From: Candidatus Desulfofervidus auxilii
GTDB taxonomy: Bacteria; Desulfobacterota; Desulfofervidia; Desulfofervidales; Desulfofervidaceae
Direction of reading: 5' to 3'
NCBI GenBank assembly: GCA_030262725.1
Contig: JAJSZS010000008.1
Coordinates: 25,226-89,225 of the forward strand
Length of the DNA: 64,000 nt
A program made the translations under genes and the position numbers. The notes beneath the pieces were generated by a model. The model was not told the DNA's origin. It was given only the letters and a program-made list of their open reading frames with translations, and did not search any database. This document shows positions 1 to 64,000 of this stretch, one piece after another. The stretch's first letter is position 1; each line of letters starts with the position of its first letter.

Positions 1-118
1 TCATTTTCAGGAAAATTAGTAAAGTTAACTTAAGATTCCTAAATATAAAAATATTTGCAAAAATGCGAGATTTCTGTTTAAAATACTTTAAGAATATCTT
101 GAAAATCAAATTATACTC

Positions 119-1219
119 ATGAAGATAGTTTATATAGCTTTAAAAGGGATGCCTTTAGGAGGTGGGATAGAGAAGTATACAGAAGAGTTGGGCAGCAGAT
201 TGGTAAAAAAAGGTCATAAAATAATAGTTTATTGTAGTCCTTATTATCAAACTAGAAATAATGAATATAAAGGTATGAAGGTTAAAATACTTCCGTGTAT
301 TAATACAAAAAGTTTACAAAAAATATCGCTTTGTTTTTTAGCTAGCCTTGATCAGTTTTTGGAAAAAGATATTGATATTGTGCATTATCATGCAGTGGGG
401 CCTTCTATTTTTTCTTTTTTACCAAGAATGTTAGGTAGAAAAACTGTGGTTCAGATTCATGGTATTGAGTGGAAAAGACCAAAATGGGGATATTTGGGAA
501 AAACATTTTTTAAATTAAGTGATTTATCAGCTGTTTATTTTCCTAACAAAGTGACAGCTGTATCAAAGGTATTAAAAGATTTTTATGAAAAGAAATTTGG
601 TAGAGAAGTTGTTTATATTCCAACTGGGGTGAATAAACCAATAAAAAGACCACCTAAAAAAATAAAAAAATTTGGAATTAATGGAAATGATTATATCTTT
701 TTTGCAGCTAGACTTGTTCCAGACAAAGGATGCCATTATTTAATTGATGCATTCAATGAGCTGAAGACAGATTTAAAATTGGTTATTGCAGGTGATGCTC
801 CACATGAAGAAGGATATAAAAGAATATTGTATGAAAAGGCTCAAGGAAATAGAAATATAATTTTTACGGGATTTATTCATGGAGAGCTATTAGAAGAATT
901 TTTTAGCAACGCATATATTTATGTGTTGCCTTCAGAGATAGAAGGGCTTCCTACCTCTTTGCTTGAAGCGATGAGTTATGGAAATTGCTGTGTAGTAAGC
1001 GATATTCCTGAAAATTTGGAAGCTTTAGGCAATTATGGATATTCTTTTAAGTCAAAGGATTATAAAGATTTAAAAAGATGTTTACAAACATTGATTGATA
1101 AACCAGAATTAATCTATGAAAAGAAAAAAGATGTGGCAGAATATGTCTGTAAACATTATTCATGGGATAAGATTGCAGATGAATTTGAGCAATTGTATTA
1201 TGAAATCCTAAAAAATTAA
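119..1219 (+). CDS. Glycosyltransferase, GT4 family
   Basis: A 366-residue cytoplasmic glycosyltransferase that probably adds a sugar during surface polysaccharide assembly. The N-terminus has the GT-B signature of a first strand followed by a glycine-rich loop (GGGIEKYTEEL, residues 14-24). The C-terminal half has the donor-site pattern FAARLVPDKG near residue 197 and the GT4 E-x7-E motif at E275 and E283 within EGLPTSLLE. Length is normal for the family. The ATG lies close behind a poorly defined leader and the next gene starts 17 bases after the stop, so the two are probably cotranscribed. Donor and acceptor sugars cannot be read from the sequence. Confidence 0.85.
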   Translation: MKIVYIALKGMPLGGGIEKYTEELGSRLVKKGHKIIVYCSPYYQTRNNEYKGMKVKILPCINTKSLQKISLCFLASLDQFLEKDIDIVHYHAVGPSIFSFLPRMLGRKTVVQIHGIEWKRPKWGYLGKTFFKLSDLSAVYFPNKVTAVSKVLKDFYEKKFGREVVYIPTGVNKPIKRPPKKIKKFGINGNDYIFFAARLVPDKGCHYLIDAFNELKTDLKLVIAGDAPHEEGYKRILYEKAQGNRNIIFTGFIHGELLEEFFSNAYIYVLPSEIEGLPTSLLEAMSYGNCCVVSDIPENLEALGNYGYSFKSKDYKDLKRCLQTLIDKPELIYEKKKDVAEYVCKHYSWDKIADEFEQLYYEILKN

Positions 1220-1236
1220 ATATTAATGGAGAAAAA

Positions 1237-2223
1237 ATGATTAATTTTTTGAGAAGTAATTCAATTATCTTTGGGATTATTGGTGTTACTTATAGATGTA
1301 ATGCTAAATGTTATATGTGTAACACATGGAAGTATCCTACTAAAAAGAGCGAAGAGATTGATGTAAAAACATTGGAGAAATTGCCAAAAATAAGGGTAAT
1401 AAATGTAACAGGTGGTGAACCATTTATGAGAGATGATTTGGATGAAATTGTTTCTGTTTTAAAAAAGAAATGTAAAAGACTGGTAATCAGCACAAATGGT
1501 TTTTTTACTGAAAGAATTATTAAATTGGCAAAAAAACACCCAGATATAGGGATTAGAATAAGTATTGAAGGTTTGCCCAAAATAAATGATGAGCTAAGGG
1601 GGATAAAAGATGGCTTTGATAAAGGGTTAAGAACATTAATTGAATTAAGAGCTATGGGTATGAAAGATGTGGGATTTGGGATGACTGTAACAGATAAAAA
1701 TGCTAAAGATTTATTACCACTTTATAGACTTTCAAAATTAATGAAAATGGAATTTGCTACAGCTACTGTGCATAATTCTTATTATTTTCATAAGTTTGAT
1801 AATGAAATCAAAGATAAAGAATTAGTTATTGGTGAATTCAAAAAATTGATAAAAGAACTTTTAAGGTCAAATAGGATAAAGGATTGGTATAGGGCATATT
1901 TTAATTATGGAATTATAAATTATATTAAAGGAAAAAAAAGATTATTGCCTTGTGAGATGGCTTTTAATTCTTTTTATTTAGATCCATTGGGTGAGGTAAG
2001 ACCATGTAATGTTATGGAAGAGACAATGGGAAATTTAAAAGAAAAAAGTTTTGAAGAAATATGGCATAGTCCAGAAGCAGAAAGAATAAGAGAAATGGTA
2101 AAAAGATGTAATCGAAATTGTTGGATGATTGGTAGTGTTGGGGAAATTATGAAAAAATATATTCATATTCCCACAAAATGGGTAATAAAAGCAAAATTCT
2201 TTAAAAAAATTGATTGGCCTTAA
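1237..2223 (+). CDS. Radical SAM protein with SPASM domain
   Basis: A 328-residue radical S-adenosylmethionine enzyme. The [4Fe-4S] cysteines C21, C25 and C28 form CNAKCYMC, followed by the SAM-binding GGEP motif near residue 60. The C-terminal third has a SPASM-type cysteine set (CEMAF near 239, RPCNV near 257, CNRNC at 291-295) that would hold auxiliary clusters. SPASM proteins modify peptides or carbohydrates; the location between a glycosyltransferase and an exosortase suggests a role in surface polysaccharide or a sorted protein, which is inference. GGAG precedes the ATG at a good distance. The stop is one base from the next start. Confidence 0.82.
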   Translation: MINFLRSNSIIFGIIGVTYRCNAKCYMCNTWKYPTKKSEEIDVKTLEKLPKIRVINVTGGEPFMRDDLDEIVSVLKKKCKRLVISTNGFFTERIIKLAKKHPDIGIRISIEGLPKINDELRGIKDGFDKGLRTLIELRAMGMKDVGFGMTVTDKNAKDLLPLYRLSKLMKMEFATATVHNSYYFHKFDNEIKDKELVIGEFKKLIKELLRSNRIKDWYRAYFNYGIINYIKGKKRLLPCEMAFNSFYLDPLGEVRPCNVMEETMGNLKEKSFEEIWHSPEAERIREMVKRCNRNCWMIGSVGEIMKKYIHIPTKWVIKAKFFKKIDWP

Positions 2224-2224
2224 A

Positions 2225-3763
2225 ATGAAGCATTCAAGAATAATAATCATACAAATTATTATTTTGTCTCTTTTAATTTTTAGCATTTATACTCCTACTT
2301 TAATAGGCATCTATAAAAAAGTGTCTACAAATAAAGATTATACTCATGCATTATTAATGCCTTTTATTGCTGGATACCTTATTTGGGAAAGGAGAAAAGA
2401 TTTATTAAATATACAAATTAAGCCTTGTTTAAAGATATTTCCATTAATTTTATTTACTTTTTTATTTTCTCTTTATGGAGTCCTAGGTTCAGATATATCT
2501 GCAGCAAGAATATCATGGTGGCTTTGGTTGGTTTGCATTGTTATTTTCTGTTATGGGATTGATGCATTTAAAACTTTATTTTTACCCTTAATAATGCTTG
2601 GCTTTATGATTCCACTTCCACAACATGTTCAAGCCCCATTAACAATGTCTTTAAAATTGATTTCATCTAAATTGGCTTTTTTTATAATCAATACTGCTGG
2701 TATTCCTGTGCATGTAGAAGGAAATATAATTGATTTGGGTGATGTTCAATTGCAGGTTGTGGATGCATGTAGTGGTTTAAGATATGTTTTGCCTTTAATA
2801 GCCTTAGGTATTCTTTGTGCATACTTTTTTCAAAAACATTTATGGAAAAGAATAATACTTGTTATCTTAACTCTTCCTATTGCGGTTTTGATGAATGGTT
2901 TAAGAGTGGGAATTACTGCCATACTTTATCAATGGGTAAGCCCAAAAGTGGCAGAAGGATTTTTTCATGGATTTTCTGGTTGGTTTATATTTATTGCATC
3001 ATTTGCTTTATTGATGGGTTTTAATTATATACTTAAATTGTTGCCACCTAAAGATTTTAAAAAACAAAAAGATATAGTTAAGGATTTAAAACAAAAGCAA
3101 AATAATTATGTTGTTTTTGGTATTATAGTAGTTCTGTTAAGTGTGCTCTTTTTAACTTCTATTAGCACAGCTACTATGCCAAGAGTTGAACTGGTTAATG
3201 GTATAAAGGCATTTCCTCTTGAATTTAATGGATGGAAAGGTATTTTAGAACCAATTGACCCAGAAATTTTAAAAAGATCAGGAGCAGAGGAGGGTTTTCA
3301 AGCTACTTATATTAATAAAAAGAAAGAAATAGTTTCAGTTTATATAGGCTATCGTGGAACACCTTTTATGGAAACAGAAGAATTTTTTCATAGTCCTACT
3401 GTTTGCTTACCTGCAAGTGGCTGGAAAATTTTGGAAAAAACTACTTATAGAATTCCCAATATACCTTATTATAAAAATTTTGTAGTAACAAGGCTTTTGG
3501 CTGAAAAAATGGGACAAAGACAATTATTATATTTCTGGTTTCAAACAAAGAGCAAAATAGCTCGCCATATTTTTGAAAACAGATTTCATTTAGCTCTGCA
3601 TGCCTTAAAAAGAGATAATACTTATGACCTAACAATTCATGTTTATACACCAATTAAATACAATGAGGATATAAAAATTGCCCAAAAACGATTAAATAAT
3701 TTTGTTAAAGATCTTGAATCTGTTATGATTGAATTTTTAAATAAAAAAGGGCAGCTTAATTAA
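2225..3763 (+). CDS. Exosortase fused to EpsI domain
   Basis: Inner-membrane transpeptidase of the exosortase family fused to an EpsI domain. Exosortases cut PEP-CTERM tails and release or anchor the protein at the surface. Roughly eight hydrophobic segments fill the first 270 residues. Family catalytic residues are visible: Cys182 in ACSGLR, Arg227 in NGLRVG and His248 in HGFSGW. The C-terminal part after residue 310 is periplasmic and has the EpsI pattern YRGTPFMETEEFFHSPTVC. The ATG at 2225 is preferred to the in-frame TTG at 2210, which lies inside the upstream gene. The adjacent PEP-CTERM rhodanese protein is a likely substrate. The fusion resembles the XrtD type. Confidence 0.87.
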   Translation: MKHSRIIIIQIIILSLLIFSIYTPTLIGIYKKVSTNKDYTHALLMPFIAGYLIWERRKDLLNIQIKPCLKIFPLILFTFLFSLYGVLGSDISAARISWWLWLVCIVIFCYGIDAFKTLFLPLIMLGFMIPLPQHVQAPLTMSLKLISSKLAFFIINTAGIPVHVEGNIIDLGDVQLQVVDACSGLRYVLPLIALGILCAYFFQKHLWKRIILVILTLPIAVLMNGLRVGITAILYQWVSPKVAEGFFHGFSGWFIFIASFALLMGFNYILKLLPPKDFKKQKDIVKDLKQKQNNYVVFGIIVVLLSVLFLTSISTATMPRVELVNGIKAFPLEFNGWKGILEPIDPEILKRSGAEEGFQATYINKKKEIVSVYIGYRGTPFMETEEFFHSPTVCLPASGWKILEKTTYRIPNIPYYKNFVVTRLLAEKMGQRQLLYFWFQTKSKIARHIFENRFHLALHALKRDNTYDLTIHVYTPIKYNEDIKIAQKRLNNFVKDLESVMIEFLNKKGQLN

Positions 3764-3770
3764 GCTGCCC
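3749..3770. terminator. Bidirectional terminator
   Basis: Perfect 22-base palindrome of two 11-base arms (GGGCAGCTTAA and its complement) between two convergent genes. It is flanked on the left by six A residues, which read as a U-tract on the minus strand, so it is strongest for the rhodanese gene. On the plus strand it overlaps the stop codon of the exosortase gene and has only a weak TTAAATAAT tail. Confidence 0.8.
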
Positions 3771-3782
3771 TTAAATAATAAT

Positions 3783-4493
3783 CTAACGCTTTATAATCTT
3801 TTTCCTCAATCCAATGAAACCAATAAGGCCAGAACCTAAAAGTAAAATAGTACTTGGAATAGGAGTAGGTGCTTGAGGAGGATTCCACTCTACCATTACG
3901 ATTTCTTTATAATGATAAGCCCCAGTTGAATCTTCATCAATAACAGGCAATCCATAATCTATCCAACCAGGGCACTCACCCAATTGTTCATCATAAAAAG
4001 GTTTCCAACAATAAGTACCATCACAACTAGTTCTACCTTCAAAACCACCAACAATATTATAAACATTAGTATAACCTGCTCTTATCAATTCATTTCCTGC
4101 TAAAAGACTGCGTTTTCCACTGTGACACATTAAAGCTACCGTAGCATCAAGTGGAATAAGTTCTTGAAAATCAGTCAAAAAATAAGGATTTTTTACTCTT
4201 GCTTCATTTTCATAGTCAAAGAGCATATAAGAAATATTTAAGACTTTTCCTTCTAATCCATCACCTCCAGGATGACCAGGTGTGTTTTTCCATCCCTTTC
4301 CAGGACGGGGATCCCAATAATCATAACCACTCCATTCTTGAGGTGTTCTAACATCAACCAAATAATCAATATCATCTGTTAACAACATATTATAAGCATC
4401 AAGTGGACTTATATTTTTCACAAAAGCTGCAAAGGTGTTAGTTACACCCATTACTAAAAATAAAAGTAAGCTAAATACAATGATTTTTTTCAT
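3783..4493 (-). CDS. Rhodanese-like PEP-CTERM protein
   Basis: A 236-residue exported protein. Residues 1-22 are a signal peptide. A rhodanese domain follows, with VDVRTPQEW near residue 47 and an intact active-site loop CHSGKRS near residue 123, so sulfur transfer or another thiol reaction is possible. A cysteine-containing insert (TSCDGTYCW) follows. The tail has the PEP-CTERM layout: a proline motif (PTPIPST), a hydrophobic helix ending in GLIGFIGL, and a basic end RKKIIKR. This tail is the exosortase recognition signal and the exosortase gene is the convergent neighbour. AAGGAGGG precedes the ATG. A sigma-54 promoter and a short leader frame lie upstream. The function of a surface-sorted rhodanese is unknown. 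Confidence 0.86.
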   Translation of the reverse strand: MKKIIVFSLLLFLVMGVTNTFAAFVKNISPLDAYNMLLTDDIDYLVDVRTPQEWSGYDYWDPRPGKGWKNTPGHPGGDGLEGKVLNISYMLFDYENEARVKNPYFLTDFQELIPLDATVALMCHSGKRSLLAGNELIRAGYTNVYNIVGGFEGRTSCDGTYCWKPFYDEQLGECPGWIDYGLPVIDEDSTGAYHYKEIVMVEWNPPQAPTPIPSTILLLGSGLIGFIGLRKKIIKR

Positions 4494-4504
4494 CTTATCC
4501 CTCC

Positions 4505-4555
4505 TTAAGTTATTTTTTCTTTGTATAAAGTTAGGATCAGAAATTTATTCTTCAT
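4505..4555 (-). CDS. Possible 16-codon leader peptide
   Basis: A very short frame (MKNKFLILTLYKEKIT) between the sigma-54 promoter and the rhodanese gene. It has its own strong ribosome binding site, AAGGAGGGGGAGG, and its stop codon overlaps the ribosome binding site of the rhodanese gene, an arrangement suited to translational coupling. It may instead be chance: the region is AT-rich and no homologue is known to me. Confidence 0.3.
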   Translation of the reverse strand: MKNKFLILTLYKEKIT

Positions 4556-4600
4556 ACCTCCCCCTCCTTAATTATTTTTTTACTTTACAAACTTTTTACG

Positions 4601-4615
4601 GCAAAATTTATGCCA
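4601..4615 (-). promoter_or_regulatory. Sigma-54 promoter of rhodanese gene
   Basis: On the minus strand TGGCATAAATTTTGC fits TGGC-N7-TTGC exactly, with the -24 GG and -12 GC ten bases apart. The predicted start is near 4590, about 100 bases before the rhodanese ATG. Sigma-54 control by PrsK/PrsR is established for PEP-CTERM genes in other bacteria, which fits. Confidence 0.7.
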
Positions 4616-4765
4616 AGTCAAGAAAAAATTTTAAAATAATAAATTGTGTTATTTTTAAATATAAAGTTTTACATATGAAATTTTTTTCTCTTTTTGTGAA
4701 AAATTTTTCATATAAAAAATGTCCAAAATATTTAATAAAATTTTATAATATGAAAAAAAATTCAC

Positions 4766-4793
4766 TTGACTTAAATGTCTACTATAATAAAAT
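4766..4793 (+). promoter_or_regulatory. Sigma-70-type promoter of sixA
   Basis: TTGACT (4766-4771), a 16-base spacer, and TAAAAT (4788-4793), about 28 bases before the sixA ATG. The rest of the 4494-4821 gap holds the sigma-54 promoter, the short leader frame and very AT-rich DNA without another gene. Confidence 0.45.
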
Positions 4794-4821
4794 TTTAAAA
4801 ATTTTTTAAAAGGAGGAAAAA

Positions 4822-5301
4822 ATGAAGATCTATTTAATGCAACATGGTGAGGCTTTACCAAAAGAAAAGGATCCAGAAAAGGGTCTTTCACCTGAAGGAA
4901 AGGAGCAGATTGAGTTGAGTGCAAAAGCTTTAAAAAAAATGGGGATAGAGTTTGATGTTATTATTAGTAGTCCAAAAAAGAGGGCAAAGCAAACAGCAGA
5001 GATTGTAGCTAAGGAATGTGGATATGGAGGAGAAATTGTTATAAATTCTGTTTTTGAGCCTTTAGCTTCACCTGAAGAGGCTATTTCTTACTTAAAATCT
5101 CTTAATAAAGAAAATATTTTTGTAGCAGGTCATCTACCTTCTTTAGCAGAAATTGCTTCAAGACTATTGAGCGATACAGGTGTTTCTATCCAGTTTCAAT
5201 ATGGTGGGGTTTGCCATATTTCAGTAGAAGAGGAGAAGGGGAAACTTATCTTTCTTATAACACCAGAGCAATTAAGAATTATAGCTGGTTATAGTGATTA
5301 A
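4822..5301 (+). CDS. sixA: Phosphohistidine phosphatase SixA
   Basis: A 159-residue cytoplasmic histidine phosphatase. The usual RHG motif appears as QHG (residues 7-9), with the catalytic histidine kept. A second motif, SSPKKRAKQTAEI near residue 50, and a C-terminal histidine in AGHLPS complete the site. SixA enzymes remove phosphate from histidine, for example on HPt domains. Length fits SixA (about 160). AAAAGGAGG precedes the ATG at good spacing and a promoter lies just upstream, so the gene is probably a single unit between two minus-strand genes. The protein target is not evident. Confidence 0.85.
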   Translation: MKIYLMQHGEALPKEKDPEKGLSPEGKEQIELSAKALKKMGIEFDVIISSPKKRAKQTAEIVAKECGYGGEIVINSVFEPLASPEEAISYLKSLNKENIFVAGHLPSLAEIASRLLSDTGVSIQFQYGGVCHISVEEEKGKLIFLITPEQLRIIAGYSD

Positions 5302-5316
5302 CTAGTAACTATGCTT

Positions 5317-8300
5317 TTATTTCTCAATCCAAAATTGGGTTATATTAGGCAAGAAAACAGGTTTTTGTTTTACTTCTACTACCTCTCCAGTAGAAAGCTG
5401 CACGTAGCTTTTTAATTCCTTGCCTATCTGTTTTGTTACAATGCTTTCGCCAAGAGCAGGTGCACCTTTGCCAATATGAACATGGGATTGTATTTTATTA
5501 CTTTTGAATGCAACATTCAAATCAAGCAATATAGCAGGTTCTTTATAGGGTATGCCAGCTTTATAATAAATAGAATACAAATATGTATCTCCACCATAAC
5601 CGCAAATGTCATTATTGGGTAGAAAAGAAGTAAACATTGCTAGCTGACCAACAACAACTGGTTTTGAAATAACTCTCTCAGCTGGACTTGAGGTAGATAG
5701 ATTTATTTTCCAACCGTTATAATTGGTCAAGATATAATTAACACAACCATCCCAATCAGTGCCTGTATAACCACCACAACCACTTACAGTGACATTGACT
5801 ACTTCTGTTACTATCTTTTCTGTAGCCATGTTGGTGGTTGTTGAATCAGGATAATCATCAGATGTGCCCCAAATATTATCTTCTCCAGGAGAACACGGCC
5901 CAATAACCCCACCTTCGCAGGCACAAAGATAGGATTTGGCAGTGGCAGAAACCTGAACATTTGTTGCATCAAAAATGTCAGTTACAGTTGAGCAAGTTCC
6001 ATATTCTTTATTTTGTGAGTCCCAACAAGTGTCTTTTATTCCATAAATATACTGTTGAGTATTATCTGTTTTATCAGTTTGACCAAAATATTTCCCTGTA
6101 CCAAAGAAACACCAAAGATTGCCTTGTTCATCAAAAGTCAATTCTGGTGCAGCAGTAACAGGTGCAGCAGCATTATGGAGTGTAGTTATCTGCCAACTTG
6201 CTACATTTGTGCTTTCATTTGTTAAAATCCTAAGCATTTTTCCGGTAAGTGTATTACCTGACTTCTCTACTGTACCACAATAGATAGCTTCTACATTATA
6301 ATCATTATCTGGATCAACTGCTACACAATCACCAACATAGGTATTACTGCCTATCTGTAATTTTCCAACCAAACTTCCATCTCTTAAATCTATAACATAA
6401 ATATAACCTGTACTTGGTGGTGTATCCCCATTATAATCTGTTGGACCAGAACCTAAGACTACATACCAATGACCATTTTCATCTTCATCACCAATCCTGA
6501 CAATGGCTGGATAAGATGTAGTGAAGTTTAAATCAGGATCAGAAAATTCCCAAAGTAATGATGGTGATTCTGGATCAGTAATATCTAAAGCAAAAATAGA
6601 GGGTAGACCTACCCTCTTGCCCTTAACTCAGGGTGCATTACTGGGTGGATTAGGACTGCCACCAAAACGCATCTCACCGATCAAAATAGTTCGCCAACTA
6701 TTTTTACTTTTAGCAGCTGTAGCAGTTCCGTTAATGCTTGCATCAAAAAGCATTGGTCTTTGATCTACATAGTAGATATGACAATAATCTGGATAAGCTA
6801 AATATTTTAAATAAGGTAAAGCATTCATAGGTATGTATGCCCAAAGTTCCTTTGCTACATCTGTTCCTTCAAGTTCGGCTTTAAGACAAGGTTCAGAAGT
6901 TGTTGGGTTTTTGTCATTTACTTTACCTAAATAAAAGCAATGTAACATCCCATCATTTGCTCCAACAAAGAGATAATCTTTGTGCTTATAAATACAGCTA
7001 CCACCTGAACAATCTGAATCTTGAGTACAAGTCTGTGATGGATTATTAGAACATACTTTTTGAGAATAAGTATCTTGGATAAAACTCTCATAAGTATTAT
7101 CCTGATATAAGATATGGTAAAGATTTAATGGAAAATGTGATAATATTCTGGGTGTGGAATAAACAATATCTCCTAATTTCCAAATATGAGTTTCTCCTCC
7201 TATAGTTAATTCCCGATTTCTATGCCCACTACTATTGCATGTGCCTTCATCACTATCCAAACATACATCTACATCTATTCCTCGGACATAATTTATAATA
7301 TTTTCTGCATCGTCATCATCATAAGCTCTGAGATAACGTTTCAAAGTAGAAGCATTGCTTGTTGTAAAATTGCCACTCAATAAAGATGAACTATCTGTTG
7401 AAGTATAGATAGTCCTATCTCCAGCATCCCTTTGCCATAATGCTTTCCCTGCATCCCAAAGAGTTTTTAAATTAGACAATGTTTTTGTCTCATCAGGTGA
7501 ACAAGGAAATGTTACTTTACCATTACAATCTGAACTATATAGATGAATCTTTGTCTCATTATCTTCAAGGAAAAATTTCATAACTTTATCTTCATCTAAG
7601 ATTAATTGCTTATCATTGGTAGTGTTTTCTCTTATCTGCCCATATGGATCAATCCAAAATCCTTTTAAGTGACCAACCCAAGATAACTTTTCATTATTTT
7701 CACTTGTAAAAGAAGGTAAAAAATATGCCTGACAAAAATTACCGCTACCTCTTACTGAAGTGGAAAGCATAGAGACCGCAGTTCCAGAAGAGGCGCGTTT
7801 GAGAATATCGGCAAACACTTTAGAAAGCTTCTCTTCTAATTTTAAAGGATTAGCTACAAAAAAATAGGTATCAGGTTTTCCATCACCATCTTTGTCCCAT
7901 TCATTAGATAAGTCAGGTTTGTTATTATTGTTTATATCTTCAAAACCACCCCATTTTGCTGCATACCAAAGAGGGTTTTTTAAAAGGGTAGCTGCTGAAG
8001 AGCCAGAGATGGTAAATATTTTTTCCCAAGTTAAAGGCATACTAGCAACCACTGAAGGTGTATCGCCATCTCCAGGTGGAGGGGCAGTATCACTGTCTTT
8101 TACTGGTAAATAAAGCCCATCTTCACTGGTTCCAGAAATGACAAATCCCAAAACCTGGTCTATACATCCAGCAGCATAGTCTGAACTTAAGGTAATTTTG
8201 AGCTGATTAGCAGGCAAGGGGGGATTACAGGCATCTCCCACACAATATTCATATTTTACAACGCTATCCATATCATGGTCTGCTCCTTGTTCAACATCTT

Positions 8301-10287
8301 CAAAATTTATTCTAAACTTTCCATAAGTGGGTGTAATCTCTTCGACATAAAAATCTACAATCTGATTGGAAGGACAGTAAGCATTAGAAGAACAATTACT
8401 GATAATTAAACCTCTATCGCTATCATAAGTTAAATTGCATTTTTGCGCGCATGAATTATATACACTAAGACATCCACTAACAGATTTCCCCACAGGAACT
8501 AGGGTAACGGTATGGTCGCCCACTTGAATCTTTATTTCAGGCACAGGAGAAGAAAGGGCTACACTATAGGTAGTTACATTTTCTGCCTTTGTGGGGTCAG
8601 CAAAATTATTTTTAAAATCCGTATGTCCATAATAAGCAAGAGCTGCTGAGTAATAACTACCTTGCTTAGTGGGCTCCTCAGGGCATAAGCCTCTAACCTT
8701 ACTCAAGTCTGAGACATTTTTAGCAGAACAAATAAAATCATATACACCATTACTTTCTCCTATAAAATAGTCTGCCCCTGAAATACCTTCTTCATCTCCT
8801 ATGGTTTTGGCTAATTCAGCTACATCTAAGTCAGAAAGGTCACCTGAATAACTTTCAAAAGCACTCCCTGGCACAGTATCAGAATCATAACTGGGATTGA
8901 TATCACTGATAATTACCATGAAAGGTTTAGAACACCAGGGGAACAATTCAGGAAGCTGAAGGGTATTTCCGGCTTTTTTAATCCCCCAGTCAGGTTTAGG
9001 GAGTAGTAATCCTGTATCACTAGAAGAACTATAAGTAAATTCTGATGTAGGACTTCCCTTACCTGCAAAATACCTCAAAGTTTCGTAAATCATTTCTGCA
9101 ATGGGATTGCCCCACATGCGGCACTCTCCTTCATTTAATGGATGGGTAGTGATCCACCCACACGTATAGCTTCCTTGATAGCTATAATCAGAATATCTAA
9201 ATCCCACTGTTTTTAACCTGTTTAAAGTGAGTATAATATTACCTTCAGTATTTTCCGAAGTTTTAAATATACCTGTATTGGGATTTATTTCATCTGAAAT
9301 AGACCATATATTCTTTCTTAAGACACCCCCACTTAAGTTTTTTGTGTAAGAACCAGTTAAGAGTCCAAAATACATTTGAGCCATATCTACACAGACTCCC
9401 TCATCGCTTTTGCAATCACTATCTGTATTACACGACTTAAAGCTCTTTGAACATACCTTTGTTCCATTTCCCTCACCAAACTTTTGCAAAAGCCCAATGG
9501 GTTTATAGTTCCCATTTGGATATTCTTTGCAGTTTGGTTCAACACCCACAGATGGATCACAAACCTTTACTCTAACATAATATTCACCATCTGGTGTTCC
9601 TAGACTGTTATCACAAACTGGTCTTTCTTTTGATGCCCACTCCCATATTCTATTAGACCTATTAAGTAACACCCTTATTTTGTGTGGCTCGCCTTCACTG
9701 GTAGAAGTTACACAGAAAAGATGCCTTTTACCCGCTGTGGGGGAGTCAAAAGGAGTAAGTAACCTGGTGTCATTACCAAAATATTCCTTTCCCCAGCTAT
9801 GGGCATCTTGAGGGATATAAACTCCTTCTAAAACTGTTTCTGATGAAGAATCCGTGCTTCTATATCCTCCATAAAGCACTTTTCTTAAAACGTCCATCCT
9901 AGACATAGAAAGCCAGTTTAAAAAATTTCCGCTCCATTCATCTTCTCCACCACAATATTTATCAGATGTGATTCTGGTAGGAACAAACTTAGCAGTAGCT
10001 CCAGAACCTTCATATTTGTAACATTTATAAGGGTCAAAGTATCCATAATAATCTATGGAGTGCTTGTATCCTACATCAAGCAGTCCATCTTCATCCAAAT
10101 CAGAGGCATCATTATAAGCCTCATAATAGAGTTTATGGTCTCTTCCCATAACAAGCATTACCAGAGGAGGACCTTGGGCTGAGATAAAAGGAGGCACAGC
10201 GCAATAATTATCCATAGTTTGAGTGAAGGCTAATCTTCCTATTAATGATGTAAAACTTATAAGGAAAATAAATAATATTTTTTTCAT
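5317..10287 (-). CDS. pilY1: PilY1-like pilus tip adhesin, probable selenoprotein
   Basis: A 1656-residue PilC/PilY1 protein read through one TGA at codon 1220. Residues 1-23 are a signal peptide. Typical PilY1 landmarks follow: a von Willebrand-like N-terminal half rich in cysteine, DASDLDEDGLLDVGY near 61, Asp/Asn-rich calcium-type loops (DINNNNKPD, DKDGDGKPD) and ANPLKLEEKLSKVFADIL. The C-terminal propeller (IFALDITDPESP, LLWEFSD, YVVLGSGP) begins after the TGA in the same frame, with no other stop over 4.97 kb. A gene caller that treats TGA as stop gives 6628-10287 plus a fragment below 6579. A SECIS-like hairpin follows the TGA. PilY1 sits at the pilus tip and mediates adhesion and assembly. 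It ends the minor-pilin operon and overlaps the previous gene by ATGA. A plain nonsense mutation is the alternative. Confidence 0.8.
6587..6623 (-). promoter_or_regulatory. SECIS-like hairpin in pilY1
   Basis: On the minus strand AGAGGGT and ACCCTCT pair perfectly around the loop AGGTCT (or eight pairs around GGTC). A lower stem (AGGGCA with TGCTTT, two G-U pairs) lies below a five-base 3' bulge. Exactly 17 bases separate the TGA from AGGTCT. The E. coli fdhF SECIS, as I recall it, has the same loop and the same 17-base distance. The bulged U of fdhF is absent. SelB binding would recode the TGA as selenocysteine. Confidence 0.75.
6628..6630 (-). other. In-frame TGA, likely selenocysteine codon
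   Basis: Codon 1220 of pilY1, in the context SNAP-TGA-VKGKRVG, at the start of the C-terminal propeller. The frame on both sides encodes PilY1 sequence without a gap or shift, so neither a frameshift nor a gene boundary explains the stop. No selA, selB, selC or selD gene is in the window. Confidence 0.75.
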
Positions 10288-10598
10288 CTTTTATACCTCT
10301 CTATTAAAATTTCAGTAACTAAATTGTCTATAACCTTTATAGTAACCCAATCTCCAATTTTAATATCTCTTAAAGATGCAGGATTTTCAAAAAATGCCCC
10401 ATTTACCTCCTTGTGAATGGCTACTCTACAATCTTGAGCAATATAAAAATCTTCTCCCGAAACATTTATATAGTCATAGTTTTTAGAAATAGCATTTACT
10501 TTACCATTAAAATAATAATGGCTGCGTGTAAATCCTGTATGTGTTGGAAAAAACAACATAATTCCTAAACAGATTATAAATAGCCAATTTTTTCTCAT
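10284..10598 (-). CDS. Small exported protein of pilus operon
   Basis: A 104-residue protein with an N-terminal signal (RKNWLFIICLGIMLFFPTHT). The mature part looks all-beta: GKVNAISKNYDYINVSG, then a loop, then ASLRDIKIGDWVTIKV, reminiscent of small OB-like DUF5666 domains. I do not recognise a named family with certainty. It overlaps pilY1 by four bases and lies after the pilX-like gene. Its position is similar to that of the small pilY2 gene of Pseudomonas, although pilY2 follows pilY1 there. A role in PilY1 secretion or calcium handling is a guess. GGAGG precedes the ATG and a likely regulator site lies upstream. Confidence 0.65.
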   Translation of the reverse strand: MRKNWLFIICLGIMLFFPTHTGFTRSHYYFNGKVNAISKNYDYINVSGEDFYIAQDCRVAIHKEVNGAFFENPASLRDIKIGDWVTIKVIDNLVTEILIERYKR

Positions 10599-10629
10599 GT
10601 TTTCCTCCTCTATTCTTCTTTATTACTCC

Positions 10630-10652
10630 ATTTATTGTGAAAAAATCGTGAA
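10630..10652 (-). promoter_or_regulatory. OmpR-type regulator site upstream of pilY1 pair
   Basis: On the minus strand TTCACGATTTTTTCACAA contains two TTCACR half-sites repeated at 11 bases, the geometry of OmpR/PhoB-family sites. The 23-base segment occurs again exactly at 13127-13149. It sits in the only real gap of the pilus operon, about 30 bases before the 104-residue gene. A weak TAATAA lies 9 bases after the second half-site, as in Pho-type promoters. Confidence 0.5.
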
Positions 10653-10661
10653 GTGTATGTG

Positions 10662-11105
10662 TTAATATCCTTTTACATACATAATATATAAATCTGCTTG
10701 ACTATTGTGTTTGGTAGCCTGAGAATGGACAAGGTAATAAATACCAACACCAGCTACTCCTGTATAAGCTCCTGAAATAGGAGGGAAAACTGGCACTCCT
10801 TTAAATCCAGCAAGAGGTTTCCAAAATACTTGCCATATTTCATAAAAATCATTAGGATCGCCAGGATCACCAGTTTGAGGGTTATTATTGATTAAATTTT
10901 GTAGTTGTCCATATGTTTTTGTTTCTAAATCTATTATTGCTTCTTCTATTCCTCCCTGTGCCATTTGAAGAGCTATATTGTAGTTTTTAGCACTACCATA
11001 TGTTTGATAGCCTCTTGTGCATAGATATGTAATAAGACCTATCAAAATTATTCCCATAATCATTACCATTAGTACTGTTAATAAAGCTATCCCTTTGTTA
11101 TTCAT
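10662..11105 (-). CDS. PilX-like minor pilin
   Basis: A 147-residue inner-membrane-anchored pseudopilin. The N-terminus MNNKGIALLTVLMVMIMGI has the basic leader, a glycine cleavage site and a long hydrophobic helix, but no glutamate at mature position 5. PilX and GspK proteins also deviate here, and that glutamate helps subunit docking in other pilins. The C-terminal part is a small globular domain without recognised motif. It overlaps the PilW-like gene by one base, which implies translational coupling. Order and size match the fimU-pilV-pilW-pilX-pilY1 cluster of Pseudomonas. It probably joins the tip complex that holds PilY1. Confidence 0.75.
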   Translation of the reverse strand: MNNKGIALLTVLMVMIMGIILIGLITYLCTRGYQTYGSAKNYNIALQMAQGGIEEAIIDLETKTYGQLQNLINNNPQTGDPGDPNDFYEIWQVFWKPLAGFKGVPVFPPISGAYTGVAGVGIYYLVHSQATKHNSQADLYIMYVKGY

Positions 11106-12127
11106 TATTGTAACTCCCTTAAAGGTATTTCTAAGGTAATTGTGCGCCAGCGATAATGGCGTAATTCACTATTAAGGTTAACAATGTTATCTGCTGTACT
11201 TATTGTGGCGTTTGGATAATTATAAGAAGGATCTCTTTTTCCATACTGTTTTACAATAAAAATACGCACAAGTCTAAGTCGATTTTTTAATGTAACTGGA
11301 GCTTCTCCAGAAATATCATCTTCCCATGTAACATTACCTGCAGGATCTATAAGCCCAAATTGAACTTGGAAATCTAATACTCCATCTAAAATAGGCATAG
11401 ATGAACCATAAACACGACATAATGAGCATATATTATTTGCATTACAACTGCATAAACGATAGCCTGTAAAAGTATTTAAAAAATAATCTTGAAAAGTATT
11501 AATGTTATTTCCAGCATCAGTTTTACTGATGCCTCCAAGACTAAAAGCAAATACAGTTTTTATATCAGCTATAAAACCTGTAGCATTATTTAAACTGAGA
11601 TTATTTCCTGCTACGCCTTGGATTGTATATATGTTTCCAAAAAGTTCTTTTGTTTCAGTATTTAAAAAGACAATTTTATCGTTGCTTTCAAACTGGGGGA
11701 AGTTAGGATAACTAGGAGCAGGAGTTTCTTGGTTTGAGGTGATAGTGACAGTTGTATCTGTAGCATTGATATAGCTTGTATTATATCCCCATTTCATATA
11801 ATTATCAGCAGCAGAAGAAATAGAAGCTCCTTTAATTATTAATTCATCAGAATTATTTTGGCCATTATTATTGTTTGAACCTATAGGCACAAAGTAGTCT
11901 GTAGCTACAATTCTTACAATAACAGGGACTCCTAGTCCTGCCATGGCTACATCTCTTAATAATATAGATTCAGATACAATGCCTGTTTGTGTAGTCCTTG
12001 TTTTTGCGGCTTCTTGATAAGAGCGTTTAGTTAGGTTAGACAAAAATGTTAATGTAGCTGAAGTGAGGATAATAAATATTACCATTATTACTAAAAGCTC
12101 CGCCAATGTCATACCTCTGTTTTGCAT
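11105..12127 (-). CDS. PilW-like minor pilin
   Basis: A 340-residue pseudopilin, the largest of the set, as PilW usually is. The prepilin peptidase motif is clear: MQNRG followed by MTLAELLVIMVIFIIL with glutamate at mature position 5. The long C-terminal domain has a CSCNANNICSLC cysteine cluster near residue 228, which may form disulfides or bind metal. It starts directly at the stop of the PilV-like gene and shares one base with the PilX-like gene. It is expected to be a tip component in the periplasm. Family assignment rests on N-terminus, size and gene order. Confidence 0.78.
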   Translation of the reverse strand: MQNRGMTLAELLVIMVIFIILTSATLTFLSNLTKRSYQEAAKTRTTQTGIVSESILLRDVAMAGLGVPVIVRIVATDYFVPIGSNNNNGQNNSDELIIKGASISSAADNYMKWGYNTSYINATDTTVTITSNQETPAPSYPNFPQFESNDKIVFLNTETKELFGNIYTIQGVAGNNLSLNNATGFIADIKTVFAFSLGGISKTDAGNNINTFQDYFLNTFTGYRLCSCNANNICSLCRVYGSSMPILDGVLDFQVQFGLIDPAGNVTWEDDISGEAPVTLKNRLRLVRIFIVKQYGKRDPSYNYPNATISTADNIVNLNSELRHYRWRTITLEIPLRELQ

Positions 12128-12675
12128 TATGGTTGCCTCTTTATTGTTTCTAAAGTCACAAAATGAGGTGTACTAGTGTTGTTTCCTTCAAACCAATAAA
12201 CAACAACAACTATATTTTTCCAATCAGCTGCAGTATCTATTCCCCAAATTTTATAATAAGTCTTAGAAGAAACTCTTGTGATAGGAGTAATTGTATTATA
12301 AGTTGTGATAGCTAAAGCAGTACTTGGATGGTCTATACCATTTGTTGCATCATTTGCGTCTGCTATATCTGCATTTCCATCATATTGATCATTTCCATTG
12401 TCTAACAAGTAAACATTACCATTACCATTTGGGTCAGGATGTGGATTATTTATAAAGGTATTGTTGTTTACAATATCACTCAAAAGTTCATCATTATAAG
12501 GCAAATTTGTTAGATAATTTATTGTTGCTTCAGCAATTTGAATAGCAGTTTTTTTATGCTCTAAATAGGCATTATGTTTTATGATAGTTACAGTAGCATG
12601 AGTTAATGCTATTAATATGATTCCAAGTATAGTTAAAGCTATCATTACTTCTACAAGCGTAAATCCTTTTTTCAT
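12127..12675 (-). CDS. PilV-like minor pilin
   Basis: A 182-residue pseudopilin with a canonical type IV leader: MKKG followed by FTLVEVMIALTILGIILIAL, glutamate at mature position 5. The globular domain holds an Asp/Asn-rich stretch (NGNDQYDGNADIADAND) that could bind calcium. It overlaps the preceding pseudopilin gene by four bases (ATGA) and the next gene by one base. Expected to be processed by a prepilin peptidase encoded elsewhere and built into the pilus tip. Confidence 0.78.
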   Translation of the reverse strand: MKKGFTLVEVMIALTILGIILIALTHATVTIIKHNAYLEHKKTAIQIAEATINYLTNLPYNDELLSDIVNNNTFINNPHPDPNGNGNVYLLDNGNDQYDGNADIADANDATNGIDHPSTALAITTYNTITPITRVSSKTYYKIWGIDTAADWKNIVVVVYWFEGNNTSTPHFVTLETIKRQP

Positions 12676-13109
12676 TGTATCCTTATCCTAAATATTGACA
12701 CTGAAATTTGTTTTGTTTTTCCATTATTATGCGTTAAAGTAAGTGTGAATGACTGATCTGGTGTGCCCTTGCGAGTGAAAAGGACTCTATTGTTAGCAGG
12801 GTATCCAGAAAGAGTGATGTTATTAAGATTTCTTGTTTCCAATTCTTCTCCTGTATCGTATGCATTGTTATCATTTTGGTCTTCAAAAATAGTATAGCTA
12901 TTTGGCACAAACTGGATGCCAAATCTGTGTGCATTACCAAGAGATTTTTGCCTTGCCCATTCTAAATCAGAATATAATTGGTTTGTTGCATCAGTTAGGT
13001 TATAATTTGCTACAAGATGTTTAAAGCCGATAGTGCCAAGACCTAATAATATAACCAAAATTCCTATAACTACTAAGAGCTCAGTTAAAGTTACACCTTT
13101 AACTCCCAT
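12672..13109 (-). CDS. FimT/FimU/GspH-like minor pilin
   Basis: A 145-residue pseudopilin with leader MGVKG followed by VTLTELLVVIGILVILLG, glutamate at mature position 5. The following FKHLVANYNLTDATNQLYSDLEWARQKSL is typical of GspH/FimT proteins. It is first of the four minor pilins and follows the kinase gene, sharing one base with it. The perfect copy of the TTCAC double site lies just upstream of its start, inside the 3' end of the kinase gene. Probably a core initiator of minor pilin assembly. Confidence 0.78.
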   Translation of the reverse strand: MGVKGVTLTELLVVIGILVILLGLGTIGFKHLVANYNLTDATNQLYSDLEWARQKSLGNAHRFGIQFVPNSYTIFEDQNDNNAYDTGEELETRNLNNITLSGYPANNRVLFTRKGTPDQSFTLTLTHNNGKTKQISVSIFRIRIQ

Positions 13110-14086
13110 TACTTATTCCTTATACTATTTATTGTGAAAAAATCGTGAAACTTTCTTGTAGGAAACAAACATTTAAGTTCGAAATAACCATCTTTTTCAT
13201 TATAAAAAAGTTTCATTTTATACCTTTCACCTAGTCTTTTAGCAAGTGTTAAGCCAATGCCGCTTCCTTTTGGAACATTAGGATTAATATCGTTTTTTAT
13301 AAACAAAACAATATTTTTGGCTTCATTATATAAAGAAATATATATCTCTTTTTCTGCATATTTTACAGCATTTTCAATTAAAAGATAAAAAATCATTCCT
13401 AAATCTGTCTGATTAGCGGTAAGTTTTGTTTCTTTTAGGTTCAATATAATTTTCTTATTGTTTAAAATCTCTCTAAACTGTTGAAGAATTAATTCAATAA
13501 GTGTTTTTAGATCTATGTTTTTTACATTTATTTTTCTAGCCTTAAAGTTTCGTATAATATTTAATGTGTGTTTAAATTCTGTTTCAATGAAATTATAACT
13601 TTTATTTAATCTATCTAAAGCAGGGGATGAAATTTTTTGTTTAAGGATTTCTAGATTCAATTTTTGTATAGCTAAAAAATTGCCTAATTTATGTGAGAGA
13701 GTAAGAAGGATAAGTTCTAAAAATTTTCTATTTTCTTCTCTTTCTCTTATATGGTGCCATAAAAGTTTATAAAAAATGTAAGTAAGAGCAAAGATTAAAA
13801 AAGTTTCCCAGAGAAAAAGATTTAAAGCAAAATTTTTTGTTTTTTTGTTTACATGATCTAGATTTATATAGACAAATTTTCCATTGAGCGAAGGAGTAAG
13901 AAGTAGCCAATTTTTTTCATTAATTATAGAATTAGATATTTTAAAATATTCAGGAAGATTTTGATTTTTGTTCTCACGAATAAGTTTTAATTCTGTTTCT
14001 ACCTTATCATAAAAGGCATTTAGAAGAGAAAGTTTATAAAAGCTGATGGCAACAAAATTAAGAGCAGATATACCCAATGTAAGCAT
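13109..14086 (-). CDS. Membrane sensor histidine kinase
   Basis: A 325-residue kinase from the ATG at 14086. A first hydrophobic segment at the N-terminus, a periplasmic stretch of about 65 residues and a second membrane helix near 88-108 precede the DHp helix with His132 in LSHKLGNF. ATPase motifs follow: LLIENAVKYAE (N box) and GSGIGLTLAKRLGERY (G2 box). No ribosome binding site precedes the ATG, and the frame stays open upstream with more hydrophobic residues (HRILIAFFI). An AUU at 14131-14129, preceded by AGAGG, could be the true start and would overlap the regulator stop. Partner of the adjacent OmpR-type regulator; likely controls minor pilin genes. Confidence 0.8.
   Translation of the reverse strand: MLTLGISALNFVAISFYKLSLLNAFYDKVETELKLIRENKNQNLPEYFKISNSIINEKNWLLLTPSLNGKFVYINLDHVNKKTKNFALNLFLWETFLIFALTYIFYKLLWHHIREREENRKFLELILLTLSHKLGNFLAIQKLNLEILKQKISSPALDRLNKSYNFIETEFKHTLNIIRNFKARKINVKNIDLKTLIELILQQFREILNNKKIILNLKETKLTANQTDLGMIFYLLIENAVKYAEKEIYISLYNEAKNIVLFIKNDINPNVPKGSGIGLTLAKRLGERYKMKLFYNEKDGYFELKCLFPTRKFHDFFTINSIRNK
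13127..13149 (-). promoter_or_regulatory. Second copy of OmpR-type regulator site
   Basis: Identical over 23 bases to 10630-10652, with TTCAC half-sites 11 bases apart. It lies within the last codons of the kinase gene, 18-40 bases before the ATG of the first minor pilin gene. TATAAG follows eight bases after the second half-site's TTCACA. Confidence 0.5.
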
Positions 14087-14121
14087 AATGAAAAAAGCAA
14101 TTAATATTCTGTGTTCAAAAC

Positions 14122-14769
14122 CTATTTTAATCGGTAACCTCTGCCTTTATAAGTTTCTATAGTATTTTCAGGTAAAATTTTTCTTAATTCTTTTATATAA
14201 GTTCGGATAATTTCATCTCCTACTGGATTATCCGCCCAAACATAATTTAGTATTCTTTCCTTGCTTACAACTTGTCCACGATGTTTAATAAGGAAGCAAA
14301 GCAATTCCCATGCTTTTGGAGATATTTTTATTTCTTGACCGTCTTTTAAAATCACACCTGAATCTAAGTGGATTTTCAAGTTGTCTATTTCAATTACTTT
14401 TGGAAGAGACATTTTGCGTCGATTTAAGGCTTTAAGTCTTAAAATAAGCTCCTTTGGAGCAAATGGTTTTGTTAAATAATCATCCGCTCCTTCTTCAAAA
14501 CAAACTTCTTTGTCCTTTAATTCTTTTTTGGCAGTGAGGACCAAAATTGGTGTAGTTATACCTTTTTCCCTTATTTTTTTTAAAATGTCCTCACCTTTTT
14601 GATATTTAAGGATTAAATCAAGGATAATGACATCAAATACTTCATTTTCTAGTATAGATTCAACAAGCCTGTCATCAATAACCCACTTTACATTAATATC
14701 GTTTATTTCGAGATATTCTTTAAGACTTTCCCCTAAATTGGGATCATCTTCAATAAGAAGAATTTTCAT
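14122..14769 (-). CDS. OmpR/PhoB-family response regulator
   Basis: A 215-residue two-domain regulator. Receiver: acidic pair E7-D8-D9, phosphoacceptor Asp51 in VIILDLIL, TA in VLTAKKE and Lys in TKPFAPKEL. The winged-helix DNA-binding domain occupies about 120-215, with SPKAWELLCFLIKHRGQVVSKERIL and a C-terminal GRGYRL, both typical of the family. It is the first gene of the pilus operon and has its own promoter. The two identical TTCAC direct repeats in the operon are likely targets, so it would control the minor pilins and PilY1 separately. The inducing signal is unknown. Confidence 0.88.
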   Translation of the reverse strand: MKILLIEDDPNLGESLKEYLEINDINVKWVIDDRLVESILENEVFDVIILDLILKYQKGEDILKKIREKGITTPILVLTAKKELKDKEVCFEEGADDYLTKPFAPKELILRLKALNRRKMSLPKVIEIDNLKIHLDSGVILKDGQEIKISPKAWELLCFLIKHRGQVVSKERILNYVWADNPVGDEIIRTYIKELRKILPENTIETYKGRGYRLK

Positions 14770-14777
14770 CTTTTTAT

Positions 14778-14806
14778 CTAATACCCAATTAAAGATTACT
14801 TGTCAA
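14778..14806 (-). promoter_or_regulatory. Promoter of the pilus regulatory operon
   Basis: On the minus strand TTGACA (14806-14801), a 17-base spacer and TATTAG (14783-14778), about nine bases before the response regulator ATG. The start would lie very close to the ATG. Confidence 0.5.
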
Positions 14807-14836
14807 ATTGAAAGAAATTGATTAAAAATATTTTGG

Positions 14837-14913
14837 CGGGACGTAGCTCAGTTTGGCAGAGCACAGCGTTCGGGACGCTGGGGTCGCAGGTTCAAATCCT
14901 GTCGTCCCGACCA
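14837..14913 (+). tRNA. tRNA-Pro (anticodon CGG)
   Basis: A 77-base tRNA with encoded CCA. The acceptor stem CGGGACG pairs with CGTCCCG. D arm GCTC/GAGC, anticodon stem CAGCG/CGCTG with loop TTCGGGA, T arm GCAGG/CCTGT with loop TTCAAAT. The anticodon CGG reads CCG, proline. It stands alone on the plus strand between minus-strand genes and ends five bases from the stop of the next gene. Confidence 0.95.
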
Positions 14914-14917
14914 TGTT

Positions 14918-15658
14918 TTAAAATAATGTGTGACATAAAATTCCTTTGTTTTTAAAAGATAAGATTAATTCATCTTTCTTTTTAATAAAGAATTCCCTTC
15001 TCATTGCTTTTTCTAATTTATATTTTCGATAGACCCAATCAGCATAATGATAATTCATTTTATCAATTAGTACATAATCTACTTTTCCTTCTAGTTTAAT
15101 TGGTAAATTTTCCACTCCTGGTAAAATAGGGGCGATCATTACATAAGTTTTAATACCTTTTTTATGTAAATTTGCTAAAGCATTAATTCTTTCTTCAATA
15201 GAGGAAGTTTTAGGCTCAAAAATTTTTTTAATCCTTTCATCTGCGGTAGTGATTGTGAAACCAACTTCTATATTTTGAAATTTTCTTAACAAATCTAAAT
15301 CTCTTAAAATTAAAGATGATTTAGTTTGAATTATTACTGGCCAATTGTTTTCAAGTAAAATTTCAAGACATTTCCTTGTCAATTTATATTTTCTTTCAAC
15401 TGGCTGATAAGGATCACAAATGCCACTTATCCAGACTTTCCCTTTTTTCTTTTTCTTTATTTCCTCAGCAAGCAGTTTAGGAGCATTAATTTTGATATCA
15501 ACAAAATTTCCCCATTTTTCTTTATGATTAGTAAATTTTTTCATAAATCTAGCATAGCAATAAAAACAACCATGTTGACAACCAAAATAAGGGTTAAGGG
15601 TCCAATTAAAAACTTTTGATTTAGAAAGAATACTTTTAACTAAGACTTCTCTAATCAT
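14918..15658 (-). CDS. Radical SAM protein, spore photoproduct lyase family
   Basis: A 246-residue radical SAM enzyme. The cluster motif is CQHGCFYC near residues 28-35 within [17 protein letters not shown], the hallmark of the SPL-like/PA0069 group. [16 protein letters not shown] and a late [13 protein letters not shown] are also typical. Members of this group include DNA repair lyases, but many short bacterial homologues have no known reaction. It overlaps hpt by eight bases and ends the HPS/PHI operon next to the oppositely oriented tRNA. The specific substrate is unknown. Confidence 0.8.
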
Positions 15659-16175
15659 TAAAGATTAATCGATAAATATCAGGCAAAGAACGATATTGTT
15701 CATTGAAATCAAGACCATATCCAACAAGAAAACCACTTAATTTAAATCCTATATAATCTATTTTTATCTCAACTTCTCTTCTTTCAGGCTTATCTATGAG
15801 AGCACATATCTTTAAAGAAGCAGGTTGTTTCTTTTTTAAATGTTTGATTAAAAAATCAAGAGTATAGCCAGTATCTACAATATCTTCTACTATAATTACA
15901 TCTTCTCCTTTTAAAGGAATTTCAACATCTTTTACAAGCTTTACTTCTCCTGTACTATAATCTTTTTCTCCATAACTAGCTAAACGTACAAAGTCTATTT
16001 TGACTGGTAATTCTACATTTCGAACCAAATCAGCCAAAAAAATAAAAGCACCTTTTAAAATACCAATAAATATTGGAGTACGACCAGCATAATCTTTAGT
16101 AATTTGTTTTGATAATGCCTTTACTTTTTTTAAAATTTCCTCATTCCTTACTACTAATTCTTTTTTTGGCTGCAT
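15651..16175 (-). CDS. hpt: Hypoxanthine phosphoribosyltransferase
   Basis: A 174-residue purine salvage enzyme that joins hypoxanthine or guanine with PRPP to give IMP or GMP. The PRPP-binding motif VIIVEDIVDTGYTL is near residues 94-107, with FIGILKGAFIFLADL before it and YGLDFNEQYR near the C-terminus, all standard for Hpt. Length is normal. AAAGGAG precedes the ATG. It lies in an operon with the ribulose-monophosphate enzymes, which can supply pentose phosphate for PRPP, so the link is metabolically sensible. Confidence 0.92.
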   Translation of the reverse strand: MQPKKELVVRNEEILKKVKALSKQITKDYAGRTPIFIGILKGAFIFLADLVRNVELPVKIDFVRLASYGEKDYSTGEVKLVKDVEIPLKGEDVIIVEDIVDTGYTLDFLIKHLKKKQPASLKICALIDKPERREVEIKIDYIGFKLSGFLVGYGLDFNEQYRSLPDIYRLIFND

Positions 16176-16211
16176 ATTTGCTCCTTTCCTTTTATCAAGC
16201 GAGTGATAAAA

Positions 16212-16442
16212 TTAAATATCTGCTTTAATAAGTGTTTCAGTACTTATTACTCCTTCTATTTGACCGATATTTTCAACAATGATTTTAGTAAGTTCATCTA
16301 AATTCTCAGCTTCTATCATAACTACGATATCATACCGTCCAAAAACACCATAAGCATATTTTACTTTATCTATCTTTCTTATTGCTTCTAATACTGATTT
16401 TACTTTTCCTGGCCCTACTTTTAATAATACACCTGCTATCAT
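16212..16442 (-). CDS. Lrp/AsnC ligand-binding domain protein
   Basis: A 76-residue stand-alone RAM domain without a DNA-binding part. The beta-alpha-beta pattern AGVLLKVGPGKVKSVLEAI, then VFGRYDIVVMIEAENLDEL, then VISTETLIK is typical of SraA-type effectors. Such domains bind amino acids and oligomerise, acting as sensors or on partner proteins. AAGGAGGAGGG precedes the ATG. It lies in the HPS/PHI/hpt operon. The ligand is unknown. Confidence 0.85.
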   Translation of the reverse strand: MIAGVLLKVGPGKVKSVLEAIRKIDKVKYAYGVFGRYDIVVMIEAENLDELTKIIVENIGQIEGVISTETLIKADI

Positions 16443-16453
16443 ATCCCTCCTCC

Positions 16454-17293
16454 TTATTTTAATTTTTTAAAAGAAATGGCTGTAAAACAATGTCCATCTC
16501 CTTGCCAATTTATGGGCACCCAAAGAAATTCGATTTTTTGCTTTGTCTGCTCACGGCTAGCAATAATAAGGCGGAATTCATAATCTTTATAGTTTCTCTG
16601 TGGGGTACAAAAAAGATCAAAACTTAATTGTGTTCTTGAATATTCTTTAAAAAGAGTACGCCTGGGATGTAACCAAAAATCATCTTTTTGCTGAAGCCAA
16701 ATAAGATAAGGAAAAAGAGTCTTAATAGGAACAGCACTTCCTATAACACCATTTGTTTCTATTAAGGCTTTTTTATAAGCGCGCCAAAGTAAAGCAATTA
16801 AAGCCTCTCCTTTTACTCCTTTTTTATCTAATTGAGTATAAATTTCTTTTATCACTTGAGCCAAATCAATCTTTGTTAAATTTATCTTTTGTAAAAGCTC
16901 ATATTGAGGGCCATACCAGATTTTTACTTCATTTTTTGATAAAATAAATTCCAATGTTAATAATCCAGCCTTTAATTTAGGTAATTGTCCTTGTAACTTT
17001 ATTTGTGGTAGTTGAGCTGCTAAAATACTTCCTAATTTTGCTTTATAAGCTTCCTTTTCTCCATTAACTTCTTTTTTAGCTTGGTCTAAAAAGGACTTAG
17101 TAATTTCCAAAGTTATTGAAAGAGATTTTATTTTTTCATATTTTTGTTCAGCTTCTTTTAAGATACCTTCTAATATAAAAGGAGAATTATTTTTTTCTTT
17201 AGCTTTAAGATATTCTTTTATATTTTTAGCTAGTTTTTCATATAATGTTCCTGTTTGTATTAATTGTTTTGTTAAATCTATTTTATCCATCAT
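16454..17293 (-). CDS. Hypothetical protein, coiled-coil N-terminus
   Basis: A 279-residue protein I do not recognise. The first 100 residues are charged and helical, with probable coiled coil (LKEAEQKYEKIKSL, FLDQAKKEVNGEKEAYKAK). The remainder is mixed and ends in an aromatic-rich part (FWLHPRRTLFKEY, IEFLWVPINWQGDGHCFTA). No signal peptide or membrane helix is visible, so it is probably cytoplasmic. The start overlaps the phi stop as ATGA and lacks its own ribosome binding site, so translation is probably coupled to the sugar isomerase. Its tight linkage to HPS/PHI and hpt suggests a role in pentose or purine metabolism, without direct evidence. Confidence 0.6.
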   Translation of the reverse strand: MMDKIDLTKQLIQTGTLYEKLAKNIKEYLKAKEKNNSPFILEGILKEAEQKYEKIKSLSITLEITKSFLDQAKKEVNGEKEAYKAKLGSILAAQLPQIKLQGQLPKLKAGLLTLEFILSKNEVKIWYGPQYELLQKINLTKIDLAQVIKEIYTQLDKKGVKGEALIALLWRAYKKALIETNGVIGSAVPIKTLFPYLIWLQQKDDFWLHPRRTLFKEYSRTQLSFDLFCTPQRNYKDYEFRLIIASREQTKQKIEFLWVPINWQGDGHCFTAISFKKLK

Positions 17294-17853
17294 AAGTTTG
17301 CATGAACTCTTTTCATTTCTTCTTCTTTTACTCCTAATTGCTTCATTAATTCAGCTACACAGGCTTCAAAAAAGATAAGAGTAGAAACTTCAAAAAGAGT
17401 ACCTAAGGGAGTGATACTTGAACCCATTAATTCACCTACTTCATAATGGACATGTTCTTTTGGTCTTATTTTAGAAGGAATAATTACAACTAAATTTGCC
17501 ATTTTTGCTAAAGGAGAATCAGGATCGCTAGTTACGGCTATTACATTGCCTTTTAGAGATTTAGCTGCTTTTGCTGTTTCTACAACAATGGCTGTCTTTC
17601 CAGAACCAGAAACAGCAAGTAAGCTATCTCCTTCCCTTAAAGCTGGTGTGACAGTTTCTCCAACAACAAAAACTTTTATGCCTAAATGCACTAAACGCAT
17701 TGCAAATGCCTTTGCTACCAATCCAGAACGTCCTGCTCCTACCACATATATTCTAGGTGAGTTTTTTACAGTTTTAACAAATTCTTCAAATTCTTTAGGA
17801 TTTATACGTTCTGTAATTTCAGCAATTCTTTTAATTATTTCACGATAATACAC
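17290..17853 (-). CDS. hxlB: 6-phospho-3-hexuloisomerase
   Basis: A 187-residue SIS-domain isomerase that interconverts hexulose-6-phosphate and fructose-6-phosphate in the ribulose monophosphate pathway. SIS signatures: IYVVGAGRSGLVAKAFAMRL near residue 34, SGSGKT near 80, and VIAVTSDPDSPLAKMA. The C-terminal GSSITPLGTLFEVSTL matches PHI enzymes. The GTG start overlaps the hps stop by 14 bases and is supported by AAAGGAG at proper spacing. The pair works as HPS plus PHI, either fixing formaldehyde or, in reverse, making ribulose-5-phosphate. Confidence 0.9.
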   Translation of the reverse strand: MYYREIIKRIAEITERINPKEFEEFVKTVKNSPRIYVVGAGRSGLVAKAFAMRLVHLGIKVFVVGETVTPALREGDSLLAVSGSGKTAIVVETAKAAKSLKGNVIAVTSDPDSPLAKMANLVVIIPSKIRPKEHVHYEVGELMGSSITPLGTLFEVSTLIFFEACVAELMKQLGVKEEEMKRVHANL

Positions 17854-18475
17854 TTTCTATCTCCTTTTTTAAAGTTATTACTGCTTTTTTAGGATCAGAG
17901 GCTTTTGTAACAAATCCTCCAACAACGATAATACTTGGTTTATATTTCATAATTTTAGGTATATCTTCTGGTGTAATGCCTCCAGCAACTGAAAGGGGAA
18001 TAGAAAAGTTTTCTTTAAATAATGCTAAATCTTTAAAAGATTTACCTTTGACAACTTGAACATCAATAGCTGTGTGAATATTAAAATAATCAGGATTTAA
18101 TGAAACTATTTTTTGAGCTCGTTCTAATTTATCTTCTATGCCAATAAAATCTACTATTACTTTTTTCTTAAAATTATGTGCTGTTTTAATAGCTGCTTGA
18201 ATGGTCTCAAGAGGAGCAGCAGCACAAACTGTCATCATGTCAGCACCAGCATTAAAGACAAGTTTTGCTTCTAATTCTCCTACATCCATTGTTTTTGTAT
18301 CTGCAAGAATAAGATTTGAAGGGAAACGTTGTTTTAAAGTATGTATAATTTTTGTTCCTACTGATTTTAAAAGAGGTGTGCCTACCTCTAAAATCTCTAC
18401 AAAAGGAGCTATTACCTCTGCAATATTAAGAGCTTTTTTTTCCTCTACAAGGTCTAAAGCAATTTGTAATTTCAC
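17840..18475 (-). CDS. hxlA: 3-hexulose-6-phosphate synthase
   Basis: A 211-residue enzyme of the orotidine decarboxylase superfamily. It condenses formaldehyde with ribulose-5-phosphate, or runs in reverse. The metal and catalytic motif DTKTMD is near residue 59 (D-x-K-x-x-D), with VCAAAPLETI, VIVDFIGIED and the phosphate-binding SVAGGITPED and IVVGGFVT loops. The likely start is GTG with a weak ribosome binding site. First gene of an operon with phi and hpt. In organisms that lack the oxidative pentose phosphate branch the pair supplies pentoses; the hpt linkage favours that reading here. The 66 bases upstream hold no promoter I can define. Confidence 0.9.
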   Translation of the reverse strand: MKLQIALDLVEEKKALNIAEVIAPFVEILEVGTPLLKSVGTKIIHTLKQRFPSNLILADTKTMDVGELEAKLVFNAGADMMTVCAAAPLETIQAAIKTAHNFKKKVIVDFIGIEDKLERAQKIVSLNPDYFNIHTAIDVQVVKGKSFKDLALFKENFSIPLSVAGGITPEDIPKIMKYKPSIIVVGGFVTKASDPKKAVITLKKEIESVLS

Positions 18476-18541
18476 ACTTATTTTTTAACACTGATAGGAA
18501 AACAAGGCAAGTTTAGTATTTTATCCTAATTCTAAAATTTT

Positions 18542-18967
18542 TTAATGTTTAAGTGAAATTATTCCCAAAGCACTTAAAGTTAAGATAACTGCTACTATAA
18601 AGGCTAAAAATGGATAAAGTATTTTTTCTTTTTCCTTTAACATAGTAAAAGCAGATACCCACACTCCTACTACTGCAGCTATGCAAGAAAATGCTATGCC
18701 CAACATACCTAAACCATCACCAGATCCAAGTTTCTTTAAATACCAATGGCCATGAATAGCATGCCCTGCGCATTTTTCCCAAATTTCGTGAACATCTTCC
18801 CCTTCCCATAAAAGAGAAAGTACACAAGAAGATTTAGCATATTGTGGACCACCAAAAAGATAAATGGCAGCTCCAATAACTGCAACAATCATACCTATAA
18901 AAGTAATCCAATAAACTATTTCGCCATAAACAATACCTGCCAATGGTGCTTTAGGTTTTTCTTGCAT
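18542..18967 (-). CDS. DUF1634-like membrane protein
   Basis: A 141-residue protein with three or four membrane helices (residues about 13-35, 80-105, 115-138). A soluble loop carries HGHWYLKKLGSGDGLGMLG. Position after a TauE/SafE permease and the C-terminal layout (AFTMLKEKEKILYPFLAFI) resemble DUF1634 proteins, known neighbours of such permeases. It is paralogous to the protein at 25549-26013, which shares PLA.IVYGEI.YW and GHWYL.KL.SGDGL. Probably an accessory subunit of the permease. Thirteen bases separate the two genes, with a good GAGG ribosome site. Confidence 0.68.
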   Translation of the reverse strand: MQEKPKAPLAGIVYGEIVYWITFIGMIVAVIGAAIYLFGGPQYAKSSCVLSLLWEGEDVHEIWEKCAGHAIHGHWYLKKLGSGDGLGMLGIAFSCIAAVVGVWVSAFTMLKEKEKILYPFLAFIVAVILTLSALGIISLKH

Positions 18968-18979
18968 ATTTTCCCTCCT

Positions 18980-20011
18980 CTATGATACTACGGCTGAAGC
19001 CGCTTTCCAAAGCTCTACTGCTTTCATTAATAGCCTTATACCAGAAAATAACATGATAGCAATTATCAACCATCTGACAAAACCAGCTTTTATTTTAATC
19101 ATTATTGCTGCCCCAATAAGTGTGCCTACTATTAAACCAATCATGCAAGGCACAGCGAAAATAGGAAGGATTCCTCCTCCCATAATATAAGGCCAAACAG
19201 CTGCTGTATCACCTATTCCAATCATTACTTTACTACAAGTAGCTGCTACTTTTAATGGTGCCATCATTACCAAATTAAATACTGGCACCATAGCCCAACC
19301 TGCTCCTAAACCAAAGAGTCCAGAGATTAATCCTACCCCACAAAAGAGAATTGCAGCAATATGAGCATTTTTTACTTGATAATTAACCACTCTTCCTAAA
19401 GAATCTTCCCAATAGGCCATAGCTAAACCCAATCTTTCAGTAAAACTATCTACTTCACCTACCTCAGGATATTCAATTTTCTTTCCTGCAAAGATAAAGA
19501 GCATAGAAATACCAATGACAATTATTCCTAATCCTCCTCTAACTAATGCTTCTCCTTTTATTCCCATTGTTGCTTTTACATATCCAGCTAAAAGGGCTCC
19601 TATTACTGCACACACAGCATATGGTACTGCTCCATAAAATAAGATCCTTATATTAGCAATGCCTTTTCGCAAAAAAGGTTTTGCTGCTACTAATGCACCA
19701 GCCATAGCAACAAATAATCCAGTTGCTCTGATAACAAACGAATCAATTGGAGTAAATCCCATCATAATAGGTGTAAAAACAACACCTCCACCTACACCTG
19801 CTAATACAGCCACAATACCTATCACAATACAGGCTATAAGAAAAAGGAAGAAAAAGGCTACAGGACTAATACCTAAAGTTTTTTCTGCCGCTGGTGCTAC
19901 TGTCTCTGCTGCCTCTTCAACTGCATATACAATTTTGTTTCCTAACAAGGACATTATAATTGTTACAATACTGATACCTAATACCCATTTCCATTTCTTT
20001 TTTAAATCCAT
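18980..20011 (-). CDS. TauE/SafE-family anion permease
   Basis: A 343-residue permease with eight to nine membrane helices. The repeated family motif is visible twice: VAVLAGVGGGVVFTPIMMGF near residue 64 and LISGLFGLGAGWAMVPVFN near 228. Family members export or import sulfite, sulfoacetate or related anions. An extra loop (KKIEYPEVGEVDSFTERLG) divides the halves. The ATG at 20011 is chosen over the TTG one codon earlier because GGAGGG lies at better spacing. It forms an operon with the DUF1634-like gene and is paralogous to the permease at 26029-27114. The substrate is unproven; sulfite or thiosulfate would suit a sulfate reducer. Confidence 0.82.
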   Translation of the reverse strand: MDLKKKWKWVLGISIVTIIMSLLGNKIVYAVEEAAETVAPAAEKTLGISPVAFFFLFLIACIVIGIVAVLAGVGGGVVFTPIMMGFTPIDSFVIRATGLFVAMAGALVAAKPFLRKGIANIRILFYGAVPYAVCAVIGALLAGYVKATMGIKGEALVRGGLGIIVIGISMLFIFAGKKIEYPEVGEVDSFTERLGLAMAYWEDSLGRVVNYQVKNAHIAAILFCGVGLISGLFGLGAGWAMVPVFNLVMMAPLKVAATCSKVMIGIGDTAAVWPYIMGGGILPIFAVPCMIGLIVGTLIGAAIMIKIKAGFVRWLIIAIMLFSGIRLLMKAVELWKAASAVVS

Positions 20012-20038
20012 CAAAATCCCTCCATCTTTTTAGGCAAA

Positions 20039-20067
20039 TTAATACCTTTTTGTTTGTAAAATGTCAA
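20039..20067 (-). promoter_or_regulatory. Promoter of the first TauE operon
   Basis: On the minus strand TTGACA (20067-20062), a 17-base spacer and TATTAA (20044-20039), about 28 bases before the ATG. Two dyads resembling the TTGCA-N3-TGNAA element (20089-20101 and 20121-20133) lie just upstream, between this gene and the divergent kinase. Confidence 0.5.
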
Positions 20068-20115
20068 TAGTTTTTTTTATTTCAATAGTTGCTTTTTGAA
20101 ACAATAACAGCTATA

Positions 20116-22188
20116 ATGTATTACAAAATGACACTTTTAAATAGATTGCAAGTAAGATTAAATGCAATTAGTTTAAAGGCTAAGGTAATTATTGGTGTAA
20201 GTTTGATTTTGATTGTAGTAATAGGTCTTTTTACCTATTATGATACCTTAGCACGGATAAAATTCCATTTTGATAAGCAAGAAGAATGGGCATTTGAACT
20301 TAGTGATACAGTTATGAGAAGTATTGAATATCCCATGTTTGATGGAAATATGGATTATGTTCAAGCTATTTTAGAAAGATTGTATAAAATGGAAGATGTA
20401 AAAGTTGTAAATCTTTGCGATGCTAATGGTGTTATTAAATATAGTGGGTTGCCATCTAATATAGGTAAAAAAGACACTTCTGAAATTACTAAAAAGGCAT
20501 TACTTACTGGTTTATTGACTAAAGGTTTAGAAATCTTAGGAGGAGAAAGGGTTCTTTATCATGCTATGCCTATTGCTAATGAAAAAACTTGTTATAAATG
20601 CCATGGAAGGGAAAGAAGGATACTTGGCGTTTTAACAGTTGGAATAAACTGGACTCCTATAGAAGAAAGGGTAATAGCACTTAGAAATAGAGAGATTTTC
20701 TTAGGTGTAATTTCTATTATAGTAGTAGGTTTCTTTTTAACTTTATTTTTAACCAAATATGTTACTCGCCCACTTTCTACTCTCACTCGATTAGCTGATG
20801 AAATTAGTCGAGGAAATCCGGGTTTTGAATTTGGAAGGGTAGTTAAATGTTGGGAAATACAAAAATGTGATGAAGTCAATTGTCCAGCATATGGAAATAC
20901 TGAAATTATGTGTTGGTACATAGATGATACGCTTTGTAAGGCTGAACTATCTGGGAAATTTCCAGAAAAATTAAATATGTGTCGTAAATGTACAGTTTAT
21001 AAACGCCATATGGGTGATGAAATGGTTCAATTAGCAGATGCATTCAAACATATGCTTTATAGGTTAAGAATTTCTAAAGAAAAATTGAAACAATCTGAAG
21101 AAAAATATAAATTTCTTTTTGATACTGACCCAAATTCTATTTTTATTTTAGATCATGAAACCTATAGGATTTTGGATGCAAATGCGAGGGCAGAGAGTCA
21201 ATATGGTTATTCAAAAGAAGAATTTTTGAATATGTCTTTTTGGGATTTGGGATTTAAAGAAGATATGGAAGAGATGAAATATCACTTTAAAAATATTTTG
21301 GATGGTCGATGTGTGCTTTTTTCTAAAAAATCACATCGTAAAAAGGATGGAAGCCGTTTCTATGTAAATATTCATGTATGTGGAGTGCGGTTTGCAGGAA
21401 AAAATGCCTTTATTGCTACTACAATTGATATTACAGAAAGTGTGCAGAAAGAAGCACAATTAATTCAGGCTAGTAAATTAGCAACATTAGGAGAAATGGC
21501 AGCAGGTATAGCACATGAGTTAAATCAACCTCTCAATGTTATGAAAGTAGGTAGTGATTTTCTTAAAAAAATGATAGAAAGGGGTAAAAAGATAAGTGAT
21601 AAAGATTTAAAAACAGTAGCTCAACAGATAAGTAGTCAAGTAGATAGGGCATCTCAAATTATTAATCATTTGAGGGAATTCGCTAGAGTATCAGATATTG
21701 AGGCTCATGAAGTAAATATTAATGAACCTATTAGAAATGTTTTTAAGATATTAGGACAGCAGCTAAGGTTACGTCAAATAGAAGTAGAATTAGATTTAGA
21801 TGAGAATTTACCTCCAATAATGGCAGATAGTAATCGATTAGAGCAAGTATTTATAAATCTTGTAACTAACGCTAGAGATGCTATAGAAGAAAAGCCTTCA
21901 GGTGATAAATTGTTAAAAATAAAGTCATTTTTGGATAAAAATGATGTTGTCGTTACTGTATCTGATAGTGGAAAAGGAATTCCCAGAAATATTATGGATA
22001 GAATATTTGAGCCTTTTTTTACCACTAAAGAAATAGGTAAAGGCACTGGTCTTGGTCTTTCTATTAGTTATGCCATTATTAGAGATTATGGTGGTAGTAT
22101 AACTGTAGAAAGTGAAGAGGGTGTAGGAACAACTTTTGAATTAAGATTTCCTGCATGTTTTAAACATAATAAAAATACAAGGCATTAA
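20116..22188 (+). CDS. c-type haem PAS sensor histidine kinase
   Basis: A 690-residue membrane kinase. After a transmembrane helix ([16 protein letters not shown]) comes a periplasmic domain that ends in a CxxCH haem-binding motif, C159-YK-C162-H163, as in DUF3365/Tll0287-type sensors. A second helix and a HAMP region follow, then a cysteine-rich two-CW domain (CWEIQKC, CPAYG, CWYIDD, CRKC), a PAS domain (about 330-440), His467 in AHELNQPLN and a full ATPase domain ([18 protein letters not shown]). It should sense redox state or a small gas from outside. The start is uncertain: ATG 20116 or 20128, neither with a ribosome site. First gene of a three-gene signalling operon, divergent from a TauE operon. 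Confidence 0.85.
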
Positions 22189-22189
22189 A

Positions 22190-23332
22190 ATGAAGCTTTT
22201 ATTAATTGATGATGAAGAACCCGTAAGGGAGATTTTAAGTTTATCTTTACGTAGTGATGGTTATGAAGTTATAACTGCAGGTGATGGTGAAGAAGGGATA
22301 AGATTATTCCAACAAGAAAAACCTCCAATTGTTTTAACTGATATAAAAATGCCTGGTATGGATGGGATTGAAGTATTAAAAAAAATCAAACAAATAGACC
22401 CTGAGACCGAAGTAATAATTATTACTGGACATGGCGATATGGATTTAGCTATTCAATCTCTTAAACTCGAGGCTTCTGACTTTATTACTAAGCCTATTAA
22501 AGATGAGGCATTAGCCATTGCCTTAAAACGGGCTATAAAAAGAAGAGAAATGAGACAAAAGCTTAATGAATACACTACTAGTCTTGAAAATAAAGTAAGA
22601 GAAGCTATAGAGGAGATAAGAATAAAAGAGATGCAATTATTTCAATCAAGAAAACTTGCAGCCTTGGGGACACTTTTAGCTGGTGTAGCTCATGAATTAA
22701 ATAATCCCCTTTCCAATATATATACATCTTGCCAAATACTTTTAGAAGAGATAGAAAGCCCTGATTTAGATTTAAAAAAACAGCTTCTAAAACAAATTGA
22801 AGAACAAACTAATAAAGCACGCAATATTGTTCGTTCCCTTTTAGAGTTTTCAAGACAGAGAGAATTTAAAAAAGAAATATTGAATTTAAAAGAAATAATG
22901 GAGGAGACAATAAGTTTTGTTCAAGGACAGATACCGCCAAAAGTAGAAATGATAGTTGAGATTCCAGATGACATTGAAATTTATGCTGATAAGCAACATA
23001 TTGAACAAGCATTTTTAAATATTATTACAAATGCTATACAAGCTATACCAGATAAAGGGACAGTTAGTATTAAAGCAAGTGTAGATAAAGATAAGGGGGT
23101 AGTGAATATTGAGTTTAAAGATACAGGTGTTGGTATTGAGCCTGATATTTTACCTAGGATATTTGATCCATTTTTTACTACTAAAGAAGTGGGTGAAGGT
23201 TCAGGTCTTGGTTTATTTATTACACATGAAATTATAGAAAGACATCAAGGTTATATTGCAGTAGAAAGTGAAGTAGGAAAAGGTACTACTTTTTTGATAA
23301 AATTGCCTTTGGAGAAGCTCAAACATGAATGA
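22190..23332 (+). CDS. Receiver-histidine kinase hybrid
   Basis: A 380-residue soluble protein with a receiver domain at the N-terminus (acidic D8-D9, Asp51 in VLTDIKMPG, Lys in TKPIKDE), a coiled-coil linker and a kinase core with His168 in AHELNNPLS and an ATPase domain (NIITNAIQA, GEGSGLGLFI). No membrane helix. Such proteins take phosphate from an upstream kinase and control their own kinase activity, so it may relay from the haem sensor to the sigma-54 activator. It starts one base after the previous stop and overlaps the next gene by eight bases, so the three are one operon. Confidence 0.87.
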   Translation: MKLLLIDDEEPVREILSLSLRSDGYEVITAGDGEEGIRLFQQEKPPIVLTDIKMPGMDGIEVLKKIKQIDPETEVIIITGHGDMDLAIQSLKLEASDFITKPIKDEALAIALKRAIKRREMRQKLNEYTTSLENKVREAIEEIRIKEMQLFQSRKLAALGTLLAGVAHELNNPLSNIYTSCQILLEEIESPDLDLKKQLLKQIEEQTNKARNIVRSLLEFSRQREFKKEILNLKEIMEETISFVQGQIPPKVEMIVEIPDDIEIYADKQHIEQAFLNIITNAIQAIPDKGTVSIKASVDKDKGVVNIEFKDTGVGIEPDILPRIFDPFFTTKEVGEGSGLGLFITHEIIERHQGYIAVESEVGKGTTFLIKLPLEKLKHE

Positions 23333-24680
23333 AAAGGTAAAATTATTAGTAGTTGATGATGAGCCGATTGCTTTAAAAAATCTTGAGTATATTTTAAAAA
23401 AAGAAGGTTATGAAGTAGTGTCAACACAAAGCGGAGTACATGCATTAAAACTTTTAGAAGAGGAAGAATTCCCCGTTGTTTTAACAGATTTACGTATGGA
23501 AAAAGTTGATGGTATGCAGATTCTTGAAAGGTGTCGTCAGCTTTATCCAGATTCAGAAGTTATTATCATTACTGCATATGCAACAATTGATTCAGCTGTA
23601 GAAGCAATGAAAAAAGGTGCTTATTATTATATTGCTAAACCTTATAAATTAGATGAAGTGCGCAAAGTTGTAGCTGAAGCAGTAAAGAAAAATAGACTTC
23701 AAAAAGAAGTTAAAGAATTAAAACAACGCTTGGAAATATTTGAAAATAAAGTCACAATTATTACAGAAGATAATAATATGAAAAAACTTCTTGAAACAGC
23801 CAGAAAAGTAGCACCTACAGATTGCAATATTCTTATTACAGGAGAGACTGGTACAGGTAAAGAATTGTTAGCTAGATACATCCATGAACATAGTCGTAGG
23901 GCAAAAGGACCTATGTTAGCTATAAATTGTGGTGCATTTCATGAAGAGCTTTTGGCAAATGAGCTTTTTGGCCATGAAAAAGGGGCATTTACTGGAGCAA
24001 ATTATTTAAAAAAAGGACTCATTGAAATGGCATCTCATGGTACCCTATTTTTAGATGAGATCACAGATATGTCACATGCTATGCAAACAAAGCTTTTACG
24101 AGTTATTCAAGAAAAAGAAATTCTAAGATTAGGAGGAACAAGACCAATTAGAGTAGATGTTCGCTTTATTGCTGCTACAAATCAAGATATTCACGAGGCT
24201 GTTAAAAGCGGTCGTTTTAGACAAGATTTATACTATCGTCTTAATGTAGTTTCTTTACATATACCTCCACTTTGCGAACGTAAAGGAGATATTCCTTTGT
24301 TAAGTTATTATTTTTTAAAAAAATATGCAATTACTATGAAAAAAGATGTTAAAAAAATTTCTTCTCAAGTTATGGATATATTAATGAATTATGATTATCC
24401 TGGTAATGTAAGAGAATTGGAAAATATTATTGAAAGGGGAGTAGCACTTTGTCCAGGAGATACACTTTTACCTGAACATCTTCCCGAAGATTTAAGAAGA
24501 TTAAAGGTTTTTACTATTCGTGGTGATCGCCGCTATCCTACCTTAAAAGAACAAGAAAAATCTTACATTTTATGGGTACTTAAAAAAGTCAAAGGTAACA
24601 AAACAAAAGCTGCTGAAATTTTAGGTATAGATCGAGTTTCTCTTTGGAGAAAGCTAAAAAGATATGGTATCAATATTTAA
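23325..24680 (+). CDS. NtrC-family sigma-54 response regulator
   Basis: A 451-residue activator. The receiver has Asp55 in VLTDLRM; the AAA+ domain has GETGTGKE near 173 (Walker A), GAFTGAN near 218 (sigma-54 contact loop), FLDEI (Walker B) and the arginine-rich RKGDIPLLSYYFLKKY sensor region; a Fis-type HTH (NKTKAAEILGIDRVSLWRKL) ends the protein. It activates sigma-54 promoters in response to the two kinases encoded just upstream. The nearby promoters at 25318-25332 and 27152-27166, with TTGCA-N3-TGNAA dyads behind them, are its best local targets. Its receiver is more than half identical by eye to that in the Lon-like protein at 27368. Confidence 0.9.
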   Translation: MNEKVKLLVVDDEPIALKNLEYILKKEGYEVVSTQSGVHALKLLEEEEFPVVLTDLRMEKVDGMQILERCRQLYPDSEVIIITAYATIDSAVEAMKKGAYYYIAKPYKLDEVRKVVAEAVKKNRLQKEVKELKQRLEIFENKVTIITEDNNMKKLLETARKVAPTDCNILITGETGTGKELLARYIHEHSRRAKGPMLAINCGAFHEELLANELFGHEKGAFTGANYLKKGLIEMASHGTLFLDEITDMSHAMQTKLLRVIQEKEILRLGGTRPIRVDVRFIAATNQDIHEAVKSGRFRQDLYYRLNVVSLHIPPLCERKGDIPLLSYYFLKKYAITMKKDVKKISSQVMDILMNYDYPGNVRELENIIERGVALCPGDTLLPEHLPEDLRRLKVFTIRGDRRYPTLKEQEKSYILWVLKKVKGNKTKAAEILGIDRVSLWRKLKRYGINI

Positions 24681-25108
24681 GATTTAGGTTTAATAACTAT
24701 TAAAGGGCAATTTAGTTCTTTGCATTTTTGCAATGTCTTTATATCTCTTTCAGAAACAATAGTAAAAAGGATTTCATTGTGTGTTTTCACATAATTTGCG
24801 ATTTCTTCTTCTAAATTTCCTATAGAAAGATTTGCGTTTGGAATAATCTTTTTGGTAAAATAATAAAACAATTTTTTTAATTTTCCTTTCAAGGTTTTTC
24901 TTTTGCTTGGTTTAATTACATAAAGTATCTCAATTTCTGCTCCAATTCTTTTACCTAAATTCTCTGCATAAAGTAATGCTTCTTTATCTGTTTCTTTCTC
25001 TAATACCTCTCTAGCTATTTCAAATGCTCCTGCTTCTGCATAAGTAGCTGCTTCAAATAAGGTTTCTATTTTTTTAAATAAAACGGCTAATAAGATTTTT
25101 CTTTTCAA
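24677..25108 (-). CDS. AEAG-motif / stress-protein-like chimera
   Basis: A 143-residue cytoplasmic protein. It opens like a universal stress protein strand (KRKILLAV), then carries the segment LFKKIETLFEAATYAEAGAF and IAREVL also found in the next gene, and returns to USP-like sequence (LLYAENLGKRIGAEIEILYV, ending CPLIVIKPKS). The usual USP nucleotide loop is replaced by the AEAG segment. The DNA for the shared segment is a perfect 75-base direct repeat of 25190-25264. The TTG start lies six bases after the upstream stop and has no ribosome site, so coupling is likely. It overlaps the sigma-54 activator gene tail to tail by four bases. Function unknown. Confidence 0.62.
   Translation of the reverse strand: MKRKILLAVLFKKIETLFEAATYAEAGAFEIAREVLEKETDKEALLYAENLGKRIGAEIEILYVIKPSKRKTLKGKLKKLFYYFTKKIIPNANLSIGNLEEEIANYVKTHNEILFTIVSERDIKTLQKCKELNCPLIVIKPKS
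25001..25075. repeat. 75-base direct repeat, copy 1
   Basis: Identical to 25190-25264, with an offset of 189 bases (63 codons, so both copies are read in the same frame). It encodes the AEAG segment inside the 143-residue protein. Perfect identity in third positions points to recent duplication or gene conversion. Confidence 0.9.
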
Positions 25109-25114
25109 TTCTAA

Positions 25115-25282
25115 TTACCGACGGGAAGCCCTAATCTCCTTACGTTCTTCAGGCCTCTTGTAAATAGGAACCCGTTTTTCTTTTTTCTTTAATACCTCTC
25201 TAGCTATTTCAAATGCTCCTGCTTCTGCATAAGTAGCTGCTTCAAATAAGGTTTCTATTTTTTTTAATAATTTTCCTAACAT
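25115..25282 (-). CDS. Small AEAG-motif protein
   Basis: A 55-residue protein: KKIETLFEAATYAEAGAFE and a basic tail (RPEERKEIRASRR). The ATG at 25282 is chosen because AAAGGAGG precedes it at ideal spacing; an in-frame TTG lies further up. The helical AEAG segment recurs in the next gene and, diverged (EVATLAEAGSYEG), at the N-terminus of the permease at 26029-27114. A sigma-54 promoter lies 36 bases upstream. Possibly a docking or regulatory peptide for permease, protease or kinase; no known function. Confidence 0.65.
   Translation of the reverse strand: MLGKLLKKIETLFEAATYAEAGAFEIAREVLKKKEKRVPIYKRPEERKEIRASRR
25190..25264. repeat. 75-base direct repeat, copy 2
   Basis: Second copy of 25001-25075, within the 55-residue AEAG gene. 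The identity ends in a T-run on one side (five T in copy 1, six in copy 2). Confidence 0.9.
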
Positions 25283-25317
25283 GGCGTCCTCCTTTCTTGT
25301 TTTCACTTTATGGTAAC

Positions 25318-25332
25318 GCAACTTCTATGCCA
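25318..25332 (-). promoter_or_regulatory. Sigma-54 promoter of AEAG genes
   Basis: On the minus strand TGGCATAGAAGTTGC fits TGGC-N7-TTGC exactly. The predicted start is about 25 bases before the ATG at 25282. A TTGCA-N3-TGCAA dyad about 150 bases upstream (25483-25495) could be the enhancer. Confidence 0.7.
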
Positions 25333-25482
25333 ATATTAAAATTATGATTTATCCATCATAATTAGACCCTCTTTAAACTAGTTTTTGTTTCATTTTTTTA
25401 ATAAAAAATACTTATTCGATTTGTGCTAAATAAATAGAGACTTAATTTGTTACTATCTGCAATAGATGATAATAAATATTTT

Positions 25483-25495
25483 TTGCAATATGCAA
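25483..25495. promoter_or_regulatory. TTGCA-N3-TGCAA dyad, probable activator site
   Basis: TTGCAATATGCAA is a perfect dyad with 5-base arms. It matches the three related dyads at 27232-27320. The rest of the 25283-25548 gap holds the sigma-54 promoter and a terminator, and no gene. Confidence 0.45.
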
Positions 25496-25509
25496 CACTT
25501 AATAAAAAT

Positions 25510-25531
25510 AAGGGACACCTGCGTGTCCCTT
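25510..25531 (-). terminator. Terminator of second TauE operon
   Basis: Nine-pair stem AAGGGACAC/GTGTCCCTT with loop CTGC. On the minus strand it is followed by TTATTTTTATT, a good U-tract, and lies 17 bases after the stop of the gene at 25549. The plus-strand flank (TTAATTTTAT) is weaker. Confidence 0.85.
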
Positions 25532-25548
25532 TAATTTTATAGATTATA

Positions 25549-26013
25549 TTAAGAAGGTAAAGCAATCAGACCTAAGAAGGCGACAATACATATCAAACCA
25601 GCGATAAAAGCTAAAGCAGAAAAAAGATATTCTTTTTGTTTTAAAAGTGCTAAACCAGAAAAAAACATAGCAGGAATAACAGCAAAGACACCAAAAGCAA
25701 TACCAAACATGGTTAATCCATCACCACTGCTAAGTTTAGTTAAATACCAATGTCCTTGTGGTAATTTTCCTATAACTTCATTCCATATGGTAGCAATATT
25801 ATTTCCTTGCCAAGCAAGAGAAAAAACTTGGGGTATATCCCTATAGTTTTTTCCTGCAATAAAAGCAAAAGCTGTACCAATAGTAGCAATTATTGCTCCT
25901 AATAAAGTCCCCCAATAAATGATCTCTCCATAAACAATTGCTGCAAGTGGTGGTTTAGGTTTGGTTTCCTCTGTTATGATTATTTCCTTAGTTATAACCA
26001 TTTCTTGAGCCAT
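25549..26013 (-). CDS. DUF1634-like membrane protein, second copy
   Basis: A 154-residue protein with about four membrane helices. It has an N-terminal tail (VITKEIIITEETKPK) and then shares PLAAIVYGEIIYWG and GHWYLTKLSSGDGLTMFGIA with the protein at 18542-18967. It follows a TauE/SafE permease by 15 bases, in the same order as the first copy, and ends at a strong terminator. Probably a permease partner. GGGGGTG precedes the ATG. Confidence 0.68.
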   Translation of the reverse strand: MAQEMVITKEIIITEETKPKPPLAAIVYGEIIYWGTLLGAIIATIGTAFAFIAGKNYRDIPQVFSLAWQGNNIATIWNEVIGKLPQGHWYLTKLSSGDGLTMFGIAFGVFAVIPAMFFSGLALLKQKEYLFSALAFIAGLICIVAFLGLIALPS

Positions 26014-26028
26014 AATTTCACCCCCTAA

Positions 26029-27114
26029 TTAAAATATAGGTAAATCTATGCCAAATATTCCTTCTATTCCACGGATTATTAATTTAATGCTTGTTAAAAA
26101 CAAAATGCCAATAAGTATATATCTTACAAATGCTGCTTTGACTTTAACTAAGATAGTTGCTCCAATGATTCCACCAACAACCTGTCCCAACATCCAGGGT
26201 GCAGCAAAAAGAGGGAGTAAAGCACCATATATAATATATGGCCATATAGCAGCAGCATTACCTATAGCAAGCAAAACACCGCTACAAGCAGCTGATACTT
26301 TTAATGGAACTGCCATAACAAAATTTAAAACAGGTACTACTGCCCATCCTCCACCAAGTCCAAAAAATCCTCCTGTAAATCCTACTAAAGCAAAAAGTAA
26401 GAATCCAGGAATGCCTCTTGTAGCTTGATAATTTATTAATTTTTTTAATGATTCTTCCCAGTAACTTCCGCTAAGTCTTAATCTTTTAGTAAAACTATCT
26501 ACATGTTTTACTTCAGGATATTCTGTTTTGGCACCTCCAAAAACAAACATAAGAGCAATAAAAACAAGAGTAACTCCTAATGCGAGTCTTACAATGGCAT
26601 CGCCTAATGCCCCTAAATATGCTGAAAGATAGACAGCACTAAAAGCTCCTACCATAGCTCCAAGAACAATGGGAATTGAACAGAAATATACAATTTTGAT
26701 ATCAGCTAATCCCTTTCTCATAAATGGGCCTGTGGATATTAATCCACTAAACATAGCTACAACAAGTCCTGTTGCTCTGACTAATAGTGTATCAAGTGAT
26801 GTAAAACCTAAAACAATAGGAGTAAATAAAACTCCTCCTCCAACTCCTGCTATAACAGCCACTATAGCAATACCAGTGCTTAATAAGAAAGATACAACGA
26901 TTATTCCTAGCATAAATGATGGGCTCATAATTTCTGTAGGGTGCACTTTTGAAAATAAAGCCATAGCTATATATGAGATGGCAATCAAAAATAGCAATAA
27001 GGCTGCCTCTAACATACCAGTCCCTTCATAAGAGCCTGCTTCAGCCAGAGTAGCAACTTCAAGTAAATACTCAGCTTTTCTTCTTGCCCTTTTTAATGTG
27101 CTTAATACCCCCAT
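26029..27114 (-). CDS. TauE/SafE permease with AEAG N-terminus
   Basis: A 361-residue anion permease with about eight membrane helices. Family motifs: VAVIAGVGGGVLFTPIVLGF near residue 101 and TGGFFGLGGGWAVVPVLNF near 256. It is paralogous to the permease at 18980-20011 (shared EYPEV..VDSFT.RL loop). The first 30 residues are a cytoplasmic extension, RKAEYLLEVATLAEAGSYEG, that resembles the AEAG segment of the two small neighbours, so the two modules may interact. AAAGGAG precedes the ATG. A sigma-54-like promoter and three dyads lie upstream. Substrate probably sulfite or a related sulfur anion, unproven. Confidence 0.82.
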   Translation of the reverse strand: MGVLSTLKRARRKAEYLLEVATLAEAGSYEGTGMLEAALLLFLIAISYIAMALFSKVHPTEIMSPSFMLGIIVVSFLLSTGIAIVAVIAGVGGGVLFTPIVLGFTSLDTLLVRATGLVVAMFSGLISTGPFMRKGLADIKIVYFCSIPIVLGAMVGAFSAVYLSAYLGALGDAIVRLALGVTLVFIALMFVFGGAKTEYPEVKHVDSFTKRLRLSGSYWEESLKKLINYQATRGIPGFLLFALVGFTGGFFGLGGGWAVVPVLNFVMAVPLKVSAACSGVLLAIGNAAAIWPYIIYGALLPLFAAPWMLGQVVGGIIGATILVKVKAAFVRYILIGILFLTSIKLIIRGIEGIFGIDLPIF

Positions 27115-27151
27115 AATAATTCTCCTTTAAATTTTTCATTAAATATGGAAT

Positions 27152-27166
27152 ACAAGTTTTATGCCA
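27152..27166 (-). promoter_or_regulatory. Sigma-54-like promoter of second TauE operon
   Basis: On the minus strand TGGCATAAAACTTGT keeps the spacing and the TGGCATA start of the other sigma-54 promoters here, but the -12 element is TTGT in place of TTGC. The start would lie about 25 bases before the ATG. Three dyads 70-155 bases upstream are well placed as enhancers. Confidence 0.5.
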
Positions 27167-27220
27167 ATTTCATAAGTTACGTAATAAATTAACTTTTTTG
27201 ACATAAGCCTTTAAATAAAA

Positions 27221-27235
27221 TGGCTATTGTGTTGC
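27221..27235 (+). promoter_or_regulatory. Possible sigma-54 promoter toward lon-like gene
   Basis: TGGCTATTGTGTTGC matches TGGC-N7-TTGC, 130 bases before the lon-like ATG. The first activator-type dyad overlaps it, so it may be coincidental; the sigma-70 promoter closer to the gene is stronger. Confidence 0.35.
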
Positions 27236-27320
27236 ATTTTGTAATAATAAATTTAATGACTTTGAAAATTAAAAAAGCTAATTATGTTACATAATGAAAC
27301 TTAAATATTGCAATGTGTAA
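27232..27320. promoter_or_regulatory. Three TTGCA-N3-TGNAA dyads
   Basis: TTGCATTTTGTAA (27232-27244), TTACATAATGAAA (27287-27299) and TTGCAATGTGTAA (27308-27320). All share TTRCA-N3-TGNAA, as does 25483-25495. They lie between the divergent permease and lon-like genes. A binding site for the NtrC-type regulator at 23325 is the simplest reading. Confidence 0.5.
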
Positions 27321-27332
27321 CTTAGATTGCCA

Positions 27333-27361
27333 TTGATATCAGAATCAAACTAAGATATAAT
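27333..27361 (+). promoter_or_regulatory. Sigma-70 promoter of lon-like gene
   Basis: TTGATA (27333-27338), a 17-base spacer and a perfect TATAAT (27356-27361). The expected start falls at or next to the ATG at 27368, and no ribosome binding site is present, so the transcript is probably leaderless. Confidence 0.65.
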
Positions 27362-27367
27362 TTTTTT

Positions 27368-29365
27368 ATGAAATTTTTTAAAAAATCTGAAGAAAAACAA
27401 ATTCCGGAAATAGAAGAATTACAAAAAATTATTAATGAAACTCAATTACCTCCAAATGTTAGAGAGATTGCTATTCAAGAATTAGAAAGACTTTCTAGGA
27501 TGAGTCCTAGTACAGCAGAATTTACTGTTGGTGTTAACTATGTTGAGTATTTAATTACTCTTCCCTGGTATAAAAAGACCCAAGATAATTTGGATATAAA
27601 TTGGGCAGAGAAAATCCTTAATGAAAATCATTATGGTTTAAAGAGTGTTAAAGAAAGAATTTTGGAATATTTAGCTGTTAGAAAATTAAGATTAGAAAGG
27701 AAATATCAAATACTAGTAGTAGATGATGATGAAACTGCCAGGAATAATTTACAACATATTTTAAAAAAAGAAGATTATGAAGTAGCTACAGCAAGTAATG
27801 CTATAGATGCACTTAGGTTGCTTGAAACTGTTGAGTTTGATGTGATCCTTACTGATTTAAGGATGAAAGACATAGATGGCATGGAATTATTAGAAAAAAT
27901 TAAGTGTAAGTATCCAGAAATGCAAGTTATTATGATTACCGCTTATGCTACAATTCCATCGGCAGTAGAAGCTATTAAAAAAGGGGCTTATCATTATATT
28001 GCTAAACCTTTCCAATTGGAGGAAGTCCGAAATACTGTAAGAGAAGCATTAGAAAGAAAATTTTTACAACAAGAGATAAAAGGTCCAATTTTATGTTTTG
28101 TAGGCCCACCAGGTACAGGAAAAACTTCATTAGGTAAGTCTATTGCTCAAGCATTAGGGAGAAAATTCATTCGTATTTCACTTGCAGGGATGAAAGATGA
28201 GGCGGAAATAAGAGGACATCCACGTACATATGTAGCTGCTCTTCCAGGTAGAATAATTCGTGAAATACGTCGGGCTGGGACTATTAATCCTGTATTTATG
28301 TTAGATGAAGTAGATAAAATAGGTCAAGATTTTAAGGGTGATCCAGCTTCTGCTTTGCTAGAAGTCCTTGATCCTGAACAAAATGCTAGCTTTACTGATT
28401 ATTATTTGGATGTACCATTTGATTTATCAAAAGTCATGTTTATTACTACTGCTAATATTACAGATCCCATTCCAGATCCACTTTTAGATAGAATGGAGAT
28501 TTTACCTTTTTCAGGATATACAGATGAAGAAAAAGAAAAAATTGCCTTTCAATTTATTATTCCTAGACAAATTAAAGAAAATGGACTGTCTAAAAATCCT
28601 CCAAGGTTTACAACTGATGCAGTATATAAAATTATTCGTGAATACACATATGAAGCAGGTGTAAGAAGTCTAGAAAGAGAGATTGCTTCTATTTGTAGAA
28701 AAATTGCTAGAAAAATTGTTAAAAACAATAATATCTCTAAAAAGGACTTTAATATAGATTCTCAACTTGTAGAGAAATATCTTGGTCCAAGAAAGTTTTA
28801 CCATGAAGTGGCACAAGCAAAAGATCGTATAGGAGTGACTACTGGTCTTGTATGGACGGAAGTAGGAGGAGATATTATCTTTGTTGAAGCTACGAAGATG
28901 AAAGGGAAAAGAGAACTTATTTTGACAGGTTCATTAGGAAATGTAATGCGTGAATCTGCACAGGCAGCTTTGAGCTATGTTCGTAGCAATGCAGAATTAT
29001 TTGGGATTCCACCAGATTTTTTTGATTATCATGATATTCATATTCATGTTCCTGCAGGGGCTATACCAAAGGATGGCCCTTCTGCTGGTATAACTATTGC
29101 TTTAGCCCTAATTTCTCTTTTAACAGGAAGACCAGCAAGAAGAGATGTAGGAATGAGTGGTGAGTTGACTTTAAGTGGCAGAGTTTTGCCAGTAGCAGGA
29201 ATTAGAGAAAAAATATTAGCTGCTAGGCGAGCTGGAGTAAAAATTGTAATCTTACCTAGTAAAAATAAGGTTGATGTTGAAGATCTTCCAGAAAGTATAC
29301 GAAAAGATTTAAATATCATTTTAATAGACAAAATTGAAGATATTGTAGATTTAGTTTTAAGATAA
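27368..29365 (+). CDS. Lon-like protease with inserted receiver domain
   Basis: A 665-residue ATP-dependent protease. Residues 1-110 are the helical part that normally precedes the AAA module ([20 protein letters not shown]); the large N-terminal substrate domain of standard Lon is missing. A complete receiver domain is inserted at about 114-238: VVDDDE, Asp163 in ILTDLRM, ITAYAT, Lys213 in AKPF. The Lon sequence resumes at [18 protein letters not shown] (Walker A 246-253). The Ser-Lys dyad is intact: Ser572 in KDGPSAG and Lys615, 43 residues apart as in E. coli Lon. Phosphorylation could thus switch proteolysis. The receiver closely resembles that of the regulator at 23325, so the same kinases may act on both. 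uvrC follows after two bases. Confidence 0.9.
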
Positions 29366-29367
29366 AT

Positions 29368-31140
29368 ATGGAGTTAGAAAAATCTGTTGAACAATTGCCA
29401 CATCAACCAGGTGTTTATCTTATAAAAGATAAGAGAGGGCATATTATTTATGTTGGCAAGGCAAAAGATTTACAAAAACGAGTAAAAAGCTATTTTTCTC
29501 GTCAGACTTCTGCTAAAGTGAAATCCATGTTAAGCCAGGCAGTTCAGATTGATTATATTATTACACCTTCAGAAAAGGAAGCATTGATTCTTGAATGTAA
29601 TCTCATTAAGACTCATAAGCCTCGTTATAATGTAGTGTTACGAGATGATAAAAATTACCCATATTTAAGAATTGATTTAAATGAAAAATGGCCAAGGTTT
29701 GTTATTGTAAGGCGTATGCAAAAGGATGGGGCAAAATATTTTGGCCCATTTGCTTCTGCTAAGGCAGTGAGGGAGACATTAAAATCAATGAGCCAATTAT
29801 TTCCTTTAAGAAGATGTAGTGATTTTGTTTTAATGCATAGAAAAAGACCTTGTTTAAATTATCAAATTGGTCGTTGTGTTGCACCATGTGTAGGTTATGT
29901 GACAGAAGAAGAATATAAAAAGCTTGCTTTTCAAGCCTGTTTATTTTTAGAAGGGCAAGCAGATGGGCTCTTAGAAACTTTGGAAAATGAGATGAAAAAA
30001 GCCTCTGCTAATCTTGAATTTGAAAGAGCAGCTTTTTATCGAGATAGAATATTTGCCATCAAACGTACATTAGAAAAACAGGCAATGGTTTCTTCTGACT
30101 TTGTTAATCAAGATATAATGGGATATTTGTCTTGGCCAGAAAAAGAGAAAAAGATAGAAGTGATTGTATTGCAAGTAAGAAATGGATATTTGCTTGGGGA
30201 GAGAAACTATACTCTTTCCCTTTCTATGGCATCTCCTAAAGAGGCTTTTAAAAGATTTTTAGAACAGTATTATTATCGCCAGGATTTTATTCCTTCTGAA
30301 ATTATTATTCCTTTTTTGCCAGAAGAAAAAAAGGTTTGGGAGGAATGGTTAAGTGAAAAAGCTAATGGAAAAGTAAATATCACTACTCCTCAAACAGAAG
30401 AGCATAAAAGACTTTTGACAATGGCAATAGAAAACCTTAAGCATCACCTTAATACAAAATTGATGGAAAAAAGTGTCCTTTTTACTTTAAAATCTATTTT
30501 AAATTTGCCTCAAATACCTAAAAGGATTGAATGTTTTGATATCTCAAATATTCAAGGGCAATTTGCTGTTGCCTCTATGGTTGTTTTTATAGATGGAGAA
30601 CCAGCAAAGGATGAATATCGTCGTTTTAAATTAAAACAAGAAGGCTTTCCCAATGATTATGCTATGATGGAAGAGGTGTTAAGCAGAAGATTTTCAAAGA
30701 ATGAGACATTACCAGATTTATTATTAATAGATGGAGGTAAAGGGCAATTAAAAATAGCTATTGAAGTACTTAAAAAAAATGGTCTTAATATATCTGTGGC
30801 AGCCATTGCTAAAGGAAGAGAAGGAGAAGAAGATAAAATTTATCTACCAGAAAGGAAAAATCCTTTAATGCTTAAATCATATTCACCTGCTTTAAGATTT
30901 TTAAAGCATATTCGAGATGAGGCTCATCGGTTCGCAATTAGCTATTATAAAAAACTTCATAGAAAGGAGTTATTGGACTCTGCACTTGAGAATATTCCTG
31001 GTCTTGGTCCAAAGAGAAGGGCTTTGTTATGGCAACATTTTAATTCTTTAGAAGAGATAAAAAATGCCTCTCTTGAAACTCTCTGTAAAATAGGATTACC
31101 TTATTCTGTAGCAAAGTCTTTAAAAGAGGCATTAACTTAA
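29368..31140 (+). CDS. uvrC: UvrABC excinuclease subunit C
   Basis: A 590-residue nucleotide excision repair endonuclease that makes both incisions around a lesion bound by UvrB. The GIY-YIG domain is at the N-terminus (GVYLIKDKRGHIIYVGKAK), cysteines RRCSDF and RPCLNYQIGRCVAPC follow, then the UVR domain near 200-235, the RNase H-like domain (ECFDISNIQG, LLIDGGKGQL) and the terminal helix-hairpin-helix (ENIPGLGPKRRALLW). Length is normal. It starts two bases after the lon-like gene, so it is probably cotranscribed with it. Confidence 0.95.
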   Translation: MELEKSVEQLPHQPGVYLIKDKRGHIIYVGKAKDLQKRVKSYFSRQTSAKVKSMLSQAVQIDYIITPSEKEALILECNLIKTHKPRYNVVLRDDKNYPYLRIDLNEKWPRFVIVRRMQKDGAKYFGPFASAKAVRETLKSMSQLFPLRRCSDFVLMHRKRPCLNYQIGRCVAPCVGYVTEEEYKKLAFQACLFLEGQADGLLETLENEMKKASANLEFERAAFYRDRIFAIKRTLEKQAMVSSDFVNQDIMGYLSWPEKEKKIEVIVLQVRNGYLLGERNYTLSLSMASPKEAFKRFLEQYYYRQDFIPSEIIIPFLPEEKKVWEEWLSEKANGKVNITTPQTEEHKRLLTMAIENLKHHLNTKLMEKSVLFTLKSILNLPQIPKRIECFDISNIQGQFAVASMVVFIDGEPAKDEYRRFKLKQEGFPNDYAMMEEVLSRRFSKNETLPDLLLIDGGKGQLKIAIEVLKKNGLNISVAAIAKGREGEEDKIYLPERKNPLMLKSYSPALRFLKHIRDEAHRFAISYYKKLHRKELLDSALENIPGLGPKRRALLWQHFNSLEEIKNASLETLCKIGLPYSVAKSLKEALT

Positions 31141-31148
31141 ATAAAACA

Positions 31149-32399
31149 ATGTTTTCAATTTATACATTAGGATTGTGGCTTGGGGTAAGTTTTAGTTTGC
31201 CACTAGGAATAATTCATCCAAAAATAAAACATTATATAAAAAATCGTCTTGGACACCATCTTAACTATCCATTTTTTTCTAATCAACCTGTTTGGTTTCA
31301 TGCCCTTTCTGTTGGTGAAGTGCTTTCAGTAGTACCTTTGGTAAAAGCATTTAAAAAAAGATATTCAGAAATTTCTATTTTTTTTACTGCTAGCACACTT
31401 ACTGGTCATGAGATGGCTAAAAAACAATTAAAAGATATAGCTGATGCTATAAACTATTTTCCATTAGATTTTCCTAATGTTATAAATCATTATTTAAAAC
31501 GAATTAATCCAAGGCTTATTATATTCACAGAGACAGATATATGGCCTAATTTTTTAAATATAATGCATAAAAATCATATTCCAACTATACTTATCAGTGC
31601 AAGGATATCTGAACGTTCTTATAAGAGATATTGTTTAATAAAAAGTTGGGTTTCTCATGTTATAAATCATCTTGAATTTATAGGGGCACAGAGAGAGGAG
31701 GATAAAAGGCGCTTTTTGGGATTAGGTTTTAAAAAAGAAAAAATTAAAGTAATAGGTAGTCTTAAATTTGATTTGCCTTTACCTGATTTGGGTCAAAAAA
31801 CACTGATAAGAAAAGAATTAAACATTTCCTTAAAACAAACTATCTGGATAGCAGGAAGTACTCATCGGGGTGAAGATGAAATTATTTTAAAAGTTCATCG
31901 AGCTCTTTTGTCCCTTTTTCCTAATCTCTGTTTAATTATTGCCCCACGCCATCCAGAAAGGTTTGATGAAGTAACAGCACTTTCTTTAAAAATGGGATTT
32001 CGTACTAAACGACGTACAGAAGATAAAAAAGGGGATTATGAAGTAATTGTGCTTGATACTTTAGGAGAATTAGCTAAAGCATATGGTATTTCTCATTTTG
32101 CCTTTGTTGGAGGTAGCTTTGTTCCTATAGGTGGGCATAATCCATTAGAAGTAGCAGTTTGGGCAAGACCAGTTATCTTTGGGCCATATATGTTTAATTT
32201 CAGTGAGATTGCCAAAATGTTAGTAGAAAACAAAGCAGCTATTGAAGTAAAGGATGAAAAAATGTTATTTCAGGTTTGTCGTTTTCTATTAGAAGATAAA
32301 TCTGCTGCTGAGATAATAGGAGAGCAGGGTAGAAAATTAGTAACTGCACATCAAGGAGTGATAGAACATTATTTAAAATTAATAGAAAAATGGATTTAA
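31149..32399 (+). CDS. waaA: Kdo transferase
   Basis: A 416-residue GT-B transferase that adds Kdo from CMP-Kdo to lipid IVA on the inner face of the cytoplasmic membrane. An N-terminal hydrophobic segment anchors it. Family patterns: WFHALSVGEVLSVVPLVKA near residue 49, FFTASTLTGHEMA near 78, TETDIWPNFL near 130, IAGSTHRGEDE near 236, and FVGGSFVPIGGHNPLEVAVW near 320. The stop overlaps the lpxK start by ten bases, linking the two lipid A steps. Confidence 0.92.
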   Translation: MFSIYTLGLWLGVSFSLPLGIIHPKIKHYIKNRLGHHLNYPFFSNQPVWFHALSVGEVLSVVPLVKAFKKRYSEISIFFTASTLTGHEMAKKQLKDIADAINYFPLDFPNVINHYLKRINPRLIIFTETDIWPNFLNIMHKNHIPTILISARISERSYKRYCLIKSWVSHVINHLEFIGAQREEDKRRFLGLGFKKEKIKVIGSLKFDLPLPDLGQKTLIRKELNISLKQTIWIAGSTHRGEDEIILKVHRALLSLFPNLCLIIAPRHPERFDEVTALSLKMGFRTKRRTEDKKGDYEVIVLDTLGELAKAYGISHFAFVGGSFVPIGGHNPLEVAVWARPVIFGPYMFNFSEIAKMLVENKAAIEVKDEKMLFQVCRFLLEDKSAAEIIGEQGRKLVTAHQGVIEHYLKLIEKWI

Positions 32400-33457
32400 A
32401 TCGCCTTTTTTATCTGTTTCAAGAAGGCCCTTATACTTTAAAACTTTTTGCCTATGGTTTAAGCACTTTTTATTTTGGTGGTTTAAGATTACATCAATTT
32501 CTTTATAAATCAGGATTATTATCTCAAAAAAAATTACCTTCTAAAATAATAAGTATAGGAAATTTATCTGTAGGTGGAAGTGGCAAAACCCCATTTGTTA
32601 TTTTTTTAGCTAAATTTTTTAAATCCATGGGGGAAAAAGTAATAGTAGTTACACGGGGTTATAAAAGTCAATCAAAATCATTTATAGTTTCTGATGGAAA
32701 TAAGATTTATCTAACAGCAAAACAAGCTGGTGATGAAAGTTATCTTTTGGCAAGCAATTTAAAAGGAATTCCTGTTTTGAAAGGGAAAAATCGATATAAG
32801 GCAATCAAATTGGCTTATAAATATTTTTCTCCTAAAATTGTCATTTTAGATGATGCTTTTCAACACTATGCCTTAAAAAGAGACATTGATATTGTTTTAT
32901 TAAATGCAAAAAATCCTTTTGGAAATGGCTATTTATTACCAAGAGGTATTTTGCGTGAACCTATATCTGCATTAAAAAGAGCTCATGCAGTAATTATCAC
33001 AAAGGTAAGGCATGAGAGGGAAATAAAGAAGTTTAGAAATTTTTTAAAAAAGAATTTTTCTCATTTGGCTATTTTTGATGCTTTTTCATATATAAATAAA
33101 ATTTTCAATCTTAAAGGAGAATCTTTTAGTCCTTTTATGCTTTATAATAAACCTTGCTTAATATTTTGTGGTTTAGCAAATCCAAAAAATTTTTATGAAA
33201 CTTGTAAAGAGTTAAATATAAAAATAATAAAATTTTTTTCATATCCAGATCATTATTTTTATACAGAAAAAGATATAAAAAATCTTATCAAAATGGCAAA
33301 AATTTTTGGTGCAGAAGCATTGGTAACAACAGAAAAGGATGCAGTAAAATTAAAATCATTTAATTTTGATTATCCATTATATTATCTTCAATTAGAGATT
33401 AAACTTTATCAAGAAGAAGCATTTAAAAAATGGATAATAAAAAAATTGGCATTTTAG
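32390..33457 (+). CDS. lpxK: Tetraacyldisaccharide 4'-kinase
   Basis: A 355-residue lipid A kinase that phosphorylates the 4' position of the disaccharide. It has an N-terminal hydrophobic region, the Walker A motif SVGGSGKTPFV near residue 59, VVTRGYKS, AGDESYLLA and the conserved ILDDAFQHYALKRDIDIVLL near 160. The C-terminal FFSYPDHYFYTEKDI and ALVTTEKDAVKL are also typical. It overlaps waaA at the start and waaF by 28 bases at the end. Confidence 0.92.
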   Translation: MDLNRLFYLFQEGPYTLKLFAYGLSTFYFGGLRLHQFLYKSGLLSQKKLPSKIISIGNLSVGGSGKTPFVIFLAKFFKSMGEKVIVVTRGYKSQSKSFIVSDGNKIYLTAKQAGDESYLLASNLKGIPVLKGKNRYKAIKLAYKYFSPKIVILDDAFQHYALKRDIDIVLLNAKNPFGNGYLLPRGILREPISALKRAHAVIITKVRHEREIKKFRNFLKKNFSHLAIFDAFSYINKIFNLKGESFSPFMLYNKPCLIFCGLANPKNFYETCKELNIKIIKFFSYPDHYFYTEKDIKNLIKMAKIFGAEALVTTEKDAVKLKSFNFDYPLYYLQLEIKLYQEEAFKKWIIKKLAF

Positions 33458-34446
33458 TACGTTCTCCAAATTGGCTCGGTGATGCTGTTATGTGTTTACC
33501 TTTTTTAGAAAATTTGCGAGTTATTTATCCAGATGCCTGGATTGGGATATGGTGTTATTCTAATTTAAAGGATTTATTTAAAGCATACCAAGGTGTTGAT
33601 GAAATCATTATTTTACCTAAAAATAAATTTTTTATTTTAAAACAGCGTTCTAAATTAAAAAAATTATTTTCTATATGTATTCTTTTGCCAAATTCATTTT
33701 CTTCTGCTCTTATATCTTTTTTAGCAGGCATTCCAAAAAGAATTGGTTATGACACAGATGGAAGGAGGCTATTTTTAACAAAATCATATCCTGCTCCAAA
33801 AGGCATTCATCAAATTGATTATTTTCTCCATCTAATTAAATGTTTAGGATATAATCCAAAACCATTTACTCCTAATTTAAAACCACTACCTGAAGGGGAA
33901 AAAGAAAAAGAATTATTAAGGAAAAAATATGGATGGGGAAAGGAATATGTTATTTTTGCACCAGGTGCAGCTTATGGTTTAGCTAAATGTTGGCCACCAA
34001 TTTATTTTGCAAAATTGGCAGAAAAGATTAAAAAAACAGGCAGAGAAATTATTTTAGTAGGAAGCAAAAAGGACAAAAATGTTACTTCACTTATTTTAAG
34101 TTATTTAAGAAATCAAAAAGGCATTTATGATATTACTGGAAAAACAACACTTGCTGGTATTATAAGCATTATAAAAGAAGCTAGTATAGTGATAAGTAAC
34201 GATTCAGGTCTTATGCATTTAACTGCTGCTTTAAGATGTCCCCAAATTGCCATTTTTGGTCCAACCTCTCCTGCACGCACTAGTCCTTATGGTAACACTA
34301 CATACATTATTCACCATCCTGTTCCTTGTAGTCCTTGTACTTATCGCCAATGCCCTAAGGATCACATTTGCATGAAACAGATTAGCGTAGATGAGGTATT
34401 TAATATTTATCAAAAAATTAAAACTCATAGCTATAATACACCTTAA
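33430..34446 (+). CDS. waaF: Lipopolysaccharide heptosyltransferase II
   Basis: A 338-residue GT9 transferase that adds the second heptose of the LPS inner core. N-terminal VRSPNWLGDAVMCLPFL is diagnostic, then FAPGAAYGLAKCWPPIYFA near 177, SNDSGLMHLTAALRCPQIAI near 255 and a C-terminal cysteine-rich part (PCSPCTYRQCPKDHICM) common in waaF. The ATG lies 28 bases inside lpxK. Its 3' end overlaps the convergent coiled-coil gene by 29 bases. Confidence 0.9.
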   Translation: MDNKKIGILVRSPNWLGDAVMCLPFLENLRVIYPDAWIGIWCYSNLKDLFKAYQGVDEIIILPKNKFFILKQRSKLKKLFSICILLPNSFSSALISFLAGIPKRIGYDTDGRRLFLTKSYPAPKGIHQIDYFLHLIKCLGYNPKPFTPNLKPLPEGEKEKELLRKKYGWGKEYVIFAPGAAYGLAKCWPPIYFAKLAEKIKKTGREIILVGSKKDKNVTSLILSYLRNQKGIYDITGKTTLAGIISIIKEASIVISNDSGLMHLTAALRCPQIAIFGPTSPARTSPYGNTTYIIHHPVPCSPCTYRQCPKDHICMKQISVDEVFNIYQKIKTHSYNTP

Positions 34447-35257
34447 TTCCTTTCTTTCTAGCATACTCATCAACATTTGGCTCACTTATCATGTAAGTTA
34501 CTATTAATGGAAATATCCTTTCAAACACACCTTCAAGTTTTTTGAGTTTTTTCTTTATGAATTTATTAATATCATTTTTTGAAAGCTGTGCTTTTCCTTC
34601 ACCAATAATAGTAAATCTTTCACCATCCTTTACAGCTTCACCTATTATGTTTACTTCAATGGGTTTACCATCTTTATCAGTTACATAAGTTCTTTTAAGT
34701 TTCCCTATAATCTCAAGACCAAAGTCCTGTTTAAGAAGTTTCGGAAGTGCTTTAAAGGCATCGTCTTCAAGTCTGTAACCAACTGTTATAGAAAGTCCAC
34801 CAAGTTGTTTTCTTGTTTCTTTATGTTCAACTATAAGTTTTTGAAGTTCTTCTTCAGTTCTTTTTTGCGCTTCAGCAAGCTCTTCAACACGTTTTTCAGT
34901 TCTTTTTTGTGCTTCAGCCAATTCTTCAATACGTTCTTCTGTTCTTTTTTGCGCCTCAGCTAATTCCTCAACACGTTCTTCAGTTCTTTTCTGTGCTTCA
35001 GCCAATTCTTCAACACGTTCTTCTGTCCTCTTTTGTGCCTCAGCTAATTCTTCAACACGTTTTTCGGTTCTTTTCTGTGCCTCTGCAAGTTCTTTTTGTG
35101 CTTTTGCTAAATCTTTTACAATTTCCTTAAGTTCATTAAAATCTTTTGCCTTTACAAGTTCATCTGTAATATCATAAAGTACTTCTGCTAAAAGTGTAGC
35201 CTGTTTTTCTGAAAATCCCTTTCTTAATCTTTCCTTAAGTTCATTTTGTTTAAACAT
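34418..35257 (-). CDS. Coiled-coil protein with nuclease-like C-terminus
   Basis: A 279-residue cytoplasmic protein. After an N-terminal helical region come six 14-residue units based on [14 protein letters not shown] (57-140), which form a long coiled coil. The C-terminal 120 residues (EVNIIGEAV, then [20 protein letters not shown]) look like the PD-(D/E)xK nuclease fold, with E-x-K in GEGKAQ, as in DUF3782-type proteins. The catalytic activity is unproven. The gene is convergent with waaF and divergent from amrS. Similar proteins are common in thermophiles and often occur in multiple copies. Confidence 0.7.
34838..35089. repeat. Six 42-base tandem repeats
   Basis: Tandem 42-base units inside the coiled-coil gene, each coding for 14 residues like [14 protein letters not shown]. 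Units differ at several silent positions. Unit number can change by slippage. Confidence 0.85.
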
Positions 35258-35321
35258 TTAATTCCCCTTTTTAACTTTATTTTTATCAAAATTTTAATCT
35301 ATTTGCAAAAAATTAGTGCTC

Positions 35322-35350
35322 TTGACATCTCTTTTTTCTCCTTGCATTAT
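35322..35350 (+). promoter_or_regulatory. Promoter of amrS
   Basis: TTGACA (35322-35327), a 17-base spacer and CATTAT (35345-35350). The start would be at or near the ATG at 35358, which lacks a ribosome binding site, so a leaderless transcript is likely. Confidence 0.5.
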
Positions 35351-35357
35351 AGAAAAA

Positions 35358-36503
35358 ATGCTTTATTCTAGAAGAGATTTTTTAAAATGCACTTTTTGCT
35401 TCCTTGCATCTTTTTTTTCTGATTCTTGGGCAAAAACTATTTATTTTAGAAAAGGACTTATTAAGACTAAAGTTTCGCCGTATTTTAAAAAGCTAGACAA
35501 TAAATCCATAATGTGCACTTTATGCCCCAGGTTTTGTGTTGTTGCTGATGGGAAAAGAGGTTATTGCGAAGTAAGAGAGAATAGGGGAGGTATTTATTAT
35601 AGTCTGGTTTATGGAAATCCCTGTGCTGTCCATATTGATCCAATTGAGAAAAAACCATTCTTTCATGTACTTCCTGGAACTAGTGCTTTTTCTATTGCTA
35701 CAGCAGGTTGTAACTTTGATTGCAAATTCTGTCAGAATTGGGAAATTTCTCAGGCTAGACCAGAAGAGACATTCAATTATGATTTACCTCCTGAAGAAGT
35801 AGTTGCTTTAGCAAAAATCTATAAGTGTTCTTCTATTGCTTCTACCTATGTTGAACCAATGATTTTTTATGAATACATGTATGATATTGGGCGCCTTTTA
35901 AAAGAAGAGGATATTCTTAATACTTGCCATTCTAATGGCTTTATTAATCCAGAACCATTAAGGGCATTATGTAAATATTTAGATGCTGCTTGTATTGATC
36001 TTAAAGGTTTTAGTGAAAAATTTTATGAAGAACTAACAGAAGGTAAATTAGCTCCAGTACTTAGGACATTAAAAATTTTAAGAAAAGAAGGTGTACATAC
36101 TGAGATTGTTAACTTAATAGTGCCCACAAAAAATGATGATTTTAAAATGATAAAAGAAATGGTAGAATGGATTAAAACAGAATTAGGAAATGATGTTCCT
36201 TTACATTTTACTCGTTTTTACCCTAGATATAAATTAAATAATCTTCCTCCTACACCAATAGATACTTTAGAAAAAGCAAGAAGCATAGCTTTAAAGGCTG
36301 GTTTAAAATATGTTTATATAGGAAATGTGCCTGGTCATCCTGCAGAAAATACTTATTGTCCTAGGTGTGATGAAGTGCTTATTAGGCGTATAGGATATAG
36401 AATTGAAGCTATTTATCTTAAAGATGGTAAATGTGGCTATTGTGGATTTCCTATACCAGGTATTTGGTCAAAAAAGAAGCAAAAACAGGGCAAGCAAGTT
36501 TAA
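35358..36503 (+). CDS. amrS: AmmeMemoRadiSam system radical SAM enzyme
   Basis: A 381-residue radical SAM protein. An N-terminal SRRDFLK motif and hydrophobic segment resemble a Tat signal or anchor. CTLCPRFC near residue 54 and CEVREN come before the SAM cluster motif C118-x3-C122-x2-C125 (GCNFDCKFCQNW). DLKGFSEKFY and the C-terminal zinc-like cysteines (CPRCDE, CGYCG) match AmrS. The usual AmrA and AmrB partners are not adjacent. The reaction is unknown. The ATG at 35358 is preferred to the GTG at 35316, which lies upstream of the promoter -35. The 3' end overlaps the convergent gene by 36 bases. Confidence 0.82.
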   Translation: MLYSRRDFLKCTFCFLASFFSDSWAKTIYFRKGLIKTKVSPYFKKLDNKSIMCTLCPRFCVVADGKRGYCEVRENRGGIYYSLVYGNPCAVHIDPIEKKPFFHVLPGTSAFSIATAGCNFDCKFCQNWEISQARPEETFNYDLPPEEVVALAKIYKCSSIASTYVEPMIFYEYMYDIGRLLKEEDILNTCHSNGFINPEPLRALCKYLDAACIDLKGFSEKFYEELTEGKLAPVLRTLKILRKEGVHTEIVNLIVPTKNDDFKMIKEMVEWIKTELGNDVPLHFTRFYPRYKLNNLPPTPIDTLEKARSIALKAGLKYVYIGNVPGHPAENTYCPRCDEVLIRRIGYRIEAIYLKDGKCGYCGFPIPGIWSKKKQKQGKQV

Positions 36504-38711
36504 AGATATGAGTATAATAAGACTATTAGGTATACCTAAAATAGGTATAATTATAAGACTTGTTCCCAATGCTCCTAAAGCAGAACCAAAAAGGTCAATA
36601 CCATAAAAAATAGAAGCCACTTTTTTGATTTCTTCACCTGCCTGACGATATGTTTCAGCTGCAGTGAGAAACTGCATACCACCTAAAATGCCAGCCAAAA
36701 GTAAAAGACTCGGAAAAAGTAAATGGATTAAAATAGGATATTGTAAAACTTTCATATTATTAAGAAAATAAACAATACCTAATTCTATAAAACAAATTAT
36801 GCATAAGCCTGCTTGTAGGTATAAGAGAAATTTTTTTGGTTTACTGGGAGGATAAGAGCGAATAATAAAACTTCCAAAAGTAAGTCCTAACATAAAGGCA
36901 GTAATGAGGATAGCAAGTTCATGATAAACATAACCATAAAATACTTGAAAGCTAATAAAAACTATAATTTCTAAGCTCATTTCAGTAAATCCTGTTATAA
37001 AAACAGCATTAAATAAAGGTAGGTTTAAATATCTTTTAGAAAATATAAAAATTAATATACCTAGAGCAATTATGAAGAACAAACAATAAGTTAAAGATAG
37101 ATGTCTTAATTTTAAGACTGTTTTTCTTATAGCCGGAAAATGAGTAGTACTCCATAACACCATTCCGTAAAAATAACATCTTGGTTTTAAATCTGTATTT
37201 AAATCAAAAATCTTTGTTTCTTCTAAAATAGATTTAAAAAAGGCGAGTTTTAAAGGGGAGAGGTCAAATTTGAGATAATATTCTTGAACGTATTTGAGAT
37301 TAAGCTTTCGTTCTTTTATACGTTCAAAAAGTACTTCCATATTAGGTGTTAAAGTATTTTTTGAAGGGCTAGCTAAAAAATAAGCCTTTTCACCTGGCAA
37401 AGCTAATACTTCTTTAAAAACTGTTTTAAGTGTAAAATATATACTTCTTAAAAAGTCTGCTAATACCAATCCAATCATATCTGGGGCAGAAGAGACACTG
37501 AGACAGAAGATTCCATTTTTATCTAAAATATTTTTTACTTCTTTAAAGAAATCTTGAGTATAAAAACGATTGAGTTGTGCAGTTACTGGATCACCTAAGT
37601 GAAGAATAATAACGTCAAATTTTTTTGTAATATTTTTTATAAATAATCGCCCATCTTGATGAAATACATTTACACGCTTGTCTTTTAAAGCATTTTTAAT
37701 CTCATTAGGCAAATATCTTTTACTTAATTTAATTAAATATGGATCAAGTTCTACATAAATAATATTTTTTATTGATGGATGTTTTAAAATTTCATTCAAA
37801 CAACCTGAGACTCCTCCTCCAATTAAAAGCACAGATTTGGGTTTGGGATGTTCCAATAAAGCGAGATGAACAGCATATTCAGTTGTAGCTGGGTCAGGAT
37901 AAGTAAAGGCATAAAGACCACTTTCATAAACAATAATTTGATTCTGTGTTTTTAAAAATGTCAAATGCCCATATATTGTATCTTTAGATACAATTACTTT
38001 ATAAGGTTGCCATTGCCACTGTCGACTCTTTTTTTCAAGCCACTGCCAATTGATTAAACTGATAAAAATTAAACAAAGAATAAGAAAATTTAAAACTTTT
38101 AATATTTTAGAAAATCTTTGGCCATAAAACCAACTATAAGTAGCAATTAATAAAGAAAGATAAAGAGCAATTTTAAGAATAGGTATTTTAGGACATAAAA
38201 AGAAATAAAAGAGGATACCTCCTATTCCTGCTCCAATAGCTTCTTTTAAATAAACCTGAGTAATAACTTGATTTTGAGAGAATTTTCTTAAAACTTCACA
38301 TCCTAAAGTAAAAAGGGCTCCAATAAAAAAAGCATAAGGTAAAAGAATGAGAAAAGAGACTATTAATGATTCAAGCACAGAGTTTATTTCACCTAATCCT
38401 AAAATAGGTTTAATTAAACGACAAAGAATAAGACAGCCTGGTAAAGTTAAAGAAATAATTGAAAAGAAGAAAAAGAAAAAAATTTTTTCTTTTTTTATCC
38501 ATCTAGCTATAAAACTTCCTAATCCTGTCCACAATAGCCAACTAGCTAAGGCAATACCAGCAGTAATTTCATTACCAGATAAAAGAACCATTAATTCCCT
38601 TAAAAACAGAATTTGTCCTAAAGTGGCAGCCAGACCTAAAAGGATAAATGCACTACCTAAAGGCATATTCAGACAATACCCTAGGCTTGAAAAAGAGACA
38701 AGATGATTCAT
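36468..38711 (-). CDS. Membrane-embedded spermidine synthase-like protein
   Basis: A 747-residue protein. An N-terminal membrane domain of about seven helices is followed by a soluble spermidine-synthase-like methyltransferase fold (about 245-480) and a C-terminal domain of about seven helices. In the soluble part SVLLIGGGVSGCLNEIL is the nucleotide loop, IIYVELDPYLI the acidic strand end and VIILHLGDPVTAQLNRFYT the late motif. Classic spermidine synthase has DVIIVD with catalytic aspartates at that place, so aminopropyl transfer is not certain. Such fusions occur in many Deltaproteobacteria with unknown substrate. It is convergent with amrS. Confidence 0.78.
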   Translation of the reverse strand: MNHLVSFSSLGYCLNMPLGSAFILLGLAATLGQILFLRELMVLLSGNEITAGIALASWLLWTGLGSFIARWIKKEKIFFFFFFSIISLTLPGCLILCRLIKPILGLGEINSVLESLIVSFLILLPYAFFIGALFTLGCEVLRKFSQNQVITQVYLKEAIGAGIGGILFYFFLCPKIPILKIALYLSLLIATYSWFYGQRFSKILKVLNFLILCLIFISLINWQWLEKKSRQWQWQPYKVIVSKDTIYGHLTFLKTQNQIIVYESGLYAFTYPDPATTEYAVHLALLEHPKPKSVLLIGGGVSGCLNEILKHPSIKNIIYVELDPYLIKLSKRYLPNEIKNALKDKRVNVFHQDGRLFIKNITKKFDVIILHLGDPVTAQLNRFYTQDFFKEVKNILDKNGIFCLSVSSAPDMIGLVLADFLRSIYFTLKTVFKEVLALPGEKAYFLASPSKNTLTPNMEVLFERIKERKLNLKYVQEYYLKFDLSPLKLAFFKSILEETKIFDLNTDLKPRCYFYGMVLWSTTHFPAIRKTVLKLRHLSLTYCLFFIIALGILIFIFSKRYLNLPLFNAVFITGFTEMSLEIIVFISFQVFYGYVYHELAILITAFMLGLTFGSFIIRSYPPSKPKKFLLYLQAGLCIICFIELGIVYFLNNMKVLQYPILIHLLFPSLLLLAGILGGMQFLTAAETYRQAGEEIKKVASIFYGIDLFGSALGALGTSLIIIPILGIPNSLIILISLNLLALFLLLF

Positions 38712-38783
38712 TAATAAAAAACGCTTGACTAATTTTTAAAACTAATGTTAGATAAGCTGAAAAAAGAAAGGGAGGGAATCAAT

Positions 38784-40073
38784 ATGTCTGATGTAAAAAC
38801 CTGGGATTGGGAAACCAGGGAAAAACTTGTCACAAATGTGAATGAATGGATAATGAAATTTCCTCAAGTACATGAATTTGTAGTAAGTGAAGATGGTGAA
38901 AAAATTGCGGCAGTAGTAAAGACAGAAAATGAAACCTATACTGTTTGTGTTAATGGTGAAACATGGGAAAGTGAATTTGACAAAGCTTGGTCATTAAAAT
39001 TTGCTCCTGATGGTCGTCTTGTGGTTATAGTTTCTGAAATGGGTGAGTGGACAGTGGCTGTAGATGGTCAGACATGGGAAGATAAATTTGAATATGTTTG
39101 GGATTTAAAATTTAGTCCTAATGGTAAAAAAATAGGGGTTAAAGTGAGACAAGGAGGTCTTTACAAAGTATGTATAGATGGTCAAAGTTGGGAAAATGGT
39201 TTTTTTGATATGAGAGAATTTATTTTTAGTCCGGATGGACGAAAAGTGGCAGCTACGGTACAAGTAGAAGCTATGCCTGAAGGAGATATTTTTAAATTTG
39301 CAGAAGGTCTTTGGACAGTGGCTGTGGACGGGAAGCCTTGGTCTAAAAGGTTTATGAATGTTTGGGGTATTGATTTTAGTTTTGATGCCAATCTTATAGC
39401 TGCAGAAGTAAGATTTGACCCTGAAAGATATACCATTGCTATAAATGAAAAAACATGGCCAGAGACTTATAGTTGGGTTTGGGCACCTGTTTTTAAACCT
39501 AATAGTACAAAAGTAGTAGCACCAGTAAAAAAGGAAAAGTGGTTTTTGGCTATGGATGGAGAGATCATTTGGCCAAAAGGATTTAGACAAATCTTTTATC
39601 CTGTTTTTAGTCCTGATGAAATTTCTATTGCTGCAGTAGTTGCCCTTAAAAATGGAAAATGGACAGTAGCTGTAGATGGTAAACCCTGGAATATTGCAGT
39701 AGATTCAGCTGTTTTAAAACCAGTTTTTAGTCCTGATGGTGAAAGAATAGCAGCCATAGTCAAAATAGATGAACCTGCTTATGATTTAAAGCCTTATCCA
39801 GTTTATAATATTGCAGTAAATGACCATATCTGGCCAGAATGGTTTGATATGGTTTGGGATCCTGTTTTTAGCCCTGATGGTGAAAAATTAGCTGCAAAAG
39901 TAGAAAAAAATGGTAAATATACAATTGTAATTGAAGGAAAGGTGTGGGGGAAAGAATTTGATGCCCTTTGGCCGCCTGTATTTAGTCCTGATGGCGAGAA
40001 AATATTGGTAAGATGTATTGAGGGTGGAAAGTATTATCGACGTATTGTTCCAGTAAGTCGTATATTAGGTTAA
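38784..40073 (+). CDS. tmcD: Tmc complex beta-propeller protein TmcD
   Basis: A 429-residue cytoplasmic protein made of about eight repeats of 45-50 residues on the pattern W..F..VW.LKFSPDGKK.A, then YTVAVDGK.W, a WD40/TolB-like propeller rich in tryptophan. It corresponds to TmcD of the Desulfovibrio Tmc complex by composition and by position before tmcC and tmcB. No cofactor motif. The ATG at 38784 is chosen over the one at 38745 because GGGAGGG lies directly in front. A weak TTGACT box lies at 38725. There is a 60-base gap with a separate promoter before tmcC. Confidence 0.8.
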   Translation: MSDVKTWDWETREKLVTNVNEWIMKFPQVHEFVVSEDGEKIAAVVKTENETYTVCVNGETWESEFDKAWSLKFAPDGRLVVIVSEMGEWTVAVDGQTWEDKFEYVWDLKFSPNGKKIGVKVRQGGLYKVCIDGQSWENGFFDMREFIFSPDGRKVAATVQVEAMPEGDIFKFAEGLWTVAVDGKPWSKRFMNVWGIDFSFDANLIAAEVRFDPERYTIAINEKTWPETYSWVWAPVFKPNSTKVVAPVKKEKWFLAMDGEIIWPKGFRQIFYPVFSPDEISIAAVVALKNGKWTVAVDGKPWNIAVDSAVLKPVFSPDGERIAAIVKIDEPAYDLKPYPVYNIAVNDHIWPEWFDMVWDPVFSPDGEKLAAKVEKNGKYTIVIEGKVWGKEFDALWPPVFSPDGEKILVRCIEGGKYYRRIVPVSRILG

Positions 40074-40080
40074 AATTTTA

Positions 40081-40109
40081 TTGACAATAAATATGCTCAA
40101 TGCTAAATA
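40081..40109 (+). promoter_or_regulatory. Promoter of tmcCBA
   Basis: TTGACA (40081-40086), a 17-base spacer and TAAATA (40104-40109) with an extended TGC in front. It lies 25 bases before the tmcC ATG, which has AAAGGAGG. Confidence 0.5.
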
Positions 40110-40133
40110 CTTTTGTAACAAAGGAGGATAAAG

Positions 40134-40787
40134 ATGTATGAATTTGTACGTGGCCCACTTTTATGGTTTTCTTTTGCTGTGTTTATTTTAGGAAGTATAG
40201 GGAAAATTTTATACATTTGTTGGTTAAATTACAAAAAGGATCAAACTATTTATGATTATTTTAGTATAAAGTATGGCTTACGTTCTATAATTCATTGGAT
40301 TATCCCTTTTGGTAGTTTAAATATGCGCCAAAGACCTATCCATACTATTGTTTCTTGGTCATTTCATTTTTGTCTTTTAGTTGTTCCTATTTTCCTTATG
40401 GCTCATAATGTGCTTTGGTATGAGTCCTTTCGTATAAGTTGGTGGACTTTACCAGATCAATTAGCAGATATTATGACACTTATTGTTATTGGCGCTTGTG
40501 TATTTTTCTTTGTAAGAAGAAAAGTTTTGCCAGAGGTAAAATATGTTACATTTACTTCTGATTATGTTTTATTAGTCATTGCGGCTTTACCATTTATTAC
40601 TGGTTTTTTAGCTTATCATCAATGGCTTTTACCTTATAAGGTGATGATAATTTTACATATTTTGAGTGGGGAATTGATGCTTATTGCTATTCCATTTACT
40701 AGACTTGATCACATGTTAACTTTTTGGCTAACAAGAAGTTATATGGGTTCAGAATTTGGTGGAGTACGTCATGTAAAAGATTATTAA
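40134..40787 (+). CDS. tmcC: Tmc complex cytochrome b subunit TmcC
   Basis: A 217-residue integral membrane protein with about five helices, related to the cytochrome b (NarI/DsrM-like) family. Histidines in the helices (SFHFCLLVVPIFLMAHN, and later LAYHQ and MIILHILSG) are candidates for haem b ligation. It would pass electrons between the periplasmic cytochrome TmcA and the cytoplasmic Fe-S protein TmcB, possibly through the quinone pool. The next gene follows after 18 bases with a GGAGG site. Confidence 0.84.
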   Translation: MYEFVRGPLLWFSFAVFILGSIGKILYICWLNYKKDQTIYDYFSIKYGLRSIIHWIIPFGSLNMRQRPIHTIVSWSFHFCLLVVPIFLMAHNVLWYESFRISWWTLPDQLADIMTLIVIGACVFFFVRRKVLPEVKYVTFTSDYVLLVIAALPFITGFLAYHQWLLPYKVMIILHILSGELMLIAIPFTRLDHMLTFWLTRSYMGSEFGGVRHVKDY

Positions 40788-40805
40788 TTTTTAGGAGGTT
40801 AAGCT

Positions 40806-42146
40806 ATGATAGAATTAGTTAGAGATTGGGATAAATGGCAAGTTAAAGATATTGGTTTAGATGAGCCTGTAAAAAAATTAACACCAGAAAGAATAGAAGA
40901 GGTAATTAATCGGATATTAAAACAAGAAGGTTGGGCTAGGATTAAAATGTATGTAGACACCTGCATCCACTGTGGTTTATGTTCTAACGCATGTCATCAT
41001 TATCTTTCTAATGATTGTCATCCTCATTTTGCTCCGGTAGGGAAGATAAAGGATACTCTTTGGATAATGTTACAAAAAAAAGGCAAAGTGAGTCCTGAAT
41101 TTATGAAACATGTAGCTGAAACTGTTTATACAGAATGCAATGTTTGTATGCGCTGTTCACAATACTGTCCTTTTGGGATAGACATAGCCTATCTGATAAG
41201 TGTTGTTAGAAGAATTTGCCATTTTCTTGGTCTTGTACCTCAATATTTGCAAGATACAGTAAATAGTCATGCTGTAACCATGAATCAGATGTGGGTAAAG
41301 CAGGATGAATGGATAGATACATTACAATGGCAGGAAGAAGAATGGCAGGGTGAGATTCCAAGTGTTCGGATACCAATAGATAAAGAAGGTGCAGATGTAA
41401 TGTATTCTGTTATTGGACCTGAGCCCAAAATACTTGCTCAATTAATTGGAAATGCAGCAGTCATTATGACAGTAGCAGGAATTGATTGGACCATGCCATC
41501 TTTTGATGGCTGGGACAATAGTGATATGGCTATGTATTCAGGTGATTGGGAAGTAATGGGAAGAGTAAAAAAGGCACATTTTGAAGCAGCTATGCGTCTT
41601 AAATGTAAAAAGATTGTTATGGGTGAATGTGGACATGCCTTTAGGTCAGTTTATGATAGAGGTAATAGAATATTGGGATGGAAAATGCATCCTATCCCCA
41701 TTATCCATGCTGTTCAATTTTATTATGAATTGATAAGAGACGGAAAGCTTAAAATAGCAAGAAAAATAAAAGAGCCAGTAACCTTGCATGATCCTTGCAA
41801 TATTATAAGAGGTAGAGGTTTAGGTGAAATGGCTCGTTATGTAATGAGAGCAATTTGTGAAGACTTTAGAGATATGTGGCCAAATAAAGAATATAATTAT
41901 TGTTGTAATGCAGGAGGAGATACTATCAATTGCGGTCCGCCTTGGAAGAAAAAACGTTGTGATAGCAACAAAGTAAAGGCAGAACAATTAAAAGCAACAG
42001 GGGCAAAGATTGTTGTTACTCCATGTCATAATTGCCATAGTGGTATGGAAGATATTGTTCATTATTATAATTTAGGTATGGAAGTTAAATTTATTAATGA
42101 ATTGTTAATTGAATGTATTGAAATTCCAGAAAATTTAAAGGCATAA
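40806..42146 (+). CDS. tmcB: Tmc complex Fe-S/CCG protein TmcB
   Basis: A 446-residue cytoplasmic protein related to HdrD and DsrK. Two [4Fe-4S] motifs lie at about 53-63 (CIHCGLCSNAC) and 111-121 (CNVCMRCSQYC), and two CCG domains follow (LHDPCNIIRGRG, YCCNAGGDTINCG, VTPCHNCHSG). CCG domains can hold a noncubane cluster acting on disulfides. In Desulfovibrio TmcB is the cytoplasmic end of a transmembrane electron pathway from cytochrome c3. The natural partner inside the cell, perhaps a disulfide, is unknown. Operon with tmcC and tmcA. Confidence 0.86.
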   Translation: MIELVRDWDKWQVKDIGLDEPVKKLTPERIEEVINRILKQEGWARIKMYVDTCIHCGLCSNACHHYLSNDCHPHFAPVGKIKDTLWIMLQKKGKVSPEFMKHVAETVYTECNVCMRCSQYCPFGIDIAYLISVVRRICHFLGLVPQYLQDTVNSHAVTMNQMWVKQDEWIDTLQWQEEEWQGEIPSVRIPIDKEGADVMYSVIGPEPKILAQLIGNAAVIMTVAGIDWTMPSFDGWDNSDMAMYSGDWEVMGRVKKAHFEAAMRLKCKKIVMGECGHAFRSVYDRGNRILGWKMHPIPIIHAVQFYYELIRDGKLKIARKIKEPVTLHDPCNIIRGRGLGEMARYVMRAICEDFRDMWPNKEYNYCCNAGGDTINCGPPWKKKRCDSNKVKAEQLKATGAKIVVTPCHNCHSGMEDIVHYYNLGMEVKFINELLIECIEIPENLKA

Positions 42147-42166
42147 CATATTAAGGAGGGAAAGTT

Positions 42167-42649
42167 ATGAGAAAATGGATGGTGTTTTTTTGTATTTTGA
42201 GTATGGTATTGATAATAGGTTATCTTTATGCTCAAGATGAAGAGATGGTTATTGCTCATAAAGAGGTATTTCAACGTTTAGAGAGAGCACCAGTGATTTT
42301 TACTCATGAAAAGCATGTTGAAGAATTAGGTGGTGATGAAGCATGTAAAGAATGTCATCACATTTACAGTGAAGAAGAAGGCAAATTAGTTTATGAGGAA
42401 GGTGAAGAAGTTGGTTGTACAGAATGCCATGGTTTTAAAGATGAAAAAAGAGAAGATGGAGGTAAAACTCCATCTTTAATGAACGCATATCATATAAATT
42501 GTGTTGGTTGTCATAGAAAGTTGGCTAAGGCAAATAAAAAGACAGGACCTGCTACTTGTGGTGAATGTCATATAAAGAAAAATTGGAAATTAATAGAAGA
42601 AGAGGTTGAGGAAGAGGCTACTCACGCTGAAGAAGCACATCATCATTAA
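42167..42649 (+). CDS. tmcA: Tetrahaem cytochrome c3 TmcA
   Basis: A 160-residue periplasmic cytochrome. Residues 1-22 are a signal peptide. Four haem motifs CKECH, CTECH, CVGCH and CGECH, with extra histidines (FTHEKH, HH after the first) for bis-His ligation, fit class III type II cytochrome c3. The tail is acidic and ends in HHH. It accepts electrons from periplasmic hydrogenases or formate dehydrogenases through the c3 pool and passes them to TmcC. AAGGAGGG precedes the ATG. Confidence 0.9.
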   Translation: MRKWMVFFCILSMVLIIGYLYAQDEEMVIAHKEVFQRLERAPVIFTHEKHVEELGGDEACKECHHIYSEEEGKLVYEEGEEVGCTECHGFKDEKREDGGKTPSLMNAYHINCVGCHRKLAKANKKTGPATCGECHIKKNWKLIEEEVEEEATHAEEAHHH

Positions 42650-42664
42650 ATTTAAAAATTTTTC

Positions 42665-42693
42665 TTGACACTGAGATGACAGAGTGCTATAAG
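42665..42693 (+). promoter_or_regulatory. Promoter of the rnf operon
   Basis: TTGACA (42665-42670), a 17-base spacer and TATAAG (42688-42693) with an extended TGC. The start would be near 42700, 25 bases before the rnfC ATG. It allows rnf expression independently of tmc. Confidence 0.72.
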
Positions 42694-42724
42694 GCATTTT
42701 AAAATCTAAGAAGTGAGATGGCCT

Positions 42725-43999
42725 ATGAAAACAGGGACGATAAAAGGTGGGATTAGGTTTCAGATACCAAAAATTGATATGCTAACAGAAAAGTTGGCAG
42801 TACCTAAAAAAATAGTAATTCCTTTAAAACAACATGAAGGCCCTCCCTGTAAGGCTTTTGTAAAAAAAGGACAGGAAGTAAAAATTGGTGATCTGATTGG
42901 TGAAAGTAAAAGTGAGAGAAGTGCTCCGATTTATGCAACTGTTTCTGGTAAAGTTGTAGATTTACCAAAGAGGTTTCCTGATATTAGAGGTGGTTACATT
43001 CCAGCAGTAGTTATTGAATCTGATGGTAAAGAAGAGTGGGCATCTTTAGAAAAAACAACAGATGTTTTTAAAGCTATTGAATTGTTTGGCATAGTAGATG
43101 GTGGAATAGATGCTATTCCCCTTTCTACAAAATTGAATTTTGCTAAAAGTAAAAATGTAAGGGAACTTATTATTAATGGGGTAGATTTAGAACCTGGTGT
43201 TTCTGTCCGTTATAAATTAGTTGTTGAAAAAAGAGAGGCATTAGCAGAAGGTATTAAGACACTTAAAAATGTTTTAGGTGCAACTGCAGCTTATCTTGCC
43301 ATTGAAGATACAAATACTGTTGCTCAAAGTGAGCTTCCTGGAATTTTATCTGGAGTAGCTGAATTAGTATTATTAAAATCTAAATTCCCGCAGGGCTTAG
43401 ACAAATTTGTAGTCAAGGCAATAACTGGCAAAGAACCTCCTTCACCTCATGGGACACCAGAAGATGTAGGAGTATGTGTAATTGGAGCAGAAACAGCAAT
43501 AGCTGTTTCTGAAGCTGTCAAAAATGCAAAACCAGTTATTGATCAATTTATTACTGTTTATGGAGCAGTAAGTAAACCAAAGAATTTGCAGGTAAGGATT
43601 GGTACTCCTTTAAAGGATGTTCTTTCTTATTGTGGGGCAAATGGAGATGTTGCAAAGGTAATTGTAGGTGGCCCAATGATGGGTTTAGCCCAATATTCAT
43701 TGGAAACCCCAGTAACAAAGGAAATAACTGCAATATATGTACAAAAGGAATCTGATTTAGTTACTATTTCTGATCAAAAGTGCATTAATTGCGGTTGGTG
43801 TGTAAAAGTCTGTCCAATGGGACTTTTGCCTAATGTAATTGCCTCTTTTTGTGAAGTAGATATGTTTGAAGAGGCAGAAAGTTATAATCTTTCTTATTGT
43901 ATAGAATGTGGCTGTTGTGCGTATGTTTGTCCAGCCAAGATTCCTTTAGTACATTGGATTAAATATGGAAAATCACAATTAAAGAGAGAAGAACAATGA
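42725..43999 (+). CDS. rnfC: Rnf complex subunit C
   Basis: A 424-residue peripheral subunit that interacts with NADH and carries iron-sulfur clusters. The N-terminal KGGIRFQIPK and IPLKQHEGPPCKAFVKKGQ biotin-like region is typical, followed by the SLBB part and two [4Fe-4S] motifs near 353-400 (CINCGWCVKVCPMG, CIECGCCAYVCPAKI). RnfC often has a glycine-rich FMN/NADH loop; GGPMMGLAQYS is seen near 313. The ATG at 42725 fits family starts better than the GTG at 42713. Overlaps rnfD by four bases. Confidence 0.93.
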   Translation: MKTGTIKGGIRFQIPKIDMLTEKLAVPKKIVIPLKQHEGPPCKAFVKKGQEVKIGDLIGESKSERSAPIYATVSGKVVDLPKRFPDIRGGYIPAVVIESDGKEEWASLEKTTDVFKAIELFGIVDGGIDAIPLSTKLNFAKSKNVRELIINGVDLEPGVSVRYKLVVEKREALAEGIKTLKNVLGATAAYLAIEDTNTVAQSELPGILSGVAELVLLKSKFPQGLDKFVVKAITGKEPPSPHGTPEDVGVCVIGAETAIAVSEAVKNAKPVIDQFITVYGAVSKPKNLQVRIGTPLKDVLSYCGANGDVAKVIVGGPMMGLAQYSLETPVTKEITAIYVQKESDLVTISDQKCINCGWCVKVCPMGLLPNVIASFCEVDMFEEAESYNLSYCIECGCCAYVCPAKIPLVHWIKYGKSQLKREEQ

Positions 44000-45012
44000 G
44001 GGAAGAAGGACTTATTGTTTCGGTAGGACCCCATATTCAGGGTAAAGAGTCTATTAAAAGTATGATGTTAGGATTTATTATTGCTCTTATTCCAGCGGCA
44101 ATAGCAGGAGTATATTATTTTGGGATAAGAGCCCTTGAAGTAGTCCTGATAGCTGTAATATCGTCAGTAGTAATTGAAGCAGCACTTCAAAAAATTATGC
44201 GCAGAGAAGTAACAGTTACTAAAGATGGTCATGCCATTTTAATAGGGTTAATTTTTGGTCTTATTCTTCCTGCGCATATTCCTTGGTGGGCTATAGTAGT
44301 AGGTGTATTTACAGGTCTATTAGTAGGTAAGCATGTCTATGGTGGTCTTGGAAGCAATCCTTTTAATCCTATTTTAGTAGGTTGGGCTTCTTTAAAACTT
44401 GGTTTCATGAGTCATATGGATATATCTGGTAGTATTTTAGGTATAACAAAATTTGAAGGCATGACTGCATTAGTAGAAGATTATAGTTATTTTAGCGAAG
44501 GCTATGGTATTGAAAGTTGGAGTGGTTTAGGTGGAAAAATTAAACTTCTTATTCATGTATTAATAGGTTGGAAACCATTGCCAGGGGAGGAATTAATTGG
44601 GTGTGTAGGTCAGATATGTGCCTTAGCAATAATTATTGGAGTTATATATCTATTTTGGAAAAAATACATTAGTTGGCATGCACCTGTAGGTTTTTTGGCT
44701 GCAGTATTACTTTTCTCTATTTTATTTGGTGAAAAAGATTATCTTTATCCTTATGTTTTAGTTCAGTTATTAAGTGGTGGTACTTTATTAGCTGCCTTTT
44801 TTATAATTACAGATCCCACTACTACTCCGGTTACATCTATAGGAATGTTGGTTTTTGGAGCAATGGCGGGCATTATTACAATGATTGGTAGACTTTGGGG
44901 GAGCTGGGTAGATCCAATTTGGTTTTCTATATTAGTAGTAAATGGTTTTACACCTTTAATTGATAGATTAATAAAACCAAGGCCTTTTGGGAGGGTAAAG
45001 AGCAGTGCGTGA
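43996..45012 (+). CDS. rnfD: Rnf complex subunit D
   Basis: A 338-residue integral membrane subunit with about nine helices. Conserved patterns: GHAILIGLIFGLILP near 76, GLGSNPFNPILVGWA near 117, and FFIITDPTTTPVT near 269, the region of the covalently bound FMN. Part of the ion-pumping core. It overlaps rnfC (ATGA) and the GTG start of rnfG (eight bases). Confidence 0.93.
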   Translation: MREEGLIVSVGPHIQGKESIKSMMLGFIIALIPAAIAGVYYFGIRALEVVLIAVISSVVIEAALQKIMRREVTVTKDGHAILIGLIFGLILPAHIPWWAIVVGVFTGLLVGKHVYGGLGSNPFNPILVGWASLKLGFMSHMDISGSILGITKFEGMTALVEDYSYFSEGYGIESWSGLGGKIKLLIHVLIGWKPLPGEELIGCVGQICALAIIIGVIYLFWKKYISWHAPVGFLAAVLLFSILFGEKDYLYPYVLVQLLSGGTLLAAFFIITDPTTTPVTSIGMLVFGAMAGIITMIGRLWGSWVDPIWFSILVVNGFTPLIDRLIKPRPFGRVKSSA

Positions 45013-45580
45013 TATTGTAAAACTAATTGTGGTTTTAACAGCTTTTTGTGTAGCTTCAGCATTTTCTTTAGCTTTTGTTAGGGAGGCAACAAAAGAAAGG
45101 ATAGAGTATCAAAAATTGAAAATATTAGTGGCGCCTGCTGTAAAAGCAGTATTCCCTGCTTTTGATAATGATCCTATTTTAGAAAGAGTGAAAGTAAAAC
45201 TTAGTGAAAAAGAAATAATTAATGTATTTCCAGCTAAAAAAGGAGGTAGCTTAATAGGGATTGCTTATGAGGGTATAGGCTCAGGGCATGGAGGAGATGT
45301 AGAAGTATTAGTAGGAATAGATTTAGATGGGAAAATATTAGGAGTAAAAGTAGTAAAACATGGTGAGACTCCTGGTATTGGTACAAAAGCTACAGATTCA
45401 AAAGAATTTTTGGATCAATTTAAAGGAAAGGGTGTAGGAAGCAAACTTACTCTTACTGCAGCAGGAGGAGAGATTGAGGCTGTAAGTGGAGCGACAGAAA
45501 CTTCTACAGCCATAACTGAAGCAGTAAGAAAGGCAATAGAAGTATTTCCAAAAGTAAAAGAACAGGTAATAGGGGGATAA
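45005..45580 (+). CDS. rnfG: Rnf complex subunit G
   Basis: A 191-residue subunit with one N-terminal membrane helix and a periplasmic FMN-binding domain. The flavinylation motif SGATETS near residue 160, with threonine as FMN acceptor, is intact; ApbE encoded downstream attaches the FMN. KVVKHGETPGIGTKA is also typical. Start is GTG, inside rnfD. Confidence 0.92.
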   Translation: MRDIVKLIVVLTAFCVASAFSLAFVREATKERIEYQKLKILVAPAVKAVFPAFDNDPILERVKVKLSEKEIINVFPAKKGGSLIGIAYEGIGSGHGGDVEVLVGIDLDGKILGVKVVKHGETPGIGTKATDSKEFLDQFKGKGVGSKLTLTAAGGEIEAVSGATETSTAITEAVRKAIEVFPKVKEQVIGG

Positions 45581-45581
45581 A

Positions 45582-46184
45582 ATGGATGGAAGCAGATTAG
45601 TAAAAGAATTTACTAAAGGATTATGGAAAGAGATTCCCCCATTTCGTTTTGTATTAGGTTTATGTCCTACTTTGGCTTGTACAACCACTGTAAGAGATGG
45701 TTTTGGTATGGGTCTTTGTCTCACATTTGTGCTTGTTTGTTCTAATATCCTTATTTCTTTATTAAGAAAAGTAATTCCTAGTCAAGTAAGAATTCCCTGT
45801 TTTATTGTTGTTGTAGCAACATTTGTAATTATTGTAGAGTTAGTTACTCAAGCCTATTTTTATTCCTTATATATGGCTTTAGGTATATTCATTCCACTTA
45901 TTGTAGTAAACTGTATTCCTTTAGGTAGGGCTGAGGCATTTGCTTCTAAAAATGAAGTTATTTATTCATTGGCAGATGGTTTAGGTATGGGTTTGGGATT
46001 TACTTTTTCCCTTACTGCTTTAGCCATATTTAGAGAGGTACTTGGCAAAGGAACATTTTTGTATCATCATATTATGTGGTCTGGTTTTGAACCTTTTGCC
46101 TTTCTACAAAAGCCACCAGGTGCATTTGTTTGTTTAGGACTTATGTTAGGTATTATGAATCTTATAGGTAGTGGAGAAAAATAA
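45582..46184 (+). CDS. rnfE: Rnf complex subunit E
   Basis: A 200-residue membrane subunit with six helices, homologous to RnfA with opposite topology. LGLCPTLACTTTVRDGFGMG near residue 24 and GIFIPLIVVNCIPLGRAEAF near 100 are family signatures. The paired cysteines near the N-terminus and in VVNCIP would contribute to the membrane [2Fe-2S] cluster between RnfA and RnfE. It starts two bases after rnfG. Confidence 0.93.
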   Translation: MDGSRLVKEFTKGLWKEIPPFRFVLGLCPTLACTTTVRDGFGMGLCLTFVLVCSNILISLLRKVIPSQVRIPCFIVVVATFVIIVELVTQAYFYSLYMALGIFIPLIVVNCIPLGRAEAFASKNEVIYSLADGLGMGLGFTFSLTALAIFREVLGKGTFLYHHIMWSGFEPFAFLQKPPGAFVCLGLMLGIMNLIGSGEK

Positions 46185-46197
46185 AAAGGAGTAAGCT

Positions 46198-46797
46198 ATG
46201 GAGCAAGAAGTTTGGACATTTTCAGATTACATTATGTTAGTTGTATCTGGAGTATTGGTAAACAATATTCTTCTAATCAGATTCTTAGGTAACTGTCCAT
46301 TTTTGGGTGTTTCAAAAAAGATGGATACTGCTGTTGGTATGACATTTGGCGTTATATTTGTTTTAACTTGTACTGGCCCTATTACATGGTTTGTAGAGCA
46401 TTATCTTTTAGAAAAGTTTGATATTGTTTATCTTGAAACATTGGCATTTATTTTAACAATTGCTGTTTTTGTCCAATTGGTAGAAATGGTGATAAAAAAG
46501 GTAAGTCCTGCTCTTTATAGAGGATTAGGTATTTATCTTCCTCTTATCACTACAAACTGTTGTATTTTAGGTACATGTTTCTACAATATTAGATTTAAGT
46601 TTGGTTTTATGCCCACAGTTGTTTTCTCCTTTGCTTCAGCTTTAGGTTTTGGTTTGGCTCTTATTATCATGGCAGGTATTAGAGAAAGATTTCATTACGC
46701 TAGGATACCAAAGTGTTTTCAAGATACAAGTATTGGTTTGATTACAGCAGGACTAATAGGACTTTCATTCTTTGCTTTTGCAGGATTAGCTAAATAA
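46198..46797 (+). CDS. rnfA: Rnf complex subunit A
   Basis: A 199-residue membrane subunit with six helices. VLVNNILLIRFLGNCPFLGV near residue 19 and GIYLPLITTNCCILG near 108 are the RnfA motifs, with cysteines that pair with those of RnfE. Standard length. AAAGGAG precedes the ATG, 13 bases after rnfE. Confidence 0.93.
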   Translation: MEQEVWTFSDYIMLVVSGVLVNNILLIRFLGNCPFLGVSKKMDTAVGMTFGVIFVLTCTGPITWFVEHYLLEKFDIVYLETLAFILTIAVFVQLVEMVIKKVSPALYRGLGIYLPLITTNCCILGTCFYNIRFKFGFMPTVVFSFASALGFGLALIIMAGIRERFHYARIPKCFQDTSIGLITAGLIGLSFFAFAGLAK

Positions 46798-46815
46798 TTA
46801 AAAGAGGTTGTAAAT

Positions 46816-47625
46816 ATGGAGGTATTAAGTGCAACCATTTATCCAATGTTAGTAATGGGGGGATTAGCTGCTATTTATGCACTTGGTTTAGGTATTGCTT
46901 CAAAGGTATTTTATGTATATGTGGATCCACGTATAGGACAAGTAGAGGAGTTGTTAGGAGGGGCAAATTGTGGTGGTTGTGGTTATGCAGGTTGCTCAGA
47001 TTGTGCAGCAGCAATTGTAGAAGGTAAAGCACCAGTTAATGCTTGTGTAGCTGTTGGTCCTGATAAATGGGAGGCAATAGCTAAAATTTTGGGAAAAACT
47101 GTTGAAGCAGGTGAAAGAAAAGTGGCATATATTATGTGTCGTGGTGATAGACAAAAAGCAAAAAGGCGCTTTCAATATATGGGGATTGAGGATTGTCGTG
47201 CTGCTGCATTAGTGTCAGGTGGAGATAAAGAATGTCAATATGGATGCTTAGGTTTAGGTACATGTGTAAAGAATTGTCCATTTGGTGCTTTAAGCATGGG
47301 TGAAAATGGTATTCCAGTAGTAGATCGAGACAAATGTACAGGTTGTGGTACATGTACAAGGGTATGTCCAAGAGGAGTACCTAAGTTAATACCAGAATCC
47401 CAAAAAATAGCTACTGTATGTAATTCCCATGATGGCCCTCCAATTGTAAAGAAACTTTGTGAAGTAGGATGTTTAGGTTGTGGTGTATGTAAAAAAGTTT
47501 GTCCAGAAAAGGCAATCACAATTGAAAATAATCTTTCAGTGGTTGATCCAAGTAAATGCACATTGTGTGGAAAATGCATAGAAAAATGTCCAACTGGTGC
47601 TATTCAACAAATATTGCCTGCATAA
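46816..47625 (+). CDS. rnfB: Rnf complex subunit B
   Basis: A 269-residue Fe-S subunit that accepts electrons from ferredoxin. One membrane anchor at the N-terminus, then GGANCGGCGYAGCSDCA (a [4Fe-4S] site) near 49, and several ferredoxin motifs: CVKNCPFGALS, CTGCGTCTRVCPRG, CLGCGVCKKVCPEKAI, CTLCGKCIEKCPTGAI. Gene order C-D-G-E-A-B is the type seen in acetogens and sulfate reducers. Last rnf gene; usp follows after 14 bases. Confidence 0.93.
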   Translation: MEVLSATIYPMLVMGGLAAIYALGLGIASKVFYVYVDPRIGQVEELLGGANCGGCGYAGCSDCAAAIVEGKAPVNACVAVGPDKWEAIAKILGKTVEAGERKVAYIMCRGDRQKAKRRFQYMGIEDCRAAALVSGGDKECQYGCLGLGTCVKNCPFGALSMGENGIPVVDRDKCTGCGTCTRVCPRGVPKLIPESQKIATVCNSHDGPPIVKKLCEVGCLGCGVCKKVCPEKAITIENNLSVVDPSKCTLCGKCIEKCPTGAIQQILPA

Positions 47626-47639
47626 ATTAGGAGTTTATT

Positions 47640-48122
47640 ATGCCCCAAAAAATATTAGTGGCTATTGATGGTTCAGAACCTTCTATGAAGGCAGTAAGAT
47701 ATGTAGGTGAGACATTAGGGTGCAAGGATACAAAAATAACTTTATTTTCAGTTTTACCTGAGATGCCTAAAGAATTGGATGATTTATTAGGTCCAGATTA
47801 TGTAAGTGTTGTGCCTCATATAAAGGAAAGGTTAGGTGATTTAGAACAAATAAGGTTAAAACAAGAAGAAGAAATGAAAAAGGCTTTGGAAAAAGCTAAA
47901 GACTTACTTAAAGAAATTGGTGTTCCAGAAAAAAATATAGAAATAGCAGTTAGGAGAAAAAAAGAAGGTATTGCTAAAGATATTTTACGTGAAGTTGAAA
48001 GTGGGGGTTATGATACAGTTGTTGTTGGTAGGCGGGGTATAACAGGGGCATTTTTCTTTGGTAGTGTTTCAGATAAGGTTGTAAAATATGCACATAACTG
48101 TGCAGTTTGGGTCATAGATTAA
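47640..48122 (+). CDS. Universal stress protein
   Basis: A 160-residue UspA-fold protein. VAIDGSEPSMKAVRY at the N-terminus is the classic nucleotide loop start, and VVVGRRGITGAFFFGSVSDK near residue 131 matches the G-2x-G-9x-G-S/T ATP-binding motif, so ATP binding is expected. The position between rnfB and the RseC-like gene suggests co-regulation with energy metabolism. GGAG precedes the ATG. Confidence 0.88.
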   Translation: MPQKILVAIDGSEPSMKAVRYVGETLGCKDTKITLFSVLPEMPKELDDLLGPDYVSVVPHIKERLGDLEQIRLKQEEEMKKALEKAKDLLKEIGVPEKNIEIAVRRKKEGIAKDILREVESGGYDTVVVGRRGITGAFFFGSVSDKVVKYAHNCAVWVID

Positions 48123-48123
48123 T

Positions 48124-48543
48124 ATGGAAATAAAAAAAGAAAGAGGAGTTGTTGTCAGTATTTCAGGGGAAAAGGCTAAAATAAAATTAAAGAGAAGTAT
48201 GGCTTGTGAAGGATGTCCAGGTGAAGGTTTATGTAGCATGTTAAGCAAAAGATATATGATGCTTGAAGCAGAAAATCCTATTGGTGCTATTCCTGGTCAA
48301 GAAGTAATTGTTTCCATACAAGCAGAAAGAGAGTTAAAAGCATCTTTTATTATATATGCTATTCCTACAATAAGTTTATTTATAGGTGGATTTTTAGGAC
48401 ACTATTTAAAATTATGGGGAAATGCTGATGCTTCTGCTGCACTTTTTTCTATAATATTTTTGGCTTTATCATTTTTAGGAATTAAAGAATATAGCAAAAA
48501 GTTTTCTTTTAGACCTGTAATTACAAAAATTTTGGCAAAATAA
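48124..48543 (+). CDS. RseC/MucC-family membrane protein
   Basis: A 139-residue protein with an N-terminal cytoplasmic part containing the cysteine cluster CEGCPGEGLC near residue 29, then two membrane helices (residues about 76-96 and 100-120). This is the RseC/RnfH-linked family seen beside rnf operons and in sigma-E operons. The cysteines may hold a cluster. It starts one base after usp and precedes apbE, and may help Rnf maturation. Confidence 0.8.
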   Translation: MEIKKERGVVVSISGEKAKIKLKRSMACEGCPGEGLCSMLSKRYMMLEAENPIGAIPGQEVIVSIQAERELKASFIIYAIPTISLFIGGFLGHYLKLWGNADASAALFSIIFLALSFLGIKEYSKKFSFRPVITKILAK

Positions 48544-48555
48544 CGGGAGGGAGTA

Positions 48556-49593
48556 ATGAAAGAATATCTAAAGGATTTAAATAATTATTTAGATAGAAGG
48601 CATTTTTTAAAAACTTTAGGTATATTAAGTATAAGTCTTTTTGTACCTAAATCTTTTTCAGCCCCTTTAGAAATCATAAAGTTCAATAAAAAACTCTATA
48701 AATTAGAGGAGACACAAGCTTTAATGGGTACTTTTGTGACAATTACTGTTCTTGATCCCTCCCGTACAAAAGCTGAAGAAGCTATTGCAAAGGGATTTAA
48801 TGAAATAAAAAGATTAATTAATATATTTAATCGTTTTTCTGATGGTACGGTTGTTAGTGAATTAAATAAAAAAGGTATTGTTAAATATATACCAACTGAG
48901 ATGAAAACAGTTATAGAAAAATCTTTTCATTATTATAATCTTACTTATGGCAATTTTGATATTACAGTTAAGCCTTTAGTAGATTTATTTAAAGAAACAT
49001 TTGCATCTACTGGTAATCCTCCAAGTTTAAAACAGGTTAAAGATGCTTTAAATTTAATAGGAATGGAAAAAATTTCTTATCGTGATAAAGAGATAAAATT
49101 TCTTAAAACAGGGATGGGTATTACTTTAGATGGTATTGCAAAGGGTTATATTGTGGATAGGGTAGCATTATTGATGAAAAAATTAAAGGTCACTCATGCC
49201 CTTATTAATGCAGGTGGTGATATTAGAGCAGTAGGTAAAAAGAGTTGGCGGATTGCCATTCGTGATCCATTTGATCATCAAAAATATGTAGATATAATTG
49301 AGCTTAAAGAAAATGCTATTGCTACCTCTGGAAATTATGAAGTATATTTTGATAGGGAAAAGATTTATCATCATATTGTTAATCCTCACACAGGTTATTC
49401 TCCTACAAAAGTTGTAAGTGTAAGCATTGTAGCAAAAAGTACCATTGAGGCTGATGCACTTTCAACAGCAGTATCGGTTTTTGGCCCTATAAAGGGAAAA
49501 CACTTTATAGAAAAATTACCTAACATTGAAGGGCTAATTATTACCAAAAATAATTTAAAACTATATAGTCGTGGTTGGAAATCATATGCTTAA
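48556..49593 (+). CDS. apbE: FAD:protein FMN transferase
   Basis: A 345-residue flavin transferase that attaches FMN to threonine of RnfG and RnfD. The N-terminus has a Tat-type motif, DRRHFLKTLG, and a hydrophobic segment, so it acts in the periplasm. Family patterns: LMGTFVTITV near residue 56, FNRFSDGTVVSELNK near 91, LDGIAKGYIVDR near 192, INAGGDIRAVG near 217 and the late Mg-binding TIEADALSTAVSVFGP near 293. GGGAGGG precedes the ATG. Its place after rnf is consistent with that role. Confidence 0.93.
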   Translation: MKEYLKDLNNYLDRRHFLKTLGILSISLFVPKSFSAPLEIIKFNKKLYKLEETQALMGTFVTITVLDPSRTKAEEAIAKGFNEIKRLINIFNRFSDGTVVSELNKKGIVKYIPTEMKTVIEKSFHYYNLTYGNFDITVKPLVDLFKETFASTGNPPSLKQVKDALNLIGMEKISYRDKEIKFLKTGMGITLDGIAKGYIVDRVALLMKKLKVTHALINAGGDIRAVGKKSWRIAIRDPFDHQKYVDIIELKENAIATSGNYEVYFDREKIYHHIVNPHTGYSPTKVVSVSIVAKSTIEADALSTAVSVFGPIKGKHFIEKLPNIEGLIITKNNLKLYSRGWKSYA

Positions 49594-49605
49594 ATGGAGG
49601 AAAAA

Positions 49606-50085
49606 ATGGCTTTTATTGTTACTTATATAATACTTTTGCTATTTTGGATTTCTATTTCTGGTCATTTTGATGTATGGCATTTTGGTTGGGGAATTATTTG
49701 CTGTGGTTTAGTAGCTTATCTTTCAAATGATTTACTATTTAAAGACATTAGGTCAAAAGACAAACCAAAAGAAGTGATTAACTTTATATTCTATATACCT
49801 TGGCTTCTATATCAAATTATATTGGCTAATATTCATGTTGCTAAACTTGCTTTACATCCAAAAATGCACGAATTGATTGATCCACATATAATTAAATTTA
49901 AGACAAAATTGAAAAAGGAACTTGCCCAAGTAACATTTGCCAATTCTATTACCCTTACACCTGGAACTATTACAATTCTTATAAAAGATGGATATTTTTA
50001 TGTCCATGGTATTGACAGGGCTGTGCAAGAGGAGCTTCCAGGAGAAATGGAAGAGAGGATAGCTAGAGTATATCTGGAGGAATAG
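49606..50085 (+). CDS. mrpE: Mrp antiporter subunit E
   Basis: A 159-residue MrpE/MnhE/MbhA protein with two N-terminal membrane helices and a cytoplasmic tail. Conserved FANSITLTPGTITI near 105 and the following short YFYVHGID are diagnostic. The ATG at 49606 is preferred because GGAGG precedes it; an ATG four codons earlier overlaps that site. First gene of the antiporter cluster, 12 bases after apbE. Confidence 0.88.
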   Translation: MAFIVTYIILLLFWISISGHFDVWHFGWGIICCGLVAYLSNDLLFKDIRSKDKPKEVINFIFYIPWLLYQIILANIHVAKLALHPKMHELIDPHIIKFKTKLKKELAQVTFANSITLTPGTITILIKDGYFYVHGIDRAVQEELPGEMEERIARVYLEE

Positions 50086-50086
50086 A

Positions 50087-50356
50087 ATGGAATCATTCTT
50101 TATTGGTGTAGGAATATATTTGGGAGTTTTAATCTTTATTTGTTTCTATCGTATTGCTTTTGGTCCTACTGTTTATGACAGAGTTATTAGTGTTAGTTTT
50201 ATTGGTACTATGACAGTGGTTTTGCTTGTTCTTATGGGTTTTATCTTTAAGAGAATAGATATGTTTGTAGATATTTCACTTATGTATGCTCTTTTGAATT
50301 TTATTGGAACTTTGGTCTTTGCTAAGTATTTTGTCAAAAAGAAGGGGGCTAAATAA
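50087..50356 (+). CDS. mrpF: Mrp antiporter subunit F
   Basis: An 89-residue membrane protein with three helices. YRIAFGPTVYDRVISVSFIG near 21 is the MrpF signature, and DISLMYALLNFIGTLVFAKY near 64 its C-terminal part. Part of the Na+/H+ antiporter. Starts one base after mrpE. Confidence 0.9.
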   Translation: MESFFIGVGIYLGVLIFICFYRIAFGPTVYDRVISVSFIGTMTVVLLVLMGFIFKRIDMFVDISLMYALLNFIGTLVFAKYFVKKKGAK

Positions 50357-50710
50357 ATGGAATTAATTGTTAAAATTCTATTAATACTAAGTTTATTTTT
50401 CTTTACAACAGCAACAATTGGTTTTTTACGTTTTCCAGATTTTTACTCTCGTATGCATGCTACAGGTAAAGGTGATACATTAGGCATTCTTTTAGCCTTA
50501 TTGGGTCTTGCTATTTATCATCTAGAACATGATTTTTCTTGGCCAGGTATAGTTATAGCTATAAAACTTATTTTTATTGCTGTTTTTTGGTTCCTTGGTG
50601 GCCCAACGGCTACCCATGCTTTATTACGTTCAGCTTTTGATACTGGAATAATGCCTTGGACAAAAGATGGAAGGCCTGTTATTGAATGGCCACCAAAAAG
50701 GGGGAGATAA
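50357..50710 (+). CDS. mrpG: Mrp antiporter subunit G
   Basis: A 117-residue membrane protein with three helices. IGFLRFPDFYSRMHATGKGD near 22 is the defining MrpG pattern, and GGPTATHALLRSAF near 81 the late one. It starts directly after mrpF and its stop shares a base with the next start. Confidence 0.9.
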   Translation: MELIVKILLILSLFFFTTATIGFLRFPDFYSRMHATGKGDTLGILLALLGLAIYHLEHDFSWPGIVIAIKLIFIAVFWFLGGPTATHALLRSAFDTGIMPWTKDGRPVIEWPPKRGR

Positions 50711-50955
50711 TGATTTGGCAATTTGATTTAGTGTTGTTAATTTTAGCTGTTTTAGCAGCCATAGCTGCTATTGAAGTGAGAGATCTCTTCGCAGCTGCTG
50801 TTTTTCTTGGTGTGTTTAGTTTTATCATGTGTATGGTTTGGACAGAGATGGGCTCAGTAGATGTTGCTTTTACAGAAGCAGCAGTAGGAGCAGGAGTAAG
50901 TACTGCCTTTTTTATTGCTGCTGTTTATAAAACTACAAGGAGGACAAAAGATTGA
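50710..50955 (+). CDS. MbhD-like subunit (DUF4040)
   Basis: An 81-residue membrane protein with two to three helices, corresponding to MbhD of Mbh-type complexes and to the inner part of long MrpA proteins. VRDLFAAAVFLGVFSFIMC and DVAFTEAAVGAGVSTAFFI are typical. The ATG at 50710 has GGGGGAG in front; the ATG at 50686 lies within mrpG and is less likely. Overlaps the next TTG start. Confidence 0.82.
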   Translation: MIWQFDLVLLILAVLAAIAAIEVRDLFAAAVFLGVFSFIMCMVWTEMGSVDVAFTEAAVGAGVSTAFFIAAVYKTTRRTKD

Positions 50956-51233
50956 TTAAAAAAATTGTTTCCATTTTAATTGCTATTTTAGCTACATCTG
51001 CCTTATTAGTAGGAGTAAAGGATTTTCCTAATTGGGCAGACCCAAATCAACCTGCATCAGTGCATGTTTCACCTCGTTATATTGAAAAAACAGTTGAAGA
51101 GACAGCTGTGCCAAATATAGTGACTGCAGTTCTCGCTGATTACAGAGGCTATGATACCATGTTTGAAACAGCAGTAATTTTTACTGCAGGTGTGGCAGTA
51201 ATGATGCTTTTAAGGAGGCCATATAAAAAATGA
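50952..51233 (+). CDS. MbhE-like subunit
   Basis: A 93-residue membrane protein with two helices and a central periplasmic part (SPRYIEKTVEETAVPNIV), then DYRGYDTMFETAVIFTAGV, the MbhE/MrpA-C-terminal signature. The start is TTG overlapping the previous TGA; AGGAGG eight bases before it supports this unusual codon. Overlaps mrpB by four bases. Confidence 0.82.
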   Translation: MIKKIVSILIAILATSALLVGVKDFPNWADPNQPASVHVSPRYIEKTVEETAVPNIVTAVLADYRGYDTMFETAVIFTAGVAVMMLLRRPYKK

Positions 51234-51712
51234 TTAGTAGATGGGAAGATATAATTATTGAAACCCTTTCCCGTTTTCTGATCCCATTTATGCAAACTTA
51301 TAGTCTTTATGTGCTTGCGCATGGTCATGGCAGTCCAGGTGGAGGTTTTCAGGGAGGATGTATTTTTGCTGCCTCCTTTGTACTTATGGTTATTGCCTAT
51401 GATATATTTGAAGCAAAAAAGCGCTTTTCAGAAAAAATAAATGGTGTATTTTGTGCCCTTGGGGTGTTCATTTATGCAGGAATTGGCTGGCTTTGTCTCC
51501 TTTTAGGTGGAAACTTTTTAGATTATGGAAAACTAAGTAAAATTCTTCCTACTGATCCTATTATGGCTAGATATTATGGTATGGCTGGTATTGAAACAGG
51601 TGTGCAGATTACTGTAATGGCAATTATGGTTTCTATATTTCTTGATTTAGTTACAGCAGGGAGGCATGAAGAGGCTATGGAGGAAGAGGATGTGGGAAGT
51701 GATTCTAAGTAA
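51230..51712 (+). CDS. mrpB: Mrp antiporter subunit B
   Basis: A 160-residue membrane protein with four helices. LIPFMQTYSLYVLAHGHGSP followed by GGGFQGG near 33-39 is the MrpB/MnhB signature. The acidic tail (EEAMEEEDVG) overlaps mrpC by 23 bases. Confidence 0.9.
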   Translation: MISRWEDIIIETLSRFLIPFMQTYSLYVLAHGHGSPGGGFQGGCIFAASFVLMVIAYDIFEAKKRFSEKINGVFCALGVFIYAGIGWLCLLLGGNFLDYGKLSKILPTDPIMARYYGMAGIETGVQITVMAIMVSIFLDLVTAGRHEEAMEEEDVGSDSK

Positions 51713-52076
51713 ATATAACTATTGGATTTATGCATTTATGCTTATGATTGGCTTTTATGCTATGATGGCTAAAAATAATCTTTTAAAAAAGCTCATTGGT
51801 ATGAATATCTTCCAATGGGCTTTAATCTTTTACTTTATTTCTATTGGTGCAAAAAAAGGTGGAACTGTTCCAATTATTCCTGAACATGGACATGGTGAAC
51901 ATCACTTGGTTGTTCATGCAATTGATTATATAAATCCCTTGCCACATGTCCTCATGCTGACAGCTATTGTTGTTGGTGTGGCCACAACAGGTATTGCCCT
52001 TGCTTTGCTAATCATGATTTATAGAAGATATGGTACTTTAGAAGAAGATGAAATTATAGAGGAGTTGAAAAAGTGA
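51690..52076 (+). CDS. mrpC: Mrp antiporter subunit C
   Basis: A 128-residue NuoK-like membrane protein with three helices. FYAMMAKNNLLKKLIGMNIF is the characteristic helix, and PLPHVLMLTAIVVGVATTGI the last. An inserted histidine-rich loop (PEHGHGEHH) is notable. The ATG at 51690 is preferred to that at 51666 because GGAGGAAGAGG lies directly in front. Confidence 0.85.
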   Translation: MWEVILSKYNYWIYAFMLMIGFYAMMAKNNLLKKLIGMNIFQWALIFYFISIGAKKGGTVPIIPEHGHGEHHLVVHAIDYINPLPHVLMLTAIVVGVATTGIALALLIMIYRRYGTLEEDEIIEELKK

Positions 52077-53575
52077 TTGAACAATTCCCAGCTCTAATCG
52101 TTGTTACACCTTTAATTATGTCTTTTATTCTTTTTGCTGTTAGTTGGTGGAATAAAAGACTATGTTTTCCTATCCTTATTCTTACTCTTTCTGCCTGTAT
52201 AGTTTTTGCTATTGGTATCCTTGATACTGTAATAAAACAAGGTAAACCTATTCATTATTATCTTGGTGGTTGGGATCCCCCTTGGGGTATTGAATATGTA
52301 ATAGATCATTTAAATGCATTAGTATTGGTGGCTGTAGCTGTTGTAGCTTGGTTGGTTGCTATTTATTCCAAAAGTGCTGTAGAAAAAGAATTACATGAAT
52401 CAAAACTGCCTCAATTTTATACTCTTTTTCTTCTTCAAGTAACAGGGCTTTTTGGTATTACTGCCACTGGTGATATGTTTAACCTCTATGTACTTTTAGA
52501 AATTGCCTCTTTCTCTGCATATGCTATCATTGCTATGGGAGAAAGGGGTGCGGATTTTGCTGCTTTTCGTTATGTAATCTTTGGTACAATTGGTGCTTGT
52601 GCTTATCTTTTAGGAGTAGGTTATCTTTATATCCTTACTGGCTCACTTAATATGGCAGATTTGTCTCATCTAATACCAAAATTATTTTATAATAAAGCAT
52701 TGCTTGTTGGTTTTGCCTTTTTCTTAGTAGGTGTAGGCATAAAAATGGGTATCTTTCCAGTACATTTTTGGTTACCAGATGCATATACTTTGGCTCCTTC
52801 AGCTGTAAGTGCTTTACTTGCTCCATTGTTTACTAAAGTTGGTGCCTATGTAATTATAAGGATTATGTTTACTGTCTTTGATCCATCTTTTTCCATAAAA
52901 CTTTATCCAGTAATGGATATATTAGGCTGGATAGCAGCTGTTGGTATAATATTTGCCTGTATTATGGCACTTGCTCAATCTGATTTGAAACGAATGTTTT
53001 GCTACCTAATTGTAGCAGAAATGGGTTATATTGTAATAGGCATTGCTTCTGGTAATCGGCTTGGTCTAACTGGAGCTATTTTACACATTATTAATGATAT
53101 GTTTATGATGGCTTGCCTTTTCACTGTAGCTGGTGCCATCATGTATCAAATGGGTACAAGAAATATCTATGAATTTCGTTACTTACATAGAACAATGCCT
53201 ATTACTTTGGCTGTCTTTGTTGTGGGGGCGCTTTCTGTAGTTGGTGTGCCACCTGCATGTGGATTTTTTAGCAAGTGGTATCTCATTTTAGGTACTATTC
53301 AAGCAAAGAAATGGTTATTATTGTTTGTACTTTTAGCTAGCAGTTTGATTAATGCTGTTTTATTTTTCCGTGTTATAGAAAATGCTTATTTAGAACCTCG
53401 TGAGGCTCATGCACATGCCCATAATGGAGGACATCCAATTGTTACTTTAGATAGAGTTCCATTAAATATGCTTATAGCAATGATATTAATTGCTGCTGGT
53501 ATCATTTTATTAGGTCTATTTAGTGGAAAGATTGTAATGAATATTATTGATTTTGCCATACCAGCGAATTTATAG
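52073..53575 (+). CDS. mrpD: MrpD/MbhH-like proton channel subunit 1
   Basis: A 500-residue membrane protein with about fourteen helices, homologous to NuoL/M/N. FNLYVLLEIASFSAYAIIAM near 140 holds the conserved glutamate, MGIFPVHFWLPDAYTLAPSA near 220 the channel lysine region. The C-terminal loop has histidines (EAHAHAHNGGH). GTG start overlapping mrpC by four bases. Moves H+ or exchanges Na+ for H+. Confidence 0.88.
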   Translation: MIEQFPALIVVTPLIMSFILFAVSWWNKRLCFPILILTLSACIVFAIGILDTVIKQGKPIHYYLGGWDPPWGIEYVIDHLNALVLVAVAVVAWLVAIYSKSAVEKELHESKLPQFYTLFLLQVTGLFGITATGDMFNLYVLLEIASFSAYAIIAMGERGADFAAFRYVIFGTIGACAYLLGVGYLYILTGSLNMADLSHLIPKLFYNKALLVGFAFFLVGVGIKMGIFPVHFWLPDAYTLAPSAVSALLAPLFTKVGAYVIIRIMFTVFDPSFSIKLYPVMDILGWIAAVGIIFACIMALAQSDLKRMFCYLIVAEMGYIVIGIASGNRLGLTGAILHIINDMFMMACLFTVAGAIMYQMGTRNIYEFRYLHRTMPITLAVFVVGALSVVGVPPACGFFSKWYLILGTIQAKKWLLLFVLLASSLINAVLFFRVIENAYLEPREAHAHAHNGGHPIVTLDRVPLNMLIAMILIAAGIILLGLFSGKIVMNIIDFAIPANL

Positions 53576-53584
53576 GGGGAGGAG

Positions 53585-55072
53585 ATGGAAACTGTACACT
53601 CTGTTGTACCACTCTTAGCCCTAATGGCCTCTTTGATTGGAGCCTTCCTTATACTGTTTACAGGTGAGAGGAACCCAAATTTGCGTGAAGTATGGACAAT
53701 GATAGCTTCTATAACAAAATTTGGTTTAGTTGCCTCCATGCTTCCTCATGTACTTCAAGGTAAAGTTATTGAATACACTATTGTTGAAATTTACAAAGGA
53801 CTTGCCCTCCAATTTAGGGTAGATACCTTTGGAATGATCTTTGCTTTATTAGCTTCTTTTCTCTGGATTGTTGTTTCACTCTATTCTATTGGTTATATGC
53901 GAGGTTTAAATGAACATGCTCAAACTCGTTATTATTTTTGTTTTGCCTTTGCCCTTTTTGGGGCAGTAGGTGTGGCTATGTCAGGCAATTTGTTAACTCT
54001 TTATATGTTTTATGAAATCTTAACAGTAGCCACATTTCCTTTAGTAGCTCATAAAGAGACAGAAGAGGCTATAAAAGCAGGCAGAAAATATTTAGCTTAT
54101 CTTTTAACAGGTGCTGCATTTGTTCTTTTCTCAATGGGTTTAACTTATTATCTTACAGGAACACTTGATTTTAAGGCAGGTGGATTTTTAGCTGGTCATG
54201 GTTCAAGAGAATTATTAGCCCTTTTATTTGTGACATATATTATTGGTTTTGGTTCAAAGGCAGCTGTAATGCCTATCCATGAGTGGCTGCCTTCAGCTAT
54301 GATTGCGCCAACTCCTGTAAGTGCTTTGCTCCATGCAGTAGCCGTTGTAAAAGCAGGTGTATTTTGTTGTTTAAGAGTAATTCTCTATGTATTTGGTCCT
54401 AAATTGCTTTCAGACTTAGGTTTATGGATAGTTTTAGCCTTCTTTGTTTCATTCACAGTTATTGTTGCCAATATAATTGCTCTAACTCAGGATCATTTAA
54501 AAAGAAGGCTTGCTTTTTCTACTATTAATAATCTTTCTATCATTATTTTAGGTGCAGCTTTACTTTCTTCTGATGGAATTAGAGGGGCTATGCTTCATAT
54601 TCCATTTCATGGCTTTATGAAGATCACACTATTTATGTGTGCAGGCTCAATTTATGTAAAGACACATTTAGAAAATATTAGTGAAATGGAAGGTATAGGT
54701 CGTCAAATGCCTATTACGATGGCAGCCTTTACTATTGGAGCAGCTGGTTTAACTGGTATACCGCCTATATGCGGATTTATCAGTAAGTGGTATCTATGTT
54801 TAGGAGCACTTGAGGCAAAAGAAATTATCTTCCTACTAGTATTTCTTGCTAGTGCTTTATTAGATGCAGCTTACTTCTTCCCCATTATCTATAGTGCCTT
54901 TTTTAAAAAGCCAAAATTTGTAAAAGACCATTTTGATGAAGCATCATTTTTTGTAGTATTTCCAATTGTAATTACAGCTATTGGTTCTATTTTCTTTGGG
55001 ATTTTTCCAGACAAATTTATGCATTTCTTTAAACTAGCTCTGCTCTCAGCGAAGAATATTTTGGGGGTTTAA
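53585..55072 (+). CDS. MrpD/NuoM-like proton channel subunit 2
   Basis: A 495-residue paralogue of the previous subunit with about fourteen helices. LYMFYEILTVATFPLVAHKE near 140 and FGSKAAVMPIHEWLPSAMIA near 220 show the conserved glutamate and lysine, so it should be an active channel. Follows after nine bases. Standard Mrp has a single MrpD plus MrpA, so the extra copy here stands in for or adds to MrpA. Confidence 0.85.
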   Translation: METVHSVVPLLALMASLIGAFLILFTGERNPNLREVWTMIASITKFGLVASMLPHVLQGKVIEYTIVEIYKGLALQFRVDTFGMIFALLASFLWIVVSLYSIGYMRGLNEHAQTRYYFCFAFALFGAVGVAMSGNLLTLYMFYEILTVATFPLVAHKETEEAIKAGRKYLAYLLTGAAFVLFSMGLTYYLTGTLDFKAGGFLAGHGSRELLALLFVTYIIGFGSKAAVMPIHEWLPSAMIAPTPVSALLHAVAVVKAGVFCCLRVILYVFGPKLLSDLGLWIVLAFFVSFTVIVANIIALTQDHLKRRLAFSTINNLSIIILGAALLSSDGIRGAMLHIPFHGFMKITLFMCAGSIYVKTHLENISEMEGIGRQMPITMAAFTIGAAGLTGIPPICGFISKWYLCLGALEAKEIIFLLVFLASALLDAAYFFPIIYSAFFKKPKFVKDHFDEASFFVVFPIVITAIGSIFFGIFPDKFMHFFKLALLSAKNILGV

Positions 55073-55075
55073 GTA

Positions 55076-55291
55076 ATGATTAGGACATTAAAAGTAGCAC
55101 TTTTTGTAAGCATATTTATAGTATTTTTGTTAGGTTTTTTTATCCATCCTGAACATGAAGCTCATTATTTTTGGCAAAAAATTCCCGTATTTGAAGGTAT
55201 TTTTGGATTTATAGGTTGTATTGTACTTATTATCTTTTCTAAAGGATTGGGACATCTGTTTCTAGAAAGGGAGGAGGACTATTATGATTAA
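55076..55291 (+). CDS. Small membrane protein of Mrp cluster
   Basis: A 71-residue protein with two helices (about 5-22 and 40-60), the motif HPEHEAHYFWQKIPVFEGIF between them, and an acidic tail. It lies between two large channel genes, overlaps the next by eight bases and is preserved with its own ATG. Similar small proteins occur in such clusters between the NuoL-like genes; function unknown. Confidence 0.72.
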   Translation: MIRTLKVALFVSIFIVFLLGFFIHPEHEAHYFWQKIPVFEGIFGFIGCIVLIIFSKGLGHLFLEREEDYYD

Positions 55292-57050
55292 ACCTATACC
55301 TCCGTTTTTAATCTATTTAATAGGAGCACTGTTTGTTCCTCTACTTGTAGGGAAAGCAAAAAAGGCTCTTCTTTTAATTATACCAATCCTTGCTTATATT
55401 GACCTTTTATTAATGCCTCATGGTAATTATTGGAAAATAAAATTTTTAGATTATGAGCTTATTTTTGGACAAGTAGATAAATTAAGTATGGTCTTTGCAT
55501 ATGTATTTGTCATTATTAGTTTTGCTGCTCTGCTTTATGCCTTACATGTAGATGATGATGTTCAGCATTTTTCGGCTCTTTATTATGCAGGCAGTTCTTT
55601 AGGTGTAGCCTTTGCTGGTGACCTCTTTACTTTATATCTCTTTTGGGAAATTATGGCTGTAGCCTCTGTTTTTATTATCTGGTCTCAAAGAGATAAAGAA
55701 GCTATAGGTGCTGGATTTAGATATCTTTTGGTTCACCTTTTTGGTGGTTGTGCACTTTTAGCAGGTATTGTTATTTATGCGATAAAGACAGGCTCCATTG
55801 CTTTTTCTGGGCCACTAGTAAAATGTGGTTTGGGTTTTTGGCTTATATTAATCGGTTTTATATTAAATGCTGCTGTTCCTCCATTACATCCATGGTTACC
55901 TGATGCTTATCCACGTGCATCTGTTACTGGTGCTATTTTCCTTACTGCATATACTACAAAAAGTGCCGTTTATACTTTATTAAGAGCATTTCCTGGTGTG
56001 GAAGTCCTTGCTTATCTTGGTGCTATTATGACAGTTTATGGTGTTGTTTGGGCGATTATGGAAAATGATATAAGGCGTCTACTTGCTTATCACATTGTTA
56101 GTCAGGTAGGATACATGGTGGGTGGTGTAGGTATAGGGACAGAATTATCTATGAATGGCTCAGCAGCTCATGCTTTTTGTCATATCCTTTATAAAGCATT
56201 ATTATTTATGGGTGCAGGTGCTGTTATTTATCAAACAGGTATGCGTAAAATGAGTGATTTGACTGGAAGGGATCTCTATAAAAAGATTCCTCTTAGTTTA
56301 ATATTTTATATGGTAGGTGCTTTTTCCATTTCGGCTGTACCATTATTTAATGGATTCATATGTAAACCTATGATTGTTACTGCAGCAGAAGAAACTCATA
56401 TGTTAGCTGTCTTTTTCTTAATGCATACAGCCTCCATTGGTACATGGTTATGTGTAGGTCTTAAACTGCCATATTATACATGGTTTGGGAAACGCAGACC
56501 AGAATTAGGAGAAATAGAGATAAAGAAACTTCCTTGGAATATGATTGCTGGTATGGCATTTCTTTCCTTCCTTTGCATCTTTATGGGTGTTTATCCAGAT
56601 ATACTTTATCGTGTTCTTCCTTATCCTGTAGAATATCATCCTTATACTCCAATGCATGTCATCGGTGCCCTTCAAATGCTTTTGATGACTGTAGTTGGTG
56701 TTTGGATTTTATTAAAGAGACTTGAGCCGCATGCTGTAATTAATCTTGATACAGATTGGTTTTATCGTAAAGGTGCAATTCTTTTTGTAAAATTCTGTTA
56801 TGGTTTAAGTGCAATACGTACAATTTTGCAAAAGCTAGCCATAGATTTTGTAGATGGAGTTATTGTAATAAGCAAAAATCCAATTTATGTAATAGAATCA
56901 ATATTTTCTTCAAAAACAACTCGATTAGAACCTTATGATGCTAATACTTATCGAACAGCAGTAGGTATTGGAGTGATGTTTTCACTTATCTTTTTCGCTA
57001 TCGTCTGTTTCATTTTCTTCCATCATCTATTGCAGTTGTTAGTTAAATAA
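55284..57050 (+). CDS. NuoL/MrpA-like proton channel subunit 3
   Basis: A 588-residue membrane protein with about fifteen helices. YLFWEIMAVASVFIIWSQRD near 115 and NAAVPPLHPWLPDAYPRASV near 195 carry the conserved glutamate and proton channel motif; HILYKALLFMGAGAVIYQTG near 300 is also typical. The C-terminal extension (residues 480-588) has a late amphipathic or membrane helix. Last gene of the cluster, convergent with a sigma-54 activator gene three bases away. Confidence 0.85.
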   Translation: MIKPIPPFLIYLIGALFVPLLVGKAKKALLLIIPILAYIDLLLMPHGNYWKIKFLDYELIFGQVDKLSMVFAYVFVIISFAALLYALHVDDDVQHFSALYYAGSSLGVAFAGDLFTLYLFWEIMAVASVFIIWSQRDKEAIGAGFRYLLVHLFGGCALLAGIVIYAIKTGSIAFSGPLVKCGLGFWLILIGFILNAAVPPLHPWLPDAYPRASVTGAIFLTAYTTKSAVYTLLRAFPGVEVLAYLGAIMTVYGVVWAIMENDIRRLLAYHIVSQVGYMVGGVGIGTELSMNGSAAHAFCHILYKALLFMGAGAVIYQTGMRKMSDLTGRDLYKKIPLSLIFYMVGAFSISAVPLFNGFICKPMIVTAAEETHMLAVFFLMHTASIGTWLCVGLKLPYYTWFGKRRPELGEIEIKKLPWNMIAGMAFLSFLCIFMGVYPDILYRVLPYPVEYHPYTPMHVIGALQMLLMTVVGVWILLKRLEPHAVINLDTDWFYRKGAILFVKFCYGLSAIRTILQKLAIDFVDGVIVISKNPIYVIESIFSSKTTRLEPYDANTYRTAVGIGVMFSLIFFAIVCFIFFHHLLQLLVK

Positions 57051-57053
57051 ATT

Positions 57054-58391
57054 TTATTGAGACTTGCTCTTTTTCCAACGTGGATGTGTAATACCATATT
57101 TATGTATTTTATAATGTATTGCCCTTTTACTAATACCTAATAATTCAGCTGCTTTTTTCTGAATCCAATTGGTTTTTTCCAATGCTTGAATAATTAATTC
57201 TTTTTCTGCCTCTTTTAATTTAATTCCTTTTTTGACAAGAGAAGGAAAAGGTTCATATTCAAGCGCTAAATCTTCAGCATGTATGATATTTCCTTCTGCC
57301 ATTAATACAGCCCTTTCTATAACATTTTCTAATTCCCTCACATTTCCTGGCCAATGATAATCTAAAATAATTTTTTTAGCCTTTTCAGAAAATCCTTTAA
57401 TTTGTTTATTTAACTCAAAATTGAATCTTTTTAAGAAAAAATGAGCTAATGGCAAAATATCTTCTCTCCGTTCTCTTAATGGTGGTAAATGAATATGAAC
57501 AACATTAATTCTGTAATATAAATCTTCTCTAAATTTCCCTTCTTCTATTAAGCTTTTTAAATCTTTATTAGTAGCAGCTAATATTCTTACATCCACCTTT
57601 ATTACTTGATCCCCACCTAAACGTTCAAATTCTTTTTCTTGTAACACTCTCAGAATTTTTGCCTGTATAGATAAACTCATATCTCCTATTTCATCCAAAA
57701 AAATTGTTCCACCATTTGCCTGTTCAAATCTACCAATCCTCCTTTTATAAGCCCCAGTAAATGCTCCTTTTTCATGTCCAAATAATTCGCTTTCTAAAAG
57801 AGTTTCTGGTAAAGATGCACAATTCACTTTAATAAAAGCCCTTTTTCTCCTAGAACTATTGAAATGAATAGCACCAGCAATAACTTCCTTACCAGTGCCT
57901 GTTTCTCCTGTTATTAAAACAGTTGTGTCAAAAGGACAAATCTTTTTTACAAGAGAAATAATCTTTTTCATTTGAGGGCTTTCAGCAACAATACGATCCA
58001 AGTCATATATATATTTCTGTGTATGGCGAAGATAATCTATTTCTGCTCCAAATAAGGAACATTCATCTATACAAATACGCTCAACCGTATTAACTACATC
58101 TGTTAAAGAAGGAGCTTCAAAAACATAAGGTTCTTTCCATTGTGAAGGCTTTTTACTGACAATGATATAAGGGGGAGGTATTTGTTGATTAATTGCTTTT
58201 AAAAAAGAAGATTGATTCTTTTCTAATATATCAAAATCAATCACAATAAAATCTACATTAAATTCTGTAAGTTTGTCTATAGCCTCTTTTATCTCATTAG
58301 CTTCTTCCACACGATGCCCCTTTTCTTCTAATTTTTCCATAAGAAATATGCGCTCTCTTTTATCTTTTTTAACAATTAATACAAGACTCAT
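57054..58391 (-). CDS. Sigma-54 activator with degenerate receiver
   Basis: A 445-residue NtrC-type protein. The AAA+ domain is intact: GETGTGKEVIA near 165, GAFTGAYKRR near 213, FLDEIGDM, and the Fis HTH (IQKKAAELLGISKRAIHYKI). The N-terminal receiver keeps Asp52 but has K-D in place of the acidic pair (LIVKKDKRE) and lacks the conserved Lys (FEAPS where KP is expected), so it is unlikely to respond to normal phosphorylation. It may be constitutive or controlled by protein binding. No kinase is adjacent in the same orientation. Targets unknown; divergent from the QseE-like kinase. Confidence 0.85.
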   Translation of the reverse strand: MSLVLIVKKDKRERIFLMEKLEEKGHRVEEANEIKEAIDKLTEFNVDFIVIDFDILEKNQSSFLKAINQQIPPPYIIVSKKPSQWKEPYVFEAPSLTDVVNTVERICIDECSLFGAEIDYLRHTQKYIYDLDRIVAESPQMKKIISLVKKICPFDTTVLITGETGTGKEVIAGAIHFNSSRRKRAFIKVNCASLPETLLESELFGHEKGAFTGAYKRRIGRFEQANGGTIFLDEIGDMSLSIQAKILRVLQEKEFERLGGDQVIKVDVRILAATNKDLKSLIEEGKFREDLYYRINVVHIHLPPLRERREDILPLAHFFLKRFNFELNKQIKGFSEKAKKIILDYHWPGNVRELENVIERAVLMAEGNIIHAEDLALEYEPFPSLVKKGIKLKEAEKELIIQALEKTNWIQKKAAELLGISKRAIHYKIHKYGITHPRWKKSKSQ

Positions 58392-58443
58392 AATAAAACC
58401 TTTAACACACTGACTTTACCATTTCAAGTTAAACTGTTTTGTG

Positions 58444-58474
58444 ACTTGACCGTTTAAATATGTCAAGTTAATAT
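58444..58474 (+). promoter_or_regulatory. Promoter with overlapping operator dyad
   Basis: TTGACC (58446-58451), a 17-base spacer and TAATAT (58469-58474) fit a sigma-70 promoter for the kinase at 58493. An inverted repeat ACTTGAC-N11-GTCAAGT (58444-58468) covers the -35 box and spacer, so a bound protein would control this promoter. Confidence 0.5.
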
Positions 58475-58492
58475 TCATTGAGTTTTTTTCAA

Positions 58493-59923
58493 ATGAAAGT
58501 GACTATCTTTAAAAGACTTGTTATCAGTTATCTAGTAATCATCCTTTTGATTATATTTTTGGGAGTATATACTACATTAAGACTCAATCAACTTAATCAA
58601 ATTATAAATTATATGATTTCTGTGGATAGCGTTACTATAAAGCTTACAGAAGAATTAGCAGATGCTATACTTACTCAGGTTGGTTTTGAAGAAAAATATT
58701 TAATTTCTAAAGATAAAGATTTTTATCAACGTTTTTGGGAAATTAGAGATTATATATCTAAAAATATAAGAAAATTAAGATACATAGCTGATACAACCAA
58801 AAAAAGAAAATTAGTTAAAGAAATTAAAAAAGTGTATGATTCTTATCTTTTTTTATTTAAAGATGCCTTATATGATTCAAATAAAGAAGAATATCAATTG
58901 AGAAAACAAAAAATAATTAGCGAAATCAGCCAAAAATTGAAAGAAATAGCTAATATTGCTAGATTAGATAGAGATAAAAAAATGCAAATGGCTAGCGATA
59001 TAAGTCTTCAAGTCATTAAAGTAACAACAATAACTGCAGCTATTGGTTTAATTATGGTAATCTTAATTTCATTTTTTAATACAAGGAATATAAATCGTCC
59101 TATTTTGCTTTTAAAAGAAAAAACAAAGGAAGTAGCTAGAGGGAAATTTGGTTCACCATTAAATATTTCTTCACCACCAGAAATAAAAGAATTGACCAAT
59201 TCATTTAACACTATGTGTGAACGTTTAAAAGAATTGGATGAAATGAAAAAGGATTTTATTAGCCACTTATCTCATGAATTGCGCACCCCTTTAACGGCTA
59301 TAAAAGAAGCATCTAATATGTTGCTTGAAGGTGTTTTTAAAGATATGCCAGAAAAACAATATGAGCTTTTTTCAATTATAAAAGAAGAATGTGAAAGATT
59401 GATAAATTCAGTTAATAGAATTCTTGATCTTTCTCGTATGGAAGCTGGTATGATGACTTATAATTTTAAAACAGCTAGTATTATTCCTATTATTCAAAAA
59501 AGTGTTACAAAGTTAATTCCTCTTGCTCAAAAGAAAAAAATTGACATTGAATTAAACCTATCAGATAAAATATCTTTGACAAAAATAGATGAAGAAAAAA
59601 TAGCTCAAGTTATAGAAAACTTATTAGACAATGCATTAAAATTTACTTTAGAAGGAGGTAAGGTTATTATTACAGCAATGGAAAATGAGAAAGGGATGAT
59701 AGAAGTATCTGTTGCTGATACTGGTTGTGGTATTCCTAAAGATGATTTGGAAAAAGTTTTTGATAAATTTAAACGAATAGAAAGCGGTTGGGTGGCGGTA
59801 AGAGGAACAGGTCTTGGTCTTTCTATCGCCAAGCACATTATAACCGCTCATGGGGGACAAATATGGGTAAAAAGCGAACCAGGCAAAGGAAGTGTTTTTT
59901 ATTTTACTTTACCTGTATCTTAA
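58493..59923 (+). CDS. QseE/GlrK-like sensor histidine kinase
   Basis: A 476-residue membrane kinase with two helices (about 8-28 and 175-198), a periplasmic helical sensor of about 145 residues, a HAMP domain, His261 in FISHLSHELRTPL, and an ATPase domain ([24 protein letters not shown]). Followed by a lipoprotein and a sigma-54 regulator, as in qseE-qseG-qseF (glrK-yfhG-glrR). The ATG at 58493 is preferred to the TTG at 58478. Its last 61 bases overlap the lipoprotein gene. Confidence 0.86.
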   Translation: MKVTIFKRLVISYLVIILLIIFLGVYTTLRLNQLNQIINYMISVDSVTIKLTEELADAILTQVGFEEKYLISKDKDFYQRFWEIRDYISKNIRKLRYIADTTKKRKLVKEIKKVYDSYLFLFKDALYDSNKEEYQLRKQKIISEISQKLKEIANIARLDRDKKMQMASDISLQVIKVTTITAAIGLIMVILISFFNTRNINRPILLLKEKTKEVARGKFGSPLNISSPPEIKELTNSFNTMCERLKELDEMKKDFISHLSHELRTPLTAIKEASNMLLEGVFKDMPEKQYELFSIIKEECERLINSVNRILDLSRMEAGMMTYNFKTASIIPIIQKSVTKLIPLAQKKKIDIELNLSDKISLTKIDEEKIAQVIENLLDNALKFTLEGGKVIITAMENEKGMIEVSVADTGCGIPKDDLEKVFDKFKRIESGWVAVRGTGLGLSIAKHIITAHGGQIWVKSEPGKGSVFYFTLPVS

Positions 59924-60432
59924 TGATTTTTTTCTTTGATTCATGTACTTTAAAAAAAGAATATCCAAAATTGCCACAAGAAAATATTGAGTTAATTCAG
60001 GCAAAAAAGTTTATGATAAATGGAAATTATAAAGCTGCATTAGAAAAAAATCAAAAGATTTTAAGAACATATCCTGAAATAAAGGATGAAGCCCTTTTTC
60101 AAATAGGCTTGATTTATGCTCATCCTAAAAATCCAGATAAAAATTATGAAAAGTCTTTAAAATATTTTCAAGAAATTATTAAAAAGTTTCCTAAAAGCCA
60201 TTTGAAAAATCAAGCTAAAATATGGATTCTAGTTTTGCAAGATATTATAAAGAAGGATAAAAAAATTAAAGAACAAAATGAAAAAATTAAAATTTTAATG
60301 CAAAAAATTTTCAAATTAGAAAAAGAAAGTAAAATAAAAGATGAAAAAATAAAAGATTTAAAAAAGCAGATAGAAAAATTAAAAGAAATAGATCTAACTA
60401 TTGAAGAGAAAAAGAGGAAGTCTTTGCCATAG
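59863..60432 (+). CDS. QseG-like lipoprotein
   Basis: A 189-residue lipoprotein. A basic start (MGKKRTRQRK), a hydrophobic stretch and lipobox FDSC with Cys28. The mature part has tetratricopeptide-like helices (KKFMINGNYKAALEKNQKIL, ALFQIGLIYAHPKN) and a long coiled coil at the C-terminus rich in lysine and glutamate. The start at 59863 is supported by GGGGGA six bases upstream. It overlaps the kinase gene by 61 bases. In E. coli QseG interacts with the kinase QseE; a comparable role is likely. Confidence 0.75.
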   Translation: MGKKRTRQRKCFLFYFTCILMIFFFDSCTLKKEYPKLPQENIELIQAKKFMINGNYKAALEKNQKILRTYPEIKDEALFQIGLIYAHPKNPDKNYEKSLKYFQEIIKKFPKSHLKNQAKIWILVLQDIIKKDKKIKEQNEKIKILMQKIFKLEKESKIKDEKIKDLKKQIEKLKEIDLTIEEKKRKSLP

Positions 60433-60443
60433 AGAGGTAAGGG

Positions 60444-61802
60444 ATGGATAAAATATTAGTGGTGGATGATGACTTAAATATCCTTAGAGTTTTGAAAATG
60501 AGGTTAGAAGCTGAGGGTTATTCAGTGACTACTGTTGCTGAAGTTCATGAAGCGATAGAGCTGGTAAAGGAAGAAGAATTTGATTTAGCTTTAGTAGACT
60601 TAAAACTTACAAAGAAAAATGGGATTGAGCTTATGGAAGATTTACATCGCATACAACCTGAAATGCCTGTTATTATCCTTACTGCCTATGGTACGATTGA
60701 AAGTGCTGTAGAAGCTATGAGAAAAGGAGCTTATAGCTATTTGACAAAACCTTTTGACCCACGCGAGCTTCTTTTACAGATAAAAAATGGAATTGAAAAA
60801 TCAAGGCTTTCAAAAGAAGTTAGAAGACTAAAGGATATAGTTAAGGAGAGATATGAATTTGAAAATATTGTTGGTGAAAGTGAAAAAATGAAAAAAGTAT
60901 TAGAATTAGTGTCACGAGCAGCAGAAACAGATTCCAATGTTTATATTCAAGGTGAAAGTGGCACAGGGAAGGAATTAATTGCTAAGGCATTGCATCTGGC
61001 TAGCTCAAGAAAAGATGGCCCTTTTGTAGCGATTAATTGTGCAGCCATTCCTGAAACTCTTTTAGAAAGTGAACTATTTGGTTTTAGAAAAGGAGCTTTT
61101 ACAGGTGCTTTTTACAGTAAAAAAGGAATTTTTGCTCAAGCTCATGGAGGAACAATTTTTTTAGATGAAATATCTGAAATGTCTTTATCTATGCAGGCAA
61201 AATTGCTGCGAGTAATAGAGGAAAAAGAATTTTATCCTGTAGGTTCAGAAAAGCCTATAAAAGTAGATGTAAGAATAATTGCTGCTTCAAATAAGGATCT
61301 TGAAAAAGAAGTACAAAAAGGGAATTTCCGTAAAGATCTTTTTTATCGTATTTATGTTATTCCCATTAAACTTCCTCCTTTAAGAGAAAGAAAAGAAGAT
61401 ATTCCTCTTTTAGCAAAACATTTTTTAAAAAAATTTTCGCAAAAAATGAAAAAAAATATAAAGGGGTTTTCACCAGGCGCACTTCAAAAAATGATGCTTT
61501 ATTCTTGGCCAGGAAATGTTAGAGAATTGGAAAATGTTGTAGAATGTGCGGTAGCTATGACTACTCAAGATATAATTACTGAGGATTTAATTCTTCCAAC
61601 AGAGCCAATAAAAGAGACTACTTTAAAGCCATTAAAAGAGGCAAAAGATGAATTTGAAAGAAAATATATTATTCAACTCATGGAAATTACTCAAGGGAAT
61701 GTAACACAAGCAGCAAAATTAGCCAGAAAATATAGGGCAGACCTTTATAAACTTCTAGAAAAATACAACATAAATCCAGAGGATTTTAGAAAAAAAGGTT
61801 AA
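60444..61802 (+). CDS. QseF/GlrR-like sigma-54 response regulator
   Basis: A 452-residue NtrC-family activator. Receiver with D8-D10, Asp52 in ALVDLKL and Lys in TKPFDPREL; AAA+ domain with GESGTGKELIA near 171, GAFTGAFYSK near 219 and FLDEISEM; C-terminal Fis-type HTH (NVTQAAKLARKYRADLYKLL). It is fed by the kinase two genes upstream. Targets unknown; the small sigma-54-driven gene that follows on the opposite strand is one candidate. GAGGTAAGGG precedes the ATG. Confidence 0.88.
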   Translation: MDKILVVDDDLNILRVLKMRLEAEGYSVTTVAEVHEAIELVKEEEFDLALVDLKLTKKNGIELMEDLHRIQPEMPVIILTAYGTIESAVEAMRKGAYSYLTKPFDPRELLLQIKNGIEKSRLSKEVRRLKDIVKERYEFENIVGESEKMKKVLELVSRAAETDSNVYIQGESGTGKELIAKALHLASSRKDGPFVAINCAAIPETLLESELFGFRKGAFTGAFYSKKGIFAQAHGGTIFLDEISEMSLSMQAKLLRVIEEKEFYPVGSEKPIKVDVRIIAASNKDLEKEVQKGNFRKDLFYRIYVIPIKLPPLRERKEDIPLLAKHFLKKFSQKMKKNIKGFSPGALQKMMLYSWPGNVRELENVVECAVAMTTQDIITEDLILPTEPIKETTLKPLKEAKDEFERKYIIQLMEITQGNVTQAAKLARKYRADLYKLLEKYNINPEDFRKKG

Positions 61803-61815
61803 TTTTTAAATATTT

Positions 61816-62076
61816 TTAAGCATTTTGCATTAAAAAATAATCATAATAAAAACTTATCAACCATTTATTTTCTTCAGGAAAATCTAATTTTTTTAAATTT
61901 TTAAAAAGTTCTTTTACAATAGGAAATTTCAATCCTACTGCTGGAAATGCTTGTCCTATTCTTTTTAAAAGCCAAGTTTTATCTAATGGTTTATGACAAC
62001 CACCTGCAATAATTTCTCTTTCTTTTGGAGTAAGCAATGCCCATATTTGCTCTTTTGTCATCTCTTCACAAAACAT
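61816..62076 (-). CDS. Small hypothetical protein, sigma-54 controlled
   Basis: An 86-residue cytoplasmic protein I do not recognise. It starts MFCEEMTKEQIWALLTPKER and has GGCHKPLDKTWLLKRIGQAF in the middle, with two cysteines and no membrane helix. ATG 62076 is chosen (AGGAGG five bases upstream) over the GTG one codon earlier. A sigma-54 promoter lies 24 bases upstream. It is convergent with the QseF-like gene. The real promoter and ribosome site argue that it is expressed. Confidence 0.65.
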   Translation of the reverse strand: MFCEEMTKEQIWALLTPKEREIIAGGCHKPLDKTWLLKRIGQAFPAVGLKFPIVKELFKNLKKLDFPEENKWLISFYYDYFLMQNA

Positions 62077-62099
62077 CACCGCCTCCTAATTTTATATAA

Positions 62100-62114
62100 G
62101 CAATAACTATGCCA
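62100..62114 (-). promoter_or_regulatory. Sigma-54 promoter of 86-residue gene
   Basis: On the minus strand TGGCATAGTTATTGC fits TGGC-N7-TTGC exactly and shares TGGCATA with the promoters at 4601, 25318 and 27152. The start would lie just before the AGGAGG site. Confidence 0.7.
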
Positions 62115-62203
62115 AAATCAAGTCCCGAATATCTTTATAAAAATTTCTTACCAATCAAAAACAATTGAAAAGCTTTTCCTTCAAAAGAGAAAACATTTTC
62201 CTA

Positions 62204-62228
62204 TGGGGTCAGGTCTTGCAATATAACA
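62204..62228. repeat. Left terminal inverted repeat
   Basis: 25 bases, beginning TGGGGTCAGGTCTTGC, exact reverse complement of 63508-63532. Confidence 0.9.
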
Positions 62229-62251
62229 ATTAATTTGATAGATTGATTTTG

Positions 62252-63118
62252 ATGGCAAGGCCTTTACGCATAGAATTTCCTGGAGCTGTTTATCATATCA
62301 CTTCAAGAGGCAATGCAAAACAGGCAATTTTTCTGGATGATAAGGACAGAACTAATTTTCTTGAAGTTTTAGACTCAGTAGTCAAACGATTTAATTGGCT
62401 TTGCCATGCTTATTGTCTGATGGACAATCATTATCATTTACTTATTGAAACACCCGAAGGAAATCTATGTAAAGGAATGAGACAGCTTAATGGGGTTTAT
62501 ACTCAAAAATTTAATAAAAGACATAACAGGGTTGGACATCTTTTTCAAGGAAGATACAAAGCAATATTAGTTGAGAAAGAAAGCTATCTTTTAACCTTAT
62601 GTCGATATGTAGTTTTAAATCCTGTAAGGGCAGGTTTGGTAAAACATCCAAGGGAATGGCAATGGAGCAGTTATAGGGCTACTGCTGGCGAAGAAAAAGC
62701 TTTTTCTTTTTTAACAATTGATTGGATACTTTCCCAATTTGACAGCCATAAGAAAATAGCAAGGAAGCAATATAAGCAATTTGTATTAAATGGAATAGGG
62801 GAGAAATTTCCTTGGGATATGGTTAAAGGGCAATTACTATTAGGTAATGAAAATTTTATTAAAAAATTTAATGAATTGTTAAAAGATAAAGAAAAAATTA
62901 AGGAAATACCAAGAATTCAAAGATATGCTGCGAGACCTTCACTTAACGAACTTTTTATGAATAAAAAAATTATGGATAAAAAATTAAAAGACGAAATAAT
63001 TTATTTAGCTCATATTCATTATGGATACACTTTAAAAAAAATTGCAGAGTATTTAAATGTTCATTATGCTACTGTTAGCCGGGTTATTAAACGTATTGAA
63101 GGAAAAAGTAAAAAATGA
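62252..63118 (+). CDS. REP-associated/IS200-like tyrosine transposase
   Basis: A 288-residue Y1 transposase. N-terminal MARPLRIEFPGAVYHITSRG is diagnostic. The HUH motif is H60-Y-H62 in MDNHYHLLIETPEG, and the catalytic tyrosine lies in SYLLTLCRYVVLNPVRAG near 110-127. The C-terminal 100 residues add a DNA-binding HTH (YTLKKIAEYLNVHYATVSRV) typical of the RAYT type. Such enzymes act on single-stranded hairpins in the inverted repeats. Start at the ATG 62252; the TTG at 62243 is less likely. The frame is intact, so it may be active. Confidence 0.88.
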   Translation: MARPLRIEFPGAVYHITSRGNAKQAIFLDDKDRTNFLEVLDSVVKRFNWLCHAYCLMDNHYHLLIETPEGNLCKGMRQLNGVYTQKFNKRHNRVGHLFQGRYKAILVEKESYLLTLCRYVVLNPVRAGLVKHPREWQWSSYRATAGEEKAFSFLTIDWILSQFDSHKKIARKQYKQFVLNGIGEKFPWDMVKGQLLLGNENFIKKFNELLKDKEKIKEIPRIQRYAARPSLNELFMNKKIMDKKLKDEIIYLAHIHYGYTLKKIAEYLNVHYATVSRVIKRIEGKSKK

Positions 63119-63271
63119 GGGTTATAGAAATGAAATTAGTCAAGTATATTATTTCAGGACTTTCTTTAAAATTTTTAGAAGCTTTCTGAATACATCTTTT
63201 GTCCCCCATTTTTAACCCATCACTCCAAAATTTTGGGGAATGTCCAATATTATTCATCTATGATTTAAATA

Positions 63272-63486
63272 TTATCGATGAGCAAAAATAAAAAATGCCA
63301 GATTTGGTAATAAAAATTTTCTTTTTAAGTATTTTAAAATCTTTTCTTCTTCCACTTTCCAATAAATATCTATGTCCAATACTACTTCTTCTATAAAAGA
63401 ACCATAAATATAAGAAAAAATTATTTCTTCTTTGTTTGAAAGATAATTTTTAAGCTTTTGAATAACTATTTCTTTGTTTTTTTCAT
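63272..63486 (-). pseudogene. Decayed MNT-type nucleotidyltransferase
   Basis: Minus-strand remnant. After an ATG at 63486 the frame breaks within a run of seven A; with one more A it would read MKKNKEIVIQKLKNYLSNKE and continue through IFSYIYGSF and VLDIDIYWKVEE, the GS...D-x-D nucleotidyltransferase signature of minimal MNT proteins, which are antitoxin-like partners of HEPN genes. It stops after about 70 residues (FIFAHR), shorter than the usual 95-130. No HEPN partner is adjacent. Confidence 0.6.
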
Positions 63487-63507
63487 TTGTCTAGCAAGCA
63501 TCAAAAA

Positions 63508-63532
63508 TGTTATATTGCAAGACCTGACCCCA
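63508..63532. repeat. Right terminal inverted repeat
   Basis: Exact reverse complement of 62204-62228. The remaining parts of the 63119-63655 gap are the decayed gene, a short palindrome CCAAAATTTTGG (63225-63236) and the tandem repeat below. Confidence 0.9.
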
Positions 63533-63571
63533 ATTTAATGACCCCTGACCTGACCCCAATTTAATGACCCC
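63521..63571. repeat. Two 25-base tandem copies at element end
   Basis: GACCTGACCCC...GACCCC at 63521-63545 and again at 63547-63571, one base apart, followed by a further partial AATTTAACAGGG. The first copy overlaps the right terminal repeat. Suggests repeated insertion or slippage at the element end. Confidence 0.85.
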
Positions 63572-63655
63572 AATTTAACAGGGTAAGGGGTTGAAGTAAT
63601 TAGGAATATCAATTTAAAATTGGCGAAATAATTAAAAAGTGTTAAGGAGCTAAAG

Positions 63656-64000
63656 ATGAAAATTTGCATAATAGGCACAGGATATGTTGGCTTAGTTACA
63701 GGAGCAGGACTTGCTGAATTTGGTATGGAAGTACTTTGTGTGGATAAAGACAAAAAGAAAATAAGTGCACTTAAAAAAGGTATAATCCCTTTTTATGAAC
63801 CTGGTCTTGAGGATCTTGTAGCTAAAAATTGTTCTGAAGGCAGACTAAATTTTTCAACTAATATAGCAAAGGGGATTGATTGGGCTAAGGTAATATTTAT
63901 AGCTGTTGGCACGCCCCCAAATACAGATGGCTCTCCGGACTTATCTCAAGTTGAAGCAGCTATAAAAGAAATAGTTCGTCATATGAAGGAACACCGTATT
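63656..64000 (+). CDS. UDP-glucose/GDP-mannose dehydrogenase, partial
   Basis: The first 115 codons of a nucleotide-sugar dehydrogenase, cut by the window end. MKICIIGTGYVGLVTGAGLA is the Rossmann NAD-binding loop of the Ugd/TuaD family, then CVDKDKKKISALKKGIIPFY and EPGLEDLV, and IAVGTPPNTDGSPDLSQVEA. It oxidises a nucleotide hexose to the uronic acid for surface polysaccharide. AAGGAG precedes the ATG. It may begin another polysaccharide region. UDP-glucose is the likely substrate; GDP-mannose or UDP-N-acetyl sugars are possible. Confidence 0.9.
   Translation, partial: MKICIIGTGYVGLVTGAGLAEFGMEVLCVDKDKKKISALKKGIIPFYEPGLEDLVAKNCSEGRLNFSTNIAKGIDWAKVIFIAVGTPPNTDGSPDLSQVEAAIKEIVRHMKEHRI

What the first reader, a model, noticed from the sequence alone, without database searches (positions are those of the whole stretch)
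5317..10287. PilY1 appears to be a selenoprotein
The pilY1 frame is open for 1656 codons except for a single TGA at codon 1220 (6630-6628, minus strand). PilY1 sequence continues in the same frame directly after it. Seventeen bases beyond the TGA a stem with the loop AGGUCU begins; the E. coli fdhF SECIS, from memory, has the same loop at the same distance. A random nonsense mutation would not bring such a hairpin. I know of no description of PilY1 as a selenoprotein. A selenol near the pilus tip propeller could add redox chemistry, disulfide control or metal binding to an adhesin in an anaerobe.
Basis: partly seen in the sequence, partly recalled or inferred. Interest (0 to 1): 0.95.

Follow-up and report, generated by a model that had tools for sequence, protein, structure and literature searches.

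The report
Selenium-containing pilus tip protein (PilY1)
Two related bacterial genomes carry a UGA stop codon at the same place inside the gene for the pilus-tip protein PilY1, followed by nearly the same hairpin, and the cell is predicted to insert selenocysteine there, which would make this a selenium-containing pilus protein, a kind for which our literature searches found no report.

Summary
The pilY1 frame (10287-5317, minus strand) has one in-frame TGA at codon 1220. A 7-bp stem with loop AGGUCU follows, the loop starting 17 nt after the TGA. It meets the published rules for bacterial SECIS elements; six Thr- or Val-coding relatives lack such a hairpin.

Close relatives have Cys (4), Thr, Val or Leu there.

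The genome has selA, selB, tRNA-Sec(UCA) and a TGA-containing selD, plus a TGA-containing formate dehydrogenase. Thus selenocysteine insertion is very likely. A 2026 catalogue of 119 families and the paper searches showed no pilus selenoprotein.

What selenium does is inferred. In a predicted structure the residue sits in a short hairpin loop that solved PilY1 lacks. Cys relatives have a second Cys in this loop, Sec forms do not, so an unpaired, exposed selenol is the best guess. No protein-level evidence exists yet.

The parts
5317..10287 (-). pilY1, 1,656 codons plus stop, read through one in-frame TGA
   Evidence: PF05567 58.1 bits over cut-off 28.1; only PF05567 match found in the genome
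6628..6630 (-). in-frame TGA, codon 1220, predicted selenocysteine codon
   Evidence: TGA at the same codon in G001
6598..6617 (-). predicted SECIS hairpin AGAGGGU-AGGUCU-ACCCUCU; loop starts 17 nt after the TGA
   Evidence: rules from PMC13188914
6007..6975 (-). PilY1 beta-propeller domain match (residues 1105-1427), interrupted by the TGA
   Evidence: PF05567; 3hx6 match
10284..14086 (-). six upstream open frames on the same strand, likely minor pilins: GspH (12672-13109), N-methylation motif (12127-12675), weak PilW below cut-off (11105-12127), three without a Pfam match

Best explanation
The in-frame UGA at codon 1220 of pilY1 is likely translated as selenocysteine, directed by the hairpin that starts 10 bases downstream, which would give a full-length 1,656-residue PilY1 with one selenocysteine in its propeller domain. 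Shown: the TGA, the hairpin, their conservation in a second genus, purifying selection beyond the TGA, Cys in some relatives, and a genome with the whole insertion machinery. Inferred: SelB with Sec-tRNA(UCA) binds the hairpin and decodes the UGA; the protein is exported and sits at the type IV pilus tip. Inferred and least certain: residue 1220 lies in a short exposed hairpin loop between two propeller strands. Cys-bearing relatives have a second Cys in that loop, which would clasp it by a disulfide. The Sec forms lack that Cys, so the selenol would be unpaired and free to make a selenenyl-sulfide or metal bond with a minor pilin, a cytochrome or a partner surface. The UGA would also make full-length PilY1 depend on selenium supply.
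For: Machinery in the own genome: selB 392 bits, selA 637.7, selD 385 with one TGA, tRNA-Sec 76.7 bits with anticodon UCA; formate dehydrogenase with TGA in ...RI-U-HSATV. Same TGA, same codon, same AGGTCT loop in G001. Cut-out hairpin -12.1 and -9.5 kcal/mol in the two TGA genes, against 0 to -4.6 in six Thr or Val relatives at the same place. Codons 4-10 after the TGA: 6 of 6 same-residue codons are identical between the two genes, against 143 of 272 in the whole downstream part; 2 of 294 comparable overlapping windows, the site's own included, do so. Downstream of the TGA dN/dS 0.17 with dS 1.53 over 429 codons. P0121 and P0122 end exactly at the preceding residue; P0205-P0207 begin at the next codon. 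Cys at the exact column in P0003, P0005, P0007, P0010. Of 395 genomes of the phylum 207 matched, and among the listed matches (list cut) the only internal stops were these two TGAs. The TGA falls inside the propeller, so termination would leave a partial fold.
Against: Thr, Val or Leu at the site in 7 distinct close relatives (P0001 = G002, G003, P0002, P0004, P0006, P0008, P0009) and Val in L056, so a thiol or selenol is not needed for PilY1 in general. Only two genes with TGA were available as DNA; the stop codon of P0121 and P0122 could not be read. In a 48-nt stretch of G001 the lowest-energy fold is a different pairing (-13.0 kcal/mol) and the SECIS-type hairpin alone scores -8.2 there. 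A plainer measure of DNA conservation at the hairpin is less striking: 28 of 669 eight-codon windows are as identical, and the 100-column window holding the site has dS 0.86, lower than the rest. The hairpin has no bulged U such as I recall for fdhF. Rfam gave no SECIS match even at E up to 5 (whether it holds a bacterial SECIS family was not checked). No Sec-specific partner Cys was found elsewhere in the domain. The loop is modelled at block pLDDT 68-79 and no coordinates were available. No peptide or 75Se evidence.
Confidence: 0.9

Rival explanations
1. The TGA is a true stop: PilY1 is made as a 1,219-residue truncated protein, and the 3' part is decaying or made separately.
For: Listed open frames split the gene at the TGA, as do database proteins P0121, P0122 and P0205-P0207. 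A TTG start exists at 6372.
Against: dN/dS 0.17 over 429 downstream codons argues against decay, and the first 142 codons after the TGA, most of which lie before that TTG, are 69.7% identical with dN/dS 0.16; the stop lies inside the propeller; same stop and same loop in two genera; the other PilY1 matches listed for the phylum are uninterrupted.
Confidence: 0.05
2. UGA is decoded, but by something other than Sec insertion: near-cognate read-through, or a Cys-tRNA that reads UGA, so that the residue is Trp or Cys.
For: selC* tRNA-Cys with a UCA anticodon is described in Desulfobacterales (passage of PMC7609411); selC*-like tRNA-Cys genes occur in this family.
Against: The selC*-like tRNAs that Aragorn called here (G001, G003, G004) carry GCA, not UCA. 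In the own genome the eight best tRNA-Sec matches hold one UCA tRNA, the tRNA-Sec itself; the other seven are Ser, Gly, Leu and Trp tRNAs. TGA ends 8 of 47 open frames of 180 codons or more in the window, the site itself among the 8, so the code looks standard. A SECIS-type hairpin is not expected for simple read-through.
Confidence: 0.04
3. Sequencing or assembly error, or a recent nonsense mutation.
For: The window genome is a draft of 72 contigs.
Against: The one-contig genome G001 has the same TGA at the same codon, and a 98%-identical 3' piece, P0204, with 10 member sequences, is likewise listed without its 5' part.
Confidence: 0.01

Closest known systems
Bacterial selenoproteins with in-frame UGA and SECIS (formate dehydrogenase FdhA, SelD)
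   Same: In-frame UGA, hairpin within the published spacing and stability limits, Sec machinery in the genome, Cys in some homologues. A formate dehydrogenase gene and selD of this genome also carry TGA.
   Different: Those are enzymes with a catalytic Sec. Here most of the close non-Sec relatives have Thr, Val or Leu and the protein is a pilus-tip adhesin with no known catalysis.
PilY1 / PilC type IV pilus tip adhesin (PF05567; 3hx6, P. aeruginosa PilY1 C-terminal domain)
   Different: 3hx6 has a tight turn where this protein has the Sec-bearing loop (alignment).
Extracytoplasmic selenoproteins of electroactive bacteria (ExtKL multihaem cytochrome, MtrB/PioB-type barrel, TonB receptor; Table 1 of PMC13188914)
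   Same: Cell-surface or outer-membrane proteins predicted to hold Sec; that some are from electroactive bacteria is recalled.
   Different: None is a pilus or adhesin protein.

Membership tests
bacterial selenoprotein | in-frame UGA with coding sequence continuing beyond it under purifying selection | tested here: met
bacterial selenoprotein | SECIS downstream: stem 4-16 bp, loop 3-9 nt, G in its first two positions, 16-37 nt from UGA, MFE at or below -7.5 | tested here: met
   Rules read in PMC13188914; 7-8 bp, loop 6 or 4 nt, spacing 17 or 18, cut-out hairpin -12.1 (window) and -9.5 kcal/mol (G001). In a longer G001 stretch another pairing is lower.
bacterial selenoprotein | selA, selB, selC, selD in the genome | tested here: met
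bacterial selenoprotein | homologues with Cys or UGA at the same column | tested here: met
   UGA in G001; Cys in 4 close homologues; but Thr, Val or Leu in 7 others and in L056
bacterial selenoprotein | selenium or Sec shown in the protein | not testable with these tools
   needs mass spectrometry or 75Se
PilY1 (PF05567) | PilY1 propeller domain over the curated cut-off | tested here: met
   58.1 against 28.1 bits
Neisseria-type PilC (NF040838) | score over the curated cut-off | tested here: not met
   39.8 against 350 bits
PilY1 (PF05567) | location at the type IV pilus tip | not testable with these tools
   inferred from family and neighbouring genes

The most novel reading that the evidence does not exclude
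Selenium-gated pilus tips: the bacterial partners of methane-eating archaea display an unpaired selenol on the tip of their type IV pili, which forms covalent but reversible Se-S or Se-metal bonds with cytochromes or the archaeal surface, and only selenium-fed cells can make the tip protein.
Probability: 0.12. Interest if true: 0.95.

Novelty: new variant of a known kind. Interest (0 to 1): 0.8.

Why it matters
It would be a selenoprotein at a pilus tip, outside the usual redox-enzyme repertoire, and it would put Sec on the cell surface of HotSeep-1, whose PilY1 was singled out from expression data as a candidate in the partnership with ANME-1 archaea (PMC10553843, passages). One PF05567 PilY1 was found in the HotSeep-1 genome, and that is the gene with the TGA, so annotations and proteomic databases that stop at the TGA would miss its C-terminal quarter. 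It also gives a case in which Sec seems to come and go at a site where Thr is tolerated.

Tried and rejected
Searching for a Cys that co-occurs only with Sec: none found (four of its 19 rows were not trimmed as planned because the trimming motif was missing, and the four 3' pieces have no part before the site). A first version of the tree script failed and was redone. Rfam at a loose threshold: no SECIS or other meaningful RNA family. One scan of genome contigs gave 27 loci; 4 of 27 gave no readable site by the motif used, and the sites printed for the other 23 show no stop; that tool may leave out the window's own and very near genomes. A search of another phylum was planned and dropped (error). 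The structure tool returned no coordinates, so distances from residue 1220 were not measured. The SelD hairpin reached only -5.4 kcal/mol under my contiguous-stem rule, which does not allow a bulge, so that rule is too strict as a general SECIS test. In the second tree I labelled P0208-P0210 as Sec 3' pieces; this is not shown, since they start well downstream of the site.

Rejected: assembly error, decay, and a changed genetic code (see rivals).
Full report
The observation. The minus-strand frame 10287-5317 is open for 1,656 codons but for one TGA at codon 1220. Ten bases after the TGA begins the stem AGAGGGU/ACCCUCU with loop AGGUCU, the loop starting 17 bases after the TGA. The hairpin is in the MFE and centroid folds, though the 61-base stretch as a whole is only 1.48 standard deviations below shuffles (15 of 200 shuffles fold as well). 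Against the published bacterial SECIS rules (stem 4-16 bp, loop 3-9 nt, G in the first two loop positions, 16-37 nt spacing, at most -7.5 kcal/mol; passage of PMC13188914 seen) it passes on all counts. In the window 18 of 1,961 TGA triplets pass a simplified form of these rules, 2 of 1,961 reach -10 kcal/mol, and only this one has AGGTCT at +17.

The host. The window lies in a genome of 2,268,002 bases. That is exactly the size given for Candidatus Desulfofervidaceae sp. 2, Pescadero Basin vent, and the 2,540,211-base G001 contig is exactly the size given for HotSeep-1, Candidatus Desulfofervidus auxilii (table passage of PMC10553843). The identification rests on these sizes. The own genome holds selA, selB, tRNA-Sec with anticodon UCA and a selD with TGA. 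A formate dehydrogenase gene also has TGA, at ...RI-U-HSATV, with a hairpin of -9.7 kcal/mol; the selD hairpin reaches -5.4 by the same strict contiguous-stem rule. So UGA appears to be read as Sec elsewhere in this genome. TGA ends 8 of 47 open frames of 180 codons or more in the window, the pilY1 site among the 8 (these frames were not shown to be genes), so the code looks standard. Of the eight own-genome matches to the tRNA-Sec family that were kept as loci, only the tRNA-Sec itself reads UGA.

Conservation. Of 99 genomes searched, the own one included, 45 have a match to the propeller part; of 64 listed match segments, not all of which reach the site, the only two with an internal stop are the window gene and G001, both TGA. 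They are at the same codon with the same AGGTCT loop, the stem differing by one G-C to G-U change. A wider search of 395 genomes of the phylum matched 207; among the matches listed (the list was cut) again only these two have a stop. Downstream of the TGA the two genes share 65.7% of residues over 429 codons, with dN 0.265, dS 1.53 and dN/dS 0.17, so the 3' part is under selection and well diverged; the 100-column window holding the site is less diverged (dS 0.86). The hairpin codons are conserved beyond their residues: 6 of 6 same-residue codons are identical, against 143 of 272 for the downstream part, and 2 of 294 comparable overlapping windows (the site's own included) do as well; by plain identity over eight codons, 28 of 669 windows are as high. 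By eye in the alignments, the window protein has Pro where the close relatives shown have Ser (GLPS against GLSS or GYSS); this TCC-to-CCC difference gives a G-C pair where G001 has G-U.

Against it: in a 48-base stretch of G001 the lowest-energy fold is another pairing (-13.0 kcal/mol), while the SECIS-type hairpin alone scores -8.2 there and -9.5 when cut out.

More cases. A search with the part before the site found P0121 (1,443 aa, 38 member sequences) and P0122 (865 aa, 5 members), which both end at ...GGSPNPPSDAP, the residue just before the site. A search with the part after it found P0205, P0206 and P0207, which start one codon after the site with M-N-(N/D)-KRVGLSS, and P0204, 98% identical to the window's 3' part. 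Their DNA could not be read, so their stop codon is inferred. In a tree of the part upstream of the site P0122 falls inside a supported clade with Thr forms (100/99), apart from the window gene and G001; if P0122 is a Sec form, supported branches require at least two changes of the Sec state.

The residue in relatives. Of the 141 sequences aligned at the site, the close relatives (P0001-P0010, G002, G003; G002 and P0001 are the same protein) have Cys in P0003, P0005, P0007 and P0010, Thr in P0001, P0002, P0004, P0006 and G003, Val in P0008 and Leu in P0009; L056 has Val. Further relatives vary in loop length, many with a C..C(V/I)KTP motif at a neighbouring place. So the site is a tolerant loop, not a fixed catalytic position. 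The four Cys forms carry a second Cys 9-10 residues later in a longer loop; Sec, Thr, Val and Leu forms lack it. No Cys elsewhere in the domain goes with Sec alone. In six Thr or Val relatives whose DNA was folded at the same place (G002, G003, L056-L059) the hairpin is absent or weak (0 to -4.6 kcal/mol, against -12.1 and -9.5 in the two TGA genes). No Cys-form DNA was available. All five relatives G001-G005 have selB, so Thr forms are not explained by loss of selB; a tRNA-Sec match of 76 bits or more is seen in G001, G003 and G004, while in the incomplete G002 the best is 58.6 bits beside its second selB.

Mechanism. Committed reading: SelB brings Sec-tRNA to the UGA through the hairpin (inferred from family knowledge); full-length PilY1 with Sec1220 is exported to the pilus tip (inferred); the selenol is unpaired and exposed and may bond to a partner protein or metal (inferred, weak). 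A second consequence would be that full-length PilY1 depends on selenium supply.

Novelty. Paper searches for PilY1 with selenoprotein (0 papers) and for selenoprotein with type IV pil, SECIS and bacteria (0 papers) found nothing. Selenoprotein with pilus and selenocysteine gave 8 papers, of which I looked into two by passages (PMC1914089, PMC1242214; both cite an amber read-through in an E. coli pilus gene) and judged the rest by title. Selenoprotein, PilC, adhesin and pilus tip, two of four terms, gave 450 papers, of which the 10 listed hold no 'selenoprotein'. The 2026 catalogue of 119 families (PMC13188914; abstract, all of section 7 and passages read) lists no pilus protein, and no word beginning with 'pil' occurs in its text. 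In the deep-Sep paper (PMC12013277, passages) 'pil' occurs only in an author's name. Of PMC9312934, PMC1794560, PMC5539420 and PMC7609411 I saw passages only. Subscription papers and preprints are not covered. PMC10553843 (passages) names PilY1 as seemingly important in HotSeep-1 and has no occurrence of selenoprotein or selenocysteine in its main text.

Noticed in passing
L091 2298-4334 (G003:C15); also G002:C57, G004:C36: A second selB-like gene next to a tRNA-Sec-like tRNA-Cys (GCA) in G003 and G004 (in G002 next to an Rfam tRNA-Sec match that Aragorn did not call), beside a NiFe hydrogenase large subunit in G003. This fits the known selC*/selB* pairs (PMC7609411, passages). G000 and G001 have one selB match over the cut-off.
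   Followed up: partly
window 10287 to about 7900 (-), compared with L050: pilY1 looks like a mosaic: the N-terminal half is 90% identical to HotSeep-1 with dS about 0.5, while the C-terminal half is 64-77% identical with dS above 1.3 in the large segments, suggesting exchange of the N-terminal module.
   Followed up: partly
G000:C1:98644 onward (L096): Formate dehydrogenase gene split by a TGA at the UHSATV motif, with a downstream hairpin: a second probable selenoprotein besides SelD.
   Followed up: partly
L087 (G004): G004 has one PilY1-family gene of a different type, with only a short turn where the Sec-bearing loop lies.
   Followed up: no
window 14837-14913 (+): Single tRNA-Pro (CGG) between the response-regulator gene and a radical-SAM gene.
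   Followed up: no
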